Below are positions 1-54,059 of a DNA stretch of 54,059 nt, piece after piece. The DNA is from a virus. The stretch's first letter is position 1; each line of letters opens with the position of its first letter. The notes under the pieces are model-generated. The model was given only the letters and a program-made list of their open reading frames with translations, did not search any database and was not told where the DNA came from. The stretch is taken from the IMG/VR virus record IMGVR_UViG_3300033150_000652, positions 1 to 54,059 of that record, one strand, 5' to 3'. The position numbers and the translations under genes are program-made.

Positions 1-114
1 GGCATATTCATCGGGAGGCAGTTTGCGCAACTCATCCATTGACCAGATTGGCTTGCCGATTGTGGCCCGCGTGATATTGCGCCAATGGGGGTCGGTAATG
101 CCCAATTCGTTAAC
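1..114. repeat. Left copy of 114-bp terminal direct repeat
   Basis: Bases 1-114 are identical to 53946-54059. The repeat lies inside one continuous minus-strand reading frame, and collapsing the two copies keeps that frame. The sequence is therefore a closed circle cut open with an overlap, as expected of a circular contig from a circularly permuted phage. A genuine short terminal repeat is also possible. Confidence 0.95.
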
Positions 115-3100
115 AATGCGTCCTATATCTTCAGGCGTCAAGTGCTCGCCCGTTGGCATTCCCGTAAGATTGGGCGGGAATGTCTGTGTAGGAGCAAGAA
201 GGTCGGCCTCACCCGATAGTAACGCCACACTTTCCTTGGGACTTAACCCAAAGAATTTCTTTAAGTCTCCCTTCCACTGCCTGTAAGAGGGCAATTGCCC
301 CTGTTTGAGTTCAGTCAGCGTCTTGCGCAATCGCTCATATTGGTTGTCGCTTACTATCCCTTTCGATTTAGCAATTTCCAAATCCCGAAGCGTGCCATCA
401 ATCTGATCTCGACGTATAGGCGTCCAGACACCATGCTTACCGAGTTCGCCACGATAATGGATGTCTTCAATATCTTCTAATTGAACTCCGCCACCGACAC
501 GCTTTTTATGCTCTATATCCATTCTGCCATAGGAAGTGCCCCCATAAGCCTCTTCGCGTGCAAAAGTCCAGGCAGGGAACTCATTAACCGTCTGGTCCAT
601 ATGACTGATGATGAGCCAACGATCACGCGCAATCTCATCTACAATCTTGCGATATTCTTCGAGAGGGATATCTTCAGGGATATTCTCTACCAATCTTCGA
701 CAAATTGCTTCCCAGTGTTCCATAGATTTGGGACTTATATCACCTGGGACGGGGTGATATCCTAACCCATATTGTAACGACCTTTCCCTTAATCTTTGAG
801 CGGCTTTTTGTGCTTCTTTTGTAAGAACTTTGAAATTTGCCCGCTTCTCAGGGGCAGGGTCCCATCTCTTCAACGCTTCCTGTAGGATTCGATATCGCTC
901 GCCATACTCCTCCCTCATGCTCTTTTCAATAACATCTACCGCTCGTCCCGTCTTAGATTTCGCTTCATCTGCATGGGCTCGGAGTTCCCCAATTGCACGG
1001 TCAAATATATCGTTTACGTCTTGTGCGGATTTTGCGCCATCCAATTGTTTCCCTACCCATTCAAAGATAGGGGAAACGTAATCGGGTGGGGTTTTGCTAG
1101 GATAAGCCAACAGATTCGGCGCTGGCTTCAATGCTTTTTGGATATTCTCTTGAAATTCCCTAGCGTTGGCCGTAAGGTGAGGGTTCATTAATACTTGGCG
1201 TAATTCTTCCACCTTCTGTTCGGGAAGATATGGCGCAATCTCATCCAGAACGCCTTGTACAAGGCGGGGACGCATTTGCTCGAATTCTCCCGCCATTGCA
1301 TCGGCAAATATCTTTTTACTGAATAATGACTCACAACGGCTGTATAAGTCGAGCACAGCGCCTACTACCGTGGCGAGATTTGCTTTCCGCACAAAGCGAG
1401 TTCCTGGTTTCTCTATCTTCTTCCCTATATCCGTCAGGCCCTCTTCGGTAGCCTGCATAACTTTCTGTAACGCAGGGTGTTCTATAGGTTTAGGCTTCCG
1501 CCCAAATAGTTTTTCCACTACCAAATTCCAGGTTTCCCTAGGCGTCTTCTGCCCAATAGGGAAGGGGAGTTCTGCCATTGCTGGCTTCCGCCCAGGAGCA
1601 CCGAATATGGTTTCGCCCCCTAATCGTTCAGGGACTTCCCCCAAAGTCCTCCTTATATAGTAATCGGCGGAATATCCCCCAGGAAGGTTGCCATCGAGGG
1701 TGAGTGTAGTCAGTCCCAAGTTATTCCAAAGGTTGTTCCAGAATGTGCGGAGGGACATGCCCAACCAACTTTCCTTCATCAGTCGGCGGGCATAGTCCAG
1801 GGTTCGAGTGATGACCCCTTTCGTCTGTAAATCTAATCCCAACTCACGGGCCTTGGCTCCTAATATGGCCCGTTTGAATACGTGCTTAATATATCGGTCA
1901 TACTGTTCGGGGGTCAATTGCTCCACATTCAGGCCAAGTGATTCTACTTCTCTATCCACCATCTTTTTAAGCATGGCAGTAGGGTCTTGCGTGGTAACCT
2001 TGTGTATATCATCGGCAAGGTTGGTAATCCTTATAGGGTCAAGAGAGGCAGTAGGAGATAGCGCTTTAACCATCTCCTCGGCAGCGCCCTTGGCCCCTAT
2101 TTGGTCAACACTAGAGAAGATATTGCGTAGTTCATCCATCTTCTCCGCTGGTATATCTTTCCAAGGTATGTCGGCCAACTCAGCGGCTCTCTTAACCACG
2201 GCCGAATAGCCCTTTTCATCAATTACGGTAGGGAATACATCACGATACCATTTGTAAAATTTTTCTTTGGCCCCTCTGGAGATAGCAGGGACTTGTTCTC
2301 CCTCTGGCCCTACCAAATAATGTATCCATTCCAACGGGCCCACATCCTTTGGCTTGGCTTGCATTACCTCATTGAGCACATCATCGACCTCGCGACTGAG
2401 TATCCTCATTTTGGAATAATTAGTCTTCTGTCCTAACCATTTGAGGACAGGGATTTTACCAAACACTGTCCCCTCTGTGCCCCCCATGAGGCCGACCGCT
2501 TTCAACCCCGTCTTAGCAGTTGTTTTAAGAGGCCACATTACGGGCGCTTGTAGGGCCTTGGATATGCCAACGGGAATAAGCCAAGCAGGGTCAAGAAGCA
2601 TCTCGCCAATCATTTCATACCGCCAATCGGCGTGCTCCCTTGCCACCTTAGCCACGTCTTCGATAGGGAGTTCATCGAAGGAAACGCCTCTCTCCTCTTT
2701 TAATCGCTCTATATCTCGCCAGAATTGCGATTCTCGTAAGGGCTCAGGTCTTGAGGGCGCTGGTAATGATGGCGCACCCACCACGGGGACTTTATAAGGG
2801 TGTTTTTTGAGATGATAAATAGGAGACAGAGGGGCAAGTGCCCTAGCAGCAGGCTCTAGCATGAATGTGTATCCTGCCTCTTTGCCAATCTGGTAAATCT
2901 TGGGTATATTCCCCCTGGCTCGCGTTTGCCCCCCTATCGTTCTGGCAGTAGCCAGTTGTTTCTGTTGGGCCTTGGTAGGCGCTAAATAAGGTACGCCAGG
3001 AATATTATAGGGTTGCCTTCCCGCTGCCCTAAAGGGATACACGGTGGTATATAATGCCCCCTTCACCTTCCGCGCTGGTTCGACAAAAGGCCACATGACG

Positions 3101-3693
3101 GGAGTTTCATATCCCAAGGGCCCCCGTGCCGAGAAATAAGGAACCAAACCTAGAAGCCCAGGCCCCAATCCCTTCCGAGGGTCCCCCCAAAGGGAAGCCG
3201 CTAAATCCAAAAGGAATTTATCCGTTGCACTAGGGTCGTATACTTTGGTGGGTATAGTACCCCCATAAGTATGAATCACGCCTGGAGTACCTTGAGGGGG
3301 CTCAAGGCGTTGATACCAATTCTTTAGTCTCTCCCATTCTCCCCCTAGCCAACCCGTTACTTTTCTTCCCGCTTCTTGTACATCACCCCAAGTCCATTCC
3401 GTGATGGGGGGAATGTAGGGCGGTAATCTTGGGGGCGCTTGTCGTATAACTGGTTCGGGCCCGAATTTTTCTGGAGGGACATATTTAGGAATACGCGCGG
3501 GTTTCATCGGTGGAGGCCCAGGACGTGTGCCCCCCAATCTACTAGGCGGAGCACCACGCGGTATGCGCGAAGGTTGCTCTGGCTCATACGGTTGCCCCTC
3601 GTATGGGTCAAATCCCCAATCAGGCTCCTGCTGTCGCCGTCTATTCAATTCCCTTTCAAACTCAGGGTCATCCCAAAACGGTATTACAGCCAT
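1..3693 (-). CDS. Giant virion protein, N-terminal part (gene continues across the junction)
   Basis: The minus frame is open from an ATG at 3693 to base 1 and continues in frame at the right end of the window down to the stop at 50994. With the repeat counted once, the gene is 6,645 nt and encodes 2,214 residues. The start MAVIPFWDDPEF follows a GAGG-type ribosome site and overlaps the upstream HicB-like gene by 10 bp. The first ~120 residues are Pro-rich, followed by long helical, charged segments; I see no polymerase or nuclease motif. Position in the late arm after portal and minor virion genes, and its size, suggest an internal or ejection protein of a short-tailed virion, or a polyvalent-type protein. 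That role is inference; the reading frame is certain. Confidence 0.9.
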   Translation of the reverse strand, partial: MAVIPFWDDPEFERELNRRRQQEPDWGFDPYEGQPYEPEQPSRIPRGAPPSRLGGTRPGPPPMKPARIPKYVPPEKFGPEPVIRQAPPRLPPYIPPITEWTWGDVQEAGRKVTGWLGGEWERLKNWYQRLEPPQGTPGVIHTYGGTIPTKVYDPSATDKFLLDLAASLWGDPRKGLGPGLLGLVPYFSARGPLGYETPVMWPFVEPARKVKGALYTTVYPFRAAGRQPYNIPGVPYLAPTKAQQKQLATARTIGGQTRARGNIPKIYQIGKEAGYTFMLEPAARALAPLSPIYHLKKHPYKVPVVGAPSLPAPSRPEPLRESQFWRDIERLKEERGVSFDELPIEDVAKVAREHADWRYEMIGEMLLDPAWLIPVGISKALQAPVMWPLKTTAKTGLKAVGLMGGTEGTVFGKIPVLKWLGQKTNYSKMRILSREVDDVLNEVMQAKPKDVGPLEWIHYLVGPEGEQVPAISRGAKEKFYKWYRDVFPTVIDEKGYSAVVKRAAELADIPWKDIPAEKMDELRNIFSSVDQIGAKGAAEEMVKALSPTASLDPIRITNLADDIHKVTTQDPTAMLKKMVDREVESLGLNVEQLTPEQYDRYIKHVFKRAILGAKARELGLDLQTKGVITRTLDYARRLMKESWLGMSLRTFWNNLWNNLGLTTLTLDGNLPGGYSADYYIRRTLGEVPERLGGETIFGAPGRKPAMAELPFPIGQKTPRETWNLVVEKLFGRKPKPIEHPALQKVMQATEEGLTDIGKKIEKPGTRFVRKANLATVVGAVLDLYSRCESLFSKKIFADAMAGEFEQMRPRLVQGVLDEIAPYLPEQKVEELRQVLMNPHLTANAREFQENIQKALKPAPNLLAYPSKTPPDYVSPIFEWVGKQLDGAKSAQDVNDIFDRAIGELRAHADEAKSKTGRAVDVIEKSMREEYGERYRILQEALKRWDPAPEKRANFKVLTKEAQKAAQRLRERSLQYGLGYHPVPGDISPKSMEHWEAICRRLVENIPEDIPLEEYRKIVDEIARDRWLIISHMDQTVNEFPAWTFAREEAYGGTSYGRMDIEHKKRVGGGVQLEDIEDIHYRGELGKHGVWTPIRRDQIDGTLRDLEIAKSKGIVSDNQYERLRKTLTELKQGQLPSYRQWKGDLKKFFGLSPKESVALLSGEADLLAPTQTFPPNLTGMPTGEHLTPEDIGRIVNELGITDPHWRNITRATIGKPIWSMDELRKLPPDEYA

Positions 3694-3887
3694 TCTACCT
3701 CATTACTTGTCAAAGTCATGTTAAGAAGCGATTCCAGATAAACCATAATCGCCTCTTTAGCGTTTTCTAAGGCTTCTTCCTTTGTCATTCCATCTGTATG
3801 GAGCCCCTTAAAGGCGGGGCAATATGCATGAAGCCCAGGCTCATCTGGTTCTATGATTACCTTGATTCCCAATTTCACTACAGCCAT
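3684..3887 (-). CDS. HicB-like small protein (orphan antitoxin fold)
   Basis: The 67-residue product has the pattern DEPGLHAYCPAFKGLHTDG then TKEEALENAKEAI and YLESLL, which is the HicB/DUF1902-type partial RNase H-like fold of HicAB antitoxins. No HicA toxin (a small protein with a GSH-type motif) lies next to it, and there is no C-terminal DNA-binding extension. It overlaps the genes on both sides by about 10 bp, inside the late virion cluster. It may be a stand-alone regulator or an immunity protein against a host HicA. The family call is good; the role is unknown. Confidence 0.75.
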   Translation of the reverse strand: MAVVKLGIKVIIEPDEPGLHAYCPAFKGLHTDGMTKEEALENAKEAIMVYLESLLNMTLTSNEVEWL

Positions 3888-5599
3888 CTAGGATTCTGCC
3901 ATCCCCATCCTATGTTTTGTCCCCTGCGCTCACTTAAATAACTGCCCTGTCGGAATGTGGGCAATGACGCCCGTTCACTCAACGGTGCCTGCCACATAGT
4001 GGGCGATACTAACTCCTCTAACAACGGTCTCCACAGATTCCAAACGTTCGCTGCTTCTTGGTCAGTTGGCATCCAGTTCAACAGTCTTTGCATTTCTCTG
4101 TCATAATACTCTTGCTGTGCCCTAGTCCTTCTCGCCCCTACGTTCTCCGAGCCCGCCCCATACTTCTGCTGCAGTTGCAATATGCTCGCTATCTGCTGCC
4201 CCACAGGACTATTGGGGTCAATCAATCCCAATTCGTTCCCAGGCTCTCCACCAGGGCCGAATAGTATATCCCTAATCATGTAAGGACGGGAGGCCAAATC
4301 GTATTGCCATTGGTCAATATCCCGTGGTGGCTCCCAATTTTCCAATCCCTGGAAGTAATCCCCATAGATTTCTGGTTCTGCTTTGGCAAGATAACTCATC
4401 CAGTATTCCTGGTCTATAGGCGACATGAAGGGAATCAACTGGTTCACGGCGTCTAGGAATTCCGTTTCCGCTGACCAGTCAACATCCTCTACCCATCGCC
4501 TGCGTTCGTAGAATTCTGGGGCCCAAGGTTCGTAATCCCATTCCCCAGGCCAAGCAGCGTATGGCCTGTACCATTCGGGGGTAGGCTCATTGTAGGGTGG
4601 AGGCTCAGGAGTAGGGCCTGGGGGTTGTGGCCCTGGAGGTTGTGGTGGCCCAGGGGGTCTTTGTTCCGAGCCCCAATAAAGCCCCGCCAGATATGCTAAA
4701 TCACGTTTGCCCAACCCATAATCTTCGGCATTGACAGTGCCCCAGTATTCCCAGCCAGGCCAATCTCCCCCCTCGACAATGCTATTCAGGAGTTCGTCAG
4801 CCTTATCGGTAAGTTCAAATCCTTCCCCCGTCCAGCGTAAATATCCATTCTCTACCAAGGGAAAGATTGATGACGTAAACGATTCGAGGGGCATTCCTGA
4901 TTGTTGAAGCAAATCACTATATGGCATCAATGGGATAAGTGCCTCAGCATTAGCACAACCAGCAAAGAACTTTAGTGCTTCCTGGGCATTCGTGCCAATA
5001 GGGGAATCAGCCCCCCATAGAGCGTCAAGCCCTTCTTTTGTAATATATCCATCTTGTAAAATCCCCTCTTCCTCAAATACGGGGGCCAAGAGATCGGCAT
5101 CTATGGCTAGAAATGATTTGTCCCCATAGCCCAGGTCCTTCGTAAGAAGCCAATCCCTTCCCTGAGGAGTCAGATGAACTCGCCCATCTTGATCAAAAGT
5201 TATATATCCCCAACCTAACAGAAGGGAGAGATAAGAGCCAGTACCTGTATTCTTCTGCCAATCAGATGCATAACTTATGCTCCCTGAGCCAAAAGGATTG
5301 TATGTAAATTTACCCTGGCGCAATAGGTCTTGGAGCATACTTTGGTATTCACTAGGCACTCCAGGCATACCGTTGGCAAGTGCCCATGCGCCTTGCGCCG
5401 TTAAGCCCCATACGTCGGGAAACGCAGGTGCATTCCTACGGGGTGGAGGTACATCGGGAAGAATATCAATATAGCCATTCTCCCATAACCATTGGCGAAT
5501 AGCCTCTTCTTCGGGGTTGCGTTGATATAAATCCTTGTCCTCTTCTATCTCCCCCCCAGGTTCCGCTTGATATCCAAAAATCCAATCATTTAGCGCCAT
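3878..5599 (-). CDS. Putative minor virion protein, 573 aa, Pro/Trp-rich
   Basis: Large protein encoded between the 71-residue gene (14-bp overlap) and the HicB-like gene. The N-terminal half contains several short helical units with the look of repeated winged-helix segments, such as EEAIRQWLWENGYIDIL, LTPQGRDWLLTKDLG and ITKEGLDALWG. A central run of about 30 residues is almost all Pro, Gly and Gln. The C-terminal half is rich in Trp, Tyr and Glu. I do not recognise a family. Placement beside the portal gene and the giant virion gene suggests a structural or ejected protein. Confidence 0.8.
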   Translation of the reverse strand: MALNDWIFGYQAEPGGEIEEDKDLYQRNPEEEAIRQWLWENGYIDILPDVPPPRRNAPAFPDVWGLTAQGAWALANGMPGVPSEYQSMLQDLLRQGKFTYNPFGSGSISYASDWQKNTGTGSYLSLLLGWGYITFDQDGRVHLTPQGRDWLLTKDLGYGDKSFLAIDADLLAPVFEEEGILQDGYITKEGLDALWGADSPIGTNAQEALKFFAGCANAEALIPLMPYSDLLQQSGMPLESFTSSIFPLVENGYLRWTGEGFELTDKADELLNSIVEGGDWPGWEYWGTVNAEDYGLGKRDLAYLAGLYWGSEQRPPGPPQPPGPQPPGPTPEPPPYNEPTPEWYRPYAAWPGEWDYEPWAPEFYERRRWVEDVDWSAETEFLDAVNQLIPFMSPIDQEYWMSYLAKAEPEIYGDYFQGLENWEPPRDIDQWQYDLASRPYMIRDILFGPGGEPGNELGLIDPNSPVGQQIASILQLQQKYGAGSENVGARRTRAQQEYYDREMQRLLNWMPTDQEAANVWNLWRPLLEELVSPTMWQAPLSERASLPTFRQGSYLSERRGQNIGWGWQNPRWL

Positions 5600-5801
5600 A
5601 TATCCTCTCCAATCGTTTTCTCATGGTATCCACATATGCTGCCAGACTCTCCTCCCCGTATTTTTCGCTTATCCACTTAATGTCATCTGGTCTCAATTTT
5701 AAGAATGTTTTTACCGCTCTATCGGGCACATTGAACATATCGCCAACTACATCCTGCCATTCACGTAGAACCTGTCGTGCAATGTCAGACCATTCTTCCA
5801 T
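5586..5801 (-). CDS. Small helical protein downstream of portal, 71 aa
   Basis: The product (MEEWSDIARQVLREWQDVV...) is predicted all-helical and acidic/basic mixed. It starts directly after the portal stop (5803) and overlaps the next gene by 14 bp. Small helical proteins at this place are often head-completion or scaffold-like factors, but I have no motif to support that. Unknown function. Confidence 0.7.
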   Translation of the reverse strand: MEEWSDIARQVLREWQDVVGDMFNVPDRAVKTFLKLRPDDIKWISEKYGEESLAAYVDTMRKRLERIYGAK

Positions 5802-5802
5802 A

Positions 5803-7560
5803 TCACACCTGCGGTTTCTTTCCTGGTACTACGCCTAACGCCTGTTGCATTTGTGTCTTGGGTGCTGGTGCCCCACCCTGCGGGCTGGGTATCTTTGGTG
5901 GCGGTGGCGCACCCTTGCCCGCCTTAGGCATACTCATAGGCAGTCCCCCGCCTGCCATCGTAGCCACCTGTCGTTGGATAATTTGCTGGAACACCTCTTG
6001 TGCTAACGGTAACCATTCCGAGCCCTCCGCTTGCAATGCATCTATAAAGGCGGGTATCATCATCAACGGGTGGCGCAATGCCATCTCCCGCATCTTCTGT
6101 CTCAATTCTTCCTCTGGTTGCTCCACGCCGTAATATCGCTCCATAATGGTGCGGTCGGATAGCACCTGTAACTGCTTGGCTTGTGCACCTATCGTTGCCA
6201 ATCTTGCCTCATCTAGCGGAAGCACCCTGCTTATACTCACATCAATACGCTGTCCCTCTAAGTCTCGCCCCAGCATCTGAATGGCATATGGCTTGCCCTT
6301 AACCTCGCCATAAACGGGGATTAAGGTATCGGGACTGAAATTAGCGCATAAATCGCACATCTTGCGGAATAACACGGATAAACACAATTCCATCTGCTTT
6401 CTTGGAATACCGAGTCTGATACGACCACCTTCCGATAACTGGGACAGGGCATATCCCGATACGCTTCCTGGGCCTTGCCCATACACCGCTTTGGGGAAGC
6501 CCGCTTCTTGCATCTCATCATGGAATATCGTTAACTGTATAGCCATATCAGGCGGAGAGCCAGGCCAGGTGGGAAAACCCACCTCATCCTCTGGGCCTAG
6601 TTCCACCACCTCCCCAATATCGGCATCCACCTCTATAGGCGTAGAGCCCTTATGCATAATCGGCAGGGCAGCATAGACTTTCAGCGCCCTGGCCTGCATG
6701 GACAATAATTTCTCCATCTCCCTTAGGGGGTTCTCTAGGGCAGCCAAGAAACTTAAGCCTGTCCATTCGCCCTTGGGCGAGCCCGTGGGCTTGCAGAAGT
6801 TGATAGTGTAAGGCAAGTCGGTATAGCCAGGCATATGGGTGGGAGGACGTAGAAGTTCTTTCCCCGCAATGATAGTGTTCCAAACCTCGTTGCCTCTGAA
6901 TTCCCAATAATCTATGAAGTCCAGTTCTGTCTTGGCCTTTTGCTTTAGCGACACGTGGTCATATTCTTCTAACGGCCCAAACTCGTCTTCAATATCAAGG
7001 ATGGTACGACGCTGATGATAGATAATCCACTGCCATTTCCTCAACGGGGCCCCAGAGGGCATGGGATAGACATTGGCAGGGTCTATAACCTGCAATACCA
7101 ATGGGCATTCGGGCCAGGCTTCGGGTAGTTCGTCCTCTGGGTCTCGGCGTTCTAATAGTGGCTCCCAATAAGCCCTGAAACAGACCCAACCTTTTACTAG
7201 CATATACCAGAAGGCATCATAGAGAATATCGGTTTCCTGGCGTTCGGAGTTGATGTATAACACGCCCATGAAAAATTTCTCAATCTGTTCGGCAAGGTTG
7301 CGCTGGGCTTCATCCTCAAGGTTGTACACCGAGATTTTGATATTCTGGGCGGCCAGGATACCTGAGGCTATATCTATAATGTTTTGTGGCGTGGATAGGG
7401 TGATACGTTGCTCACTGGGTCTGCGGGGCGTGTCCCAGTGCTCAAGAAAATACAGTTTTTCCATCTTCTCGAACATGGCGTTACGTTTCTCATAGAAATG
7501 ACGCCGTTCAAAGAATTTACCTTTTATCTCCTGTATTATCTCGAAATCGTATTCAGCCAT
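5803..7560 (-). CDS. Portal protein
   Basis: 585 residues, the normal size for a phage portal, the dodecameric ring at the capsid vertex through which DNA is packaged and ejected. The N-terminal third has the familiar portal layout: helical start, RRPSEQRITLSTPQNIIDI, then ILYDAFWYMLVKGWVCFRAYWEP leading to LQVIDPANVYPMPSG. A later stretch, FPKAVYGQGPGSVSGYALSQ, resembles the conserved clip/stem region of several portal families. The last ~60 residues are Pro/Gly/Lys-rich and probably disordered. The ATG has an AGGATAGGA ribosome site. It lies downstream of the large terminase but is separated from it by the tag-sharing cluster. Confidence 0.85.
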   Translation of the reverse strand: MAEYDFEIIQEIKGKFFERRHFYEKRNAMFEKMEKLYFLEHWDTPRRPSEQRITLSTPQNIIDIASGILAAQNIKISVYNLEDEAQRNLAEQIEKFFMGVLYINSERQETDILYDAFWYMLVKGWVCFRAYWEPLLERRDPEDELPEAWPECPLVLQVIDPANVYPMPSGAPLRKWQWIIYHQRRTILDIEDEFGPLEEYDHVSLKQKAKTELDFIDYWEFRGNEVWNTIIAGKELLRPPTHMPGYTDLPYTINFCKPTGSPKGEWTGLSFLAALENPLREMEKLLSMQARALKVYAALPIMHKGSTPIEVDADIGEVVELGPEDEVGFPTWPGSPPDMAIQLTIFHDEMQEAGFPKAVYGQGPGSVSGYALSQLSEGGRIRLGIPRKQMELCLSVLFRKMCDLCANFSPDTLIPVYGEVKGKPYAIQMLGRDLEGQRIDVSISRVLPLDEARLATIGAQAKQLQVLSDRTIMERYYGVEQPEEELRQKMREMALRHPLMMIPAFIDALQAEGSEWLPLAQEVFQQIIQRQVATMAGGGLPMSMPKAGKGAPPPPKIPSPQGGAPAPKTQMQQALGVVPGKKPQV

Positions 7561-7569
7561 ATCCTATCC

Positions 7570-8679
7570 TTACCTTAACTTTAAGGGTATCGGTGTTGGC
7601 ATTACTGGTGGTATATACGGTGCGGGCGTTATTTCGGGCATAATCTGAGGCTCTAAATATAACCAATTTTGTAAATTACTTCTGTTCAGCGTTACCTCTG
7701 GATACTGTGCTGGGGCGTTAAGCAGATAACGCGATTGGTAGAAGGGCCAAGCGCTATAAGGTATTTCCTGCCACGTGGGCCGATTGCCTATCATGCCCTG
7801 CACATAGGCGATATTAGGCCCCTCTGCATATATCTCCCGCCGACCCGTAGGCTCTGGCCCCCGACCGATGATGCTTATGATTTGTCGTGCCAGCCAGGGC
7901 TTCCGTTCATAGAGAGCCTGCGCGACATCCTCGCGAAATTGCCTATATCTATCCCAGTAAGGATTTTCTTCCCAAGGAGCAACCTTAGTCCAAGCACGTA
8001 AGTTTCCCTCCCCACCGAACAGATTTTCCTCCTGTACTTTGTGCCCAAACTCATGGGCTAAAAGCAAATAGGGATTTTCAGGATAGTTATATTCGATAAT
8101 AATACCCCCTTTGGGGATTGTTACCTCCTCGCCACTTAGTGTGTATCCTTTTTGAGTAATGGGTGCGTATCCTCCCGAAGGGCGCAACTCGCCATAGGGC
8201 GGTACATTCATCCATCCCTCAGAACCAGCCTGCATAGCATAGATGGGAGTAACATCAAACATATAATCTATATAATCAGGATTCATCTGAGGGAATATCT
8301 CTTTCATCCGCTCCGCTGTTAACCATTTATCCTCTGGCGTGGCGAGAATAATGGGCGGAGAGCCATATGGTCTTGCTCCTGGAGGCAACATAGGATATTC
8401 TCCCAATATCTCATTGGGCCTCCAATCCTCAAGAAAAACGGTGGGGGTTAGAACATCCTCTTTGCGATATGTAGCCAGGGGAACCGAGAGAGGGAATCCC
8501 CCCGTCGTCAAATCCGCTACTGGGACGCCTGCTATTCTTCGTGGTGGAGTAGAGAGGGGCGGTGGTGTTATTCCCCCAGCAGACGGAAATCCAGGAGGTT
8601 GCGCCCCAGGTTCTTCATACGGCTCTTCCCATTGCGGATGACGTGGTTTGTATCCTCCCTGCTCCGATGGGTCTATCAC
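7570..8679 (-). CDS. Tag-bearing putative zinc metallopeptidase of the virion cluster, 369 aa
   Basis: The protein begins MIDPSEQGGYKP, the same tag as the next two upstream genes. A Pro-rich linker follows, then a folded domain with HEFGH at residues 209-213, a match to the zincin HExxH motif. Further on come acidic helices (FREDVAQALYE, REIYAEGPN) that could supply the third zinc ligand. It sits between the portal gene and its paralogues. It could be a prohead protease, or a protease packaged in the virion to act on the cell envelope during entry. The motif is clear; the exact family and substrate are unknown. Confidence 0.75.
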   Translation of the reverse strand: MIDPSEQGGYKPRHPQWEEPYEEPGAQPPGFPSAGGITPPPLSTPPRRIAGVPVADLTTGGFPLSVPLATYRKEDVLTPTVFLEDWRPNEILGEYPMLPPGARPYGSPPIILATPEDKWLTAERMKEIFPQMNPDYIDYMFDVTPIYAMQAGSEGWMNVPPYGELRPSGGYAPITQKGYTLSGEEVTIPKGGIIIEYNYPENPYLLLAHEFGHKVQEENLFGGEGNLRAWTKVAPWEENPYWDRYRQFREDVAQALYERKPWLARQIISIIGRGPEPTGRREIYAEGPNIAYVQGMIGNRPTWQEIPYSAWPFYQSRYLLNAPAQYPEVTLNRSNLQNWLYLEPQIMPEITPAPYIPPVMPTPIPLKLR

Positions 8680-8682
8680 ATT

Positions 8683-9447
8683 TCACCTCCATTTCCAATA
8701 TAAGGGCAGATGCAATGGTATTATCGTTGGCGTTGGAGTGGGCGTAGCAGTAGGAACAAGGGTGGGTATAAATCGCTCATTTACATCTATCCTGCTAATA
8801 TCCACTGTCGGCCCTGGCGTAGTCGTCGGCGCTACTATTGGCTCCCCACCCCGATATGGATAAAATTTCCCCAAAACACTGTAGTAGGGCATACTTTCTA
8901 TATCGGGATATGCCTGACTAAGATAGGCATAGGCTTCTTCAGGTTGCGCCTCAGGCGGATATTGTTGAATAGTATCCCATATCCATGAGGGCATTCTTGG
9001 GTTACTTGCAATTGCTGGCTCGTAATACTGCTCCCACCCCGAAGGAATGTTTACAGGACGTTGGAAATCTATAACATGAGTAGCCTCGTGAGCCAATGTG
9101 ATTGGAAGGTCTGGGTTGGGATAGGTTAAATCTATAACCCCATGAGGGCCATAACCCTCACCCTCTACGTATAATCCTGTGGGTATTGTGCCTCCCACAC
9201 GAGGCAATCCTTGGTGTAACCTAATAGGCACGTTCTGTCGTAACCAGTTCTGAATTGTGGGGTCAAAGTCGTATGTTTTAAATACCTCTCCCCATAAATC
9301 AGGTGGCACCGTTGGCGTCGGTGGTGGTGTATATGGCAACGGTGTTATGGTTGGTGCGTTGCTGGTAGGTATGGGCCCACCATAGGTATATCGTTCAAGG
9401 AATCCTCGCGGTCGTTTATAGCCACCTTGTTGCGATGGGTCTATCAA
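8683..9447 (-). CDS. Tag-bearing putative zinc metallopeptidase of the virion cluster, 254 aa
   Basis: Second member of the tag family: it starts MIDPSQQGGYKRPRGF and LERYT, then has a Pro/Thr linker. HEATH at residues 120-124 matches HExxH, followed by a helix PEEAYAYLSQAYPD that offers a candidate third ligand Glu. The C-terminus carries a PTATPTPTPT run like the linkers common in Chloroflexota proteins. Only 3 bp separate it from the 369-residue paralogue. Protease activity is inferred from the motif. Confidence 0.75.
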   Translation of the reverse strand: MIDPSQQGGYKRPRGFLERYTYGGPIPTSNAPTITPLPYTPPPTPTVPPDLWGEVFKTYDFDPTIQNWLRQNVPIRLHQGLPRVGGTIPTGLYVEGEGYGPHGVIDLTYPNPDLPITLAHEATHVIDFQRPVNIPSGWEQYYEPAIASNPRMPSWIWDTIQQYPPEAQPEEAYAYLSQAYPDIESMPYYSVLGKFYPYRGGEPIVAPTTTPGPTVDISRIDVNERFIPTLVPTATPTPTPTIIPLHLPLYWKWR

Positions 9448-9456
9448 TTTATCCTC

Positions 9457-10053
9457 CTACCAAGGTATTTCCCCACTGAAACCATAATCTCGCGGGATAA
9501 ACATGTATGGAGGTGGGAATTCACCTTGTGTTGAGAGCATAGGAACCGCCCTAGCGCTCCTGGGGGGCACTCGCAGTGGTGGACGTATACCGACGGGTGG
9601 TGGCCCCACAAAACGCCAATCTATATTGGGTATCCTTGGGGGGGGATATGTCGCTGATAGATTCCTCTCGGCCCAGTCTCTAAAGGGCGCTATCTCTGGC
9701 AGAAAATAATTATATCGTCTAAGGGTTGATAGATTCCTCTCGGCCCAATCTCTGAAAGGTGCCACCCAGTCCCTAAGAGTTTGATAGGGTTGATATACTA
9801 CTGGCAGTTCAGGTGGTTCCAATATCCTCTTGCCTAAACGCCACGCGGGTCTAAGTATAGGGGGAACAGACTGTTCTATCCCAGGTGAATATTGTGGCAG
9901 AAAGTCTAATGCGCCGATATTCCTCCTGGCGAAATCGTGAAAAGGGAAAAGATTGGGCGGAGGCGGAGAGGCGGTATATCTCTCCCTAAATCCCCGCGGG
10001 TATTTCTTTTTCTCTTTGGGTTTATAACCGCCCTGCTCTGAAGGGTCTATCAT
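9457..10053 (-). CDS. Tag-bearing virion-cluster protein without protease motif, 198 aa
   Basis: Third member of the tag family: MIDPSEQGGYKPKEKKK followed by PRGFRERYT, matching the tag of its neighbour. The body is Pro/Arg-rich with an internal duplication (PFRDWAERNLSTLRRYN and PFRDWAERNLSATYPP). No HExxH is present. It may be a structural cargo protein or a degenerate paralogue. The shared tag with different bodies suggests the tag itself has a function. Confidence 0.75.
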   Translation of the reverse strand: MIDPSEQGGYKPKEKKKYPRGFRERYTASPPPPNLFPFHDFARRNIGALDFLPQYSPGIEQSVPPILRPAWRLGKRILEPPELPVVYQPYQTLRDWVAPFRDWAERNLSTLRRYNYFLPEIAPFRDWAERNLSATYPPPRIPNIDWRFVGPPPVGIRPPLRVPPRSARAVPMLSTQGEFPPPYMFIPRDYGFSGEIPW

Positions 10054-10066
10054 TTATTCCTCCTTT

Positions 10067-10612
10067 CTATGCCCCCATTGGCATTCCTGGCCTTATTCCA
10101 CCCATCGGTGGTCTCATTCCTGGCCCCCCACCCATTCCTGGGGGCGCACCTAATCTACCCTGTGCTATCATGCGCATTAGCACCTGAATCCAGGGCCATA
10201 ACTGCGCCCATAGTTGGGGCGGGATATTCGCTGGCGGTGCTGGCATATTGCCCATATTCGGTGGCATAGGGCGCTGGCCCATCATCGTGGGGGGTCGCAT
10301 TCCCATTCCACCCCCAGGGGGCAGTCCAAGAGCAGGCCGAAGCCCCATTCCGCCCACGCCTGCACGCATGGGAGGACGTGCACCCATAGGTGGCCCAGCA
10401 CTTCTCGTTGGAGGCGGTGTGCCCCTCATTGGCGGTCTCATACCCGCAGGAGGAGCCTCCCTTGTTGGGGGCCGTGGTGCGCCTCTTCCTTTCTTCCTAG
10501 GCACCCAGTTGCGCAGATTTTCCTCGTCTCGCTCTTCCTCTTCGTCTCTCTCGCCCTGACGGGCCCAGTTCGCCCATCTCTTTCGTCTCTTGTCCCCACC
10601 TGGATCGTACAT
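10067..10612 (-). CDS. Met/Pro/Gly/Arg-rich low-complexity protein, 181 aa
   Basis: Starts MYDPGGDKRRKR, possibly a diverged form of the MIDPSEQGGYK tag encoded by the three genes downstream. Residues ~14-35 are a charged Glu/Arg stretch; the rest is an unusual Met-Arg-Pro-Pro/Gly repeat with one hydrophobic helix (LWAQLWPWIQVLMRMIAQG). It is compositionally disordered. A good AAGGAGG-type site precedes the ATG. Probably a virion protein; function unknown. Confidence 0.75.
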   Translation of the reverse strand: MYDPGGDKRRKRWANWARQGERDEEEERDEENLRNWVPRKKGRGAPRPPTREAPPAGMRPPMRGTPPPTRSAGPPMGARPPMRAGVGGMGLRPALGLPPGGGMGMRPPTMMGQRPMPPNMGNMPAPPANIPPQLWAQLWPWIQVLMRMIAQGRLGAPPGMGGGPGMRPPMGGIRPGMPMGA

Positions 10613-10879
10613 TTATTCCTCCTTTTTACTTATTTGTATTCCGAAACAGCGCCCGCAGTTGGCGCATTTCCACAGTTCATCCCCTCCGCCACCTATGTAA
10701 ACGGATACTTCCAACCTCTCAACGTCTGGACTCCCGCAGTGGGGACAGTTCAGGCGCTTTTGGGCCAGGTGGTGTAGTAAGGATTTACTGGCCGATAAAT
10801 GATGTAATATGTTGGTGATTCTGGCTCTCCCAACCGACGTAGCATCCATTCTGCCAATCTCACCTGCAATTCCAACCAT
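10613..10879 (-). CDS. Small zinc-ribbon protein
   Basis: The C-terminal half has CPHCGSPDVERLEV and WKCANCGRCFG, a four-cysteine zinc ribbon. The start is uncertain: the ATG at 10879 gives 88 residues, one at 10849 gives 78 with a GGTGAG site. The N-terminal part overlaps another short frame (10750-10905) that also looks coding. It lies between the large terminase and the virion cluster. Function unknown. Confidence 0.65.
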   Translation of the reverse strand: MVGIAGEIGRMDATSVGRARITNILHHLSASKSLLHHLAQKRLNCPHCGSPDVERLEVSVYIGGGGDELWKCANCGRCFGIQISKKEE

Positions 10880-10905
10880 ACGATTTGAATTATAAGTTTT
10901 ATCAT
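10750..10905 (-). CDS. Possible short ORF downstream of large terminase, 51 aa
   Basis: An ATG at 10905, 10 bases after the terminase stop, opens a 51-codon frame with an amphipathic helix (MIKLIIQIVWLELQVRLAEW) and a Tyr-rich end. It fills the terminase-to-zinc-ribbon gap and overlaps the latter out of frame. Its composition looks like a real peptide, but the ribosome site is weak. It could instead be chance. Confidence 0.45.
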   Translation of the reverse strand: MIKLIIQIVWLELQVRLAEWMLRRLGEPESPTYYIIYRPVNPYYTTWPKSA

Positions 10906-10915
10906 CTCACTCGTC

Positions 10916-12301
10916 CTAAAAGTTAAACGGACTTCGCCATCGTGCTCTACGTTTCCTCTTGATGATGCCGTAATGGTCTACTAAGGCGTAAATCAGGGCC
11001 TTAATACTATCGCAATATCTATCTATCGGTTTATCGCTGACTGGCTTCCCCTCTTTATCTTTGGGATATTGATACAGCCCGAATTCCTTGAATATTCCCT
11101 TACAAGCAGGATTAAACTTAACCCTGGGCCTTCCATCGGCGGGGTTCTTCAAAAATGTATGTAAAACATATATCCCGTCTTTTATCATCACGGGTCGGGA
11201 TACAACTGGTATGCTCGTTAACGCTGACCAGACTTCAATCGGCGCTTTCCCCGCCTGGGCGTGCTGCCTGCCTCCAAAGTGGCATATCACAATCTTATCT
11301 ACCTTCTTCCACCAGGGCTTTAACTTACAGGCGTAAATTACCTCCTCATGCACCATCTTTTGCAAATACAATTCGTCAATGACTTCCACATCATTGCCAT
11401 AAAACTGCATGGCTAAGCAGGCGTAATAACTTCCACCCGCATCACCCCTGTATCCTGGGTCTATAGCCAGCACAACGTCTTCTTTCTCGTTAAACTTAAC
11501 GTCAAATGATACGTGAGTGGCATAATCGAATTCTGGGAACACGACCGTAGCGGGTGGACAGGGCACGGCACCGCATCTTTCCATGAACATGGCATGGGTG
11601 TACATCTTCTCCAGTTTGATTATCTCTGGGTCTTCTCTACCCCCTGGGTATATCTTGGTATTTGCCCAGGAGGGGATGGAGAAACTTACCCCGCCCTCAA
11701 AGTTATCGCCCTGCCATCTTTTCCATAAATCAACGTACCAGCCGAAACTTCCCTCGAAGGTTCCTATCAATAATAACCAGCCCCGCTTTTCAGCCACCCT
11801 ACCGACTAACCTCAAGTACGTTTCTTCCGTCATCTGGGCAGCCTCGCACATAAGAATCCCATCGGGGGCTTTCGCTGCCAGTTTAACAGGGTCTTCCGCC
11901 GTTTTCGTCTCCAGGGTAACGCCAGTCTTAGTTATTAAAGTACATGGCCCCTGCCTAGGCCAGGAGATAGTCTGTATGTATGCTTCGTGAAACCTCTTCA
12001 GCCATTCCACTACGTAAGTGAATTCTGGCCTTGTTAATTCATATGTCTGCGCTACTAACCAGTATAGCGCTCCTGGGGGAGCAAACAGTATATCTGAGGC
12101 TAACTCCGCTGCCCCACACAAACTCTTTCCCGCTCGCTCTCCCCCAGCAACTAACCTATTCCGCTCATTACATTTATGCACAGGAATCTGACCCTCATGA
12201 GGGTCGTATCCAATCCTATCGAATACACGTAGTTTGTCTTCAAACGAAGCATACATTATCTGCCTGCGAGAAAGGTATCTCTTAATATTGGGGGCGGACA
12301 A
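10916..12301 (-). CDS. terL: Terminase large subunit (packaging ATPase/nuclease)
   Basis: Motor of DNA packaging. From the TTG start at 12301 (461 aa): Walker A GGERAGKS at 53-60, Walker B-like ILMCEAAQ at 149-156 with catalytic E153, and an RNase H-like nuclease domain with the first Asp in VLAIDPGYRGD (D281) and a late acidic motif DRYCDSIKAL (D431). The middle position, where many relatives have a second Asp, reads VICHFGG here. An in-frame ATG at 12256 (MYASFEDKL) is an alternative start. It lies ~1.7 kb downstream of the small terminase, separated by small membrane and zinc-ribbon genes, which is unusually far. Confidence 0.92.
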   Translation of the reverse strand: MSAPNIKRYLSRRQIMYASFEDKLRVFDRIGYDPHEGQIPVHKCNERNRLVAGGERAGKSLCGAAELASDILFAPPGALYWLVAQTYELTRPEFTYVVEWLKRFHEAYIQTISWPRQGPCTLITKTGVTLETKTAEDPVKLAAKAPDGILMCEAAQMTEETYLRLVGRVAEKRGWLLLIGTFEGSFGWYVDLWKRWQGDNFEGGVSFSIPSWANTKIYPGGREDPEIIKLEKMYTHAMFMERCGAVPCPPATVVFPEFDYATHVSFDVKFNEKEDVVLAIDPGYRGDAGGSYYACLAMQFYGNDVEVIDELYLQKMVHEEVIYACKLKPWWKKVDKIVICHFGGRQHAQAGKAPIEVWSALTSIPVVSRPVMIKDGIYVLHTFLKNPADGRPRVKFNPACKGIFKEFGLYQYPKDKEGKPVSDKPIDRYCDSIKALIYALVDHYGIIKRKRRARWRSPFNF

Positions 12302-12508
12302 TCTCCCCGCACAACAGTGGGGAAATTGTTAAGACAAATCTCCCCTGCCCTGTTAATCGCTATGTGATAGATGATCCTCTGCTAATCCCTGTGCGATAGA
12401 TGATATCCCCCGTTGCCTCTGTGGGCTCCGCCTCTCGCGCAACAATGGGAGAGTCGTTAAGATAAATCTCCTCTGCTGTGCTAATCCCCGTGCGATAGAG
12501 TATATCCT
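12298..12508 (-). repeat. Degenerate direct repeats upstream of terL
   Basis: Read on the minus strand there are three related units: a full one inside the 80-residue gene (about 12508-12427), a short one (about 12411-12375) and a decayed full one (about 12374-12298) that is no longer in frame. Translating the decayed unit in its own frame gives IIYHIAINRAGEICLNNFP, clearly similar to ILYRTGISTAEEIYLNDSP in the gene. The gene was therefore once longer, or the unit was duplicated and then broken next to the terminase start. Confidence 0.7.
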
Positions 12509-12602
12509 CGCCCACCCTTGTTGGCCTTGCCCCTCCACAATTAGGGCATTTAGCCCTATTGCCCTCTACAATAGAGCCGCAATATTCACACTTCCAATAC
12601 AT
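12360..12602 (-). CDS. Zinc-ribbon protein with internal repeat, 80 aa
   Basis: N-terminal ribbon WKCEYCGSIVEGNRAKCPNC has four cysteines. The C-terminal part repeats the peptide DILYRTGIS / DIIYRTGIS, about 35 residues apart. The frame stops early in the second repeat, and the DNA downstream still encodes a decayed further copy, so the C-terminus is probably truncated. Unknown function; the ribbon may mediate protein-protein contacts in packaging or regulation. Confidence 0.7.
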   Translation of the reverse strand: MYWKCEYCGSIVEGNRAKCPNCGGARPTRVGEDILYRTGISTAEEIYLNDSPIVAREAEPTEATGDIIYRTGISRGSSIT

Positions 12603-12618
12603 TTCAGCCTCCCCTAGA

Positions 12619-12867
12619 TTATTTTTCTTTTTTATTTTTCATCGCCTCTTCGTATACCCGATTGATTTCCTCGTATATCGCCTCCATCTGTGGGTATTTC
12701 TCTGGGTCGTATTCGGGCATGTCATGGAGCATCACTTGTATCTCCAACAATATCTGCGATACGCCATGTATAAAGTTCGCTACTTGCCCTAAATACTCCC
12801 GTATCTGTTCCTGCCTCTTCGCTAATGCCATAACGAAATGCACTAGTTCTTTGTTATCATTTTCCAT
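12619..12867 (-). CDS. Small helical protein, 82 aa
   Basis: Predicted all-helical, coiled-coil-like protein (KRQEQIREYLGQVANFIHGV, MEAIYEEINRVYEEAMKNKK). It overlaps the upstream zinc-finger gene by 11 bp. Unknown function. Confidence 0.65.
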   Translation of the reverse strand: MENDNKELVHFVMALAKRQEQIREYLGQVANFIHGVSQILLEIQVMLHDMPEYDPEKYPQMEAIYEEINRVYEEAMKNKKEK

Positions 12868-13063
12868 GTTTATTCTCCATTTCTTGATGCACTATATAGC
12901 GAATAAGGCAGGAAAGGGAACAAAACTGCTTGCCTGGCTGCTTGGTATCTTGCCAGCAGGTTCCCTCCCACTCATCGCCACAATAATCACAAGTCCCCCT
13001 TAGTAACCTCAGGTTCTGGAACGCAGTGCGAAGAAACCCCGATGTTTTGTCAGTATTTTTCAT
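12857..13063 (-). CDS. Small zinc-finger protein, 68 aa
   Basis: Contains CDYCGDEW, then CW, then FCSLSCLIRY, the spacing of a treble-clef or MYM/TRASH-like finger (CxxC...CxxxC). Overlaps the 82-residue gene. Unknown function; one of about sixteen small Cys-rich proteins encoded in this genome. Confidence 0.65.
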   Translation of the reverse strand: MKNTDKTSGFLRTAFQNLRLLRGTCDYCGDEWEGTCWQDTKQPGKQFCSLSCLIRYIVHQEMENKHGK

Positions 13064-13066
13064 TTG

Positions 13067-13315
13067 TTAAACCTCCCCATAAAGTGAACAAAGAGCAGAT
13101 ATACAGACACGCACTAACGATAGCATTCCATCTGGGCGCAGAAGAATAATGCACGATTTAGGACTATCCCCCTCCCTGTCAATAGCAATGTATAGAGGCT
13201 CATGCTCATGCCCCCCTGCTCGACCCGCATGTATTGCCATGTTATCATACTTCTGGATGTCAATGGATTGCAAGGTGATTTTACCGCCATCAACTGTGGG
13301 TAGTATACGTATCAT
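13067..13315 (-). CDS. Small protein of unknown function, 82 aa
   Basis: Good GGGGGAG ribosome site before the ATG at 13315. The product is a beta-rich single domain (MIRILPTVDGGKITLQ...) with no recognised motif. It lies just downstream of two strong RNA hairpins (13339-13385), which may control its translation. Confidence 0.6.
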   Translation of the reverse strand: MIRILPTVDGGKITLQSIDIQKYDNMAIHAGRAGGHEHEPLYIAIDREGDSPKSCIILLRPDGMLSLVRVCISALCSLYGEV

Positions 13316-13638
13316 CTGTTAACTCCCCCTTTTTAGCAGGGGCCGCCTTTCGACGGCCCCGCACTCCGCCACCGAAGCGACGGAGGAGACCGCTAGTAAA
13401 CCCAATCCGTTTGTCATGTGCTAATCCTGTTATTGTAAAGCCTAGAATTTGCGGTAGTAAATGGAAGGGAGGGACCCTACTACGAGACACTGCTTCGCTT
13501 AAGGCCATGCATGTATATCCCCCCATAGTGGTAGGGCGACGGTACGGAGGGGAGGCAGGGAAGGAAGTATGTATCGTATCGGCGCTGACCCCCAAACCCT
13601 CATCATCTCTACGCCCAGCCCGAACTGCGAACTCGAAC
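13316..13638. other. Sparse stretch between tiny membrane genes and 13067-13315
   Basis: No convincing gene. On the minus strand a TTG at 13642 opens 47 codons coupled to the upstream stop, and an ATG at 13508 opens 72 codons ending at 13290. Both have odd Pro/Arg-rich products, lack a ribosome site, and the second runs through the two stable hairpins. The hairpins are the only strong signal here. Confidence 0.5.
13339..13385 (-). ncRNA. Tandem tetraloop hairpins (structured RNA element)
   Basis: On the minus strand, 13385-13364 folds into a 9-bp stem closed by cUUCGg, and 13360-13339 into a 9-bp stem with a GAAA loop; only three bases lie between them. Three G-U pairs can form only in the leftward RNA, so this is an RNA structure in late transcripts, not just a DNA palindrome. 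No U-tract follows, so it is not a standard terminator. It may stabilise or process mRNA, or control the gene 25 nt downstream. Confidence 0.7.
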
Positions 13639-13773
13639 TCAATAACACAATCGCACAAGTGCAATCAACACACACATTGCCAGCGTTCCCGATAACATGT
13701 ATAGCGCTAAGCCGATTGCCACACATAGCATTATGATTACAAACTTCACCACGCTATCAAGTACACGTATCAT
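13639..13773 (-). CDS. Tiny membrane protein 4 of the terminase chain, 44 aa
   Basis: The start ATG at 13773 overlaps the previous stop as ATGA. One long hydrophobic segment (VVKFVIIMLCVAIGLALYML) and a second shorter one predict one or two membrane spans. Last of four coupled small genes. Confidence 0.55.
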   Translation of the reverse strand: MIRVLDSVVKFVIIMLCVAIGLALYMLSGTLAMCVLIALVRLCY

Positions 13774-13862
13774 CGTGACAACACATATGCTACGTACAGT
13801 AACAGTAACACGATGTATGTAATCGCATGCGTGACAAGCCACACGGCCATACGCTTAATCAT
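13770..13862 (-). CDS. Tiny membrane protein 3 of the terminase chain, 30 aa
   Basis: ATGA overlaps join it to the genes on both sides. MIKRMAVWLVTHAITYIVLL continues into a single hydrophobic span. No ribosome site, so it would depend on termination-reinitiation. Confidence 0.5.
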   Translation of the reverse strand: MIKRMAVWLVTHAITYIVLLLLYVAYVLSR

Positions 13863-13939
13863 CGCACACACCACGCCAACCAAAACGCAACGATTACAAA
13901 CACAACCGCAATTGCAAACTGCCAGTCTCTATTCTTCAT
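13859..13939 (-). CDS. Tiny membrane protein 2 of the terminase chain, 26 aa
   Basis: Encodes a 26-residue single-span peptide (FAIAVVFVIVAFWLAW core). The start lies inside the end of gene 1 and the stop overlaps gene 3 as ATGA. Too short for usual gene finders; the coupling is the evidence. Confidence 0.5.
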   Translation of the reverse strand: MKNRDWQFAIAVVFVIVAFWLAWCVR

Positions 13940-14033
13940 CACGCACCCCGCATATCCACAGTAGCACTACAGCGATTGCCCACAACACGCAGCGCACCAC
14001 GCACATTATCGCATCATGTATCCACTCACGCAT
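13929..14033 (-). CDS. Tiny membrane protein 1 of the terminase chain, 34 aa
   Basis: The ATG at 14033 lies within the last codons of the small terminase (8-bp overlap). The product has one hydrophobic span (VLWAIAVVLLWICGV). It begins a run of four overlapping membrane peptides. Confidence 0.5.
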   Translation of the reverse strand: MREWIHDAIMCVVRCVLWAIAVVLLWICGVRDEE

Positions 14034-14391
14034 CGCTTTTATCGCCATGCTTGCCATACCACAACTCTCTTATCTGATCTATTAACTCGCTATCGGTAAT
14101 ATCTATACGTGCCTGAGGCGGAAGCCCTAAGATATACTTTATCACCAACTCTGCGGCTTTCGTATTGCCCTTCTCTGCCTGTGCAAATAACGCATCAATT
14201 ACTTTCGCGAATCGCTCCTCGGCTTTCGCCCGCAGTATGTCCATCATAACGCGAGTCCTGGCCCGCGGACGGCCTCCGCCCGGCAATGGTGGATGACCCT
14301 TCACAAATCGCCCCTTTTCATCACGTATGCGCACCACGGCTTCAGCCTCTTTATTCAATTCGCCAAGTTTCGGAATTTTGCCCTCAGACAC
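14026..14391 (-). CDS. terS: Terminase small subunit (putative, DUF5681-like)
   Basis: 121 residues with a GRFVKGHPPLPGGGRPRART motif, the hallmark of DUF5681-type proteins found beside phage terminases, then a helical region (RAKAEERFAKVIDALFAQAE, NTKAAELVIKYILG). Small terminases recognise the packaging site and load the large subunit. The GTG start at 14391 has GGAGGG eight bases upstream. It is the first gene of the leftward late arm, behind two candidate promoters. No classical HTH was seen, so assignment rests on motif and position. Confidence 0.7.
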   Translation of the reverse strand: MSEGKIPKLGELNKEAEAVVRIRDEKGRFVKGHPPLPGGGRPRARTRVMMDILRAKAEERFAKVIDALFAQAEKGNTKAAELVIKYILGLPPQARIDITDSELIDQIRELWYGKHGDKSDA

Positions 14392-14474
14392 AGCACCAGC
14401 CCTCCAAAACTGGATTTCTCGTTTCCTCTTTTCAGAAACACCGTTTCCATTCTCACGCCTCTCTGTTCACGTCT

Positions 14475-14503
14475 ATCATACCACAAACGTGCGCCAAACG
14501 CAA
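14475..14503 (-). promoter_or_regulatory. Leftward promoter TTGCGT-N17-TATGAT
   Basis: On the minus strand: -35 TTGCGT (14503-14498), 17-bp spacer, extended -10 TGG-TATGAT (14480-14475). The 13-base segment GTTTGTGGTATGA recurs at the island promoter (20249-20277) and, with one change, at the lysis promoter (21001-21030). It would drive terS and the late arm. Confidence 0.75.
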
Positions 14504-14526
14504 ATTCACATCACACATACCCGTAT

Positions 14527-14554
14527 AGAGTATACTTTTGCATGTTTATGTCAA
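14527..14554 (-). promoter_or_regulatory. Second leftward promoter candidate TTGACA-N16-TACTCT
   Basis: Consensus -35 TTGACA at 14554-14549, 16-bp spacer, weak -10 TACTCT at 14532-14527 on the minus strand. It lies upstream of the stronger -10 at 14475-14480. Moderate support. Confidence 0.45.
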
Positions 14555-14599
14555 CGCCCTTCGTGTAGTACTTGTAATAATGTCAACTTACTTTTCTTC

Positions 14600-14683
14600 G
14601 TTATCACAAAGCAATCCGTGATAACCGCCATTATAGTCAAGCCGAACGCTGTTATCATCAATGTGAGTTGTAAACTTGATAAC
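14600..14683. promoter_or_regulatory. Operator-like array: two inverted GTTATCA pairs
   Basis: GTTATCAC at 14600-14607 faces GTGATAAC at 14618-14625, and GTTATCA at 14651-14657 faces TGATAAC at 14677-14683. Four copies of one half-site in two dyads within 84 bp, next to early and late promoters, are typical of a dimeric repressor or activator. The phage encodes no obvious repressor, so the binder may be a host factor or one of the small unknown proteins. Confidence 0.6.
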
Positions 14684-14687
14684 GATA

Positions 14688-14716
14688 TTGTCAAGATTAT
14701 TAGATTACAGTATAAG
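14688..14716 (+). promoter_or_regulatory. Rightward promoter candidate TTGTCA-N17-TATAAG
   Basis: TTGTCA (14688-14693), 17-bp spacer, TATAAG (14711-14716). The -35 lies five bases past the last GTTATCA half-site, so binding there would block it. Weaker than the promoter at 14777. Confidence 0.45.
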
Positions 14717-14776
14717 AGAAGATTACAGTTTTTTCATATTCACGAAATTCATACCCTCGCGGGGTATCGCAAGGTA

Positions 14777-14804
14777 TTGACTTTCAGAAATTCTATGCTA
14801 TACT
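14777..14804 (+). promoter_or_regulatory. Main early rightward promoter TTGACT-N16-TATACT
   Basis: Near-consensus sigma70-type boxes: TTGACT at 14777-14782 and TATACT at 14799-14804, spacer 16. Transcripts would start ~20 nt before the first ribosome site (AAGGAGAG) and the ATG at 14836. Host-type recognition fits a phage with no RNA polymerase of its own. Confidence 0.8.
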
Positions 14805-14835
14805 GAAAGCGCAAAACTGAAAGGAGAGAAGTAAG

Positions 14836-15039
14836 ATGATCACTACCACAAAACAAGTATCGAACGAAACCTGGAGATTATATCTCCCGCAAAACGATGA
14901 AGAGCACAAAGCGCTAAACCGTTTCGCAACATTCAATCACAGTATCAAAGATAACATACATTATACTTTCGTTGACTTCTTCAACAACACAGAGTATCTC
15001 AACAAATTCAAATCACAATTTGAAGTAATCGAACTATAA
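14836..15039 (+). CDS. First early protein, unknown, 67 aa
   Basis: Directly behind the early promoter with an AAAGGAGAG ribosome site. The product (MITTTKQVSNETWRLYLPQN...) is small, polar and slightly acidic, of the type often used for host takeover. No family recognised. Confidence 0.75.
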   Translation: MITTTKQVSNETWRLYLPQNDEEHKALNRFATFNHSIKDNIHYTFVDFFNNTEYLNKFKSQFEVIEL

Positions 15040-15045
15040 CCAAAA

Positions 15046-15084
15046 CGGGGGCCGCGCATCCGTCACCACGCGGAGGAGGATAAA
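15046..15084 (+). repeat. 39-nt leader repeat, copy 1
   Basis: Identical over 39 nt to 15641-15679. It contains CCGCG...CGCGG arms able to form a hairpin that ends at the GGAGGAGG ribosome site, just before the ATG at 15086. This probably sets translation of the 69-residue gene. Confidence 0.85.
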
Positions 15085-15085
15085 G

Positions 15086-15295
15086 ATGAAACACTATGCG
15101 TATATCGAAACTCGCGAGCCCGGCCCACGCTCTCCGGGCGAGCGGGTGGAGACAAGCCCGGCAGTATACCCTTACCGCGCTTCCGCACAAGAGCGAAACG
15201 CGGCCGGGGATACTATCTTCCGCCGCTTTGTCGGATGTTTTGACACATTCGACAAAGCATGGAAAGCAGCAGAAGCCGCGCTAAATGACAACTGA
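15086..15295 (+). CDS. Early protein, unknown, 69 aa
   Basis: The ATG follows the 39-nt leader repeat with a GGAGGAGG site. The product has a beta-type start (MKHYAYIETREPG) and an Ala-rich C-terminal helix (FDKAWKAAEAALNDN). Its stop is followed at once by the hairpin element at 15296. Unknown function. Confidence 0.7.
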   Translation: MKHYAYIETREPGPRSPGERVETSPAVYPYRASAQERNAAGDTIFRRFVGCFDTFDKAWKAAEAALNDN

Positions 15296-15351
15296 ATAGT
15301 TTTACCTTCACCCTGCCCCTCACCCGCTGGGGGGCAGGACTGAGGGCAAAA
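15296..15351 (+). ncRNA. Two-stage hairpin element, copy 1
   Basis: Outer arms GUUUU-a-CCUUCA and UGAGGG-c-AAAAC enclose an inner 8-bp stem CCUGCCCC/GGGGCAGG. The outer arms recur at 15838-15896 with a different inner stem that still pairs. It sits right after one stop codon and just before the next ribosome site. No U-tract follows. Confidence 0.7.
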
Positions 15352-15363
15352 CAAGAAAGGAGA

Positions 15364-15603
15364 ATGAAAGTGAAACACGTGATTTATATCTACAACGAAG
15401 AATATTTCGATGCTCACGACGATTTTTATAAAGTCATTGTCCACACCAAGCATCCTTGCTGGTGTGGGGAGTGGGATTACTGTATTGATGATGAGACTTT
15501 TGAACTCCTCCGTCTCCGGTTGGCCCCGCTCTTCGAGGAGTGGGAAGTGGCGGGGGTAGATCATGGCTTCCTGGATTGGTTCAATGAGTCAGTTTGTCTA
15601 TAG
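15364..15603 (+). CDS. Early protein, unknown, 79 aa
   Basis: AAGGAGA site before the ATG. Acidic product (EEYFDAHDDFYKVIV..., CWCGEWDYCIDDETFELL). Three cysteines lie close together but not in a clear zinc pattern. Unknown function; acidic early proteins can mimic DNA or bind host enzymes, but that is speculation. Confidence 0.7.
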   Translation: MKVKHVIYIYNEEYFDAHDDFYKVIVHTKHPCWCGEWDYCIDDETFELLRLRLAPLFEEWEVAGVDHGFLDWFNESVCL

Positions 15604-15640
15604 TCTTTCAGTATCCTCTAGTCGGATCGAAGGATTGAAT

Positions 15641-15679
15641 CGGGGGCCGCGCATCCGTCACCACGCGGAGGAGGATAAA
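15641..15679 (+). repeat. 39-nt leader repeat, copy 2
   Basis: Exact copy of 15046-15084, ending immediately before the ATG at 15680. Identity at noncoding positions shows recent duplication or strong selection on the leader. Confidence 0.85.
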
Positions 15680-15841
15680 ATGAAGGCAGTAAAGATGACC
15701 GCCAACGGCAAAATCAAATGCCCAGGATGCGGGCGCAAAATCAAGGCAGAGTACCGCCAACAGACCCCCGCGCCATGCGGTTGCGATTGGGTCTGGGAAA
15801 ACGGCCGTCTGATCGCCGTCCCGCATCGCACAATTAAATAG
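15680..15841 (+). CDS. Small zinc-ribbon protein, 53 aa
   Basis: Start chosen at the ATG directly behind the leader repeat. CPGCGRKIKAEYRQQ followed by APCGCDWVWENG gives a four-cysteine ribbon. Its TAG stop lies in the second hairpin element. Unknown function. Confidence 0.65.
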   Translation: MKAVKMTANGKIKCPGCGRKIKAEYRQQTPAPCGCDWVWENGRLIAVPHRTIK

Positions 15842-15896
15842 TTTTACCTTCACCCTCCGCATTACTCCGGTAGTGCGGAGGAATGAGGGCAAAACT
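15838..15896 (+). ncRNA. Two-stage hairpin element, copy 2
   Basis: Same outer arms as 15296-15351, but inner stem CCUCCGCA/UGCGGAGG. All inner differences keep pairing, which is covariation between two copies and supports an RNA structure. Confidence 0.7.
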
Positions 15897-15912
15897 GAAA
15901 GGGAAAAAGAAA

Positions 15913-16206
15913 ATGCAAATCATGAGAATCAAAAATAAAAATAAATATGTGAAGATCGTAGACCCCCCACCCTGGCGGGAGCCGCCGCGACCCAACTTCA
16001 TTTACGTTTGCACCGTCACCCTCTGGCCCACGTCAATCTTCGGCCAGATTGAGACTTGTGGTTGGATCGAAAGCGATAAACTTGAAGCCTTACCCACCAA
16101 GCAACACAAAAAGATAGAACGCCAATACCAAGCCTTGCTGGACAGGCAAAACGAGCGATCAGAAGCATGGCATAATATATATAAAAGTACGAAAGGAGAG
16201 AAATAA
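15913..16206 (+). CDS. Early protein, unknown, 97 aa
   Basis: The ATG at 15913 follows a GAAAGGGA purine-rich site. Product basic at the start, then PPPWREPPRPNFIYVCTVTL and a Lys/Gln-rich C-terminal helix. No family recognised. Confidence 0.6.
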   Translation: MQIMRIKNKNKYVKIVDPPPWREPPRPNFIYVCTVTLWPTSIFGQIETCGWIESDKLEALPTKQHKKIERQYQALLDRQNERSEAWHNIYKSTKGEK

Positions 16207-16207
16207 A

Positions 16208-16789
16208 ATGGGATGGACAGCACTACACCGTCAACGTGGTATCAGTACAAAAGAATTTTACCAAAAAGAACTCTGGGCCAACGGAAAGTATAAGATCATC
16301 CTCGCCTCGCAACCCAACCCATCTGAGGCATACCTAGCAGTACGACGCCCAGATGGCGCCGTGTTTGCCATGGTGTGCGCTCAGGAATGGAGGCGAGGAT
16401 ATATCAACTTTGTCTACAAAGTTGGAGATGAGGGCATGGGCCCCGCTTGGTACAACTGCCCCCGCAAGATACTAGAAGCTCTAAGCCCAGTGAAAGAGTT
16501 ATACCCCATCGAGACCTGGGCGTTCAAACACGCCGCTCTGTGGCGGGTTCGTTGCTGGCAAAGAATCCGCAAGTGGGAAAGCCTCACGCTTGGCACCCAA
16601 TTACTTTTCGATCCACCCTTGCGCCTACGCGGTGGCGGAGAGTTATGCCAAGCCACAATCACATCACTACGCCCCCTTGTGGTGCGAAGCAACGCGGGCC
16701 CTTTAGTGCGGCTCACAAAACAGTTGGCTACAGAAGCCACTATTCTACGAAAGGAGAGACATCATGAGACACTGCGGACATTGCCATGA
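16208..16789 (+). CDS. DUF6927-like protein, 193 aa
   Basis: Begins MGWTALHRQRGISTKEFYQ and continues YLAVRRPDGAVFAMVCAQEW and GPAWYNCPRKILEAL. This pattern matches the DUF6927 family, which I recall from phage and bacterial accessory regions, of unknown function. The C-terminal ~60 residues, with KHAALWRVRCWQRIRKW, are basic. An AAGGAGAG site precedes the start. Its end overlaps the next gene by 26 bp. Confidence 0.7.
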   Translation: MGWTALHRQRGISTKEFYQKELWANGKYKIILASQPNPSEAYLAVRRPDGAVFAMVCAQEWRRGYINFVYKVGDEGMGPAWYNCPRKILEALSPVKELYPIETWAFKHAALWRVRCWQRIRKWESLTLGTQLLFDPPLRLRGGGELCQATITSLRPLVVRSNAGPLVRLTKQLATEATILRKERHHETLRTLP

Positions 16790-16967
16790 GTGCGGTACAC
16801 CGTTAATTAAGTGCCTTGACGGTGAGGAATGGTGCCCCAAGTGCGAGCAGTATAAGCGCTATCGCTCGCATGGGTGGCGCACCCCAGACACAACGGGGGA
16901 TTGGGAATGCCCCGATCCCCCCACAAATAAAAGGAGAGAAGTAAAATGCAAGCAATTCTATCACTAG
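16764..16967 (+). CDS. Small zinc-ribbon protein, 67 aa
   Basis: AAAGGAGAGA site upstream. CGHCHECGTPLIKC and WCPKCEQY give a two-knuckle ribbon, with a further Cys near the end. Overlaps both neighbours. Unknown function. Confidence 0.65.
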   Translation: MRHCGHCHECGTPLIKCLDGEEWCPKCEQYKRYRSHGWRTPDTTGDWECPDPPTNKRREVKCKQFYH

Positions 16968-17596
16968 ACCGTGAGCAAGCCAAAGCCCTGAAGTACATGA
17001 AAAAATTTACCTCGAAGGATAAAGACTTCCCTATCCTGCAATGCCTTCACTTTGAGGTCACGCCTGGCAAAGTGCAAATCGTAGCAGCGGATGGATACCG
17101 CCTCGCTGTTTACGCCTTGCCTTGCCAATCAGGAGATACGTTCGCCGTCAACATCCCTGCCAAGCCCTTCTGCCGCTTGCTATCCGCCCGCTACTCTACA
17201 ATTATCATGCTTACACCCGACGTGGCTAGCGTTGACGGCCTAACCGTTCAGCGCACCGAGGGCAAATATCCCAATTGGCAAGGTATCATTGGAGATACTA
17301 AACTCGCTACGCTACCCCTTACAATCAACCCTCAATATCTCCATGAATTCGCCGAGTGGCTAAAGATTTTCACTAAATGCCCATTCCCACTCAACCTCTT
17401 TACGGAGTGCTATATCCCAACGTCCTCACTCTACACTGATAGCAAAAAGCCTCACGTCTGGACTTACCGCATAGACGACTATGGGGCCTTCCTTTACATG
17501 GTCATGCCCATGAACTGGACGGGAAGCCACCCTCCATTTGTCGCCCTGAACCCTAAACACTTTACGGGAGAGAGCAAAGATGAAACTATGCCGTAA
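16946..17596 (+). CDS. Sliding-clamp-like protein (DnaN-related), 216 aa
   Basis: The segment FPILQCLHFEVTPGKVQIV followed by AADGYRLAV is the signature of the bacterial beta clamp (ring that tethers the polymerase), and NIPAKPFCRLL fits the following helix. At 216 residues it has about two of the three usual domains. No DNA polymerase is encoded, so it may tether host Pol III, a nuclease or the helicase at phage forks, or compete with the host clamp. GGAGAG site before the ATG. Confidence 0.75.
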   Translation: MQAILSLDREQAKALKYMKKFTSKDKDFPILQCLHFEVTPGKVQIVAADGYRLAVYALPCQSGDTFAVNIPAKPFCRLLSARYSTIIMLTPDVASVDGLTVQRTEGKYPNWQGIIGDTKLATLPLTINPQYLHEFAEWLKIFTKCPFPLNLFTECYIPTSSLYTDSKKPHVWTYRIDDYGAFLYMVMPMNWTGSHPPFVALNPKHFTGESKDETMP

Positions 17597-17735
17597 CTGC
17601 TACCAGAGACCAACACTACCTAACCGTGAATTCTGCCTACAGTGCACACTGAAATTTCAACGCCAAATCAACACAACTGTTACAACGATATATCGCCTCA
17701 TCCAAGCGGAAAGGAATACGAAAAATGAAAAATAA
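17580..17735 (+). CDS. Small zinc-finger protein, 51 aa
   Basis: GGGAGAG site upstream, overlapping the clamp gene by 17 bp. CRNCYQRPTLPNREFCLQC is a CxxC...CxxC ribbon, followed by a basic helix. Unknown function. Confidence 0.65.
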   Translation: MKLCRNCYQRPTLPNREFCLQCTLKFQRQINTTVTTIYRLIQAERNTKNEK

Positions 17736-18195
17736 AATAATTCTTCTCACCCTTGCCTTGCTCTTTACGCTAACCGTACCCGTCCACGCTGGCCCTTACC
17801 TGCCGTTCTATCCCTACATATCAGAGATAAACCCCGCCGATGGGTACTTTGAGATCGCTGTGCCCTACGCCACCACACTAACCTTCGCCGTCTACGTTGA
17901 CTGTCCCGAATTCAACGATGAGCGAACGGTGGAATGGTATCACAACGTCCCACTACGCGCTGGTAAGAACGCACTATTTACCAGCATCTTCCACGACCTG
18001 AGTGGACGGGTGGAATTCGGTACATTATGCGGCCCACCCTACAGTGGCGAGCCGTGGATGTACCCCGTCAAATTCAATATCAACGACATCCCAGACGACC
18101 AAGCCTTACTTGCTATGTATACCTACGACGGCCTGACCTGGGAATACACGATTGGCAACCCATCGCCCGAATGGGTGATGATAAAATCTAAGTAA
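17725..18195 (+). CDS. Secreted protein of unknown function, 156 aa
   Basis: Clear Sec signal peptide (MKNKIILLTLALLFTLTVPV then HAG cleavage near residue 22-23). The mature part is a compact beta-rich domain with two or three cysteines (DCPEFND, TLCGPP). No family recognised. A phage early gene with a signal peptide points to action at the cell surface, for example blocking superinfection. Confidence 0.8.
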   Translation: MKNKIILLTLALLFTLTVPVHAGPYLPFYPYISEINPADGYFEIAVPYATTLTFAVYVDCPEFNDERTVEWYHNVPLRAGKNALFTSIFHDLSGRVEFGTLCGPPYSGEPWMYPVKFNINDIPDDQALLAMYTYDGLTWEYTIGNPSPEWVMIKSK

Positions 18196-18207
18196 AAGGA
18201 GAGAATA

Positions 18208-18768
18208 ATGAAAGTTTACGGAGTTTATGGTGGATACTACTCTAGGGTTGGAATGCACCTTGAGCCAACCCGCATCATCGAGGCAGAAGAGTTCCTCGAT
18301 TTGGTGAATGCGCCCCCTGAAGTTCGCGAGTTTGTTCTTCGCCGACAGCCGATTCGATGGCGACAGTTATTCAATCGCCGCCTTTATCGGTTGGTGGGCC
18401 CACGAATTTACTGGTTTTTGAGCCGACGGAAAATGCTTCCGCGAGAACGGGGCATCCCCTGTTGGTGTCTGGACGCATATTGGGGGGCCCCAGACCGGCT
18501 TGAGATTGAAGGGCCAAGCCTCAAAGGCGAAGTTGATCTCCAGCACTTTATCTTGCCAGAGACTAAATTTGGCTGGGTCATGCCCACGCACCCCTTTGAC
18601 CCAGACCCCAGCCTAGATTGGAAGGCGGTCATTGGGGCCGATTCCTACGCGTGGCACGATGGCCGACTTGCCTTTCGCGTTGAAAAAGCCTCCGTGGCAG
18701 CCCACCGGAGTCGCTATCAGGCAGTGCGATTACCGGCTGCGGGAACCGCATTCGATATTAGGGAATAG
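18208..18768 (+). CDS. Hypothetical protein, 186 aa
   Basis: AAGGAGAG site before the ATG at 18208. An N-terminal mixed domain (MKVYGVYGGYYSRVGMHLEP) is followed by an Arg-rich helix (FVLRRQPIRWRQLFNRRLYR). No family recognised. Followed by a structured gap. Confidence 0.75.
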   Translation: MKVYGVYGGYYSRVGMHLEPTRIIEAEEFLDLVNAPPEVREFVLRRQPIRWRQLFNRRLYRLVGPRIYWFLSRRKMLPRERGIPCWCLDAYWGAPDRLEIEGPSLKGEVDLQHFILPETKFGWVMPTHPFDPDPSLDWKAVIGADSYAWHDGRLAFRVEKASVAAHRSRYQAVRLPAAGTAFDIRE

Positions 18769-18896
18769 AATGTAGTCCTGAACAATTGAATATCCGCCTC
18801 CCGTTCGGAGAACGGCGGACGGGATACCGTGCGCGTGGCCCGACACCACGACGGGAGGCTTGGGCAAAACCTTGAAGCCGAAGGGAGAAAAACAAA
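18769..18896 (+). promoter_or_regulatory. Structured leader between two early genes
   Basis: 128-bp gap with several pairings: CCGTTC/GAACGG around a 3-base loop, CGTGG/CCACG, and long-range CCTCCCG/CGGGAGG enclosing both, which suggests a branched fold. It ends at a GAAGGGAG ribosome site. It resembles no riboswitch I recognise. Confidence 0.5.
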
Positions 18897-19151
18897 ATGT
18901 ATAAATCCGATTGGGAAGAATGGCTAGCAGAAATGGACCCCAACACTGGCGAGACCATTTGGGCTATCTATCGCAAACAGATAGCCCCCATCCCCGCCTG
19001 GCTTAAACGCGCCCACAACTGGGCCTGGGCCATCTTTGCCCGCCTCCCTCTCCCCCTGGCCCGCTGGTGGGATCGCCATGTACTGAGGCCACTAGAGGAT
19101 CGCCTAGGCAGGTATTATACCTATAGGGAGGCAAAAATAAACTATGACTAG
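18897..19151 (+). CDS. Small Trp/Arg-rich, possibly membrane-associated protein, 84 aa
   Basis: AAGGGAG site. The centre (IPAWLKRAHNWAWAIFARLP then LPLARWWDRHVLRPL) is amphipathic and Trp-rich, likely lying on a membrane, and the end is REAKINYD. Possibly distantly like the WEY family described at 29603. Unknown function. Confidence 0.65.
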   Translation: MYKSDWEEWLAEMDPNTGETIWAIYRKQIAPIPAWLKRAHNWAWAIFARLPLPLARWWDRHVLRPLEDRLGRYYTYREAKINYD

Positions 19152-19314
19152 AGAAGAGTTAACCTTGAGGCTTGAATATATAGAAGACGAGGTGGAATAT
19201 TGGGCCAAAGAACACACAAGCCCACGCATAGCCCAACTTCATTTGCTTAAAGCGATAGCCCTTGCCATCACTACCCTAGGCTATATACTATTGCACACTA
19301 AAGATACTGATTGA
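19144..19314 (+). CDS. Small protein, 56 aa
   Basis: Starts within the end of the previous gene (8-bp overlap). Helical with a weakly hydrophobic C-terminal segment (LLKAIALAITTLGYILL). Its end overlaps the converging HNH gene by 17 bp. Unknown function. Confidence 0.55.
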   Translation: MTREELTLRLEYIEDEVEYWAKEHTSPRIAQLHLLKAIALAITTLGYILLHTKDTD

Positions 19315-19561
19315 ATGGAGCCTTGTCATACCTGTACCCATACCTGGCTTGCATGATACGCAACAATCGCTGCCTCGCTCTGTACGTGTGCGACCTCTCA
19401 TGACAAGCCTTGCACAACACGCATAAGTTGGAAAGGGAATCTTGAATTGTTAAAGTACGCTTGCCGAAATGAGAACGAGGAATGATGTGATGAACGTCAA
19501 CACCTTGCTTCCCACACAAAATACAAAGCGCACCGTCACGCTCTATGACGGCACGCCTCAA
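19298..19561 (-). CDS. HNH endonuclease, 87 aa
   Basis: Classical HNH fold: RRAVIERDGALCILCG, then VDVHHIIPRSHFG, then LSNLCVLCKACHERSH. Two CxxC pairs bind the structural zinc and the central HH carries the catalytic His. TTG start overlaps the preceding stop. HNH enzymes near phage terminases often aid packaging, but this one lies far from them, in a leftward island; it may be a free-standing homing nuclease. Confidence 0.85.
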   Translation of the reverse strand: MRRAVIERDGALCILCGKQGVDVHHIIPRSHFGKRTLTIQDSLSNLCVLCKACHERSHTYRARQRLLRIMQARYGYRYDKAPFNQYL

Positions 19562-19773
19562 CTCCCTTTGAGCCTTGCCCGTAACACACTTTGCAATGCT
19601 GATTTCACCTCTTTCAATACCGTGATGTTGGCTTTTGCCTCCCTGTACTGGGGCTCGACCTCCACCAACTTCTGCCCCCAGTCCAGCAACTCGGCCACTA
19701 CCTGGCCCAACAACGTCTCTAACTCATATACATCCAATTGCCTTAGTTCTTCCTTATTTATGCCTTCTAGCAC
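19558..19773 (-). CDS. Small coiled-coil protein, 71 aa
   Basis: Start set at the GTG at 19773, which has a GGGAGG site; the longer frame up to 19815 lacks one. The product is a long amphipathic helix (LETLLGQVVAELLDWGQKLV, ITVLKEVKSALQSVLRARL). Overlaps both neighbours. Unknown function. Confidence 0.6.
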   Translation of the reverse strand: MLEGINKEELRQLDVYELETLLGQVVAELLDWGQKLVEVEPQYREAKANITVLKEVKSALQSVLRARLKGS

Positions 19774-19936
19774 GTCGCCTCCCTTTTCTTTTATACTTCT
19801 TTTTTCTCTTGACACGCTCAGGCAAAGCCTTGTAGTTCACGCCATTCAGCCACTCGTTCAACTGGGCACGGCTAATCTCGCCCCGCTCAAAGAGACGATA
19901 CATCTTCCTCCACTGGGCTTTACTACGTACAGGCAT
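19754..19936 (-). CDS. Small basic protein, 60 aa
   Basis: MPVRSKAQWRKMYRLFERGE resembles the start of small phage proteins of the MPxKSKAQ type (DUF3008-like). The C-terminus is a Lys/Arg block (RVKRKKKYKRKGRRRARRHK), which predicts nucleic acid binding. GCGGAGC site. Confidence 0.65.
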   Translation of the reverse strand: MPVRSKAQWRKMYRLFERGEISRAQLNEWLNGVNYKALPERVKRKKKYKRKGRRRARRHK

Positions 19937-19960
19937 TGCAATGCTCCGCAAAAAATAATT

Positions 19961-20197
19961 TTATTTTTTCTTTTTCTTGCGCCCTCTCTTGGGCATCTTC
20001 CGAAGCGTCAGCGCAAGCCTCGCCCTTCGCCCAACCTTATCCTTCCGCTTGGCAGCAGCGCGGAGTTTCGACACAGGAATGGGCTTATCTGGTGGCACAC
20101 CCAAATCCTTGTGCAACTGCCCCGGCCTCTTGATAGCGGATTGTATCCACTTCTTCTTGCGGGGCTTACGCTTTGCAGTTGTCCTTTTCCTTGCCAT
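19961..20197 (-). CDS. Small very basic protein, 78 aa
   Basis: Start at the ATG with a GGAGGTGAG site. The core WIQSAIKRPGQLHKDLGVPP then SKLRAAAKR matches a widespread small phage protein of unknown role that I recall near virion genes. N- and C-termini are almost all Lys/Arg. Likely binds DNA or RNA. First gene of the leftward island. Confidence 0.7.
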   Translation of the reverse strand: MARKRTTAKRKPRKKKWIQSAIKRPGQLHKDLGVPPDKPIPVSKLRAAAKRKDKVGRRARLALTLRKMPKRGRKKKKK

Positions 20198-20248
20198 CTC
20201 ACCTCCGGCGGGTTCTATTCGCGCGTATCCCACCCCCCGCCCACATAT

Positions 20249-20277
20249 ATCATACCACAAACTGGAACGAATTGCAA
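20249..20277 (-). promoter_or_regulatory. Leftward island promoter TTGCAA-N17-TATGAT
   Basis: On the minus strand: TTGCAA (20277-20272), spacer 17, extended -10 TGG-TATGAT (20254-20249). The stretch GTTTGTGGTATGATA matches the terS promoter. It lies just before the basic-protein gene and explains how this island is expressed against the surrounding transcription. Confidence 0.75.
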
Positions 20278-20289
20278 AACGAGGATGAA

Positions 20290-20907
20290 ATGAGCAAGAT
20301 TAAAGATTACAAAATGCAACCATGCAATTGGAGTTCCATAGCAGATTTAATTAAACATTATCATTACTTGCATAGGAAACCCGCTTGCATTATGCAATGC
20401 TTTATTCTATTAGACACAGACAACTTAACGCCACTAGGCGCAGCGGTTTTCACTGCTGCCAGATTCCAATATGCTAAGAAGTTCCTTGAGTTCGCAAGGC
20501 TATGGGTAGATGATAGATGCCCACGCAATACCGAAAGTCGCTTTGTGGGTTACTGCCTAAGATACTTAGCCACTCAATACCCCGATTATGAGGGCGTAGT
20601 AACCTGGGCCGACCCGCAACAAGGACATGACGGTACACTCTACAAGGCATGTAATTTTGTATTTGATGGATATAGCCGCCCAGTGTCCCGATATTACAAT
20701 CCCAAAACAAAGAGAATAATATATGAAAAAACAAGAGTTCGTCCGCATTGGGTAAAGGTTGACACCCAACCCCCTAAACTACGATATATATATTATTTTA
20801 ATCCTAAAGTCCGCGAAAATGTGCAACACAAGTTCTCACATTACCACAGTCATAATCATCCCAGCCGCACACAAGGCAAGCACGGCTACAACCCACAACG
20901 CCGATAA
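20290..20907 (+). CDS. Mom-like DNA modification / GNAT-fold protein, 205 aa
   Basis: FARLWVDDRCPRNTESRFVG, YPDYEGVVTWADPQQGHDG and TLYKACNFVFDG follow the pattern of phage Mu Mom and its relatives. Mom-type proteins are GNAT-fold enzymes that modify adenine in DNA (methylcarbamoyl adenine) and protect phage DNA from restriction. Start set at the ATG at 20290 with a GAGG site, because the longer frame runs through the island promoter. A related GNAT role is the alternative. Confidence 0.75.
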   Translation: MSKIKDYKMQPCNWSSIADLIKHYHYLHRKPACIMQCFILLDTDNLTPLGAAVFTAARFQYAKKFLEFARLWVDDRCPRNTESRFVGYCLRYLATQYPDYEGVVTWADPQQGHDGTLYKACNFVFDGYSRPVSRYYNPKTKRIIYEKTRVRPHWVKVDTQPPKLRYIYYFNPKVRENVQHKFSHYHSHNHPSRTQGKHGYNPQRR

Positions 20908-21004
20908 TTGTATTGTCTATCCACCGCAAAAGACATGGGGCGAAATCACAGAACAAATATTGGAAAAACGTAAAAAATTATGGAAACGCTTGGCAGGCTC
21001 TTGA
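20819..21004 (+). CDS. Small protein overlapping the mom-like gene, 61 aa
   Basis: The ATG at 20819 lies inside the previous gene; 97 nt lie beyond its stop. The unique C-terminal part (PPQKTWGEITEQILEKRKKL) reads as a normal amphipathic helix. The overlapping N-terminal part may simply be shadow. Weak ribosome site. Confidence 0.45.
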   Translation: MCNTSSHITTVIIIPAAHKASTATTHNADNCIVYPPQKTWGEITEQILEKRKKLWKRLAGS

Positions 21005-21030
21005 CATTGGGGTCAAGTTTGTGGTATAAT
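21001..21030 (+). promoter_or_regulatory. Rightward internal promoter TTGACA-N18-TATAAT
   Basis: Consensus boxes TTGACA at 21001-21006 and TATAAT at 21025-21030 with an extended TGG before the -10. The segment GTTTGTGGTATAAT is the third copy of the shared promoter motif. It starts the transglycosylase and glycoside hydrolase block. Confidence 0.8.
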
Positions 21031-21058
21031 GAGTATGAGAAAAATGGGGAGGCTCCTC

Positions 21059-21193
21059 ATGAAAACAACAGCAAGATATTATTATACCACTTCTATAAGG
21101 ACGATAGTCCTCCTCCTTATCCCTTCTCTCCTTTCTTCTGGGGTGGCGGTTGGCCGGGGCCGCCACCCCGCCTACCTCGGAGGTGAGCCATGA
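21059..21193 (+). CDS. Possible small membrane peptide, 44 aa
   Basis: GGGAGG site, ATG at 21059, and a stop that overlaps the next start as ATGA. One hydrophobic span (SIRTIVLLLIPSLLSSGVAV). The 3' half of the frame contains a 10-bp GC hairpin (GGGGTGGCGG/CCGCCACCCC), so this may instead be an untranslated leader for the next gene. Confidence 0.5.
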   Translation: MKTTARYYYTTSIRTIVLLLIPSLLSSGVAVGRGRHPAYLGGEP

Positions 21194-21387
21194 TTGATAT
21201 TGTTGATATTTGTATCTTAATCGCACTTAGCCTTTATATGGCAAGTATCTGTTCTCTGATCGAATCCGCTATGCCCGAGGAACCAACCACCCTAGAACTT
21301 ATAGCCCTTTGCAGTCGTGGTTCCGCATCATTTCTACTTATTGTCGCTACTTATTTATTATGGTTAATAGTAAGAGGTAAATTATGA
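21190..21387 (+). CDS. Two-span membrane protein, holin-like, 65 aa
   Basis: GGAGGTGA site. Two hydrophobic helices (IVDICILIALSLYMASICSL and SASFLLIVATYLLWLIV) separated by a short polar turn. It overlaps the lytic transglycosylase gene by 4 bp (ATGA), which makes a second holin or antiholin a fair guess. Unproven. Confidence 0.7.
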   Translation: MIDIVDICILIALSLYMASICSLIESAMPEEPTTLELIALCSRGSASFLLIVATYLLWLIVRGKL

Positions 21388-22091
21388 ACAGACAACGCCT
21401 TGAACAAGCACGTCAGATCGGAGACTCCGTTGGCACGGGATTAGCCTCTGGCATCATCGCTACAACCGAAGCCTTAAGCAAAACCCACAAAACACTCCAC
21501 AAAAGATACGGAGGCAAACTTATCGCCATGTATATGCTCATCGCTCTCATTATTGCGGTTGCTATTAGCCCCGCCCCCGAAGTTGCCGGGCCTGTAGTGG
21601 CGGGCCAGACTATGCCTACACCCCTGCCTCTTGTCCTACCTGCAAGAATTCAACTCAAAGAATTCGACTGCCCCTACAAAGAGATATTTATCCGTGAGGG
21701 CAAGCGGGTGGACATCCCCTGGCAATTGCTAGCAGCCACGGCCAAGTATGAAAGTTCCTTCGACCCCAAGGCCGTATCTAAGGACGGCTATTACTCCCGT
21801 GGCCTCGGCCAGTTCATCAAGTCCACCTGGTTCCACGTAACGAAAGGCACGGGCTGGACATGGGATGATGCTTTTGACCCCGCCAAAAACATCTGGGCGA
21901 TGGCTACTTATTACAATAGCCTCCGCAAGCAAGTATACAAGCCTGGCCTCACAGAGAAGCAAATCGTCTATCGTATGGTGCTAGCCTACACCTGGGGGCC
22001 TAGCAATGTTATTAAGTATGGAACGAAAGCACCAGCGTATAAGATTAGGCATACCGAAAGGATATTGAGATATTGTGGGTACCTACCCTGA
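21384..22091 (+). CDS. Membrane-anchored lytic transglycosylase (SLT), 235 aa
   Basis: Cleaves peptidoglycan glycan strands. Residues 1-45 are cytoplasmic, 46-62 form one span rich in Ala/Ile, then a Pro-rich linker and an SLT domain from ~95 with catalytic E123 in KYESSFDPKA, then GLGQFIKSTWF and AYTWGPSNVIKYG. The N-terminal anchor could be a signal-arrest-release segment, holding the enzyme until lysis. It lies in the early arm, away from the holin in the late arm (34451). It could alternatively help DNA entry if packaged. Confidence 0.85.
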   Translation: MNRQRLEQARQIGDSVGTGLASGIIATTEALSKTHKTLHKRYGGKLIAMYMLIALIIAVAISPAPEVAGPVVAGQTMPTPLPLVLPARIQLKEFDCPYKEIFIREGKRVDIPWQLLAATAKYESSFDPKAVSKDGYYSRGLGQFIKSTWFHVTKGTGWTWDDAFDPAKNIWAMATYYNSLRKQVYKPGLTEKQIVYRMVLAYTWGPSNVIKYGTKAPAYKIRHTERILRYCGYLP

Positions 22092-22137
22092 AGTCGTGGG
22101 AGATTATATAATCATCCTTGACCAGGACGAGTGGTTT

Positions 22138-22272
22138 ATGATAACTTATTGCCCTAAATGTGGAAAGGAGTGCCGTATCCGTTTCAACGGCGCAAGCCCT
22201 GAGGATTTGAACGAGATATTATCAGCAATCCCAAAGTGTACTGTTTGTCAGGAGAAACACGGCGATGATTAA
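22138..22272 (+). CDS. Small zinc-ribbon protein, 45 aa
   Basis: CPKCGKECRIRF and PKCTVCQEKHG form a complete ribbon. The ATG at 22138 has an AGGA site; a longer frame from GTG at 22075 lacks one. Overlaps the next gene by 8 bp. Confidence 0.6.
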   Translation: MITYCPKCGKECRIRFNGASPEDLNEILSAIPKCTVCQEKHGDD

Positions 22273-22603
22273 AGAGGCGCTTGAGGCCTACGAAAAGTTT
22301 GACGAGCACGAATATCTTAAGAAGAGGCTCTTGCTCCTGGAGCGATTTGAGAGGCTGATGGGGCGAGAACTATCCCAATCTGAGAGCGCAGAAATCATCT
22401 TGGGCCATCACGCCATCGTAGAGGAGGATTTCGCCATCATGCCTGGAAACGATGATTACTGGCATGTCGCAAAGCGATGCCCTGTATGTAAACACTGGTA
22501 TTATACTCCTCTGGAGGCTCGTACTCTAGTGGAGTTAGGAAAAGCCTTCAGAGCATTGGAGAAAACGTTATGTCCTCTATGCTCGAAAGGGGGGAGAGAG
22601 TGA
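22265..22603 (+). CDS. Zinc-ribbon protein with helical N-terminus, 112 aa
   Basis: Residues 1-60 are charged helix (YEKFDEHEYLKKRLLLLERF), followed by RCPVCKHWYY and LCPLCSKGG. Unknown function. It ends within the ribosome site and start of the glycoside hydrolase gene, so the two are coupled. Confidence 0.7.
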   Translation: MIKEALEAYEKFDEHEYLKKRLLLLERFERLMGRELSQSESAEIILGHHAIVEEDFAIMPGNDDYWHVAKRCPVCKHWYYTPLEARTLVELGKAFRALEKTLCPLCSKGGRE

Positions 22604-23616
22604 TACGTCTACTACTTTCTACCACTATTTTATTCCTTATCCTTTGTGCGCCTACCCTTGCCGACACGGGAGCCAACTTCGGCTACCTAGAATTCCTCTA
22701 TACCAAAGAAGGCAGAGCATCTGACTTTGATACCAACCTGTATTGGCGTGGCAAGGCAACGAGCAGGCTAGACTTTATCCGATTCCCCGCTGGTTGCAGT
22801 GCCGACCTCTACGATTGGCAAAACCCACGAGGTATATCCCCCGAACAAGTCATAGCCTGGGCCAACGACCATCATCTTTACATCACTTGGATTGTCAATA
22901 TCCAAGGGGATTTCCCCCACATCGTGTGTGGACAACCTGCCCATGATTACTGGTTCTGGCATGAGGGAATACTACAAGAAGCATACGAATTCGCCCAATC
23001 GTATCCGCAAATAAAAGTCTATGAGATTGCCAACGAGCCCTGGGCTGGATACCAAAACACAAGCATCGAGGTTTTTAGAGAGAGAGCATACCAGTATGGC
23101 CTGGTAGCCAAACAATATACCCAAGCCATTAAGCAAGCCAATCCCCAAGCAGAGGTCTATATTGGCGCACGTACCGCCTGGGGCACAGACAAAGCCCAGG
23201 CATGGTATGAGGGCATAGAGGCAAGTGGAGCACTAGAGATTGCAGATGGTGTCTATGATCATATTTATTGTTGGGGGGCTATAGACGAGTTTTGGGATGA
23301 GGTTTACGAGCCGAGGATACGGTTGCTAAAGGAACTCTATCCCGATAAGAAAATCTATATTTCTGAGTGGAACCTATGGGGGTGGGATGGCCAGCCTCAT
23401 CCTGCGATAGGGACGGATATGCATACGGCCTTTGTGCAAGAGATGGTAAGGCGACTTGAGAAAGATGTGGCGCTAAATGCGTTCCATGCCCTGCACAGCG
23501 TTGGGGAAGAGAGCGGGCTGGTTGTAAGTTATGGCAATGAGTTCCATCTGGGCAAGGCTTGGTATGGACTATCTAGAAGGCGGTGGCAAATCCTATTGCC
23601 GATGGTGTGGAAATGA
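22600..23616 (+). CDS. Secreted clan-A glycoside hydrolase, 338 aa
   Basis: Start set at GTG 22600, which has a GGGGGGAGAG site and gives a clean signal peptide (LLLSTTILFLILCAPTLA, cut near residue 21). The rest looks like a (beta/alpha)8 barrel of clan GH-A: acid/base Glu in YEIANEPW (E146) and nucleophile Glu in KIYISEWNLW (E256), with the expected spacing of ~110 residues. Families such as GH39, GH30 or GH79-like are possible; I cannot choose. It could degrade host capsule or extracellular polysaccharide. The gene follows the transglycosylase operon. Confidence 0.8.
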   Translation: MIRLLLSTTILFLILCAPTLADTGANFGYLEFLYTKEGRASDFDTNLYWRGKATSRLDFIRFPAGCSADLYDWQNPRGISPEQVIAWANDHHLYITWIVNIQGDFPHIVCGQPAHDYWFWHEGILQEAYEFAQSYPQIKVYEIANEPWAGYQNTSIEVFRERAYQYGLVAKQYTQAIKQANPQAEVYIGARTAWGTDKAQAWYEGIEASGALEIADGVYDHIYCWGAIDEFWDEVYEPRIRLLKELYPDKKIYISEWNLWGWDGQPHPAIGTDMHTAFVQEMVRRLEKDVALNAFHALHSVGEESGLVVSYGNEFHLGKAWYGLSRRRWQILLPMVWK

Positions 23617-23639
23617 GTCGCCTTATAAAGGAGGAACAA

Positions 23640-23900
23640 ATGACAGGGCGTAAGCAAGAAGACACGATAACAAGCAAACAAATATACATTGCAAGCGTAC
23701 TACTAGCGGGTTATGATAAACCACAGCACTTCCCAATCTGGGTCATTGCGGATAATGCAAATGAGGCCCTAGAGAAAGCAAGGGAGAAAGCACAGGCACT
23801 ATCGCTTGAATCAACGTTTGACATTGTAATGGGGCGAAGTGGCCTCGAATTAACGCAGGGGGAACAATGCCATGAAAGTCAAGTGCGCTTGGTGCGGTAA
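23640..23900 (+). CDS. Small protein, 86 aa
   Basis: Start at the ATG behind AAAGGAGGA. Contains IYIASVLLAGYDKPQHFPIW then a helix NANEALEKAREKAQAL; the pattern resembles small alpha/beta phage proteins of unknown role. Overlaps the next gene. Confidence 0.65.
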   Translation: MTGRKQEDTITSKQIYIASVLLAGYDKPQHFPIWVIADNANEALEKAREKAQALSLESTFDIVMGRSGLELTQGEQCHESQVRLVR

Positions 23901-24030
23901 ATACATTTGTGATAAACCACCGTACTCCGATAAGTCTACAACGGATACAATCTGCCCGAAATGTAAAGAGGAGCAAATTCGATTGCTAGAAAAGAGAAGG
24001 GAGGCAAAAGATGGGATACGTAGAACATAA
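23872..24030 (+). CDS. Small zinc-ribbon protein, 52 aa
   Basis: VKCAWCGKYICDK and TICPKCKEEQ give a ribbon followed by a basic helix (RLLEKRREAKDG). The start overlaps the preceding gene; a GGGGGA site is present. Confidence 0.65.
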   Translation: MKVKCAWCGKYICDKPPYSDKSTTDTICPKCKEEQIRLLEKRREAKDGIRRT

Positions 24031-24214
24031 CGGTATTTGGGAAACATTTGAGGATGTGCAAAAACAGATTAACGCGTTGAGAGAAGAGAACCGAAAGTTG
24101 AAAGAACGCCTAGACTACCTTGAAGGCTATGTCCGCATTCACCCTGTGTTTGGTGAAGGCGACAGGCCAGATGAGGGCGTAGACTACCATGCTGGCCCTT
24201 GGTGGAGGCCATGA
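24011..24214 (+). CDS. Small coiled-coil protein, 67 aa
   Basis: Residues ~13-40 form a heptad helix (VQKQINALREENRKLKERLD). Overlaps genes on both sides. GGGAGGC site. Unknown. Confidence 0.65.
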   Translation: MGYVEHNGIWETFEDVQKQINALREENRKLKERLDYLEGYVRIHPVFGEGDRPDEGVDYHAGPWWRP

Positions 24215-24450
24215 AACACAAATGGTGGGTTGCAGAAAAAGACGGTGATAGCGGCTTGCTATTGATAAGCCCCCTAGAAGCAAATAAAGGGGGAAATATA
24301 ACAATCACAACGGGACTTTGCTATGTAACAACACCTAGGAGACTTAAAGAATTTGGGGCCGAAAAGGTCTGGCTCGTTGACAATGTTTATGAGCCCACTA
24401 AATGGGAGTTAATCTATAATAAACACAATATGGGAGAAAAGGAACAATGA
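24211..24450 (+). CDS. Small protein, 79 aa
   Basis: Coupled to the previous gene by an ATGA overlap. The body reads SGLLLISPLEANKGGNITI with beta character. No family recognised. Confidence 0.6.
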   Translation: MKHKWWVAEKDGDSGLLLISPLEANKGGNITITTGLCYVTTPRRLKEFGAEKVWLVDNVYEPTKWELIYNKHNMGEKEQ

Positions 24451-24623
24451 ACACGGTTTGGCATGGCTTTGAGGTGAACGTAGACGAAGACGCCATTCGG
24501 CGCTTCGTGGCAAGGCAACACGGGTGCACCCCTGAAGATGTAATTATTATACGCACGGGCGGGTGTACCATTGCCCGCCCTAAGACAAAAGAGGAAAAGG
24601 AGAACAAAGATGGCAGAGAATAA
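24447..24623 (+). CDS. Small protein, 58 aa
   Basis: ATGA overlap with the previous stop. The product (FEVNVDEDAIRRFVARQHGC, then PEDVIIIRTGG) looks like a compact alpha/beta domain. It overlaps the start of the next gene by 14 bp. Unknown function. Confidence 0.6.
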   Translation: MNTVWHGFEVNVDEDAIRRFVARQHGCTPEDVIIIRTGGCTIARPKTKEEKENKDGRE

Positions 24624-25734
24624 ACAGGAATACCAATTGACAGTACGCAACGATATAGTACCTGATTTCGCCATACCCCTCGACGAGGCTCGCCGTCGTA
24701 TACAGCAACTCCAACGATTTGTAAAAGATATGATGAAAGAGGGTGTGGATTACGGTAAAATCCCTGGCGTGGACAAGCCCTCTTTGTGGAAACCAGGCGC
24801 AGAGAAACTCATCAATATCTTCGGCCTAGACCTAGAACTCATCGAAGTTGACCGCGTAGAGGATTGGGATAAAGGCTTCTTCTACTATAAATACCGCGCT
24901 ACCCTTCGCTGTGCCAAAACGGGTAGAATCCTTGGCATATGTGAAGGGTCATGTAATAGCATGGAATCCAAATACCGTTGGCGGGCAATTCCTGAATGGA
25001 AAGCGTCCGACTATGATAAGCAAAGAGCAGTCCGCATTGAAACCAGGCGCTCAAAGGGTGGACACGAGTATACTGTATATATAGTAGAGAACGATGACCC
25101 CTTCTCCCTCGTCAACACTCTTCAAAAAATGGGACAGAAAAGAGCCATCATCGGTGCGACTCTCATCGCCACCCGCGCTAGCGATATATTCACGCAAGAT
25201 GTAGAGGATTTGCCTAGTGAGGTCATTGAGGGTGAGGCTAGAGAAATTCCCCCAGAACCACCCGTGAAGCAACCACAACGTAGACCAGCCAATAAAAAAA
25301 GAGTCCCTGACCATCCTTGGCCCGCCGAGTTCCTCAAAAAGGCGTTCGCAGAGAACGTCCAAGTAGCCGAAAAGAGGGGGGCAACAGGCCCTGCCACAGA
25401 CAAGCAAGCCCAGACCCTGGCCCGCTTGCTAGAGGAAATCTGGGCAGGTGAGGACGACGCCAAGTTCAAACGGTATGGATTGCTTAAGTACCTCTTTGGG
25501 GGCGATATGGATTCCTGCAAGAAACTCTCCAAGGCCCAAGCCAGAGTCCTGTTCGATTGGATTATCGAGAAGGAACGAGACGAGTCTGGTGGCTTCATCA
25601 TCAAGCCCTATGTCCGTGCCGAAGCCGACGCCTGCCTGCAAGCATGCGTTGAGGAACTGGGCCAGATGCGCATGGAAAGCGTCGGGGATGTAAGTGATGA
25701 GGAACTAGAGCAAGTATCGCCAGTATCCCATTAA
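24610..25734 (+). CDS. Putative recombination/ssDNA-annealing protein, 374 aa
   Basis: Start set at MAENKQEYQ with an AAGGAG site. The segment VDYGKIPGVDKPSLWKPGA then EKLINIFGL is a conserved block I recall from phage proteins encoded in recombination modules. A Pro-rich linker (~residues 215-240) separates it from a C-terminal helical part (TDKQAQTLARLLEEIW). Followed directly by Gam-like, RusA-like and other DNA genes. I infer a DNA-binding or annealing role; no direct enzymatic motif is visible. Confidence 0.55.
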   Translation: MAENKQEYQLTVRNDIVPDFAIPLDEARRRIQQLQRFVKDMMKEGVDYGKIPGVDKPSLWKPGAEKLINIFGLDLELIEVDRVEDWDKGFFYYKYRATLRCAKTGRILGICEGSCNSMESKYRWRAIPEWKASDYDKQRAVRIETRRSKGGHEYTVYIVENDDPFSLVNTLQKMGQKRAIIGATLIATRASDIFTQDVEDLPSEVIEGEAREIPPEPPVKQPQRRPANKKRVPDHPWPAEFLKKAFAENVQVAEKRGATGPATDKQAQTLARLLEEIWAGEDDAKFKRYGLLKYLFGGDMDSCKKLSKAQARVLFDWIIEKERDESGGFIIKPYVRAEADACLQACVEELGQMRMESVGDVSDEELEQVSPVSH

Positions 25735-25744
25735 GGAGACACAT

Positions 25745-26254
25745 ATGGACACCGTAAAACTCTATGAGGACACCGAAACCCGCTTTGAGATTAATGACCT
25801 AGATAGCCTAAACTGGCTGTTAAAGAAAATTGCCCTACTGGAACGCCAAAAGCAGGACATCATAGAACTCCGTGATAAAGAGATTGCCCGTATCCAAGCA
25901 AAAGCACAAGCAATGATAGATACGGTGCAAAGCCAAATAGATTTCTTCCTAGACTCTTATGGCCCACAAGCCGAGCAGTTTGTGAAACGGTATACGACGG
26001 GCACAAAGAGGCGCTCGGTACAGACCTTGTGGGGCAGAGCGGGTTTTCGTAGGAGCAGGGAGACACTTCAGATACACAATACAGAAGCCGTTATCAACTT
26101 TGCCAAGCAGAGAAATCTACCCGTGAAGGTGATAGAAAAACCATTAGTTAAACCCCTGCTAGAATACGCAAAAGAAACAGGCGAAATTCCAGAAGGGGCA
26201 GAATATGTGCCATCAGAGGATAAGTTCTATCTGAAAGCAGAGTGGAAGGAATGA
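25745..26254 (+). CDS. gam: Gam-like host nuclease inhibitor, 169 aa
   Basis: Length and architecture match phage Mu Gam: an N-terminal pair of long helices (LKKIALLERQKQDIIELRDK onward), then WGRAGFRRSRETLQI and a C-terminal alpha/beta part. Gam dimers bind dsDNA ends and shield them from RecBCD/AddAB exonucleases. AAGGAGA site. The neighbouring recombination genes support the call. Confidence 0.75.
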   Translation: MDTVKLYEDTETRFEINDLDSLNWLLKKIALLERQKQDIIELRDKEIARIQAKAQAMIDTVQSQIDFFLDSYGPQAEQFVKRYTTGTKRRSVQTLWGRAGFRRSRETLQIHNTEAVINFAKQRNLPVKVIEKPLVKPLLEYAKETGEIPEGAEYVPSEDKFYLKAEWKE

Positions 26255-26330
26255 ACCACATGGGTAAATACTTGGCTGCACCTAGCCCATGTGATTCATG
26301 AAATCTTAACAGAAAGGAGGTGTGAGCGGC

Positions 26331-26606
26331 GTGGGCACCACCAGAAAAATTGAAAAGAAAGAGACGCGGGACGGTGGTATATTGATAGCGCTGGTGGTGC
26401 CCGCTCTCATTCCCATGATGGCTATTAAACATTTGTGTAATAAAATCAAACGCTATTTAACAAAACGAGATAAACATTTAATAAGGCAAGACTGGTTCTG
26501 GTCAGAAGGCTGGCAAAGGGCCGAGCAAGAGGCGGAGAAGGACTTGGCCGAGGGGCGATATGAGGATTATGAGGATATGGATGAGTTCATCGAGAGTTTG
26601 AAATGA
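26331..26606 (+). CDS. Small single-span membrane protein, 91 aa
   Basis: Start set at GTG 26331, nine bases after AAAGGAGG. One span (GGILIALVVPALIPMMAIKHL), then a basic helix and an acidic tail EDYEDMDEFIESLK. The last residues (FIESL) also end the next protein. Unknown function. Confidence 0.6.
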   Translation: MGTTRKIEKKETRDGGILIALVVPALIPMMAIKHLCNKIKRYLTKRDKHLIRQDWFWSEGWQRAEQEAEKDLAEGRYEDYEDMDEFIESLK

Positions 26607-27010
26607 TGTATACATTCAGCATCAAAGGCAGAATTGAACCCTGCGCCGCGTCGAAAGAGGCGATACGCGCACAACTAGTTGCCCAAATGGATTATCGAGG
26701 ATGGGGCAGATTGCCGGCCAAAACCCCGCTATTAGTTTCGATGCATATAGCGCCTATTCACCGCGACTACTACATAGATGATTTAATCAGAGCCATACTT
26801 GATGCTATGACGGGGATTGTATTCCCCGATGCCCGCTGGATTGACGAATTATCCGTCAAGCAGGTGGAGCGAGTGTGGCTACCCCGCCTTGATAGTGGCC
26901 CCTTGCCCCACTTTGATGAGGGCGTTTGGGTTTTAGTAAATACATTGGAAGAAAATGGGCATAGAAAGCAAGATAAAAACGCCAATGAGTTTATCGAGAG
27001 CCTGGAATGA
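26603..27010 (+). CDS. rusA: RusA-like Holliday junction resolvase, 135 aa
   Basis: RusA family: YYIDDLIRAILDAMTGIVFP then DARWIDELSVKQVE. The clustered Asp residues (DD and D in the helix, D after FP) are those that bind Mg in RusA. It resolves four-way junctions, useful for branched DNA before packaging. The C-terminal tail (NANEFIESLE) is extra. ATGA overlap with the previous gene. Confidence 0.85.
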   Translation: MMYTFSIKGRIEPCAASKEAIRAQLVAQMDYRGWGRLPAKTPLLVSMHIAPIHRDYYIDDLIRAILDAMTGIVFPDARWIDELSVKQVERVWLPRLDSGPLPHFDEGVWVLVNTLEENGHRKQDKNANEFIESLE

Positions 27011-27321
27011 CAAGCGAGTCGCCGAAAAATGTCGAGCGGACAATAGCCCAAAAGACTGGAGGAACCCGTGTCGGCGTCACGGGAAAGGCAACTCCTGACG
27101 TAGTAAATGATTGGCTTAGTATAGAGGTCAAGAGCCGACAGCGGTTACCGCTCTGGTTGAAAAATGCCATGGCGCAAGCAAAGCGAAACGCAATAGAGGG
27201 CACACTGGCTATTGTGGTGTTACATGAGAAGCGACAGAGATATGATGATGATATTGTGATGATGACGCTCAAGGATTTCAATGATTGGTTTGGGGGAGCA
27301 GATGGAAATCAAAGTACGTAA
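27007..27321 (+). CDS. PD-(D/E)XK nuclease-like protein, 104 aa
   Basis: The pattern ATPDVVNDWLSIEVKSRQRL carries the PD...EVK core (candidate catalytic D, E and K), with LPLWLKNAMAQAKRNA and LAIVVLHEK after it. This matches small resolvase-like nucleases common in phage genomes. Coupled to the RusA gene by a 4-bp overlap. Two resolvase-type enzymes side by side is noteworthy. Confidence 0.75.
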   Translation: MTSESPKNVERTIAQKTGGTRVGVTGKATPDVVNDWLSIEVKSRQRLPLWLKNAMAQAKRNAIEGTLAIVVLHEKRQRYDDDIVMMTLKDFNDWFGGADGNQST

Positions 27322-27505
27322 GGAATGCAAAGTCTGTAAAGCGATAGAAGAACACCTCGGCGAAGTGGAAACGGAATGTTCCGCCTGCCACGGCGAGCGG
27401 GTAGTCGAAGCATGGATACCGCTGGATGATTTGATAGCATATGCACTTGCACGATTGCGAGTTATACAGAAGATGGAGAACGATGAATGCCCAAGCCACG
27501 AGTAA
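27302..27505 (+). CDS. Small zinc-finger protein, 67 aa
   Basis: CKVCKAIEEHLGEVETECSA continues to CHGE: a CxxC...CxxC finger like DnaJ-type knuckles. GGGGGAGC site within the previous gene. Unknown. Confidence 0.65.
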   Translation: MEIKVRKECKVCKAIEEHLGEVETECSACHGERVVEAWIPLDDLIAYALARLRVIQKMENDECPSHE

Positions 27506-28314
27506 TTGACCCTGCATTTTTTGACGATTTGGACATAGCAAGCCTTACCCGTGATGAACGGTTACTTATTACGGGCATGATAGCCAAATGCGCTGATGAC
27601 TATGGACGGTTACGAGCACACCCAAAGTATCTTCGCAAAGAGGTATTTGGCTACGATGAAGACATCACAGCCGAGGACGTAGCCATAATGCGGGAACACA
27701 TTATCGCACATTGGAAGAATATTTTGCTCTATACTGTCAATGGAGAAGAGTATTTTTATATCAAAAATTGGGACAAATTTCAGAAAATTCGTTACCGAGT
27801 TCCCAGTAAACTTCCGCCACCCCCTAGCGAACTCCCACAAAAATCAGAAGATGATTATTCAGAACCCGCGGGAGATTCTGCACAACTTTCGCGCGAAATT
27901 AGCGACAATTTTGCGGAAAATTCGCACCAATTTAGCGCTAAAGTTACGCCAAATTCCCCTAGAGTAGTGTTGAGTAGTGTAGAGAAGAGTAGTCGTAGTG
28001 TAGAGTTAAACACACAAAACGACGACAACCACAACAAATCACCACCTCTTGATGACATAACGATGAGCGTTTCAAGAGAATGGGCTAAAGCACGTGGGGG
28101 ATTAGTCAACTCCCTTGATGCCGAGATGCTTGAGGAACTTGAGCAAGAGTATGGCCCGCAATGGGTGCTGGACGCCATTCGAGAGGCGAATAAATCACGC
28201 ACACGGGGAAGGGCCATCAACCTGAAATTCGTGGAAAGTATCCTGCAACGCTGGAAACAAGAGGGCAAAGATAGCCAATTCCGACCTGCGGGGAAAATCA
28301 AATGGCTGAAGTAG
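27487..28314 (+). CDS. DnaD-like replisome organiser / helicase loader, 275 aa
   Basis: The N-terminal ~110 residues form a winged-helix domain of the phage replisome-organiser type (SLTRDERLLITGMIAKCADD through NWDKFQKIRYRVPSKLP). A low-complexity Ser/Asn linker (~120-190) follows, then a DnaD-like C-terminal helix set (YGPQWVLDAIREANKSR, FVESILQRWKQEG). It would bind the origin and load the DnaB helicase encoded next, with a 13-bp overlap. Confidence 0.8.
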   Translation: MPKPRVIDPAFFDDLDIASLTRDERLLITGMIAKCADDYGRLRAHPKYLRKEVFGYDEDITAEDVAIMREHIIAHWKNILLYTVNGEEYFYIKNWDKFQKIRYRVPSKLPPPPSELPQKSEDDYSEPAGDSAQLSREISDNFAENSHQFSAKVTPNSPRVVLSSVEKSSRSVELNTQNDDNHNKSPPLDDITMSVSREWAKARGGLVNSLDAEMLEELEQEYGPQWVLDAIREANKSRTRGRAINLKFVESILQRWKQEGKDSQFRPAGKIKWLK

Positions 28315-29606
28315 GTTCACCGCTGAAAAATTTAGAGATTGAGCAGGCGCTGTTGGGTTCGCTCCTCATTGACGGCAGTCGTATCTTCGAGGTCTGCACT
28401 GTCATAGAGCCTGACGACTTTGCCTCGTCTACCCACAGCACTATCTATAGCGCTATGCTGGATATTGCTCATGCGGGGAAGGAGATAGACTTGCTAGTCC
28501 TTTCGGACGAGTTGGAGCGTCAGGGGAAACTAGCCAAACTAGGGCATAAAAATATCCACGGCGCGGCCTATATCTCCTGGTTACCAACGGTTACTCCCAC
28601 GTCCGTTCATGCTGTACACTATGCCAAGACGGTGCGGGATTATGCTCTCCGTCGGCGATTGCTCAACGTGGCTCAGAAGATTGTTACCGCTAGCCACGAT
28701 AGCGATTCGGGGGAGCAGGCATTAACTCAAGCGCTCACCTGGCTCAATGCCGTTAACCAACACGCCACGGTTAAATTACAGCCCATCTCAGAGGCGGTGG
28801 ATGAGTTTACCGTCAGGCTTACAGACTGGCTAGAGAGACCCCGTGAAGTATGGGGTCTCTCCACGGGCCTCAAAGACTTGGATGAGTTGACAGGGGGATT
28901 GGAGCAGGGAGAATTCGTCATTATCGCTGGTCGTCCTGGGATGGGCAAATCCAGTCTGGCTCTTCAGATCGCACGCCATGTGGCAGAAGAGGGACATGGT
29001 GTGGTATTCTTCAGTTTGGAGATGAGCATAAACCAACTGATGATGCGCCTCACCTGTTCTGGGGCTAAAGTAGATAGTGGGCTGGTTAGGCGAGGCAAAT
29101 TGAGTGAATACCAACGGGAGAAATTGTGGGATGAACTGCTTGAGATTCAACGATTACCTCTTTGGTGGTGTTGCCATTCCAATATCACGACGAGAGAAGC
29201 CACAAACGAAGTGGCACGACTACAAACGCAACATGATATAGCGCTGGTGATATTTGATTATATCCAGTTGGCACGGGCCAAAGGTGAAAGCCAGAACATC
29301 AGAGTTAGCAAGATTAGCCAGGGACTTAAGCACCTAGCAGTTACTCTGAACGTGTGTGTAGTTGGCGTGTCCCAATTGAGCCGTGCTATCGAGTCGCGGT
29401 TAGACCCAGAACCGAGACTATCGGATTTGAGAGATAGCGGCTCACTGGAACAGGATGCGGATAAGGTGATATTCCTACACCGCAACAAAGATGACAAAAC
29501 CGTACAGGTGATATTGGCGAAAAACAGGAATGGGGCAGCAAATATTGGGTTGAGGCAATTGGTGTTCTTACCAGAGTACACAATGTTTGGGGAGATTATG
29601 AAATGA
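28302..29606 (+). CDS. dnaB: Replicative DNA helicase DnaB
   Basis: Hexameric 5'-3' helicase that unwinds the fork. 434 residues, normal for the family. The N-terminal DnaB domain (EIEQALLGSLLIDG) is followed by a RecA-like core: Walker A GRPGMGKSS at 210-218, Walker B ALVIFDYIQLA around 314-324, VVGVSQLSRAIE at 353-364 and DLRDSGSLEQDAD at 375-387. Overlaps its presumed loader. With no phage polymerase, host Pol III is presumably recruited, perhaps with the phage clamp-like protein. Confidence 0.95.
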   Translation: MAEVGSPLKNLEIEQALLGSLLIDGSRIFEVCTVIEPDDFASSTHSTIYSAMLDIAHAGKEIDLLVLSDELERQGKLAKLGHKNIHGAAYISWLPTVTPTSVHAVHYAKTVRDYALRRRLLNVAQKIVTASHDSDSGEQALTQALTWLNAVNQHATVKLQPISEAVDEFTVRLTDWLERPREVWGLSTGLKDLDELTGGLEQGEFVIIAGRPGMGKSSLALQIARHVAEEGHGVVFFSLEMSINQLMMRLTCSGAKVDSGLVRRGKLSEYQREKLWDELLEIQRLPLWWCCHSNITTREATNEVARLQTQHDIALVIFDYIQLARAKGESQNIRVSKISQGLKHLAVTLNVCVVGVSQLSRAIESRLDPEPRLSDLRDSGSLEQDADKVIFLHRNKDDKTVQVILAKNRNGAANIGLRQLVFLPEYTMFGEIMK

Positions 29607-29824
29607 ATAATTATACAGTACCCATGAGAAAATGGCTTTATATCATGCTCTGGACTATTGCATTATGTTTTGAGGCTATTGCGCGGCGGGTAGTCATATT
29701 CCTCAAATCGTGGGGGACATTTCCAGGGGAGATTAAAGATATTCACAAAATTGTAATATGGAGGTGGGAATATAAAGAGAATGAGGAAAGAATGAGAAAA
29801 GAAATTGTGGGGAAAAAACGATAA
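29603..29824 (+). CDS. Small membrane protein with WEY motif (family copy 1), 73 aa
   Basis: Coupled to dnaB by an ATGA overlap. One span (LYIMLWTIALCFEAIARRVV), then a short link to IVIWRWEYKENEERMRKE. The same plan (span, ~30 residues, WxWEY, basic end) recurs at 30050 and 31930. Unknown function. Confidence 0.65.
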   Translation: MNNYTVPMRKWLYIMLWTIALCFEAIARRVVIFLKSWGTFPGEIKDIHKIVIWRWEYKENEERMRKEIVGKKR

Positions 29825-29852
29825 GAGCATACAAGTTTGGGGAGGTGGCGAG

Positions 29853-30053
29853 ATGAATAACGAGGAGTTGGCCAAAAGATTATTCCATGCACCTAAGGAC
29901 AAGTGTAAGTATTGCGACGCTAAACTTCAATGGGAATTCAGCATGGAAGACGGGGATGGAAAGTGGTATAGAAAACTGTGCCCGCAATGTGGCTGGGTTT
30001 ATGAGGTGGCATGTGTTTTGAGGGAGGCTTCTCGCAATGAGGGGGCAATATGA
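29853..30053 (+). CDS. Small zinc-ribbon protein, 66 aa
   Basis: GGGGAGGTGG site. CKYCDAKLQWEF and LCPQCGWVYEVACV form a ribbon. Overlaps the following membrane-protein gene. Confidence 0.65.
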   Translation: MNNEELAKRLFHAPKDKCKYCDAKLQWEFSMEDGDGKWYRKLCPQCGWVYEVACVLREASRNEGAI

Positions 30054-30226
30054 GAAGGTGGCTTTTCATAGCACGCTGGATGGTAGTGTGGGCGGTTAGT
30101 TGTATTGTGAATCAAATACGCATCATCATTAAGATGTGTCTAAAACTCCCTCGCGATATTCTAGACGGATATTATCTTGCGCAGTGGGAATGGGAATATA
30201 TTAACAGAAAAGAGGTAAGTACATAA
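30050..30226 (+). CDS. Small membrane protein with WEY motif (family copy 2), 58 aa
   Basis: ATGA overlap with the previous gene. MRRWLFIARWMVVWAVSCIV is a span, and the end reads LAQWEWEYINRKEVST. Clear relative of copy 1 in layout. Unknown function. Confidence 0.6.
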   Translation: MRRWLFIARWMVVWAVSCIVNQIRIIIKMCLKLPRDILDGYYLAQWEWEYINRKEVST

Positions 30227-30250
30227 TAGGCGCCGAGAAGAGGTGAAAAG

Positions 30251-30628
30251 ATGAAATTTATCGTAGATCGCACGAGTCTGTATGGCAACGAAGATAAACC
30301 ATGCGAGGGGGCATTTCGCGGTAAGGTGCTTTTTGTTGATGAACGCACCGTTGATAACACCTCGAAAATTCCAACATATCGTGGAGAGTCCGAATGGTGG
30401 TATCGGAAAGGTATGAATCATCGTGTTGAGAATGGTTGTATTAAACGTGATTTTGAGAAGGAAGTATGGTTCATTGAGATTGACTCATTGGAAGATTTGA
30501 TGCGCTTTGTTGAAAAGCACGGTCGCATAGTAATTGACTACTGGACCTTCTATGAGAATTTCTTTGTTGATTATAAATTAAAGACGCCATACTTTCGGAT
30601 TGAGATCTATGATGCTTGGCGGGAGTGA
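30251..30628 (+). CDS. Hypothetical protein, 125 aa
   Basis: Weak GAGG site. Alpha/beta protein (MKFIVDRTSLYGNEDKPCEG, then VWFIEIDSLEDLMRFVEKHG, VIDYWTFYENFF). The middle resembles small phage and anti-restriction-like proteins of unknown role. No firm family. Confidence 0.7.
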   Translation: MKFIVDRTSLYGNEDKPCEGAFRGKVLFVDERTVDNTSKIPTYRGESEWWYRKGMNHRVENGCIKRDFEKEVWFIEIDSLEDLMRFVEKHGRIVIDYWTFYENFFVDYKLKTPYFRIEIYDAWRE

Positions 30629-30632
30629 AAAC

Positions 30633-30758
30633 ATGATTACTTTTCTGATTGCTTTTGTTGCCTTGATGTTGCTGTTGCTCTACTCGCTGATGTGTACGGC
30701 GGGGCGGGCAAGTCGAAACAAGGATATGTATCTTTATGGATTTGAGAAAGGAGATTAA
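30633..30758 (+). CDS. Tiny membrane peptide, 41 aa
   Basis: N-terminal span (MITFLIAFVALMLLLLYSLM), then a polar tail ending GFEKGD. A GGGAG site precedes the ATG. Its stop is two bases before the next start. Unknown. Confidence 0.55.
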   Translation: MITFLIAFVALMLLLLYSLMCTAGRASRNKDMYLYGFEKGD

Positions 30759-30759
30759 C

Positions 30760-31161
30760 ATGTCGAAAGTAATATGCGATGTGTGTGGTAAAGAAATTGA
30801 GGAGGAGGATGCCATGATCATTGGGCGTCCTTGGCTGGGATATTCGATATATTGCTCGAAGGCTTGTTCGCAGGCTAATCCAATAATGGCACGGGTAGAT
30901 AGAATAATTGCAGGCGATGATCCAGGGAAAGATACCTTCTGTGGTTCAGTAACTTGTCCTTGTAGTGTTTTAGGTAGGTGCACCGCAACCCCAGAAACCT
31001 TTGGGCAAGCGTGTGAACAGGACGAGGAAAGAGTAAGGCAGGGAGAAAAACCCAAAATGTTGGATCAGTGTTTAATCCTAAGGGGCTGGATGAAACTGGA
31101 CGAATCGGGTCCCTCTTGGCGAAAATTTAACCCTGATGAGGCGGTGAGTTCTACTGCATAG
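30760..31161 (+). CDS. Cys-rich zinc-finger protein, 133 aa
   Basis: Start at the ATG behind AAAGGAG. CDVCGKEIEEED and IYCSKACSQAN form a finger; a second Cys cluster reads FCGSVTCPCSVLGRC. Unknown function. Confidence 0.7.
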   Translation: MSKVICDVCGKEIEEEDAMIIGRPWLGYSIYCSKACSQANPIMARVDRIIAGDDPGKDTFCGSVTCPCSVLGRCTATPETFGQACEQDEERVRQGEKPKMLDQCLILRGWMKLDESGPSWRKFNPDEAVSSTA

Positions 31162-31171
31162 GAGGCTTAAC

Positions 31172-31267
31172 GTGAAGTGGCGAGTTGTACTGTTATGCTT
31201 TGCAATATCACTGATGTGTATCCTGTTGCCCCTGGCGGTGATGGTTATCGCTTTGAGCGGAAAGTGA
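31172..31267 (+). CDS. Tiny membrane peptide, 31 aa
   Basis: GTG start seven bases behind an AGGAGG site. Almost the whole peptide is one span (VVLLCFAISLMCILLPLAVM). Good ribosome site makes it credible despite its size. Confidence 0.55.
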   Translation: MKWRVVLLCFAISLMCILLPLAVMVIALSGK

Positions 31268-31274
31268 GACCCAA

Positions 31275-31592
31275 ATGAAGAAAACTGAGATAGTCGTAGA
31301 TTGCCCCCTCTGCGCTACATACTGGGAGGCACGGCAACAATTTAATAGAATGTGTGATATTCTGGCTGAGGCCGTGAATTCTAATGACCTCACCGAGGAA
31401 CTGTACAACCAGTGTGTCGAAGCGTTAAAAGAATTCAATAGAGCGGGCAGGGCTATGCTCCGAGAACACCCTCGCTGCGCTGGGTGTACTATCCTGCTAG
31501 GGAAAGGACATGATACGTCCTATGTCAACGTGGGGGGAAAGTTGTTCTGTCTCAATTGCTTTAGAGAAGCCGTGCTCGTAGAGGAGGAATAA
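31275..31592 (+). CDS. Zinc-finger protein, 105 aa
   Basis: CPLC at the start, CAGC in the middle and FCLNCF near the end, separated by an acidic helix (ILAEAVNSNDLTEELYNQCV). Probably one finger plus a helical insert. Unknown function. Confidence 0.65.
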   Translation: MKKTEIVVDCPLCATYWEARQQFNRMCDILAEAVNSNDLTEELYNQCVEALKEFNRAGRAMLREHPRCAGCTILLGKGHDTSYVNVGGKLFCLNCFREAVLVEEE

Positions 31593-31594
31593 CT

Positions 31595-31933
31595 ATGCGT
31601 GTTGTGGTCTGTCCTTACTACAAAGTCCAAAATAGCCTCTTCTGTGCCTGGTGCCCAGAAGACCCACCTTGTGTAAAATTGGGACTGGACATAGAATGCG
31701 AGGAATGCACGTTGCCCGATTGTCCCTGTATGGAAGAACCAACACCAGAGAGGGAAAAGGCATTCAAGGCATGGCAAGAGAGGCGCAAGAAGTCCACGAA
31801 AAAGCGCAAGAAATCTCCACGGCTTCGTGAATGTGCCAACCCTAACTGTCATAACTTAGTAACCTCATCAAGCAAATCTGGGTTGTGTCGCAGTTGTTCA
31901 CAGATGTTAAGGTTTAATGGGAAATATAAATGA
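31595..31933 (+). CDS. Cys-rich protein with two zinc modules, 112 aa
   Basis: The first ~45 residues carry many cysteines (CAWCPEDPPC, CEECTLPDCPC), then a basic helix (RRKKSTKKRKKSPRLRE), then a second module CANPNCHNLV / GLCRSCSQML. Likely binds nucleic acid. ATGA overlap with the next gene. Confidence 0.65.
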   Translation: MRVVVCPYYKVQNSLFCAWCPEDPPCVKLGLDIECEECTLPDCPCMEEPTPEREKAFKAWQERRKKSTKKRKKSPRLRECANPNCHNLVTSSSKSGLCRSCSQMLRFNGKYK

Positions 31934-32151
31934 TTGAATGGGATAAAATCAAGGCAGAGATGAAATCCCAAAACACAATTGAGGCCATTCTGCGTTTCGG
32001 TTATGCTCTTGTGTGGGTCATTGTCTGGTCGGCTGAGCACGTTATTAAAACCCTCATCGGCCTGCCCCACCGTTGCTGGGTATGGCTACAACTATATTAC
32101 GTCATAGCGCTCTGGAACTGGGAATATCGTAAGGACAAACGCAATGTATAG
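31930..32151 (+). CDS. Small membrane protein with WEY motif (family copy 3), 73 aa
   Basis: Span (FGYALVWVIVWSAEHVIKTL) then an aromatic helix ending YYVIALWNWEYRKDKRN, the same plan as 29603 and 30050. Coupled to genes on both sides. Confidence 0.6.
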   Translation: MIEWDKIKAEMKSQNTIEAILRFGYALVWVIVWSAEHVIKTLIGLPHRCWVWLQLYYVIALWNWEYRKDKRNV

Positions 32152-32746
32152 GGCTTTTGTATTCCTAGTCTTGTTATCCGTCCTGCTCACAGGTTGCACT
32201 GAAGAGACGCCGACCCCTGTTCCCCCTACTCCTACGCCTACCCGAACGCCAGTGCCAACTCATGTGCCAGCGGGAACGGCTATTTCTCCCCTTTGGGTAG
32301 CCTATGTGGATGCTTGGCAACCAGATACGGAACATTGTAATCAGAACCCATCACTGCGCAAAGGAACACAATACACTTTTATGCGGTTTCAGATTCCCTA
32401 CGGACAGTATAGGGCCACATTGCGATTCTGTGTCCGTCATGCCACTAATGAGAGCCCCATCTTCGTTGAGGCCCACGTGCTGAAACAGCTCGTCAGTTGT
32501 CATACTACATGGAACGACTTACCTCCCGATTTCAACGATGATTACCTGGGCGGAGGACTATATGAGCCGTGGTATGCGGGGGGCTGTAGGGTGTATCCGA
32601 CGGGGGAATATTCTTTCCTGCTGGAGGGCGCGATGGAATATTGGCAACAGATAGGTAATTATGGCTTGATATTGCTCGCAAGGGATTGTGAGGGGGATGT
32701 AAGCGTGGGCTATAGGCTTGATGGCTTTGAGTTAATCTTAGAATGA
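32144..32746 (+). CDS. Surface lipoprotein with Thr-Pro linker, 200 aa
   Basis: Lipoprotein signal peptide with lipobox LLTGC (cleavage before Cys18), then EETPTPVPPTPTPTRTPVPT, a linker typical of Chloroflexota surface proteins. The folded part has a jelly-roll, DNRLRE-like look: AYVDAWQPD, YTFMRFQIP, TLRFCVRHA, NYGLILLARDC. It would be anchored outside the cell membrane during infection, perhaps for superinfection exclusion. It is the strongest clue to the host. Confidence 0.75.
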   Translation: MYRAFVFLVLLSVLLTGCTEETPTPVPPTPTPTRTPVPTHVPAGTAISPLWVAYVDAWQPDTEHCNQNPSLRKGTQYTFMRFQIPYGQYRATLRFCVRHATNESPIFVEAHVLKQLVSCHTTWNDLPPDFNDDYLGGGLYEPWYAGGCRVYPTGEYSFLLEGAMEYWQQIGNYGLILLARDCEGDVSVGYRLDGFELILE

Positions 32747-33441
32747 ATGAAAAATCAGCACAGTTAAGATTAGGCCCATATCTATTGGGTCCCAATGATA
32801 CTCCTCAAAATGGTATAATTACAGGAGATGCCCGCCAATTGGCATTGGATATCCCCGATGAATCTGTTGACTTAATTCTGTGCGATCCCATCTATCAGAA
32901 TTTTGAGGACTACGCATGGTTAGTGGAAATCGGAGAGCGGATTTTAGTGGAAGGGGGTAATCTTATCGCTCAATGCGGGCATGAACATCTTCCTAAAATT
33001 TTGCAAATAATGACCTCAGGGAAATTGCAATACGTGTGGGTATTAGCCGAACATTTATATGGGACAAATGCCTCGATATATTCTAAAAGAATTGTGGTGA
33101 AATGGAAGCCATTCGTATGGGTTGCTAAGGGCAACCGAATGGGCGATTGGGTTTTTGATATGTTGCTGGGAGGCGGACACGATAAATCATCCCACAAGTG
33201 GCAAGATTCCCCTAGAATATTTATGCAACTTATCCAGCGCTTGGTTCCTGTTGATGGTGTGGTTTTTGATCCCTTTGTGGGTTCGGGGACGGTGCCCCTT
33301 GCATGTAAAATGATGGGGCGACATTATTTGGGATTTGAAATTGAGCCCGATATGGCCCAGACAGCCCGTGAGCGAATCTGTCAAGCAAATCCCCCCCTTT
33401 TTGTTATAGATTATGAACAATTAAAGATAATACCTGAATGA
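32743..33441 (+). CDS. DNA methyltransferase (N4/N6 amino type), 232 aa
   Basis: Beta-group order: motif IV LILCDPIYQNF (D48-P-I-Y51) first, then motif I VVFDPFVGSGT at 174-183 and LGFEIEPDM. Substrate is an amino group of adenine or cytosine. DPIY replaces the more common DPPY/SPPY, but keeps the catalytic D and Y. No restriction enzyme lies beside it, so it probably protects phage DNA or alters regulation. ATGA overlap with the lipoprotein gene. Confidence 0.85.
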   Translation: MNEKSAQLRLGPYLLGPNDTPQNGIITGDARQLALDIPDESVDLILCDPIYQNFEDYAWLVEIGERILVEGGNLIAQCGHEHLPKILQIMTSGKLQYVWVLAEHLYGTNASIYSKRIVVKWKPFVWVAKGNRMGDWVFDMLLGGGHDKSSHKWQDSPRIFMQLIQRLVPVDGVVFDPFVGSGTVPLACKMMGRHYLGFEIEPDMAQTARERICQANPPLFVIDYEQLKIIPE

Positions 33442-33459
33442 ATAGAATAGGAGGATAAA

Positions 33460-33711
33460 ATGGGTACAGCATATTTTCTCATAGACCATGAAATACTCCA
33501 AAGGGTAATGCGGTTTCCTTTAGGTGTGAGAATCGTTGGTATTTCGCTCCCCCCATCGAGACCAGACGCGATTATAATTTATATAGAGCACCCAGATTTG
33601 CCCCACGTAAAGGAGGGGGAAATGATCCCTTGCCTTGAGCCTAGCGTTACCCTTACGCCGTCTAACACAATTTGGCATTGGGGAATAGATAATGAGAAGG
33701 GGGAAGAGTGA
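33460..33711 (+). CDS. Small protein, 83 aa
   Basis: AGGAGG site. Beta-rich start (MGTAYFLIDHEILQRVMRFP) and a DAIIIYIEHPDLP strand. Same type as other small phage proteins of unknown function. Confidence 0.65.
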   Translation: MGTAYFLIDHEILQRVMRFPLGVRIVGISLPPSRPDAIIIYIEHPDLPHVKEGEMIPCLEPSVTLTPSNTIWHWGIDNEKGEE

Positions 33712-33881
33712 AAAGAAAGCCCTGTTCAGGTTGCGGTAATCCTATCCACGAGGAGAACTATATCAGCATAGAAGTTTACTTCGGCGAGGATTCGGCGACG
33801 TTGCTTTTCCATGGTTGGGAATGTGTGAAGAAATGGATGGAAGGTAGGAAATTGCTAAAGGAGAAGGAAAATGGCAAATAA
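33708..33881 (+). CDS. Small zinc-binding protein, 57 aa
   Basis: GTG start with a GGGGGAAG site, overlapping the previous gene by 4 bp. CSGCGNPIHEENYI then HGWECVKKWMEG gives CxxC plus a late H/C pair, a plausible zinc site. Overlaps the next gene by 11 bp. Confidence 0.6.
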   Translation: MKRKPCSGCGNPIHEENYISIEVYFGEDSATLLFHGWECVKKWMEGRKLLKEKENGK

Positions 33882-34254
33882 TAGGATTTGGTTGGTACAT
33901 AGGGAAACTGGTTTAGCGATAATGCTAGGCAAACACATGGGAATAGGCTGGTACAGAGCACCAAAGAGAAAAAGACTCCAAAAGTATTACGACTATCTTG
34001 ATGAGATTACAGACAATCCAGAGGATTTGATTCTAGTCATTGAAGATGCGACCTACGCTCCCTGTTTAACAGACAAGTGGAAGTACGGTGATAAGGTCAA
34101 TGGTTTCCATACCATCATCTTGCTAGATGAAGAATTGAAGGGAAAGAAATCGCGTCCACGAAAATGGGGCAGGAGAAGACTCTGGCTCAAGCGCTTAAAA
34201 AGAGCACTCAAATCATGTCAAGAGCGACTTGAGGGAGAAACAATAACTGACTAG
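33871..34254 (+). CDS. Last rightward-arm protein, unknown, 127 aa
   Basis: AAAGGAG site. N-terminal MANNRIWLVHRETGLAIMLG and a very basic C-terminus (RPRKWGRRRLWLKRLKRALK). Probably binds nucleic acid. Ends at the convergent gap. Confidence 0.7.
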   Translation: MANNRIWLVHRETGLAIMLGKHMGIGWYRAPKRKRLQKYYDYLDEITDNPEDLILVIEDATYAPCLTDKWKYGDKVNGFHTIILLDEELKGKKSRPRKWGRRRLWLKRLKRALKSCQERLEGETITD

Positions 34255-34450
34255 GTATAGAGGCTATAAGTTAGTGGTGAAACTCTATTGATAAAGAAAA
34301 CCCAGGGTTGACGTATCAACCCTGGGGCCTTAATATAAACCCACCCTTGCATGGCAAAAGTGGGGCCTTGATTCAATAGTGAACCCCACGGGCCCCAGGT
34401 GGCGGGGAGGCGATTCCACAAGGAGCCCGCGGGCGTCCACTTCAAGATGG
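34255..34450. other. Convergent gap between the two arms
   Basis: 196 bp where rightward and leftward arms meet. It holds the late-arm terminator and further GC-rich inverted repeats (for example GTGGGG/CCCCAC around 34361-34390) whose role I cannot assign. A 64-codon minus frame here lacks a ribosome site and overlaps the terminator. Confidence 0.7.
34291..34326 (-). terminator. Intrinsic terminator of the late arm
   Basis: 11-bp perfect stem CCCAGGGTTGA / TCAACCCTGGG with a 4-base loop (34301-34326). On the minus strand it is followed by TTTTCTTTAT, the U-rich tail of a factor-independent terminator. It closes the leftward transcript after the holin gene. The rightward strand has no U-run, so it may stop that arm only weakly. 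Confidence 0.85.
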
Positions 34451-34765
34451 TTATTTAAGCCCTAGGTATTCCTTGGCAAAGTTATGGACGTAGTTAGCCC
34501 CCCTGCCAATAGCCAGTCCAGTTATAACAACGCCTACCCAGGGCGGATTGGCAATTGCCCCTAACATGGCGCGGAGTAAATCCAGATTGTAGACGAAAGC
34601 CAAGACTAACCCCACACCTGCCCCAATGTATTTCAACGGTTGGGCCTTCTCCACTTCTGGGTGTTTCTCTTTCAACCAATCAATCCACGAGGCGAAGAGA
34701 TACTCCGTCATACTCTCCGCGATGAAGGCTAATGCCAATGCCACTAAATACGGTACGAAATTCAT
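34451..34765 (-). CDS. Holin-like membrane protein, 104 aa
   Basis: Three hydrophobic segments: VPYLVALALAFIAESMTEYL, YIGAGVGLVLAFVYNL and GVVITGLAIGRGANYVHNFA. The last, ending GRGANYVH, is typical of a broad family of phage holins. Holins pore the membrane at a set time. It is the last late gene, directly before the terminator. The muralytic enzyme lies in the other arm. Confidence 0.75.
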   Translation of the reverse strand: MNFVPYLVALALAFIAESMTEYLFASWIDWLKEKHPEVEKAQPLKYIGAGVGLVLAFVYNLDLLRAMLGAIANPPWVGVVITGLAIGRGANYVHNFAKEYLGLK

Positions 34766-34778
34766 GTTTTACCTCCCT

Positions 34779-35573
34779 TTATTGTATAAATTTTACCTGT
34801 TTCTTATCTGGCTCAATCAAAATCTCTATTGGGCCGACTGGTAATGGTCTCATCCCTGCCCGTTCTGCATAGGCTGGTTGGTCGAGGAAAGACCCACAAC
34901 TAGCCGCGTAGCAATTCTTTGTCCGTACTCCATACCTAGTACAATACAATTTGCTCATTCCTATTACTCGCTTGCGGTGGTCATGCCCCGCCAACACGAT
35001 GTCGGCCTCTACCCACCCCAGTATGCGCTCCAGGTTTAATGCACCCGCTCCCATTAAGCGCCCTCCCCACCAGCCATGCGTTAGGAAAAAGGTGAGAACG
35101 AAGGCACTGTTACCCAACCTTTTGAACGTGAGCCGTAAGAATCCCGATGGGCCTACAAGTTTTGGCTCACCCTTATCGCATAGATTTTCTATGATGCTAC
35201 TATATACATCCCGCTCCCAATGGTCATATATCGCTCGCTCATGATTACCCTCCACTGAGGCTAGGATTTTGGGGCCAATGGGCTTCAGTATCTCAATCAA
35301 ATGTGCTCGCTGTGCTTTGGCTAAATCCCCCTTTCCCCAGAGCCAATTGGGTAAATCCTCTGGATCGAAACGCCTATCCTTCCTGTTAATGAATTCACAC
35401 ATATCGCCAAGCAAGATAGTGTAACATTTGTCATCATGCGCTATATCATCCACTACCCTCTTAAATAACTTCTCATCACATGCTTTATTGCCCAAATGAA
35501 TATCTGACAGTGGTACAATACGAAACACATCCGAACGTGAAGTATATTCAATTGTATGGGAAATCAACCGCAT
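34779..35573 (-). CDS. Calcineurin-like metallophosphoesterase, 264 aa
   Basis: All metal motifs are present: SDIHLGN near residue 24, LGDMCEFINR, SVEGNHERAIYD, FLTHGWWGG and LAGHDHRKR. These two-metal enzymes cut phosphodiesters or phosphomonoesters. In phages the substrate may be a cyclic nucleotide signal, a nucleotide or DNA. Lying between the tail and holin genes, it is expressed late. An anti-defence role (signal nucleotide cleavage) is possible but unproven. Confidence 0.85.
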   Translation of the reverse strand: MRLISHTIEYTSRSDVFRIVPLSDIHLGNKACDEKLFKRVVDDIAHDDKCYTILLGDMCEFINRKDRRFDPEDLPNWLWGKGDLAKAQRAHLIEILKPIGPKILASVEGNHERAIYDHWERDVYSSIIENLCDKGEPKLVGPSGFLRLTFKRLGNSAFVLTFFLTHGWWGGRLMGAGALNLERILGWVEADIVLAGHDHRKRVIGMSKLYCTRYGVRTKNCYAASCGSFLDQPAYAERAGMRPLPVGPIEILIEPDKKQVKFIQ

Positions 35574-35582
35574 GTTTTCTCC

Positions 35583-35888
35583 TTACTGGAATAGTTGCAC
35601 CAAAAGTTTCAACCCCTCCACTAAGCCAGCCCCCACTGCCCCTACACTGAGCATTTTGGCTATAGTTATTCGGTTGTCAGTTATTTGCTGTTTCACCTCC
35701 TTTAACTCGTTGTGGTTCTCATTTGCCCGTGCTATGACTTCCCGATATGGGCAGGTGTCGTGCATCTGGGATACTAACGTGGTTAACTCCGCCACTGCCT
35801 CCCTAGTGCTCGCCGTAATCCTGGTGAGTTCTTTGACGTCCGATTTGATTTCCTGAATATCCTGCGCATACGGCGAAGTCATAAGCAC
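35583..35888 (-). CDS. XhlA-like coiled-coil/membrane protein, 101 aa
   Basis: A long coiled coil (IQEIKSDVKELTRITASTRE onward) ends in one hydrophobic segment (AKMLSVGAVGAGLVEGLKLL). This is the plan of XhlA-type proteins that work with holins in lysis. Located two genes before the holin-like gene. Confidence 0.65.
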   Translation of the reverse strand: MLMTSPYAQDIQEIKSDVKELTRITASTREAVAELTTLVSQMHDTCPYREVIARANENHNELKEVKQQITDNRITIAKMLSVGAVGAGLVEGLKLLVQLFQ

Positions 35889-35892
35889 CTCC

Positions 35893-36357
35893 CTACGTCA
35901 TCTTTCTTAATACCACTAACAGACTAGACATCTGTATCGTATTGGCCCTGTCCAGTATCTCCCACTTGTAAGGCGTATAATATGAATACTCTTTCCCCAA
36001 CTCCGTGCTGGGGTCGAAGAAATCAAACGTTTTGGGGTCAAACCGCCACCTATGTGTGGGGTCGGCATAGGCGTTCTCATGCTTCCAATAGGGGACGGCA
36101 ACCTTGAGAATTCCCTTCGGCTTGAGAATTCGCCAGCATTCGTTAAAGGATTCCACCAGCGTTATCTCCAAATGCTCAAACACAGATGAGGCGATTATCA
36201 TATCAAATTCTTCATCAGGCCAGGGCCAGGGGATATAATTCAAATCCCATGCCACATCTATCTCTGGGCGATGCTTTCTCAAATCATGGTTAACCACTTG
36301 AACGTCATCGCCCTTGTATATCCTATCGCCCGCCCCTAGATTCAAGACTTTTTTCAC
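35893..36357 (-). CDS. SAM-dependent methyltransferase, 154 aa
   Basis: Class I Rossmann fold: VLNLGAGDRIYKGDDVQVVN (motif I and the acidic residue), FDMIIASSVFEHLE, then LKPKGILKVAVPYWKHENAY. This subfamily often occurs with glycosyltransferases and methylates sugars or lipids. The phage also has two glycosyltransferase genes in this arm. GTG start overlapping the tail gene stop. Confidence 0.8.
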   Translation of the reverse strand: MKKVLNLGAGDRIYKGDDVQVVNHDLRKHRPEIDVAWDLNYIPWPWPDEEFDMIIASSVFEHLEITLVESFNECWRILKPKGILKVAVPYWKHENAYADPTHRWRFDPKTFDFFDPSTELGKEYSYYTPYKWEILDRANTIQMSSLLVVLRKMT

Positions 36358-36358
36358 T

Positions 36359-38224
36359 CTACGCTCCTGTCGGGATGGCTATGCATGTAACCATCCGCGT
36401 CACTATGGTAACCGTATCCGCCGCATTATAACGTAGCCCCTGTATCTCTATCGTATGCGCTCCCGCTACCACACTGGTGAACACGCGGCAGAAAGTCATG
36501 GCGTTCCGACAATCTGCCGCTGCCTCACCTATCCATTCGGTGCTAGGGCTGTTAGTAGTATCGTCCAACATAAGGCGTAGGTTCAACGACGCGTTTCTCG
36601 CCGTATCGCTCTCCCATGCCACATAAACGATGCAGACAATATCGCTCTCTTCCTCTAGGGTAATGCTGACATCCAGATTGGGGTCATCCTGCCAATTGGG
36701 CGCGGCCCCTGTTACATTCCAATCGGTGTTCTCTATCTGGGTGGTGGTAACTACGTTGTGGGAGGTGAGAATAGAGGCAATAGTGCTGTCGTGCTGACAT
36801 CTAAACCTTTCTACCCCATCATCCTCTCTATACCAAATATCCCCATCCACAGGAGAAGCGGGGTCAGCAGAACGTCCCCTGAGATAAACATGCCCAAGAC
36901 CTGCTCCATCATGATATAGACCTACTACTGGGTTATCAAGTGTGTCGCGAATCTCCAAATTATTTTCCTGGAGATATAAATCTTCCCAAGCCGTTAGGCT
37001 ACCCTTTTTTGCTATAAACACATGGCCCGAGTTATCTCCTCCTCTAACCCACAAAGAGATATAATCTGTTCCTTCTGTTTTACCATACATAGAGATTCCC
37101 GCTGCTTCGGCGGGAGTGCTTTCTGGAGTTATAGCATCTAAGTTTACAGTAGTTACCCCATCTGCATGATGATAAGCAGAAGCCTTGAGACCTGGTATGA
37201 AATCGGCGGTAAGGTCCCCATATTTTTCAGTAGTGAGTACCAGAGTCATACCATCAGCGATACCACTTGTGTTGTCCATGGATTTGAGAATTAGTTGACT
37301 GCCAAGTGAGCCTATCTCTGATCGCATTTTCAGATACGAATCAATACTATAATCACTTTGGTTGTCGTAATATTTCATAAGGCGTCGCGTATAATCACCA
37401 TAGAAATTTATCGTCCCATCACTTGATAACAACTCAATAGTTTTTTCTCCCCCTTTCATCCCCCTAAAACTCTCCCCATCCATAATCCAGCCATTGTCAT
37501 CGGCGTTCTCCCCGCTTTTTATCGTTACCCTGTCCGCCCGCAAATCACCAGCAGTAATCATCTCTGCCCGTAGGTTGCGGATTATGTCCCTTGTACCACG
37601 CTCTAGTCCCAGTTCCAGTCGGGTTAGTCTATCTTCCAACTCTTCTATCTTTCGTATCAATTCAGGGTTCACATCTTCCTCCTCTTTTTTCTCGCCTGAT
37701 ACCACTCTGCCCCCGATGCTGGGTATCATTATATCTATGTGGTCTTCCATCCAGCGCTCTAATGCTTCTTCATCATATATCGTGTCTTCCCACAAATCGT
37801 ATACGGTGAAGCCCATCCCCTCCAGGACGGCTCGCTGGGCCTCATCTTTGGCCTCCGCCGCCAAGCCTGTGTGCCAGTATTCGCCTTGAATGCGAATGAT
37901 GACTTTGGCTTCTGGTAGGATGAAGTCCGCCACCACACCACCTAATTCCAGTCTACCGCCCATGAAACTGGATTGGAAGTCAAAGTACACGTGGCGCTTC
38001 AGCAGTTCCTTATAAACTATCCGCTCTGGTAACGTGCCAAAGACTTCGCTTTTCGGTACTGCCCTGCGCTCTAAATCTTCTTCGGGCTTAGGGATTCCTC
38101 TACGGTGTACAACAACCTCGTCATCCCATTTAATCTTCTTGGGCCGAGGTTTCGCTGGCTTCGCTGGCCGTATCTTCTTTATTTGTTGTATTTTTCTGAC
38201 GTAACGCCAGGACTTTTTTGCCAC
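36359..38224 (-). CDS. Tail fibre-like protein with N-terminal nuclease-like domain, 621 aa
   Basis: After a Lys-rich start, residues ~64-160 read LPERIVYKELLKR, GGVVADFILPEAKVII and RIQGEYWHTG, then FTVYDLWEDTI: the layout of DUF559/Vsr-type PD-(D/E)XK folds, with E67, D100 and the Q-G-E segment in place. Next comes a coiled coil (IRKIEELEDRLTRLELGLER), then beta-rich repeats and a C-terminal receptor-binding-like jelly-roll. Fibre and nuclease-like domain are in one frame with no break. The domain might instead be an inactive attachment adaptor. Confidence 0.75.
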   Translation of the reverse strand: MAKKSWRYVRKIQQIKKIRPAKPAKPRPKKIKWDDEVVVHRRGIPKPEEDLERRAVPKSEVFGTLPERIVYKELLKRHVYFDFQSSFMGGRLELGGVVADFILPEAKVIIRIQGEYWHTGLAAEAKDEAQRAVLEGMGFTVYDLWEDTIYDEEALERWMEDHIDIMIPSIGGRVVSGEKKEEEDVNPELIRKIEELEDRLTRLELGLERGTRDIIRNLRAEMITAGDLRADRVTIKSGENADDNGWIMDGESFRGMKGGEKTIELLSSDGTINFYGDYTRRLMKYYDNQSDYSIDSYLKMRSEIGSLGSQLILKSMDNTSGIADGMTLVLTTEKYGDLTADFIPGLKASAYHHADGVTTVNLDAITPESTPAEAAGISMYGKTEGTDYISLWVRGGDNSGHVFIAKKGSLTAWEDLYLQENNLEIRDTLDNPVVGLYHDGAGLGHVYLRGRSADPASPVDGDIWYREDDGVERFRCQHDSTIASILTSHNVVTTTQIENTDWNVTGAAPNWQDDPNLDVSITLEEESDIVCIVYVAWESDTARNASLNLRLMLDDTTNSPSTEWIGEAAADCRNAMTFCRVFTSVVAGAHTIEIQGLRYNAADTVTIVTRMVTCIAIPTGA

Positions 38225-40941
38225 TAAACCTCCACTAAAGTGATTTGCACTTGCGTCTCCAGCGCCTCACCACCACCAGGTTTGTGCTCTCTGCCGATAA
38301 CCTGTAATGAAGATAGATAGACAGTATGTGAATCTCCCCAGGGGTCATAAAACGTAATGGGAGCAGTTGAATCTCTCGCTGTTCTAAGAGCGGCTAGTTT
38401 TGCCTTTCCCGTTATTGAATCCCGCCGTCCATCTAAAGTCTTTTCCTCTTCGGCGCAAGTTACAATCAATCGCCACCCCCAGGTCGTTACGGGACGCAAC
38501 ATGTATTTCACAGAAAAAGCCTCTAAAACGGGGGAGGTGCTAGAGTCAGTAGTCTGCAAGTTAAACCGCAATTGAATCTGTTTTCCCGTAGTGTCGGAGG
38601 GGAAATATAGCGTTTGAACGGGAGATTGGTCTACCGTGTTATCCCCCGTTCCACCCGCATCGGTTAAATCCGTCTTCCATGCTCCCCCATCCAGTGAATA
38701 TTCTACGCTAATAGTCCTTGTCCCCGCTGCTAGATAATTCGTCCGCAGGGTAACGCTCTTGAAACATTTATCAATTTCCTGTAAGCCCCCGTCGAATTTG
38801 GAGGTATACAGATAATGATCGCCAGAAGTCTCGTAATAGTCATAGGGCAAATCATTGAGGGCCTGCAACCTTATCTCCGCCGTTACAGGGGAATTGGTTG
38901 CTCTGGTGTAGTTAAACCACAGCGCATCATGGTCTACGCTGGAGTAATTCATCGTGTTAACTTGATACGGCGAATCGGCAAGAGAGCAAATCCTATGCCA
39001 CCCCACGCCGTCATAGGCCAGCAAGTTATCATGTGCACTTGCCTCATTATCTTCTGCAATGACATAGAGGAATTTGCCACGAGGGGTAAGACATCTGAAG
39101 TTGCCATAGGCCCTATAGGGGAAGGTTTCCACGTATCTTGGCGGGGTTACATCCTGTAGTGTAGACCCCGTGTAGCGATACAGTCTATTGCGCACATTGA
39201 AATATAATGCTCCCCGCCAGACGCACATAGTCTGGAAGTTAATACTGTGTCGCTCACGAGAGAAGTCCTGTACCTGGTAAGCCAGTTTATCATTGCTGAC
39301 TACCCACAGCCCATCTTCTCTAGCCACATACAAGTTATTGTTGTACGAAATCATATTGACGATGGGAATCTGCCCAGGGCCAACTTCTATTACGTCTATA
39401 TCGTCATTACCCCCGCCCTCCAAATCAGAGCCATCGGGTTCGGAGGCATAGTGCAGATATGAAGTCCCATCCTCGGCGGCCCAGAGGTAACCGCCATGAA
39501 TACAGAGTACCCGTATATCATTCGGAGGATTATCGGCCTTCCCCATGTAACTGGGCTTGCCATTGGTATCTATTTTATGCATACGAGCCTCGTTGATGGC
39601 GACAAAGAGGTAATCCCCCGTAGATACTGCATCATAACATGTGCCCGTCTTCAACGCTGTGGCAATGAAATCCCAACGGCTTCCCAATACGTGGCCCGTC
39701 GTAGCCCCAAAGGTGATAGTTACGCCATTGTTTAACGTTTGGGCATCACCCGTAATTGCCACCCCCGTTGCATCCCAAGTCGCCCCGCCATCATCGCTCC
39801 ACTTAAAGGTGTCAGGAGTGCCCGTTCCATCTATCTCTACCCGATAGTTTATCCGCCCTCTCCCCGTAAATGTCCCCCCAATTGTCAAATCATCTAGGTC
39901 ATTCGGATGGGAGAAATCAATCTCGCTAACATCATCAATATAGGCGGCCTTAGCCTTGATACGCCAATAGTCTCCCTTGGTATGGCCCGTGCGACTATCG
40001 AATGTAACGTCTACGCCATAATCATTACCATTAGGCGTTAAGTCCTGTGCCGTTCCTGGCGTGATGGGTGTCCCCGTATCATCCCAAGTTACACCATCGT
40101 CATCGGATACTTTGAACGTATCCGTCTCTCCTGTTCCATCTATCTCCACCCGATAGATAATATCGCCAGTGTGAGTAAACGTTCCGCTAGCAGTTAGGTC
40201 ATCAGGGCCTGTGCCGTGGAATTCGGCTTCAACTATCTCTGAGGCATGAGCGGTAAATTCCCATCTATCCCCTACGGCGTGCCCCGTAGTATTAGCAAAG
40301 GTAATCTCCACGCCATTGTTCAATGTCTGAGCCGACCCTGTAATCGCCACGCCCGTAGCATCCCAGGTAGAGCCACCATCGTCTGACCATTTGAAAGTAT
40401 CAGGAGAACCCGCCCCATCTATCTCTACTACGTAGTCCAGGTCGCTTGTCCCCGTGTATGTTCCGCTAGTGCTGAGGTCATTCAGGCCCGCCGATGTAAA
40501 GGTTAAGTCCCCAATGTAGCTCAGGTCAGCCCAACTGGAGCCATCCCATACTCTAACCCCCGAATTGCCATCCTGTAGGGCGTAGAGTTTATCATTGAAA
40601 TCCACAAATTTGATAACACTTTCGCCCGTTTCCCCATTGGTCGTATCAATGGCCGTGGCAAGTATGGCAATACCATTGTGGCGGGTATCTACGTAGTTCC
40701 CGCTTCTGGCATAGCCCCATTCGTCCGTGAAGTAGGGGAAACCAAACCCGTGTTGCCAATCATCTTGGGCCCAGACTTGCCACAAAGTGAAATCGGAATA
40801 AGTTATTTGCCCAGAGGATACACGAGGGGCAAAGTCGGATATGTCCACTTGCCTAAAGGCTTGAGGACTTACTAGGTTAAATCCATAATCTGTACCGTTT
40901 ATGGTTAGAACAATGTCGTGAGTCTTACCTGCTGTTGGCAT
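38224..40941 (-). CDS. Large tail protein with three tandem beta repeats, 905 aa
   Basis: Residues ~153-425 contain three ~80-residue repeats (DYVVEIDGAGSPDTFKWSDD, YRVEIDGTGETDTFKVSDDD, YRVEIDGTGTPDTFKWSDDG), each ending in TTGH or RTGH then a W-containing strand. A propeller-like region follows (LYVAREDGLWVVSND) and then a jelly-roll. It probably forms the tail hub or needle complex of a short tail. The stop overlaps the next gene. Confidence 0.75.
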   Translation of the reverse strand: MPTAGKTHDIVLTINGTDYGFNLVSPQAFRQVDISDFAPRVSSGQITYSDFTLWQVWAQDDWQHGFGFPYFTDEWGYARSGNYVDTRHNGIAILATAIDTTNGETGESVIKFVDFNDKLYALQDGNSGVRVWDGSSWADLSYIGDLTFTSAGLNDLSTSGTYTGTSDLDYVVEIDGAGSPDTFKWSDDGGSTWDATGVAITGSAQTLNNGVEITFANTTGHAVGDRWEFTAHASEIVEAEFHGTGPDDLTASGTFTHTGDIIYRVEIDGTGETDTFKVSDDDGVTWDDTGTPITPGTAQDLTPNGNDYGVDVTFDSRTGHTKGDYWRIKAKAAYIDDVSEIDFSHPNDLDDLTIGGTFTGRGRINYRVEIDGTGTPDTFKWSDDGGATWDATGVAITGDAQTLNNGVTITFGATTGHVLGSRWDFIATALKTGTCYDAVSTGDYLFVAINEARMHKIDTNGKPSYMGKADNPPNDIRVLCIHGGYLWAAEDGTSYLHYASEPDGSDLEGGGNDDIDVIEVGPGQIPIVNMISYNNNLYVAREDGLWVVSNDKLAYQVQDFSRERHSINFQTMCVWRGALYFNVRNRLYRYTGSTLQDVTPPRYVETFPYRAYGNFRCLTPRGKFLYVIAEDNEASAHDNLLAYDGVGWHRICSLADSPYQVNTMNYSSVDHDALWFNYTRATNSPVTAEIRLQALNDLPYDYYETSGDHYLYTSKFDGGLQEIDKCFKSVTLRTNYLAAGTRTISVEYSLDGGAWKTDLTDAGGTGDNTVDQSPVQTLYFPSDTTGKQIQLRFNLQTTDSSTSPVLEAFSVKYMLRPVTTWGWRLIVTCAEEEKTLDGRRDSITGKAKLAALRTARDSTAPITFYDPWGDSHTVYLSSLQVIGREHKPGGGEALETQVQITLVEV

Positions 40942-40942
40942 A

Positions 40943-42034
40943 TCACCACCCTAAAGGATTTTCTGATGAAGAATAACGTCGGCCTTTCTCTGGATGATGT
41001 ACCGTTCCAGGGATATGTTTATCCCTATATTTCACGATGTACTCATTAGCCATCTGCTCATTGTATTGCATGAGCCAACGATAAGTATCCACCGTGTGCT
41101 CTGGCGCCTCTACCATCATCATCCGATATAATTCGGCCATAGCCTTTAACATGATGTATTCCATCGGCGCATTGGTAGTGTCCGTAATCGCCGATAAGGT
41201 GTCATGCTCTTTTTCGTAAACCAGTTTGATGGTCATGCCCGATAAGTAGTAATGATTCAAACGCAGGTATTGAGTGCCCGCTTCTTCTTCCACTCGCCAG
41301 TCATAAATCTGCACCCAGGCGTATTCATCGCCTACGTCCTTAATGACATACTCGGTATCACCATCTACGGGATTGGTCGTCCAGGCGCTACTTACGGTAA
41401 TGGTATCCGATGTGTTGCTAGATATGGTGCGTTGCTGGCCCTTTCCCGTCCCATCCACCAGCGCAATCTTGTATCCATCATCGAATTCATTAACCGTCCA
41501 CGACTGATCTGTATCCTGCAAAGTAGTATCGCTTTGCGTCCCATTGGCCGTTCCCGATGAGGATTTTGATACGTTTTCAATGTATACCTGCGCTAGACGC
41601 TTAACGCCAGATGGTAACGTGTATTTCAAGGTATCATCACATACTACTAGGGTGTCCTCATCTACCTTTTTTTCAAAAAAGTAGGGCCAACATGACCTGA
41701 TGGCAGCGTTGATCGCCCGCTTGTATTCCTCGAACCTAAACCGCTTGAACAGCCAGTAGGTATCACCACTTTCCACGGCAGCACTAAAGGCAGGGGCCAC
41801 AGTCAAGGTATCACTGGAAGCGGTAAAGTCGGTTACTTTGCGTTCTTCCCCCTGGGGAGCATTGCCATCAGTAGTAGTACGTATATAGACCCAGGATTCG
41901 TTCCAGTAATCGTCTGCCTCAGTACGATTCGTGGTGTCTACTACTGTGGTTGTCGAGCCCCCCGTAGCCGTTTGCTCTTCAAAGTCCCGCATACGGCGGG
42001 CAAGTTCTTCTACCAGTGTAGCAAGGGTAGCCAT
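40943..42034 (-). CDS. Head-tail adaptor or tail-tube-like protein, 363 aa
   Basis: Begins with a helix (LATLVEELARRMRDFEEQ), contains repeated RTEADDYW / TLQDTDQSWTVNEF-type segments, and ends with a helical part (MEYIMLKAMAELYRMMMVEA). This mix of adaptor helix and beta insertions fits connector proteins next to phage tails. The start overlaps the previous stop. Confidence 0.6.
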   Translation of the reverse strand: MATLATLVEELARRMRDFEEQTATGGSTTTVVDTTNRTEADDYWNESWVYIRTTTDGNAPQGEERKVTDFTASSDTLTVAPAFSAAVESGDTYWLFKRFRFEEYKRAINAAIRSCWPYFFEKKVDEDTLVVCDDTLKYTLPSGVKRLAQVYIENVSKSSSGTANGTQSDTTLQDTDQSWTVNEFDDGYKIALVDGTGKGQQRTISSNTSDTITVSSAWTTNPVDGDTEYVIKDVGDEYAWVQIYDWRVEEEAGTQYLRLNHYYLSGMTIKLVYEKEHDTLSAITDTTNAPMEYIMLKAMAELYRMMMVEAPEHTVDTYRWLMQYNEQMANEYIVKYRDKHIPGTVHHPEKGRRYSSSENPLGW

Positions 42035-42411
42035 TAGTACGCTCCTAGGATATGTGCCGAAATAGAGCCAGTTGTGGGTGCAGTGTTACATTCGATGTTC
42101 ACCCGCACAAAGGGGAAGTAGGCGATGCTGGATACTAGGATATAGGCCGTGCCACTAGGCGCAGCATTGGCACTCAGTCCGCTTACGTCCATAACGCCAT
42201 TGCCGTCAATATCCCACGCGCCCTGGGCCTTAACGACGGCGGTATGATTCAAATCGTTATCCACCATCACCCCTAAGACCCGATTCCCCCTCACATCCAG
42301 CCAACTGGAGTTGTGGGCAGCCGTATCCCTTATCGCTTCTGCACTGAAGGCAGCGGTGTCGAAATAACCTGCCCTCACCCTTGCCCATTGGTTCTCTAGT
42401 TTTACGGTCAT
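42034..42411 (-). CDS. Small beta-rich virion protein, 125 aa
   Basis: Predicted beta-sandwich (VKLENQWARVRAGYFDTAAF ... YFPFVRVNIECNTAPTTGSI). Size and place suggest a decoration or stopper protein. Unknown. Confidence 0.65.
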   Translation of the reverse strand: MTVKLENQWARVRAGYFDTAAFSAEAIRDTAAHNSSWLDVRGNRVLGVMVDNDLNHTAVVKAQGAWDIDGNGVMDVSGLSANAAPSGTAYILVSSIAYFPFVRVNIECNTAPTTGSISAHILGAY

Positions 42412-42420
42412 ATTACCTCC

Positions 42421-43194
42421 TTACTTTACTGGAATAATTAAATCCACATCCATCTCACCAGCGCCGAATTTGGGACTACTCGTGCCGTATTTGCGGTCTA
42501 TCTCCTGCATTTGCTTCTGCACTACTATATCCTCTTGCATGGCTGACAGTACACCCTTGCGCTCCATTGCCTCTTGGCGTCCTAGCGCTCGCAGTTCTAG
42601 TTCCTTTGCAATACTCTCTGGGACTTCGCAAACCACACCCTTGGGAATCGTTACTCTTACTCCCTGATAAGTAAAGTTTTCCCCCGTGGGACTCATATAG
42701 CGCACTTTGCGTTCGCTCTTCAATCTAGCAAGTGTCATCTGCGCTGCTGCCCTGACGTTCAACGCAGCGTTCTTAACGTCTCTGGCAGCCTTAGCCTTGG
42801 CTTTGGCTTTAACGGTGGGGTCTATGCTGTCTAGCCTGTTCCAAATCTCCCTAATTTGGTTGTTCAACGCAGCATCACGGGCTTCTCGTTTCTTCTGCTC
42901 CCGCTCATAGTGCTCCTGCAGTTTCCATATCTGCTCGTTAGTAGCCTGGATGACACGCCCCAACTCTTCCTCTAGCATAGGCTTAAGCAGGAGCACAAAC
43001 TGGAGCATCTGATTATCCGTAGCGGTCGCATACTGCTCCGCCATCGCCTTAAGTGCCTCTGGCTTGTCCACCGTAATGGTGGAACGAGGCTCTTTGGGTT
43101 TATCTGCTAAATCCTTATGCTGCCAGCAATAATCCCCGTGTGTAGCGTTCCTATTACACTGTGTGCCATCAGCCTTAATCGCTTTGCATCTCAT
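42421..43194 (-). CDS. Zinc-finger plus coiled-coil protein, 257 aa
   Basis: Residues 1-27 carry CKAIKADGTQCNRNATHGDY then CWQH, a small finger common in phage proteins. The rest is a long helix with many Ala/Lys/Arg, then YQGVRVTIPKGVVCEVPES and a C-terminal tail. Overlaps the glycosyltransferase gene by 20 bp. It might be a virion or morphogenesis factor; unknown. Confidence 0.65.
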   Translation of the reverse strand: MRCKAIKADGTQCNRNATHGDYCWQHKDLADKPKEPRSTITVDKPEALKAMAEQYATATDNQMLQFVLLLKPMLEEELGRVIQATNEQIWKLQEHYEREQKKREARDAALNNQIREIWNRLDSIDPTVKAKAKAKAARDVKNAALNVRAAAQMTLARLKSERKVRYMSPTGENFTYQGVRVTIPKGVVCEVPESIAKELELRALGRQEAMERKGVLSAMQEDIVVQKQMQEIDRKYGTSSPKFGAGEMDVDLIIPVK

Positions 43195-44029
43195 CTGTTA
43201 ATCCTCCCCATATTTCCTGATGTTTCTTGGCCCAGTTATCCCATGTGAAGTCCGTTAAATCCCTGCGCGGGCCATGTTCTTCAACTAATGCCTCCAATGT
43301 GCCGATTAAATCCTCTGTAGTCCAATACTCAGCACAACCGAAATCCTTAGCAAATCCTATAGGTCTGCTTATGATAGGCACCCCGCATGCTAACGCTTCC
43401 AAAACCCCATGTGGCCCACCCTCGGCATAGGCAAGGCTCAGGTAGTAATCAAACTCCTGTATGTATCGAGGATAGTCCTCGTGCCTTGCTTCGGGCACAT
43501 AGGTTACCCTCACTCCATTTAAGGCCAGTGCGCCGACTATATGATCCCAGCCTGGCCCCACTATAATGAAGTGAAAGGGGCTTAAGTCCATGCGCCAGGA
43601 TAGTTCTATCAGGGTGTATTCACCCTTTCGCCCATTCACATAGGGCCTGCCCGTCAGTCCTATCCGAATGGGCCTGGGTTTAAACATCTTATCAATACCA
43701 GGATACACAACTGTTATCTTTTCTCCTGGTATCCCCAGTTCTATCAGGACATCCTTACTATGCCGAGAGGGGCACATAATGTGTACACATTTACCACATG
43801 CTGCGCGTGCTTTGTCCCCCCAATCTACATTGAGGTGCGTAAACCACATGGTAGCCACCGTAGGCGGGTCGTTATCTATTAGCGGATGCCAGAACAGGTA
43901 ATGGTTAATATCGGCTTCAGGGTCTGGCTTGGTATCTATGGTGATATTGTCCACCCGTTTGGCTATCTCACGAGCATATCGGTCTAGAATCCAGCCCTTT
44001 TCGTTGATGATAATATTAACTTTTGGCAT
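43175..44029 (-). CDS. GT-B fold glycosyltransferase, 284 aa
   Basis: Family GT4-like: CPSRHSKDVLIELGIPGEKI then TVVYPGID, and the donor-binding motif YAEGGPHGVLEALACGVPII with the two Glu residues. It transfers a sugar from a nucleotide-sugar. Shorter than typical (~370), lacking much of the N-terminal acceptor domain. ATG at 44029 with GAGGTGG. It may glycosylate capsid or tail, or change the host surface. Confidence 0.85.
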   Translation of the reverse strand: MPKVNIIINEKGWILDRYAREIAKRVDNITIDTKPDPEADINHYLFWHPLIDNDPPTVATMWFTHLNVDWGDKARAACGKCVHIMCPSRHSKDVLIELGIPGEKITVVYPGIDKMFKPRPIRIGLTGRPYVNGRKGEYTLIELSWRMDLSPFHFIIVGPGWDHIVGALALNGVRVTYVPEARHEDYPRYIQEFDYYLSLAYAEGGPHGVLEALACGVPIISRPIGFAKDFGCAEYWTTEDLIGTLEALVEEHGPRRDLTDFTWDNWAKKHQEIWGGLTDEMQSD

Positions 44030-44906
44030 CACCCACCTCGGCTAGGATTTCCCTCAATTCCTGGATAGCCCCAGCCTCATTGTCACCCTGCCTGCGTAGG
44101 CTTTCTATCTGTTGTTCGATGGTCTTTTGCTGTTCCAGGAGTTTTTTGATTTTTAATTTGATGCCCTCTAACTGCTTCTCGTGTCCTCGTAGTCTTAGTT
44201 CCAAATTCTTTTTGTCCATTTTACCTCCCCTCAGTTTCCATACTTCAAAGAAATATCTTGCCAATGCAATATCCGCTCTCTGCTTCCGATAATGCTCAAA
44301 GCCTATCGGGATGTGCAGAAAGTGTCCACACCTTAAACCACAATCCATCCAGATGTCTATGCCCGCTTTCCGCACGTAGTAACAGAACCTCAAGTCAGCC
44401 CCAATTCTTTTCTGCCCATGCCAGGCTTCGGGCATAGCGCCGTCCATTACGAATGGTGCATCCCCAATGAGTGGCTTCACCGCCTCAAATACCGAACGGT
44501 GCACCAGGAAACAGCCCCAACCTGTAGCCCCTACTTTGATTAGCCCTTCGTCAGGGAAATCTATAAGAGGAAGCATAGGCCAGTTGAAATCGGGGTCATT
44601 CTCATATGCGATGGGAAAGCAAGGATTGAGTTGTCGGCGGAAGTATAATCCGCTTATCGCTTGTTTCTTATGTGAGAGCAATCTCTCTAGTGTATCGGGA
44701 GGGAATTGCATGTCCCCATCCAGATACAGGATGTAATCGTGTTTGCTCTGCAGAAATTGTTCCGTTAGTTGTTGTCTGGATATATCTCCCCTGGAGGAAT
44801 GGCGTAGCATTATCTGGTCTTCGTTGCTTCGACGGATGTTGACAATGCTGGTATATGCCTCCATGTTGGTTATAACCGCTGTCGCTATGCCGATGAAAAC
44901 GCTCAT
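44016..44906 (-). CDS. GT-A fold glycosyltransferase with coiled-coil tail, 296 aa
   Basis: Residues 57-70 read DYILYLDGDMQFPP with the metal-binding DGD (63-65), then ISGLYFRR and DLRFCYYVRKAGIDIWM, typical of GT2-like enzymes. The last ~70 residues form a coiled coil (LRGHEKQLEGIKLKIKKLLE) which could tether it to a virion or partner. Next to the GT-B gene: a two-enzyme glycosylation pair. Confidence 0.85.
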   Translation of the reverse strand: MSVFIGIATAVITNMEAYTSIVNIRRSNEDQIMLRHSSRGDISRQQLTEQFLQSKHDYILYLDGDMQFPPDTLERLLSHKKQAISGLYFRRQLNPCFPIAYENDPDFNWPMLPLIDFPDEGLIKVGATGWGCFLVHRSVFEAVKPLIGDAPFVMDGAMPEAWHGQKRIGADLRFCYYVRKAGIDIWMDCGLRCGHFLHIPIGFEHYRKQRADIALARYFFEVWKLRGGKMDKKNLELRLRGHEKQLEGIKLKIKKLLEQQKTIEQQIESLRRQGDNEAGAIQELREILAEVGDAKS

Positions 44907-44951
44907 TAAACCTCTCCATAGGAGGGGGGAGTTGCCTCCCCCCTCTAGTTT

Positions 44952-45359
44952 CTAGGCAAACACACTCGTCATTGTCAGTTTATGCCACATGGTGCTGGCC
45001 GTTGATAGTGATGTGGCGTTGTATTTGATGTACAGGTCGCTACCAGACTTGACGATTTTGAAGCCCCAGTTCTGGGTCACACTAGCATCAGTACCCTCCA
45101 GCGCTTTGATTTCCATGTTGGCCAGTACGTTAAACTGGTCAGCACTGTAATCCCACTGGATGTACTTGGTTGCCGTACTCCCGTAGAAGTAGGCATCCCC
45201 CGTAGGCGCGGTGTTCGCCGTGCCATGAGAGAATTTTCCCTTCACCGTCATGGTAGTGTTCAGTTCATCATATACATTGTCCAGCCAATCACATATCACA
45301 TCGGCAGCCTGACGACCCTGACGGGCGACGTTGCTAACCTTTGCGCTAACTCCCATCAT
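44952..45359 (-). CDS. Small virion protein, 135 aa
   Basis: Helical start (VSNVARQGRQAADVICDWLD), then beta strands with TANTAPTGDAYFYGSTATKY. Likely capsid decoration or head fibre, from its place two genes after the capsid gene. No family. Confidence 0.65.
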   Translation of the reverse strand: MMGVSAKVSNVARQGRQAADVICDWLDNVYDELNTTMTVKGKFSHGTANTAPTGDAYFYGSTATKYIQWDYSADQFNVLANMEIKALEGTDASVTQNWGFKIVKSGSDLYIKYNATSLSTASTMWHKLTMTSVFA

Positions 45360-45368
45360 GCACCTCCC

Positions 45369-45752
45369 TTATTCGCCAATGGCGAGCAAGGAGACGATGA
45401 TGTTCCCCACCGTAGTACCAGTAGAGTAAATCTGGTCAAGGTTGAAATGTATGATGTCGCCCGCATCGGCGGTGTTGTAGTGCATGTCCGCTCCAGATAC
45501 GGTGGCCGTAGCCGCGACGGTGCTCACTGCCACCGTAACCGTCGCTGCTGTCCAGCAATCTGAACCCGCAATCTCCATCATCACTTGCGAAGCCGTGGTA
45601 ACCGCTGTGGTTGACGGCTTGGCATAAATGGATAGATGGTCAATGCGGAGACTGCAAGGCGCAACGAACCCCGCAAGGTCATCACCTTCACTGGCACCCA
45701 GGTCAAACGTCCAGAGCAACGGTTTGCCTACATAATCATATGTTGCAGCCAT
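45369..45752 (-). CDS. Small virion protein, 127 aa
   Basis: Ala/Thr/Val-rich beta protein directly after the capsid gene. The pattern (LRIDHLSIYAKPSTTAVTTA ... IIHFNLDQIYSTGTTVGNII) is typical of capsid decoration proteins. GGAGG site. Confidence 0.65.
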   Translation of the reverse strand: MAATYDYVGKPLLWTFDLGASEGDDLAGFVAPCSLRIDHLSIYAKPSTTAVTTASQVMMEIAGSDCWTAATVTVAVSTVAATATVSGADMHYNTADAGDIIHFNLDQIYSTGTTVGNIIVSLLAIGE

Positions 45753-45762
45753 TCTATCCTCC

Positions 45763-48430
45763 TTAACTCAAGTCGTTCACGTGCTCTAACCGAACGTACC
45801 AATTGTCATTCAGGGACTTGCAATCGTGTGATGCTTTCCAACCCACGCTACCACGTAGGTTCAATGGGTTGTCCGCCCCACCAGAGTCCACTGGCTTGAC
45901 AATCAGTTCCACCGGCCTTACACGTTGACCCGTCATGGTGTGTTCCTCAGTGCCCGCCGTGTCTACTTCCTGCGGTAACGTATTGCCTATGCCAACTATA
46001 CCGTAGGCTTCTTTCAATCTGTTACCCCCCATTTGGGTGGATAGGTCATTTCTGCCTATCTCTCATGGTTTCCCATGAGTTCGGACTATCCCTTGGATTT
46101 GACAATCCCGCTCATTATAGTCTCTGAACGTTCCCCATTTCTGAGGCTTCGCTGCGGGTTACCCAATCCTTAGCCTTTTTAAGCATTCGCGCTTATCCTT
46201 TCGGATTACGCTGTAGCGGCTAAGGCTCTAAGGGCGTTCCTGCAATTTCGAGCGTTTTGCATCGGCAAAGAATTTTCACCGATGAACAGCATGGCATAGA
46301 CATCAGCGTTACTTGCACCTCCATCCGTCCACTCTTTCACATTCGAGGACATGTAGAAGTCGCAGTTCAAGAACGACCCAATGTATCCTGTCTTCATCGG
46401 GTTGCTCTCATCCCGCGCATACGCGCCCTCGAAAGCATTCCGCTCTGTTACTTGTGAACCCTTTCGGGCGGGCTAGTCATTTCTGCTAGCCTCTCATGGT
46501 TTCCCATGAGTTCGGACTGTCGCTTCACCTTGCGGTGTCCCCTCGCTCAACGAGCATTAACATAGTGCATATTCATTTTATAATCAAACATAGGCAACAC
46601 ATATGGACGGATAATATCAAACAGTTTTTGGCCCTCTTTGGCCCCCATTCCCAATACCCAATATTTACCCTTATGCCTCGAAATGCGAGTTGAAATTCCA
46701 AATCGCTCGGTTAGAAACTCTCGCATAATTTCATGTTCTTCACGGCTGAAAGCCTGGGTATGGAAATGAATTTCTCTGCTTTTGGGAGACTTGCGTCCCG
46801 ATGTCAAAACTCGATAGTGGATGGTTAACGAACCATCATCCATATACCAATATGCCAATCCTTGTGCATCCAATGGCATCAGGGCCTGCAAACTTATTGT
46901 TTTTCTTCCATTAGGATACCACCGTTTGCGCAATTTGGTATAGATAGGATGCGTGCGTGTCTCGGCAATTATTGTACCATATCCCCACCCATTATCAGGG
47001 ACCTCTCGCACATTTACGTGCGTTATCTCACGCAAAATAGCCACTTTGTGTAAAAGATACGAGCGTTGTGAGGGACTATGCTGTAGTTTAAGCATCGCAT
47101 GACGCCCCCCGTGGGATACTACAAGGCTTGCATCTCCCAAAATCATACCCGTCAATATGTTCAGCGGAACGGACACTATATGCCCTCCTTTTGCTGCTAT
47201 GTTAATGTCTCTAGTCTCTGCCCCTAGTTCGGAATCAATTCCCATCAGCATCTGCTGACCCTTGGGTCGGGTTGCCATGCGCTTTAGCGTTTAGGCTTTC
47301 CCGTTATTCAGAGGGGATTTAACGTTCCCGAATGCTAAGCGGCCAGGAACGACGGGTCCTGCATTAGAGTTACCCACAATCTGTTACTTGTTAACCCTTT
47401 CGGGCGGATAGGTCATTTCTGCCTATCTCTCCACCTTCACCGTTAGGTTATACGTGGAGTTCGGACTATATCATCACCCACTTGGGGTGCCCCGCTCATA
47501 GTCTCTACACACGCCCACCTTTCGGCTGCTTGGCTCGGTATTACCCTCCTCAGGGCTTCCACCGAATTCACGGGGTTTTCCACCGCATATTGCTACGCGG
47601 CGCACCTGGTTAAACAAGTGTCGGGATGAAGTATCGCCACATACCGCGCCCCCTCCACTGGCAGGGCATCGTTCGCCATAAGCGTGCCCAGGGCCTTCAC
47701 TACGTCCGTATAAGAAATCTTATCGTTCGTAGTATCCAGCCCCGTTCGAGCCGTAGCAGTCCCCGAATACTGCACAGAACCGTTTGCCACTAGGACATCG
47801 CGGGTGAGAGTGTCAATAGACAATCCGCACTGCTCGCCTAGGATAGCACTGAAGTTCTGAAGTATCGGGTCAATGCTGGTCAACTCAAGCACATCGCTAT
47901 GGCGTAGATAGTACCCGTACCAAGAGGGCGTGGCCGTAACCTTCGTAACGCTGGCGCTACCCGCTGCTGGCGTCTGGCCCTCGGTAAGAGCCGTAGTAGT
48001 CGCGCTCAAGGCACCGAACTTACGCCATTGAAGTTTGTTACCCTCATTCTTGTTAATGGTCGCCTTGACCCCCCACCGCCCATGAATGAGCCGTGGTAAC
48101 GCACGGGTCAAGAGTCGCATTTCGTAGTCAATCTGTTACCCCTCGGTTATATTCAGTTTATTAAAGTTCCGAGTGGGCTGGTCATTTCTGCCAGCCTCTC
48201 CACCTTCACTGTTAGGTTATACGTGGAGTTCAGACTATATCATCATCCCAGAGGGATGCTCCCCGCATAGTCGTTACACACGCCCGCCTTTCGGCTGCTT
48301 GGCTCGGTATTACCCTCCTCAGGGCTTCCACCGAATTCAGGGAGTTATTGCCCCATAGTTGCCTATGGGCGACGCACTATCCGTACGTCCGCATTTCATT
48401 GCTAAGCGTACTGGTTGTCTCCGTAGCCAT
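45763..48430 (-). CDS. Major capsid protein (N4-gp56 family), gene split into five exons
   Basis: Exons on the minus strand: 48430-48385, 48128-47617, 47376-47345, 46440-46278 and 46014-45763. Joined, they give 1,005 nt and 334 residues with no stop. Family features: TLSNEMRTYYEMRLLTRALP, NKNEGNKLQWRKFGALSA, LTEGQTPAAGSASVTKVTAT, then SDVLELTSIDPIL, TLTRDVLVANGSVQYSG, YVAILHPDTWVTLMQDPSF, and LFIGKEAYGIVG. Each splice was placed with the P1 helix and restores family sequence. AGGAGG site before ATG. Unspliced, every exon runs quickly into a stop, so production of capsid depends on splicing. Confidence 0.92.
46015..46277 (-). ncRNA. Group I intron D (263 nt) in the capsid gene
   Basis: Splice after ATCGGT, intron ends GATTG. 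P1: exon CAUCGGU pairs with intron GCCGAUG, with the U-G pair at the site. P7 GACTAT/ATAGTC and P8 GGATT/AATCC are visible, and the P9 hairpin CTCATGG/CCATGAG is shared with intron C. Exons join as LFIG-KEAYG. No ORF. Confidence 0.9.
46441..47344 (-). ncRNA. Group I intron C (904 nt) carrying a homing endonuclease
   Basis: Splice after CGTTCCT, intron ends GTAACAGAGCG. P1 has 7 pairs: exon CGUUCCU with intron GGGAACG. P3 CCCCTC/GAGGGG brackets the ORF, P8 is CACC-GCAA-GGTG, and P7 appears to be TCGTT/AGCGA, which uses the last codons of the endonuclease ORF. Exons join as DPSFL-NAFEGAY. Only this intron has a coding insert. Confidence 0.88.
46547..47278 (-). CDS. LAGLIDADG homing endonuclease in intron C, 243 aa
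   Basis: Two LAGLIDADG-like helices: LNILTGMILGDASL (acidic D49) and LAYWYMDDGSLT (D147/D148), so it should act as a monomer. The family is that found in group I introns (LAGLIDADG_2/3 type). It cuts intronless capsid genes, spreading the intron by repair. Its stop codon and last Arg codon lie in the intron's P7 strand, so RNA folding and coding constrain each other. No obvious ribosome site at the ATG; expression may follow read-through of the capsid mRNA. Confidence 0.9.
   Translation of the reverse strand: MATRPKGQQMLMGIDSELGAETRDINIAAKGGHIVSVPLNILTGMILGDASLVVSHGGRHAMLKLQHSPSQRSYLLHKVAILREITHVNVREVPDNGWGYGTIIAETRTHPIYTKLRKRWYPNGRKTISLQALMPLDAQGLAYWYMDDGSLTIHYRVLTSGRKSPKSREIHFHTQAFSREEHEIMREFLTERFGISTRISRHKGKYWVLGMGAKEGQKLFDIIRPYVLPMFDYKMNMHYVNAR
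47377..47616 (-). ncRNA. Group I intron B (240 nt) in the capsid gene
   Basis: Splice after GACACT, intron ends GATTG. P1: exon CACU with intron GGUG. P2 CCGCGTA-GCAA-TATGCGG, P3 CCCCG/CGGGG, P4 TCGGT/ACCGA, P5 CCC/GGG, P7 GACTAT/ATAGTC, P8 CACCC-AAGT-GGGTG, P9 CTCCAC/GTGGAG. This is a full group I core. Closely related to intron A. Confidence 0.93.
48129..48384 (-). ncRNA. Group I intron A (256 nt) in the capsid gene
   Basis: Splice after GGACGT, intron ends GATTG. P1: exon GACGU with intron GCGUC. P2 CCCATAG-GCAA-CTATGGG, P3 CTCCC/GGGAG, P7 GACTAT/ATAGTC, P8 CATCCC-TCT-GGGATG. It shares long identical core blocks with intron B, while P1, P2, P3 and P8 differ with pairing kept, so the fold is supported by covariation. 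Confidence 0.93.
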
Positions 48431-48454
48431 TCTAAACCTCCTTCAAGTGTTTCC

Positions 48455-48480
48455 CCCAGTACGCTTTTACGCATACTGGG
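48455..48480 (-). promoter_or_regulatory. Hairpin between scaffold and capsid genes
   Basis: On the minus strand, a 10-bp stem (one G-U) with a 6-base loop lies just before the capsid ribosome site. No U-tract follows. It may be a processing or stability signal that raises capsid over scaffold expression. Confidence 0.55.
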
Positions 48481-48483
48481 TTG

Positions 48484-49155
48484 TTAAACTGGTATCTCGT
48501 CTTTGCTTAGTTTCCCCGAAGCACCCTGTCGGAATATCTCCTCCATTTCCTCCCAGGAGAGTTCCTTCCAGGAACGCCTCTTGGAAACCCTGCGTGGGAC
48601 ACCACTAGCAACCTTCGGGGGTTCCGCACGTCGGCCAGTACGACGGTCTTTCAGCCAATCCATAGCAGAACGCTGCATGGCTTCAGGACTGGAGTAATCC
48701 AGTTTGTCCTTCGGGATGCCGTATTCTTGGCTATACCATTCCGCCATCGAATCGCGATAAGCACGCGCTTGCTCTAAAGCCTGAAGTTGGGCGGCCTGTT
48801 GCTGAGTTTGCAGAGCAATATTGCGATAATACTCTGCCAACTGCCTGGCCTCCTCAAGTTCCGCCTGCTCCCGCTCCGCTGGCGTAAGGCTAGCATAATA
48901 CTGCTCCCGTAGACGCTGTTGCAAACTCGCCAATTGCTGCTGATACACGGCAAGTTGCCTCTGGTACTCCGCCTCCCGCTGCCTGAATTGCTGTTCCGTC
49001 TCATGTGCCTTGCGCTGGAACGTACTCTTCAGTTTGTTGATGTCCTCTTGCAGTTTAGCAACTTGCGCCTGAGTGTCTTGGGCGTCAACTTCGGGCGTCG
49101 CCTCTTGTACTTCTTCGGCAACCCCTTCGTTAACCCCTACCACTTCCTCTGGCAT
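48484..49155 (-). CDS. Scaffolding protein, 223 aa
   Basis: Highly helical, Gln/Glu-rich (VAKLQEDINKLKSTFQRKAH, AQLQALEQARAYRDSMAEWY), with acidic N-terminus and a basic segment near the C-terminus (GVPRRVSKRRSWKEL). Position directly upstream of the capsid gene, coiled-coil nature and basic C-terminal contact region are the standard scaffold signature. Directs procapsid assembly, then leaves. Confidence 0.8.
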   Translation of the reverse strand: MPEEVVGVNEGVAEEVQEATPEVDAQDTQAQVAKLQEDINKLKSTFQRKAHETEQQFRQREAEYQRQLAVYQQQLASLQQRLREQYYASLTPAEREQAELEEARQLAEYYRNIALQTQQQAAQLQALEQARAYRDSMAEWYSQEYGIPKDKLDYSSPEAMQRSAMDWLKDRRTGRRAEPPKVASGVPRRVSKRRSWKELSWEEMEEIFRQGASGKLSKDEIPV

Positions 49156-49169
49156 TTTACACCTCCCTT

Positions 49170-50993
49170 TTATAGTATCCAGGGCTTATGCTGATTGAAC
49201 CCACCACGCGGCGTCGGGATAGGATAACGTGGCCGTTGTGGTGGCCTCGCTATGCCTCCCACCCTGCCCCTAGGCTGCGGGGGCGTCCAATCAACAGGCC
49301 CAGAACCTACTGGTAATTTGGCTAGTAGGTCTTCCCACGTCTCATACTCCGTCGGAGGACCTATCATCGCTGGCCTGAATACCTCCCACCAAGTGGTATA
49401 ACGACCAGGCACTTCCTCTGGTAATTTCTCAAACAACGATTCCCATGTCTCATAGGTGGTCAACGGTTCTTGTACGATTTCGCCTAAATATTCCTTCCAT
49501 GCTTCTGGAGTTTCTGGCAATGGGATTTGGTTCTCCCACTTTTCCTTTACGACATCCCAGAACATCCCACCAAACATGGCTAACCAACTATCGAAATTCG
49601 GTTGGTCAAAGCGATTGCGCTCATATAGATTTTGTAGCATATTCCATAATGGGCGGGGGATATATTCCCCATACATCCAATAACGGCTCAAAGCATCCAT
49701 CGCTTCCTGGCCCGCATTAGAAGCAAGCCAGTCCAGATTGGGCCGCTCCGTCTCCTCCTCTTCAGGTGGTTTGTATTCGGGCAATTCGTATTCGGGGAAA
49801 TACCCCAAAGAAACATCACGCCAGAATGCTCCCTCTAGTAAGTCTGCCCAATCGCTGTAACTTTCAGCGCCCATATCGTTCCGTTTGTAAAGAATTCTTA
49901 ATGCCCGCTGCAGGGCTCGCCATGTCTCCGAGGGGATTCGTTCCCCCGACCACCACCAATCGGTTAAAGTATGGAATAAATCGGGCCCTAATCCTTGCTT
50001 TAACCAGTTCCATAATTCCGTGTTGGGCTCTGGCTGTTCTTCTCCCTCTGGCCCACCCTCGCCAAAATACCAATCTAATAACGCTTTCAGGTCATCACGA
50101 CTTTCCAAAAACGGTACTAATTGTGGATATGCCGTTGCCAGCCAAGGGTCAATTGGAACCGTAATGCTATCCCATGTTCGCCATAAATCCTCGAAAGCAC
50201 GCTTAGCATCTTCGTCGCTCTCTACCAGATTTTTGAAAATCTTATGGAGGGTTTCCGTTGCACCCTCTTGAACGAAATACCATTGTAGCGTTTCTAGCAA
50301 ATCGTCTACACTATCAAAATTATCTGCAATGCGGGGATCGTCCTTTACCCTGTCCCATACCTCATCCATATCCCCCGATAGCATATCGGCAAATACATCT
50401 TCAAAGAATGTGCGATTTGCTTCGTCTCGTATTAAATCAATAAATGTGTTGTGGCGACCTTCTAATGCTTCCTGGGTGGTGAAATACTCCCTAACCGCTT
50501 TAAGGAATTCCCCCATTCCCGTTCGTTGCCATATGTCCACAATGCGGGGTTGGTTGAGAATAATCCACTCTATAATGTCCCTATCCGAGGCATCGGGATT
50601 GTCCTTCATATACTGCCATACGGCCTCATACATCGCCCGCACTTCGTCATTCTGCATATGGCGACGGAAGGCATCCATGAGTTCTTCGGATGGCTTTTGT
50701 GCCTGTTCTATTGGGTCTCCCCAGCGCTCTTCCCACTTGGCCGCCTCATTGGGGAAGCGATTTTTCAAATGATTGAAAAAGCCCTCTAGGTCATTTTGCC
50801 ACCGTTCGAGACGATTCCAAGGTACCGCTTGAGTAGCATAAGTCCATCCTGCCTCCAAACCATATTCGTACATGACTTTCAGGATACGTTTCATCGTTTC
50901 ACGATACCGCCCAGCACTAAAGGTACTAGGGTCGGGATAGCCCTCTTGTTCCCATACTTGTATCAACCAATCAGGAGGTAGTTGTGAGGCCAT
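49170..50993 (-). CDS. Virion protein with tandem helical repeats, 607 aa
   Basis: Two similar ~70-residue units lie in the middle (LTDWWWSGERIPSETWRAL ... FWRDV and LSRYWMYGEYIPRPLWNML ... FWDVV), and near the C-terminus TTYETWESLFEKLP and TEYETWEDLLAKLP repeat. Acidic and Trp-rich. Related in style to the 573-residue gene at 3878. Abuts the giant virion gene. Probably an internal virion or ejection protein; unknown family. Confidence 0.75.
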   Translation of the reverse strand: MASQLPPDWLIQVWEQEGYPDPSTFSAGRYRETMKRILKVMYEYGLEAGWTYATQAVPWNRLERWQNDLEGFFNHLKNRFPNEAAKWEERWGDPIEQAQKPSEELMDAFRRHMQNDEVRAMYEAVWQYMKDNPDASDRDIIEWIILNQPRIVDIWQRTGMGEFLKAVREYFTTQEALEGRHNTFIDLIRDEANRTFFEDVFADMLSGDMDEVWDRVKDDPRIADNFDSVDDLLETLQWYFVQEGATETLHKIFKNLVESDEDAKRAFEDLWRTWDSITVPIDPWLATAYPQLVPFLESRDDLKALLDWYFGEGGPEGEEQPEPNTELWNWLKQGLGPDLFHTLTDWWWSGERIPSETWRALQRALRILYKRNDMGAESYSDWADLLEGAFWRDVSLGYFPEYELPEYKPPEEEETERPNLDWLASNAGQEAMDALSRYWMYGEYIPRPLWNMLQNLYERNRFDQPNFDSWLAMFGGMFWDVVKEKWENQIPLPETPEAWKEYLGEIVQEPLTTYETWESLFEKLPEEVPGRYTTWWEVFRPAMIGPPTEYETWEDLLAKLPVGSGPVDWTPPQPRGRVGGIARPPQRPRYPIPTPRGGFNQHKPWIL

Positions 50994-53900
50994 CTATTTC
51001 CTCCTCTTCGGTAGACGCTTTTCCACCCAGGGATACTTGCGTCGTAGATAACTAAATACCCAATCGGCGTTCAGCCATTTGCGCCTGCGGATTTCCTTAC
51101 CGTAATTCTTCTTCAGCCATGCCCATGTCGTATCCACGCCGTATATAAACATCCGCGTAAGCACTGCAATCTCAAATATCTCATCCTCATTTATACGAGG
51201 TGGTTTTTGTCGTTTTCTCTTCCCCTCTTTGGTCTCTGGCACGATAGGTGTGGTAGGCCCCTCCACTGCCTCCTTGTATCCTGGCGGGGTAGGTTGACCT
51301 TTCACCGAGAATGGAGGCGTAGGCCCCTTTTCTCCTATGCGCCCAGGTCGTATTGGGTGCACTAACTCTTCGGGAGGCTCAAATCCGCCCTTGGGATAGA
51401 AGGTGGCGTATTCAGGGCTGATACGCCGTAACTCTTCTCTTGCCCCCCAGAATTCCTTTAATACCTGGAATTCATGTGAGTTCTTGTCCAACTTTTTGTT
51501 GAAGTAATCGTCCTGAATGTCATAGATATTACGCCCAGCCTTATCACTAAACATTTGAACTAATCGGTCATTTTCGCGCCTAGCCTTCTCTACGGCGCTC
51601 AACTCCTCTGGGAGAATTCGTCTGCCCCCATATATTGGCCCCGTTACAGGTACTGTGGGCCCCATTGGTGGTGGGATTGGCACGCCAAACAATTGCTCCG
51701 CCCGTCGTTCTCCAGGATATTCAACTTGTGGAGGCACAACTCCCCACTGGAATGGCCTCTCCGTGCCTCCAGGGACTTGATGTAGCCAGGCCCACATCTG
51801 CTCATCCGCCAGCCTTGCCCTTTCCTCGGCGGGGTAAAATCGCTTGAACGGTTTGCCCAGTAATCTGTTCAATCCTGGATGCAATCTTAATTGACGCCAA
51901 ATCTCAGATTCCAATATCTCCCGTTCCGTATCATTGCGGGCCATGTATTCCTCAAGATCGGGGAATACCACATCAGATAGCGCCTGTTCTACCTCTTTTC
52001 TATCCCATTCAGGATGTATCCTGATGACTTCTTCTATGTAGTCTCTTGCAGGCTTCGGCCCATACTGAGCAACTACCTTATCCTTGTCCTCACTGGCAAA
52101 GAATTCGTTTTGGGCTTGTGTCATCTCATCACGATATAGACGATAGGCCGCTTCCAGCGGGTCATCAAACTCGCCTAGTGCCCGCTCAAACTCTATTTCC
52201 CTAACAGGGATACCCTCACCTTCTACATACTGGGCCAGCATCTCCCCTCGTGGGATTCCTTCAGGGGTTAGTTGCCGTTTGAATATATCCCTTGCCCTGT
52301 AGTAGGCATCCCAATCAATCTTGCCCTCAGCATCCTTGAATTCGTCAGGCTTAATCTCTCGATATTCTTTAACCGCCCGCTCTGCTGGGGTCTCTGGTTT
52401 CCATTCTCGCAATACATCAGCAAATTTCTTTTTCCAATCACCTAATGCTGCATAATACTCTTGCTGTAATCTGTAATGCTCACGCGTGCCAGGAGTGCGC
52501 AAGGCTAGTTCTGGTTCATATTGCTTTTGTATGGCCTCCCTACCCTTATAATATTCGGCGAGTCTGATTTCCTTTCGCGCTTCCTCTGGGTCATCAAAGG
52601 CCATCCAATAGGTGATAAGTTCTGGGTGTTCCTCTAAAATATCGGATTTGGTTTTTACTTTCCCAATATCCATCCCCTCTGCCCTGCGCTCTCCAGGTGC
52701 TCCAAGATATGGCCTCTCCCTGGGCGCTTCTTTGTATTCCTTATATATCTGTCGTAATCGTACTTCCTCTGGCGTGGCGTATTGGATATTGAACGGTGCG
52801 AACATATTGATAAGCCGACGCCATTCATCTCGATTTTCAGCAGCCCTCATCGCCTCGTCCAATGTAGGCCCACCATAAGCAATGGCCCTCATTGCTCCCA
52901 TATGCCCAATAGCACCACTAGGCTCCAACGTAGTGGCGATTTCCCTCGCCCCTCTATACCGTTTCCATCTATCTTCAGTAGGCGTAAACATCGTTTCTAC
53001 AAAGGCATGAGCCGCCTCTTTCTTGCCTTCTGCTTCCAATGGCCTCCAAGCGGCAGGACGTTTATTGAATATATCTTCTACTGCCCGTAACCCCTTAAAT
53101 GGTGCCAGCATCCCTGTCTTCAGATAATATAAACTTTGCCCAGGTAACGTTGCCCCCTCCCCTGGTTGTCGAGGCCAGGAGAATCTTCCTATATGGCTCC
53201 AAGGTATCAAATCCCACGGCTGTTGCTCTGCTGTTACCCCCGCCCAATAGAGGGGCAAATCCCACCAAGGCCAAAGATTTAATCCCACCGTTTGTAACCC
53301 CCGCCTGGCGTAATATGCCGCCCTTTGCCAGGGGGCCATTTCCTCTAGTTCCTTGGAAGACAATCGTTCATATGGCTCTCGGAATTGTGTGGCAGGGGCA
53401 AATAATGGGCGCAAGTCAATTCCAATTGCCCCAAATGGGGTATTGATTATGTAATTATATTTGAACCTAGAAGTTAACCCCGTTTCCTCGCGTGCACCCT
53501 CCGTTCCTCTTGCATATTGACGTACCCAACGCGCGGCTTGAGGGCGTCTCTCTAGTACTTCAGCAAGACCAAATAGGTTTCGTATCTGCCATTTATGGAA
53601 GGGGAAAATCCAATCTAATAGCCAGTCGAAATCGGTGTTATTAGCATAATCTAACAGAATATCGTTAACTTTTATATAGGCGGTGTCCCTAGCCTCCGCT
53701 AACGCATCGGCCCATTCTTGGGCGTATTTTCTGGCTATCGCCATCACTTGGTCTGCATCTTTGGCGCTTACTTCTACAGGTTCTTCTGTTAATGTCTTTA
53801 AGGCCGTCTCCCGCCAAGTCTCTAATTCATCTACAAAACTTGCTACCTCATCGTCTATATGCTTGACAAAACTTGTGTAGAAATCAGCAGGAGTAGCGCC

Positions 53901-54059
53901 TGCGCCAGCCGCTTTTGCCCGCTTTAGCATCTCTCGTTCAATCTTGGCATATTCATCGGGAGGCAGTTTGCGCAACTCATCCATTGACCAGATTGGCTTG
54001 CCGATTGTGGCCCGCGTGATATTGCGCCAATGGGGGTCGGTAATGCCCAATTCGTTAAC
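50994..54059 (-). CDS. Giant virion protein, C-terminal part (starts at 3693 across the junction)
   Basis: This is the 3' part of the 2,214-residue gene. It contains the segment NTDFDWLLDWIFPFHKWQI followed by RNLFGLAEVLERRP, an aromatic-rich motif of a kind I recall from very large phage virion proteins of unknown function. The rest is rich in Glu, Arg and Pro with long predicted helices, and ends in a basic KRLPKRRK tail. The stop at 50994 abuts the ATG of the next gene at 50993, so the two are likely translationally coupled. No catalytic motif was recognised. Confidence 0.9.
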   Translation of the reverse strand, partial: VNELGITDPHWRNITRATIGKPIWSMDELRKLPPDEYAKIEREMLKRAKAAGAGATPADFYTSFVKHIDDEVASFVDELETWRETALKTLTEEPVEVSAKDADQVMAIARKYAQEWADALAEARDTAYIKVNDILLDYANNTDFDWLLDWIFPFHKWQIRNLFGLAEVLERRPQAARWVRQYARGTEGAREETGLTSRFKYNYIINTPFGAIGIDLRPLFAPATQFREPYERLSSKELEEMAPWQRAAYYARRGLQTVGLNLWPWWDLPLYWAGVTAEQQPWDLIPWSHIGRFSWPRQPGEGATLPGQSLYYLKTGMLAPFKGLRAVEDIFNKRPAAWRPLEAEGKKEAAHAFVETMFTPTEDRWKRYRGAREIATTLEPSGAIGHMGAMRAIAYGGPTLDEAMRAAENRDEWRRLINMFAPFNIQYATPEEVRLRQIYKEYKEAPRERPYLGAPGERRAEGMDIGKVKTKSDILEEHPELITYWMAFDDPEEARKEIRLAEYYKGREAIQKQYEPELALRTPGTREHYRLQQEYYAALGDWKKKFADVLREWKPETPAERAVKEYREIKPDEFKDAEGKIDWDAYYRARDIFKRQLTPEGIPRGEMLAQYVEGEGIPVREIEFERALGEFDDPLEAAYRLYRDEMTQAQNEFFASEDKDKVVAQYGPKPARDYIEEVIRIHPEWDRKEVEQALSDVVFPDLEEYMARNDTEREILESEIWRQLRLHPGLNRLLGKPFKRFYPAEERARLADEQMWAWLHQVPGGTERPFQWGVVPPQVEYPGERRAEQLFGVPIPPPMGPTVPVTGPIYGGRRILPEELSAVEKARRENDRLVQMFSDKAGRNIYDIQDDYFNKKLDKNSHEFQVLKEFWGAREELRRISPEYATFYPKGGFEPPEELVHPIRPGRIGEKGPTPPFSVKGQPTPPGYKEAVEGPTTPIVPETKEGKRKRQKPPRINEDEIFEIAVLTRMFIYGVDTTWAWLKKNYGKEIRRRKWLNADWVFSYLRRKYPWVEKRLPKRRK
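53946..54059. repeat. Right copy of 114-bp terminal direct repeat
   Basis: This is an exact copy of bases 1-114. The unique genome length after removing one copy is 53,945 bp. Nothing in the repeat looks like an att or cos site; it is coding sequence of the giant virion protein. Confidence 0.95.

Follow-up and report, generated by a model that had tools for sequence, protein, structure and literature searches.

A peptide common to the N-termini of three consecutive phage late proteins, two of them predicted zincins, as a possible docking signal

Introduction

The internal proteins of phage T4 have only an N-terminal capsid-targeting sequence (CTS) in common, and this peptide of about 10 residues is sufficient for targeting (PMC9026906; PMC3012670). 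In phage P1, a reporter enters the head when it bears the first 30 residues of DarB (PMC9024508). In the Staphylococcus phage 80alpha, host Prp removes an NLQFFA peptide from both the scaffold and the capsid protein (PMC9405229). Zincin motifs are also known from phages: the N4 virion RNA polymerase carries HExxH (PMC12633501), and no domain is commoner in phage polyvalent proteins than the zincin, for which self-processing or attack on host proteins has been suggested (PMC5512222).

Here we describe a phage locus in which a short N-terminal peptide is common to otherwise unlike late proteins, as in T4 IPI, IPII, IPIII and Alt; at 11 residues it has about the length of the T4 signal, and it likewise occurs on several different proteins of one phage. 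The T4 cargo includes enzymes acting on the host; the cargo here includes predicted zincins. The phage is also of a different type, and no sequence relation to the CTS is demonstrated. The likeness to P1 DarB lies in an N-terminal peptide as the proposed packaging address of a late protein, but the P1 Dar proteins have no common consensus, whereas this tag is common to three proteins. The predicted zincins reside on small separate proteins, in contrast to the giant multidomain proteins of N4 and the polyvalent class.

The phage genome

The window analyzed is the whole record of 54,059 nt, whose last 114 bases are identical to its first 114. Because of this 114-bp end overlap the genome is complete, circular or circularly permuted, and 53,945 bp long. 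The late genes, all on the minus strand, continue across the ends of the record, whereas the plus strand holds early genes for a DnaB helicase, a Mom-like protein, an SLT domain and a DNA methylase. The Mom-like DNA modification protein (20173-20907, +) matches PF25680 with an E value of 2e-25. No tape-measure-like gene was found in the genome, and a short-tailed virion is therefore likely.

The capsid protein is a member of PHROG 1357 (phrog_1357); among named phages the closest proteins, at about 40%, are those of Bacillus Pagevirus phages. At least four pieces make up the major capsid protein gene (48431-45763, -). It is interrupted by two Rfam group I introns (48394-48203 and 46287-46062) and by an insert that carries a LAGLIDADG endonuclease ORF (47278-46547). 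For the last piece, 46032-45763, there are matches in 75 related loci. Two late genes between the capsid and tail genes (44016-44906 and 43175-44032, -) look like glycosyltransferases when their translations are read by eye.

The terminase-to-portal block

The interval between the terminase and portal genes holds a gene for an 88-aa zinc-ribbon protein and genes for proteins of 181, 198, 254 and 369 aa. Gaps between genes of the block are 3-36 nt. The main features are:

10916..12301, minus strand: large terminase subunit (PHROG phrog_2, E 1e-20; 26% identity to the terminase of Arthrobacter phage Wollypog)
10067..10612, minus strand: 181-aa Met/Pro/Gly-rich protein (20% Pro, 11% Met) beginning MYDPGGDK
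9457..10053, minus strand: 198-aa Pro-rich tagged protein (MIDPSEQGGYKPKEKKKYPRGFRERYT) with three PFxD[FW]AxRN[IL] repeats, at residues 37, 99 and 123
8683..9447, minus strand: 254-aa tagged protein (MIDPSQQGGYKRPRGFLERYT), TTG start, HEATH at residue 120
7570..8679, minus strand: 369-aa tagged protein (MIDPSEQGGYKPRHP), GTG start, HEFGH at residue 209
5803..7560, minus strand: portal protein, directly downstream of the tagged genes (weak portal profile; 29% identity to a portal-like protein of the relative G001, described below)

A giant protein of 2,214 aa is encoded between the portal and scaffold genes, across the record ends (3693-1 continued at 54059-50994, -). It has no family match, and it was rejected as an N4-type virion RNA polymerase for having no detectable similarity to N4 gp50.

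The 198-aa protein has no match in Pfam, PHROGs, NCBIfam or PADLOC. Its PFRDWAERNLS segment had been called duplicated; the repeat is real, and there are three copies rather than two, one of them diverged (PFHDFARRNIG).

A peptide conserved at three consecutive N-termini

The sequence MIDPS[E/Q]QGGYK is the exact N-terminus of the 198-, 254- and 369-aa proteins, in keeping with the sequence-only reading. Each copy directly follows a strong ribosome-binding site:

10021..10053, minus strand: tag copy 1, MIDPSEQGGYK, 198-aa protein, ATG start after AAAGGAGGAATAA
9415..9447, minus strand: tag copy 2, MIDPSQQGGYK, 254-aa protein, TTG start after AGGAGGATAAA
8647..8679, minus strand: tag copy 3, MIDPSEQGGYK, 369-aa protein, GTG start after GGAGGTGAAAT

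Searched for as degenerate DNA, the tag occurs in the genome at these three sites only, even with 3 mismatches allowed, and has 0 matches in 100 shuffles. When the first 15 residues of 116 possible starts are compared, scores of 63, 47 and 46 are reached by the three tag pairs and 26 by the best other pair. The tag is absent from the scaffold, capsid protein, portal and giant protein of this phage.

The copies differ in 8 nucleotide columns, 7 of which are third codon positions; the remaining one is a first position and accounts for E/Q. Such a third-position bias has a probability of about 0.003 (0.0026) in the absence of constraint on the protein. Start codons vary (ATG, TTG, GTG) while the residues of the tag are constant. 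Since the variation falls on third codon positions and the residues do not change, the tag is conserved as a peptide and not as DNA. The same synonymous drift disfavors a plain DNA duplication or a translation-initiation element as the origin of the shared start.

The proteins behind the tag differ, as had been claimed: the tag precedes Pro-rich linkers on differing bodies, and no likeness was found between the 198-aa body and the other two. With the tag removed, the 254- and 369-aa bodies are weakly alike, at a score reached by 18 of 1000 shuffles. The segment PRGFxERYT extends the shared stretch in two of the three proteins. These features bear on a different origin, a tandem duplication of one ancestral gene of which the tag would be the part best preserved; the three proteins would then be diverged paralogs that keep their N-terminus because each, as a minor structural protein, binds a common partner, and the tag would be no modular packaging signal. 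The head-to-tail arrangement of the genes, the PRGFxERYT extension, the residual likeness of the 254- and 369-aa bodies, and the similar ribosome-binding regions all agree with such a history; a 16-nt ribosome-binding and start segment, AAAGGAGGAATAAATG, is identical ahead of the 181- and 198-aa genes. The unlike 198-aa body and the far better conservation of the tag than of any body argue against it, and we consider this origin unlikely while giving it real weight.

Despite the identical 16-nt segment, MYDPGGDK, the start of the 181-aa protein, is not a demonstrated form of the tag. As a peptide MYDPGGDK was rejected as a tag variant: scored against the tag it merely ties for 4th among the 116 starts, which is not above chance.

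Candidate zincins among the tagged proteins

The 254-aa protein consists of the tag, PRGFxERYT, a Pro-rich linker, HEATH, a PEEAYA segment and a Pro-rich tail. The 369-aa protein consists of the tag, a Pro-rich linker, HEFGH, the segments REDVAQALYE and REIYAE, and a Pro-rich tail. Each has a single HExxH, a motif that arises in 0.3% (254 aa) and 0.1% (369 aa) of shuffles, and just one other occurs among the long frames of the genome, at 19402. A hydrophobic, strand-like stretch precedes each motif (GVIDLTYPNPDLPITLAHEATH before HEATH, GGIIIEYNYPENPYLLLAHEFGH before HEFGH). The candidate third zinc ligand is a Glu in EEAYA of the 254-aa protein and in REIYAE or REDVAQALYE of the 369-aa protein.

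AlphaFold models of both proteins have a mean pLDDT of only 34, too poor to confirm a zincin fold. Helices are predicted at EEAYA and REDVAQALYE, and within these low-pLDDT models the helices fit the zincin order. Neither protein has a significant match of any kind in Pfam, NCBIfam, PHROGs or PDB sequences, and Foldseek with the 369-aa model (pLDDT 34) gave no significant match. A recognizable peptidase family profile or fold of the gluzincin-like kind was found for neither protein. The description of these proteins as proteases thus stands for the motifs, which are present and rare, and lacks a profile, sequence or structure match to a peptidase fold. At the level of motifs the two proteins are predicted zincin metallopeptidases.

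The layout, a strand-like hydrophobic segment, HExxH and a following Glu segment, is alike in the 254-aa protein (EEAYA), N4 (HELVH ... REAYAD) and G001 (HELMH ... VEAFAE). Homology of these zincin segments is not statistically established, as profile comparison did no better than shuffles that keep the HExxH block; the link to N4 and G001 is one of motif only. Polyvalent proteins combine several domains in one large polypeptide that is transferred with the DNA, and the two proteins here, of 254 and 369 aa, carry one recognizable motif each.

Relatives of the phage

No true copy of the tag came from IMG/VR, scanned with exact and relaxed patterns, or from GTDB genomes, scanned with the exact one; a single pattern match, in locus L003, is antisense and spurious. 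The tag was not found in named phages. By tblastn, neither candidate zincin had a match in phages or plasmids, and the tag region had none in phages; single-sequence terminase and portal scans of IMG/VR also returned nothing.

An alignment of the capsid protein retrieved 545 confirmed relatives, 80 of which were kept as loci. Among the loci fetched, only L019 (record G001, 53,321 bp) also shares g905 (39%), g363 and g621, and a portal at 29% identity lies further along its contig. A portal-alignment scan added a second relative, L092, which is close kin of G001. Scans with g905 recovered G001 and L092 again, together with a GTDB contig, L097, whose pattern match is probably due to chance.

Neither G001 nor L092 has the tag or an HExxH gene between terminase and portal. 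Taken formally, absence of the tag from these two, the only relatives found, is the outcome that the sequence-only reading named as refuting its packaging tag, but both are distant, with portals at 27-29% identity and a terminase different from that of the window, too distant for a fair test. In G001 a giant protein of 3,600 aa encoded in the same operon has HExxH at residue 2699, whereas the motif is absent from the corresponding 2,214-aa protein of the window. The two giant proteins have short weak stretches in common, the best at window residues 1296-1355 (E 0.009). This distribution suggests that a zincin function built into the giant protein of G001 may instead reside, in the window, on tagged proteins of their own. 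In G001 the 477-aa protein and the giant protein both start with M-x-FTG, a likeness that is within noise.

The relatives also bear on the possibility that the tagged genes are accessory cargo unrelated to virions, such as intracellular or lysis-time proteases, in which the tag would act within the host cell on translation, protein stability or the formation of complexes. Relatives without such genes between terminase and portal, and the lack of a family match for the tagged proteins, are what this possibility would predict. The genes are, however, packed tightly between terminase and portal, and a purely translational role is disfavored by codons that drift while residues stay constant. We regard accessory cargo of this kind as improbable.

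Peptides shared by scaffold and capsid proteins

N-terminal peptides of the NLQLFA type are common to the scaffold and capsid protein in many phrog_1357 contigs, and the best scaffold/capsid peptide pairs score above 99.9% of background. Shared peptides were seen in L005, L038, L032, L045, L054, L043, L031, L053 and others. Other types in phrog_1357 phages, LKKLHTxMFD and MxFxLFDDxG, look like different solutions.

The NLQLFA-type peptide resembles the Prp substrate motif of 80alpha. Shared N-terminal peptides thus exist on co-assembling head proteins in this capsid family, and processing has to be taken seriously as an alternative role of the MIDPS tag. The tag would then be a signal cut by a phage or host protease in the manner of the 80alpha peptide, which is known to be cleaved (PMC9405229), and the protease could even be the zincins that adjoin it. 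Such a role is compatible with docking, since the T4 tags are both targeted and cleaved (PMC9026906). The peptides themselves differ, with NLQ(F/L)FA lying on scaffold and capsid proteins and the MIDPS tag on accessory proteins; no copy of the tag is on the capsid protein or scaffold of this phage. The tag sequence IDPS[EQ]QGGYK is unlike the Prp motif (D/N)LQ(F/L)F-A and has no known cleavage site. A processing signal is distinctly improbable. As for the T4 type of cleavage, the gp21-type motif [LI]-x-E is absent from MIDPS[EQ]QGGYK, and no gp21-type prohead protease was recognized among the late proteins scanned.

Proposed function

The preferred reading is that the tag is an N-terminal docking or packaging signal on minor virion proteins, analogous to the T4 CTS, with two predicted zincins, comparable to those of ejected polyvalent proteins, among its cargo; we consider it evenly poised between right and wrong. 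The tag is probably an address label that brings proteins to the assembling head. It would recruit a few late proteins rich in Pro, including the two predicted zincins, to a common partner in head assembly, for which the scaffold, the portal and the giant 2,214-aa protein are candidates. The tagged proteins would end up inside the virion or attached to it and would most likely be ejected with the DNA. We infer the binding to an assembly partner, the packaging, the ejection, the zinc binding and the proteolysis. The position of the tag in the terminase-to-portal block fits loading into the virion or procapsid, and its conservation as a peptide and the peptides shared by scaffold and capsid protein in the phrog_1357 family also speak for docking. 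Counting against docking, no copy of the tag was found in the other phages searched, so that there is no comparative support for a tag that travels between cargoes. Its absence from the scaffold, capsid protein, portal and giant protein of this phage and the poor models of the candidate zincins count against it too.

A docking signal working like a capsid-targeting sequence, possibly as a variant of one, is a plausible and partly supported interpretation of these data. We do not assign the tag to the T4 class, since it lacks the cleavage motif of T4 and its role in packaging is an inference. A more specific proposal is made tentatively and is held to be rather less probable than its opposite: that a modular packaging address, whose sequence has no relation to the signals of T4 and P1, loads small stand-alone metallopeptidases into a head of the short-tailed type for delivery to the host. 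In this proposal the metallopeptidases would correspond to the zincin module that other phages carry within their giant packaged proteins.

If the tag does direct proteins into the capsid, it would add to those of T4 and P1 a cargo address defined by sequence, and zincins that are usually buried in giant packaged proteins would here be separate tagged cargo. Whether they process virion proteins or attack proteins of the host would then be directly testable. On the same condition, ejected proteins could be predicted from sequence alone and phage heads could be loaded with cargo.

C-terminal tails of late proteins

Several late proteins end in short C-terminal tails containing Trp or Pro. The tails EIPW, YWKWR, NPRWL, KPWIL and NPLGW have their C-termini at 9457, 8683, 3878, 49170 and 40943 (-), respectively. 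These tails are possibly C-terminal docking peptides.
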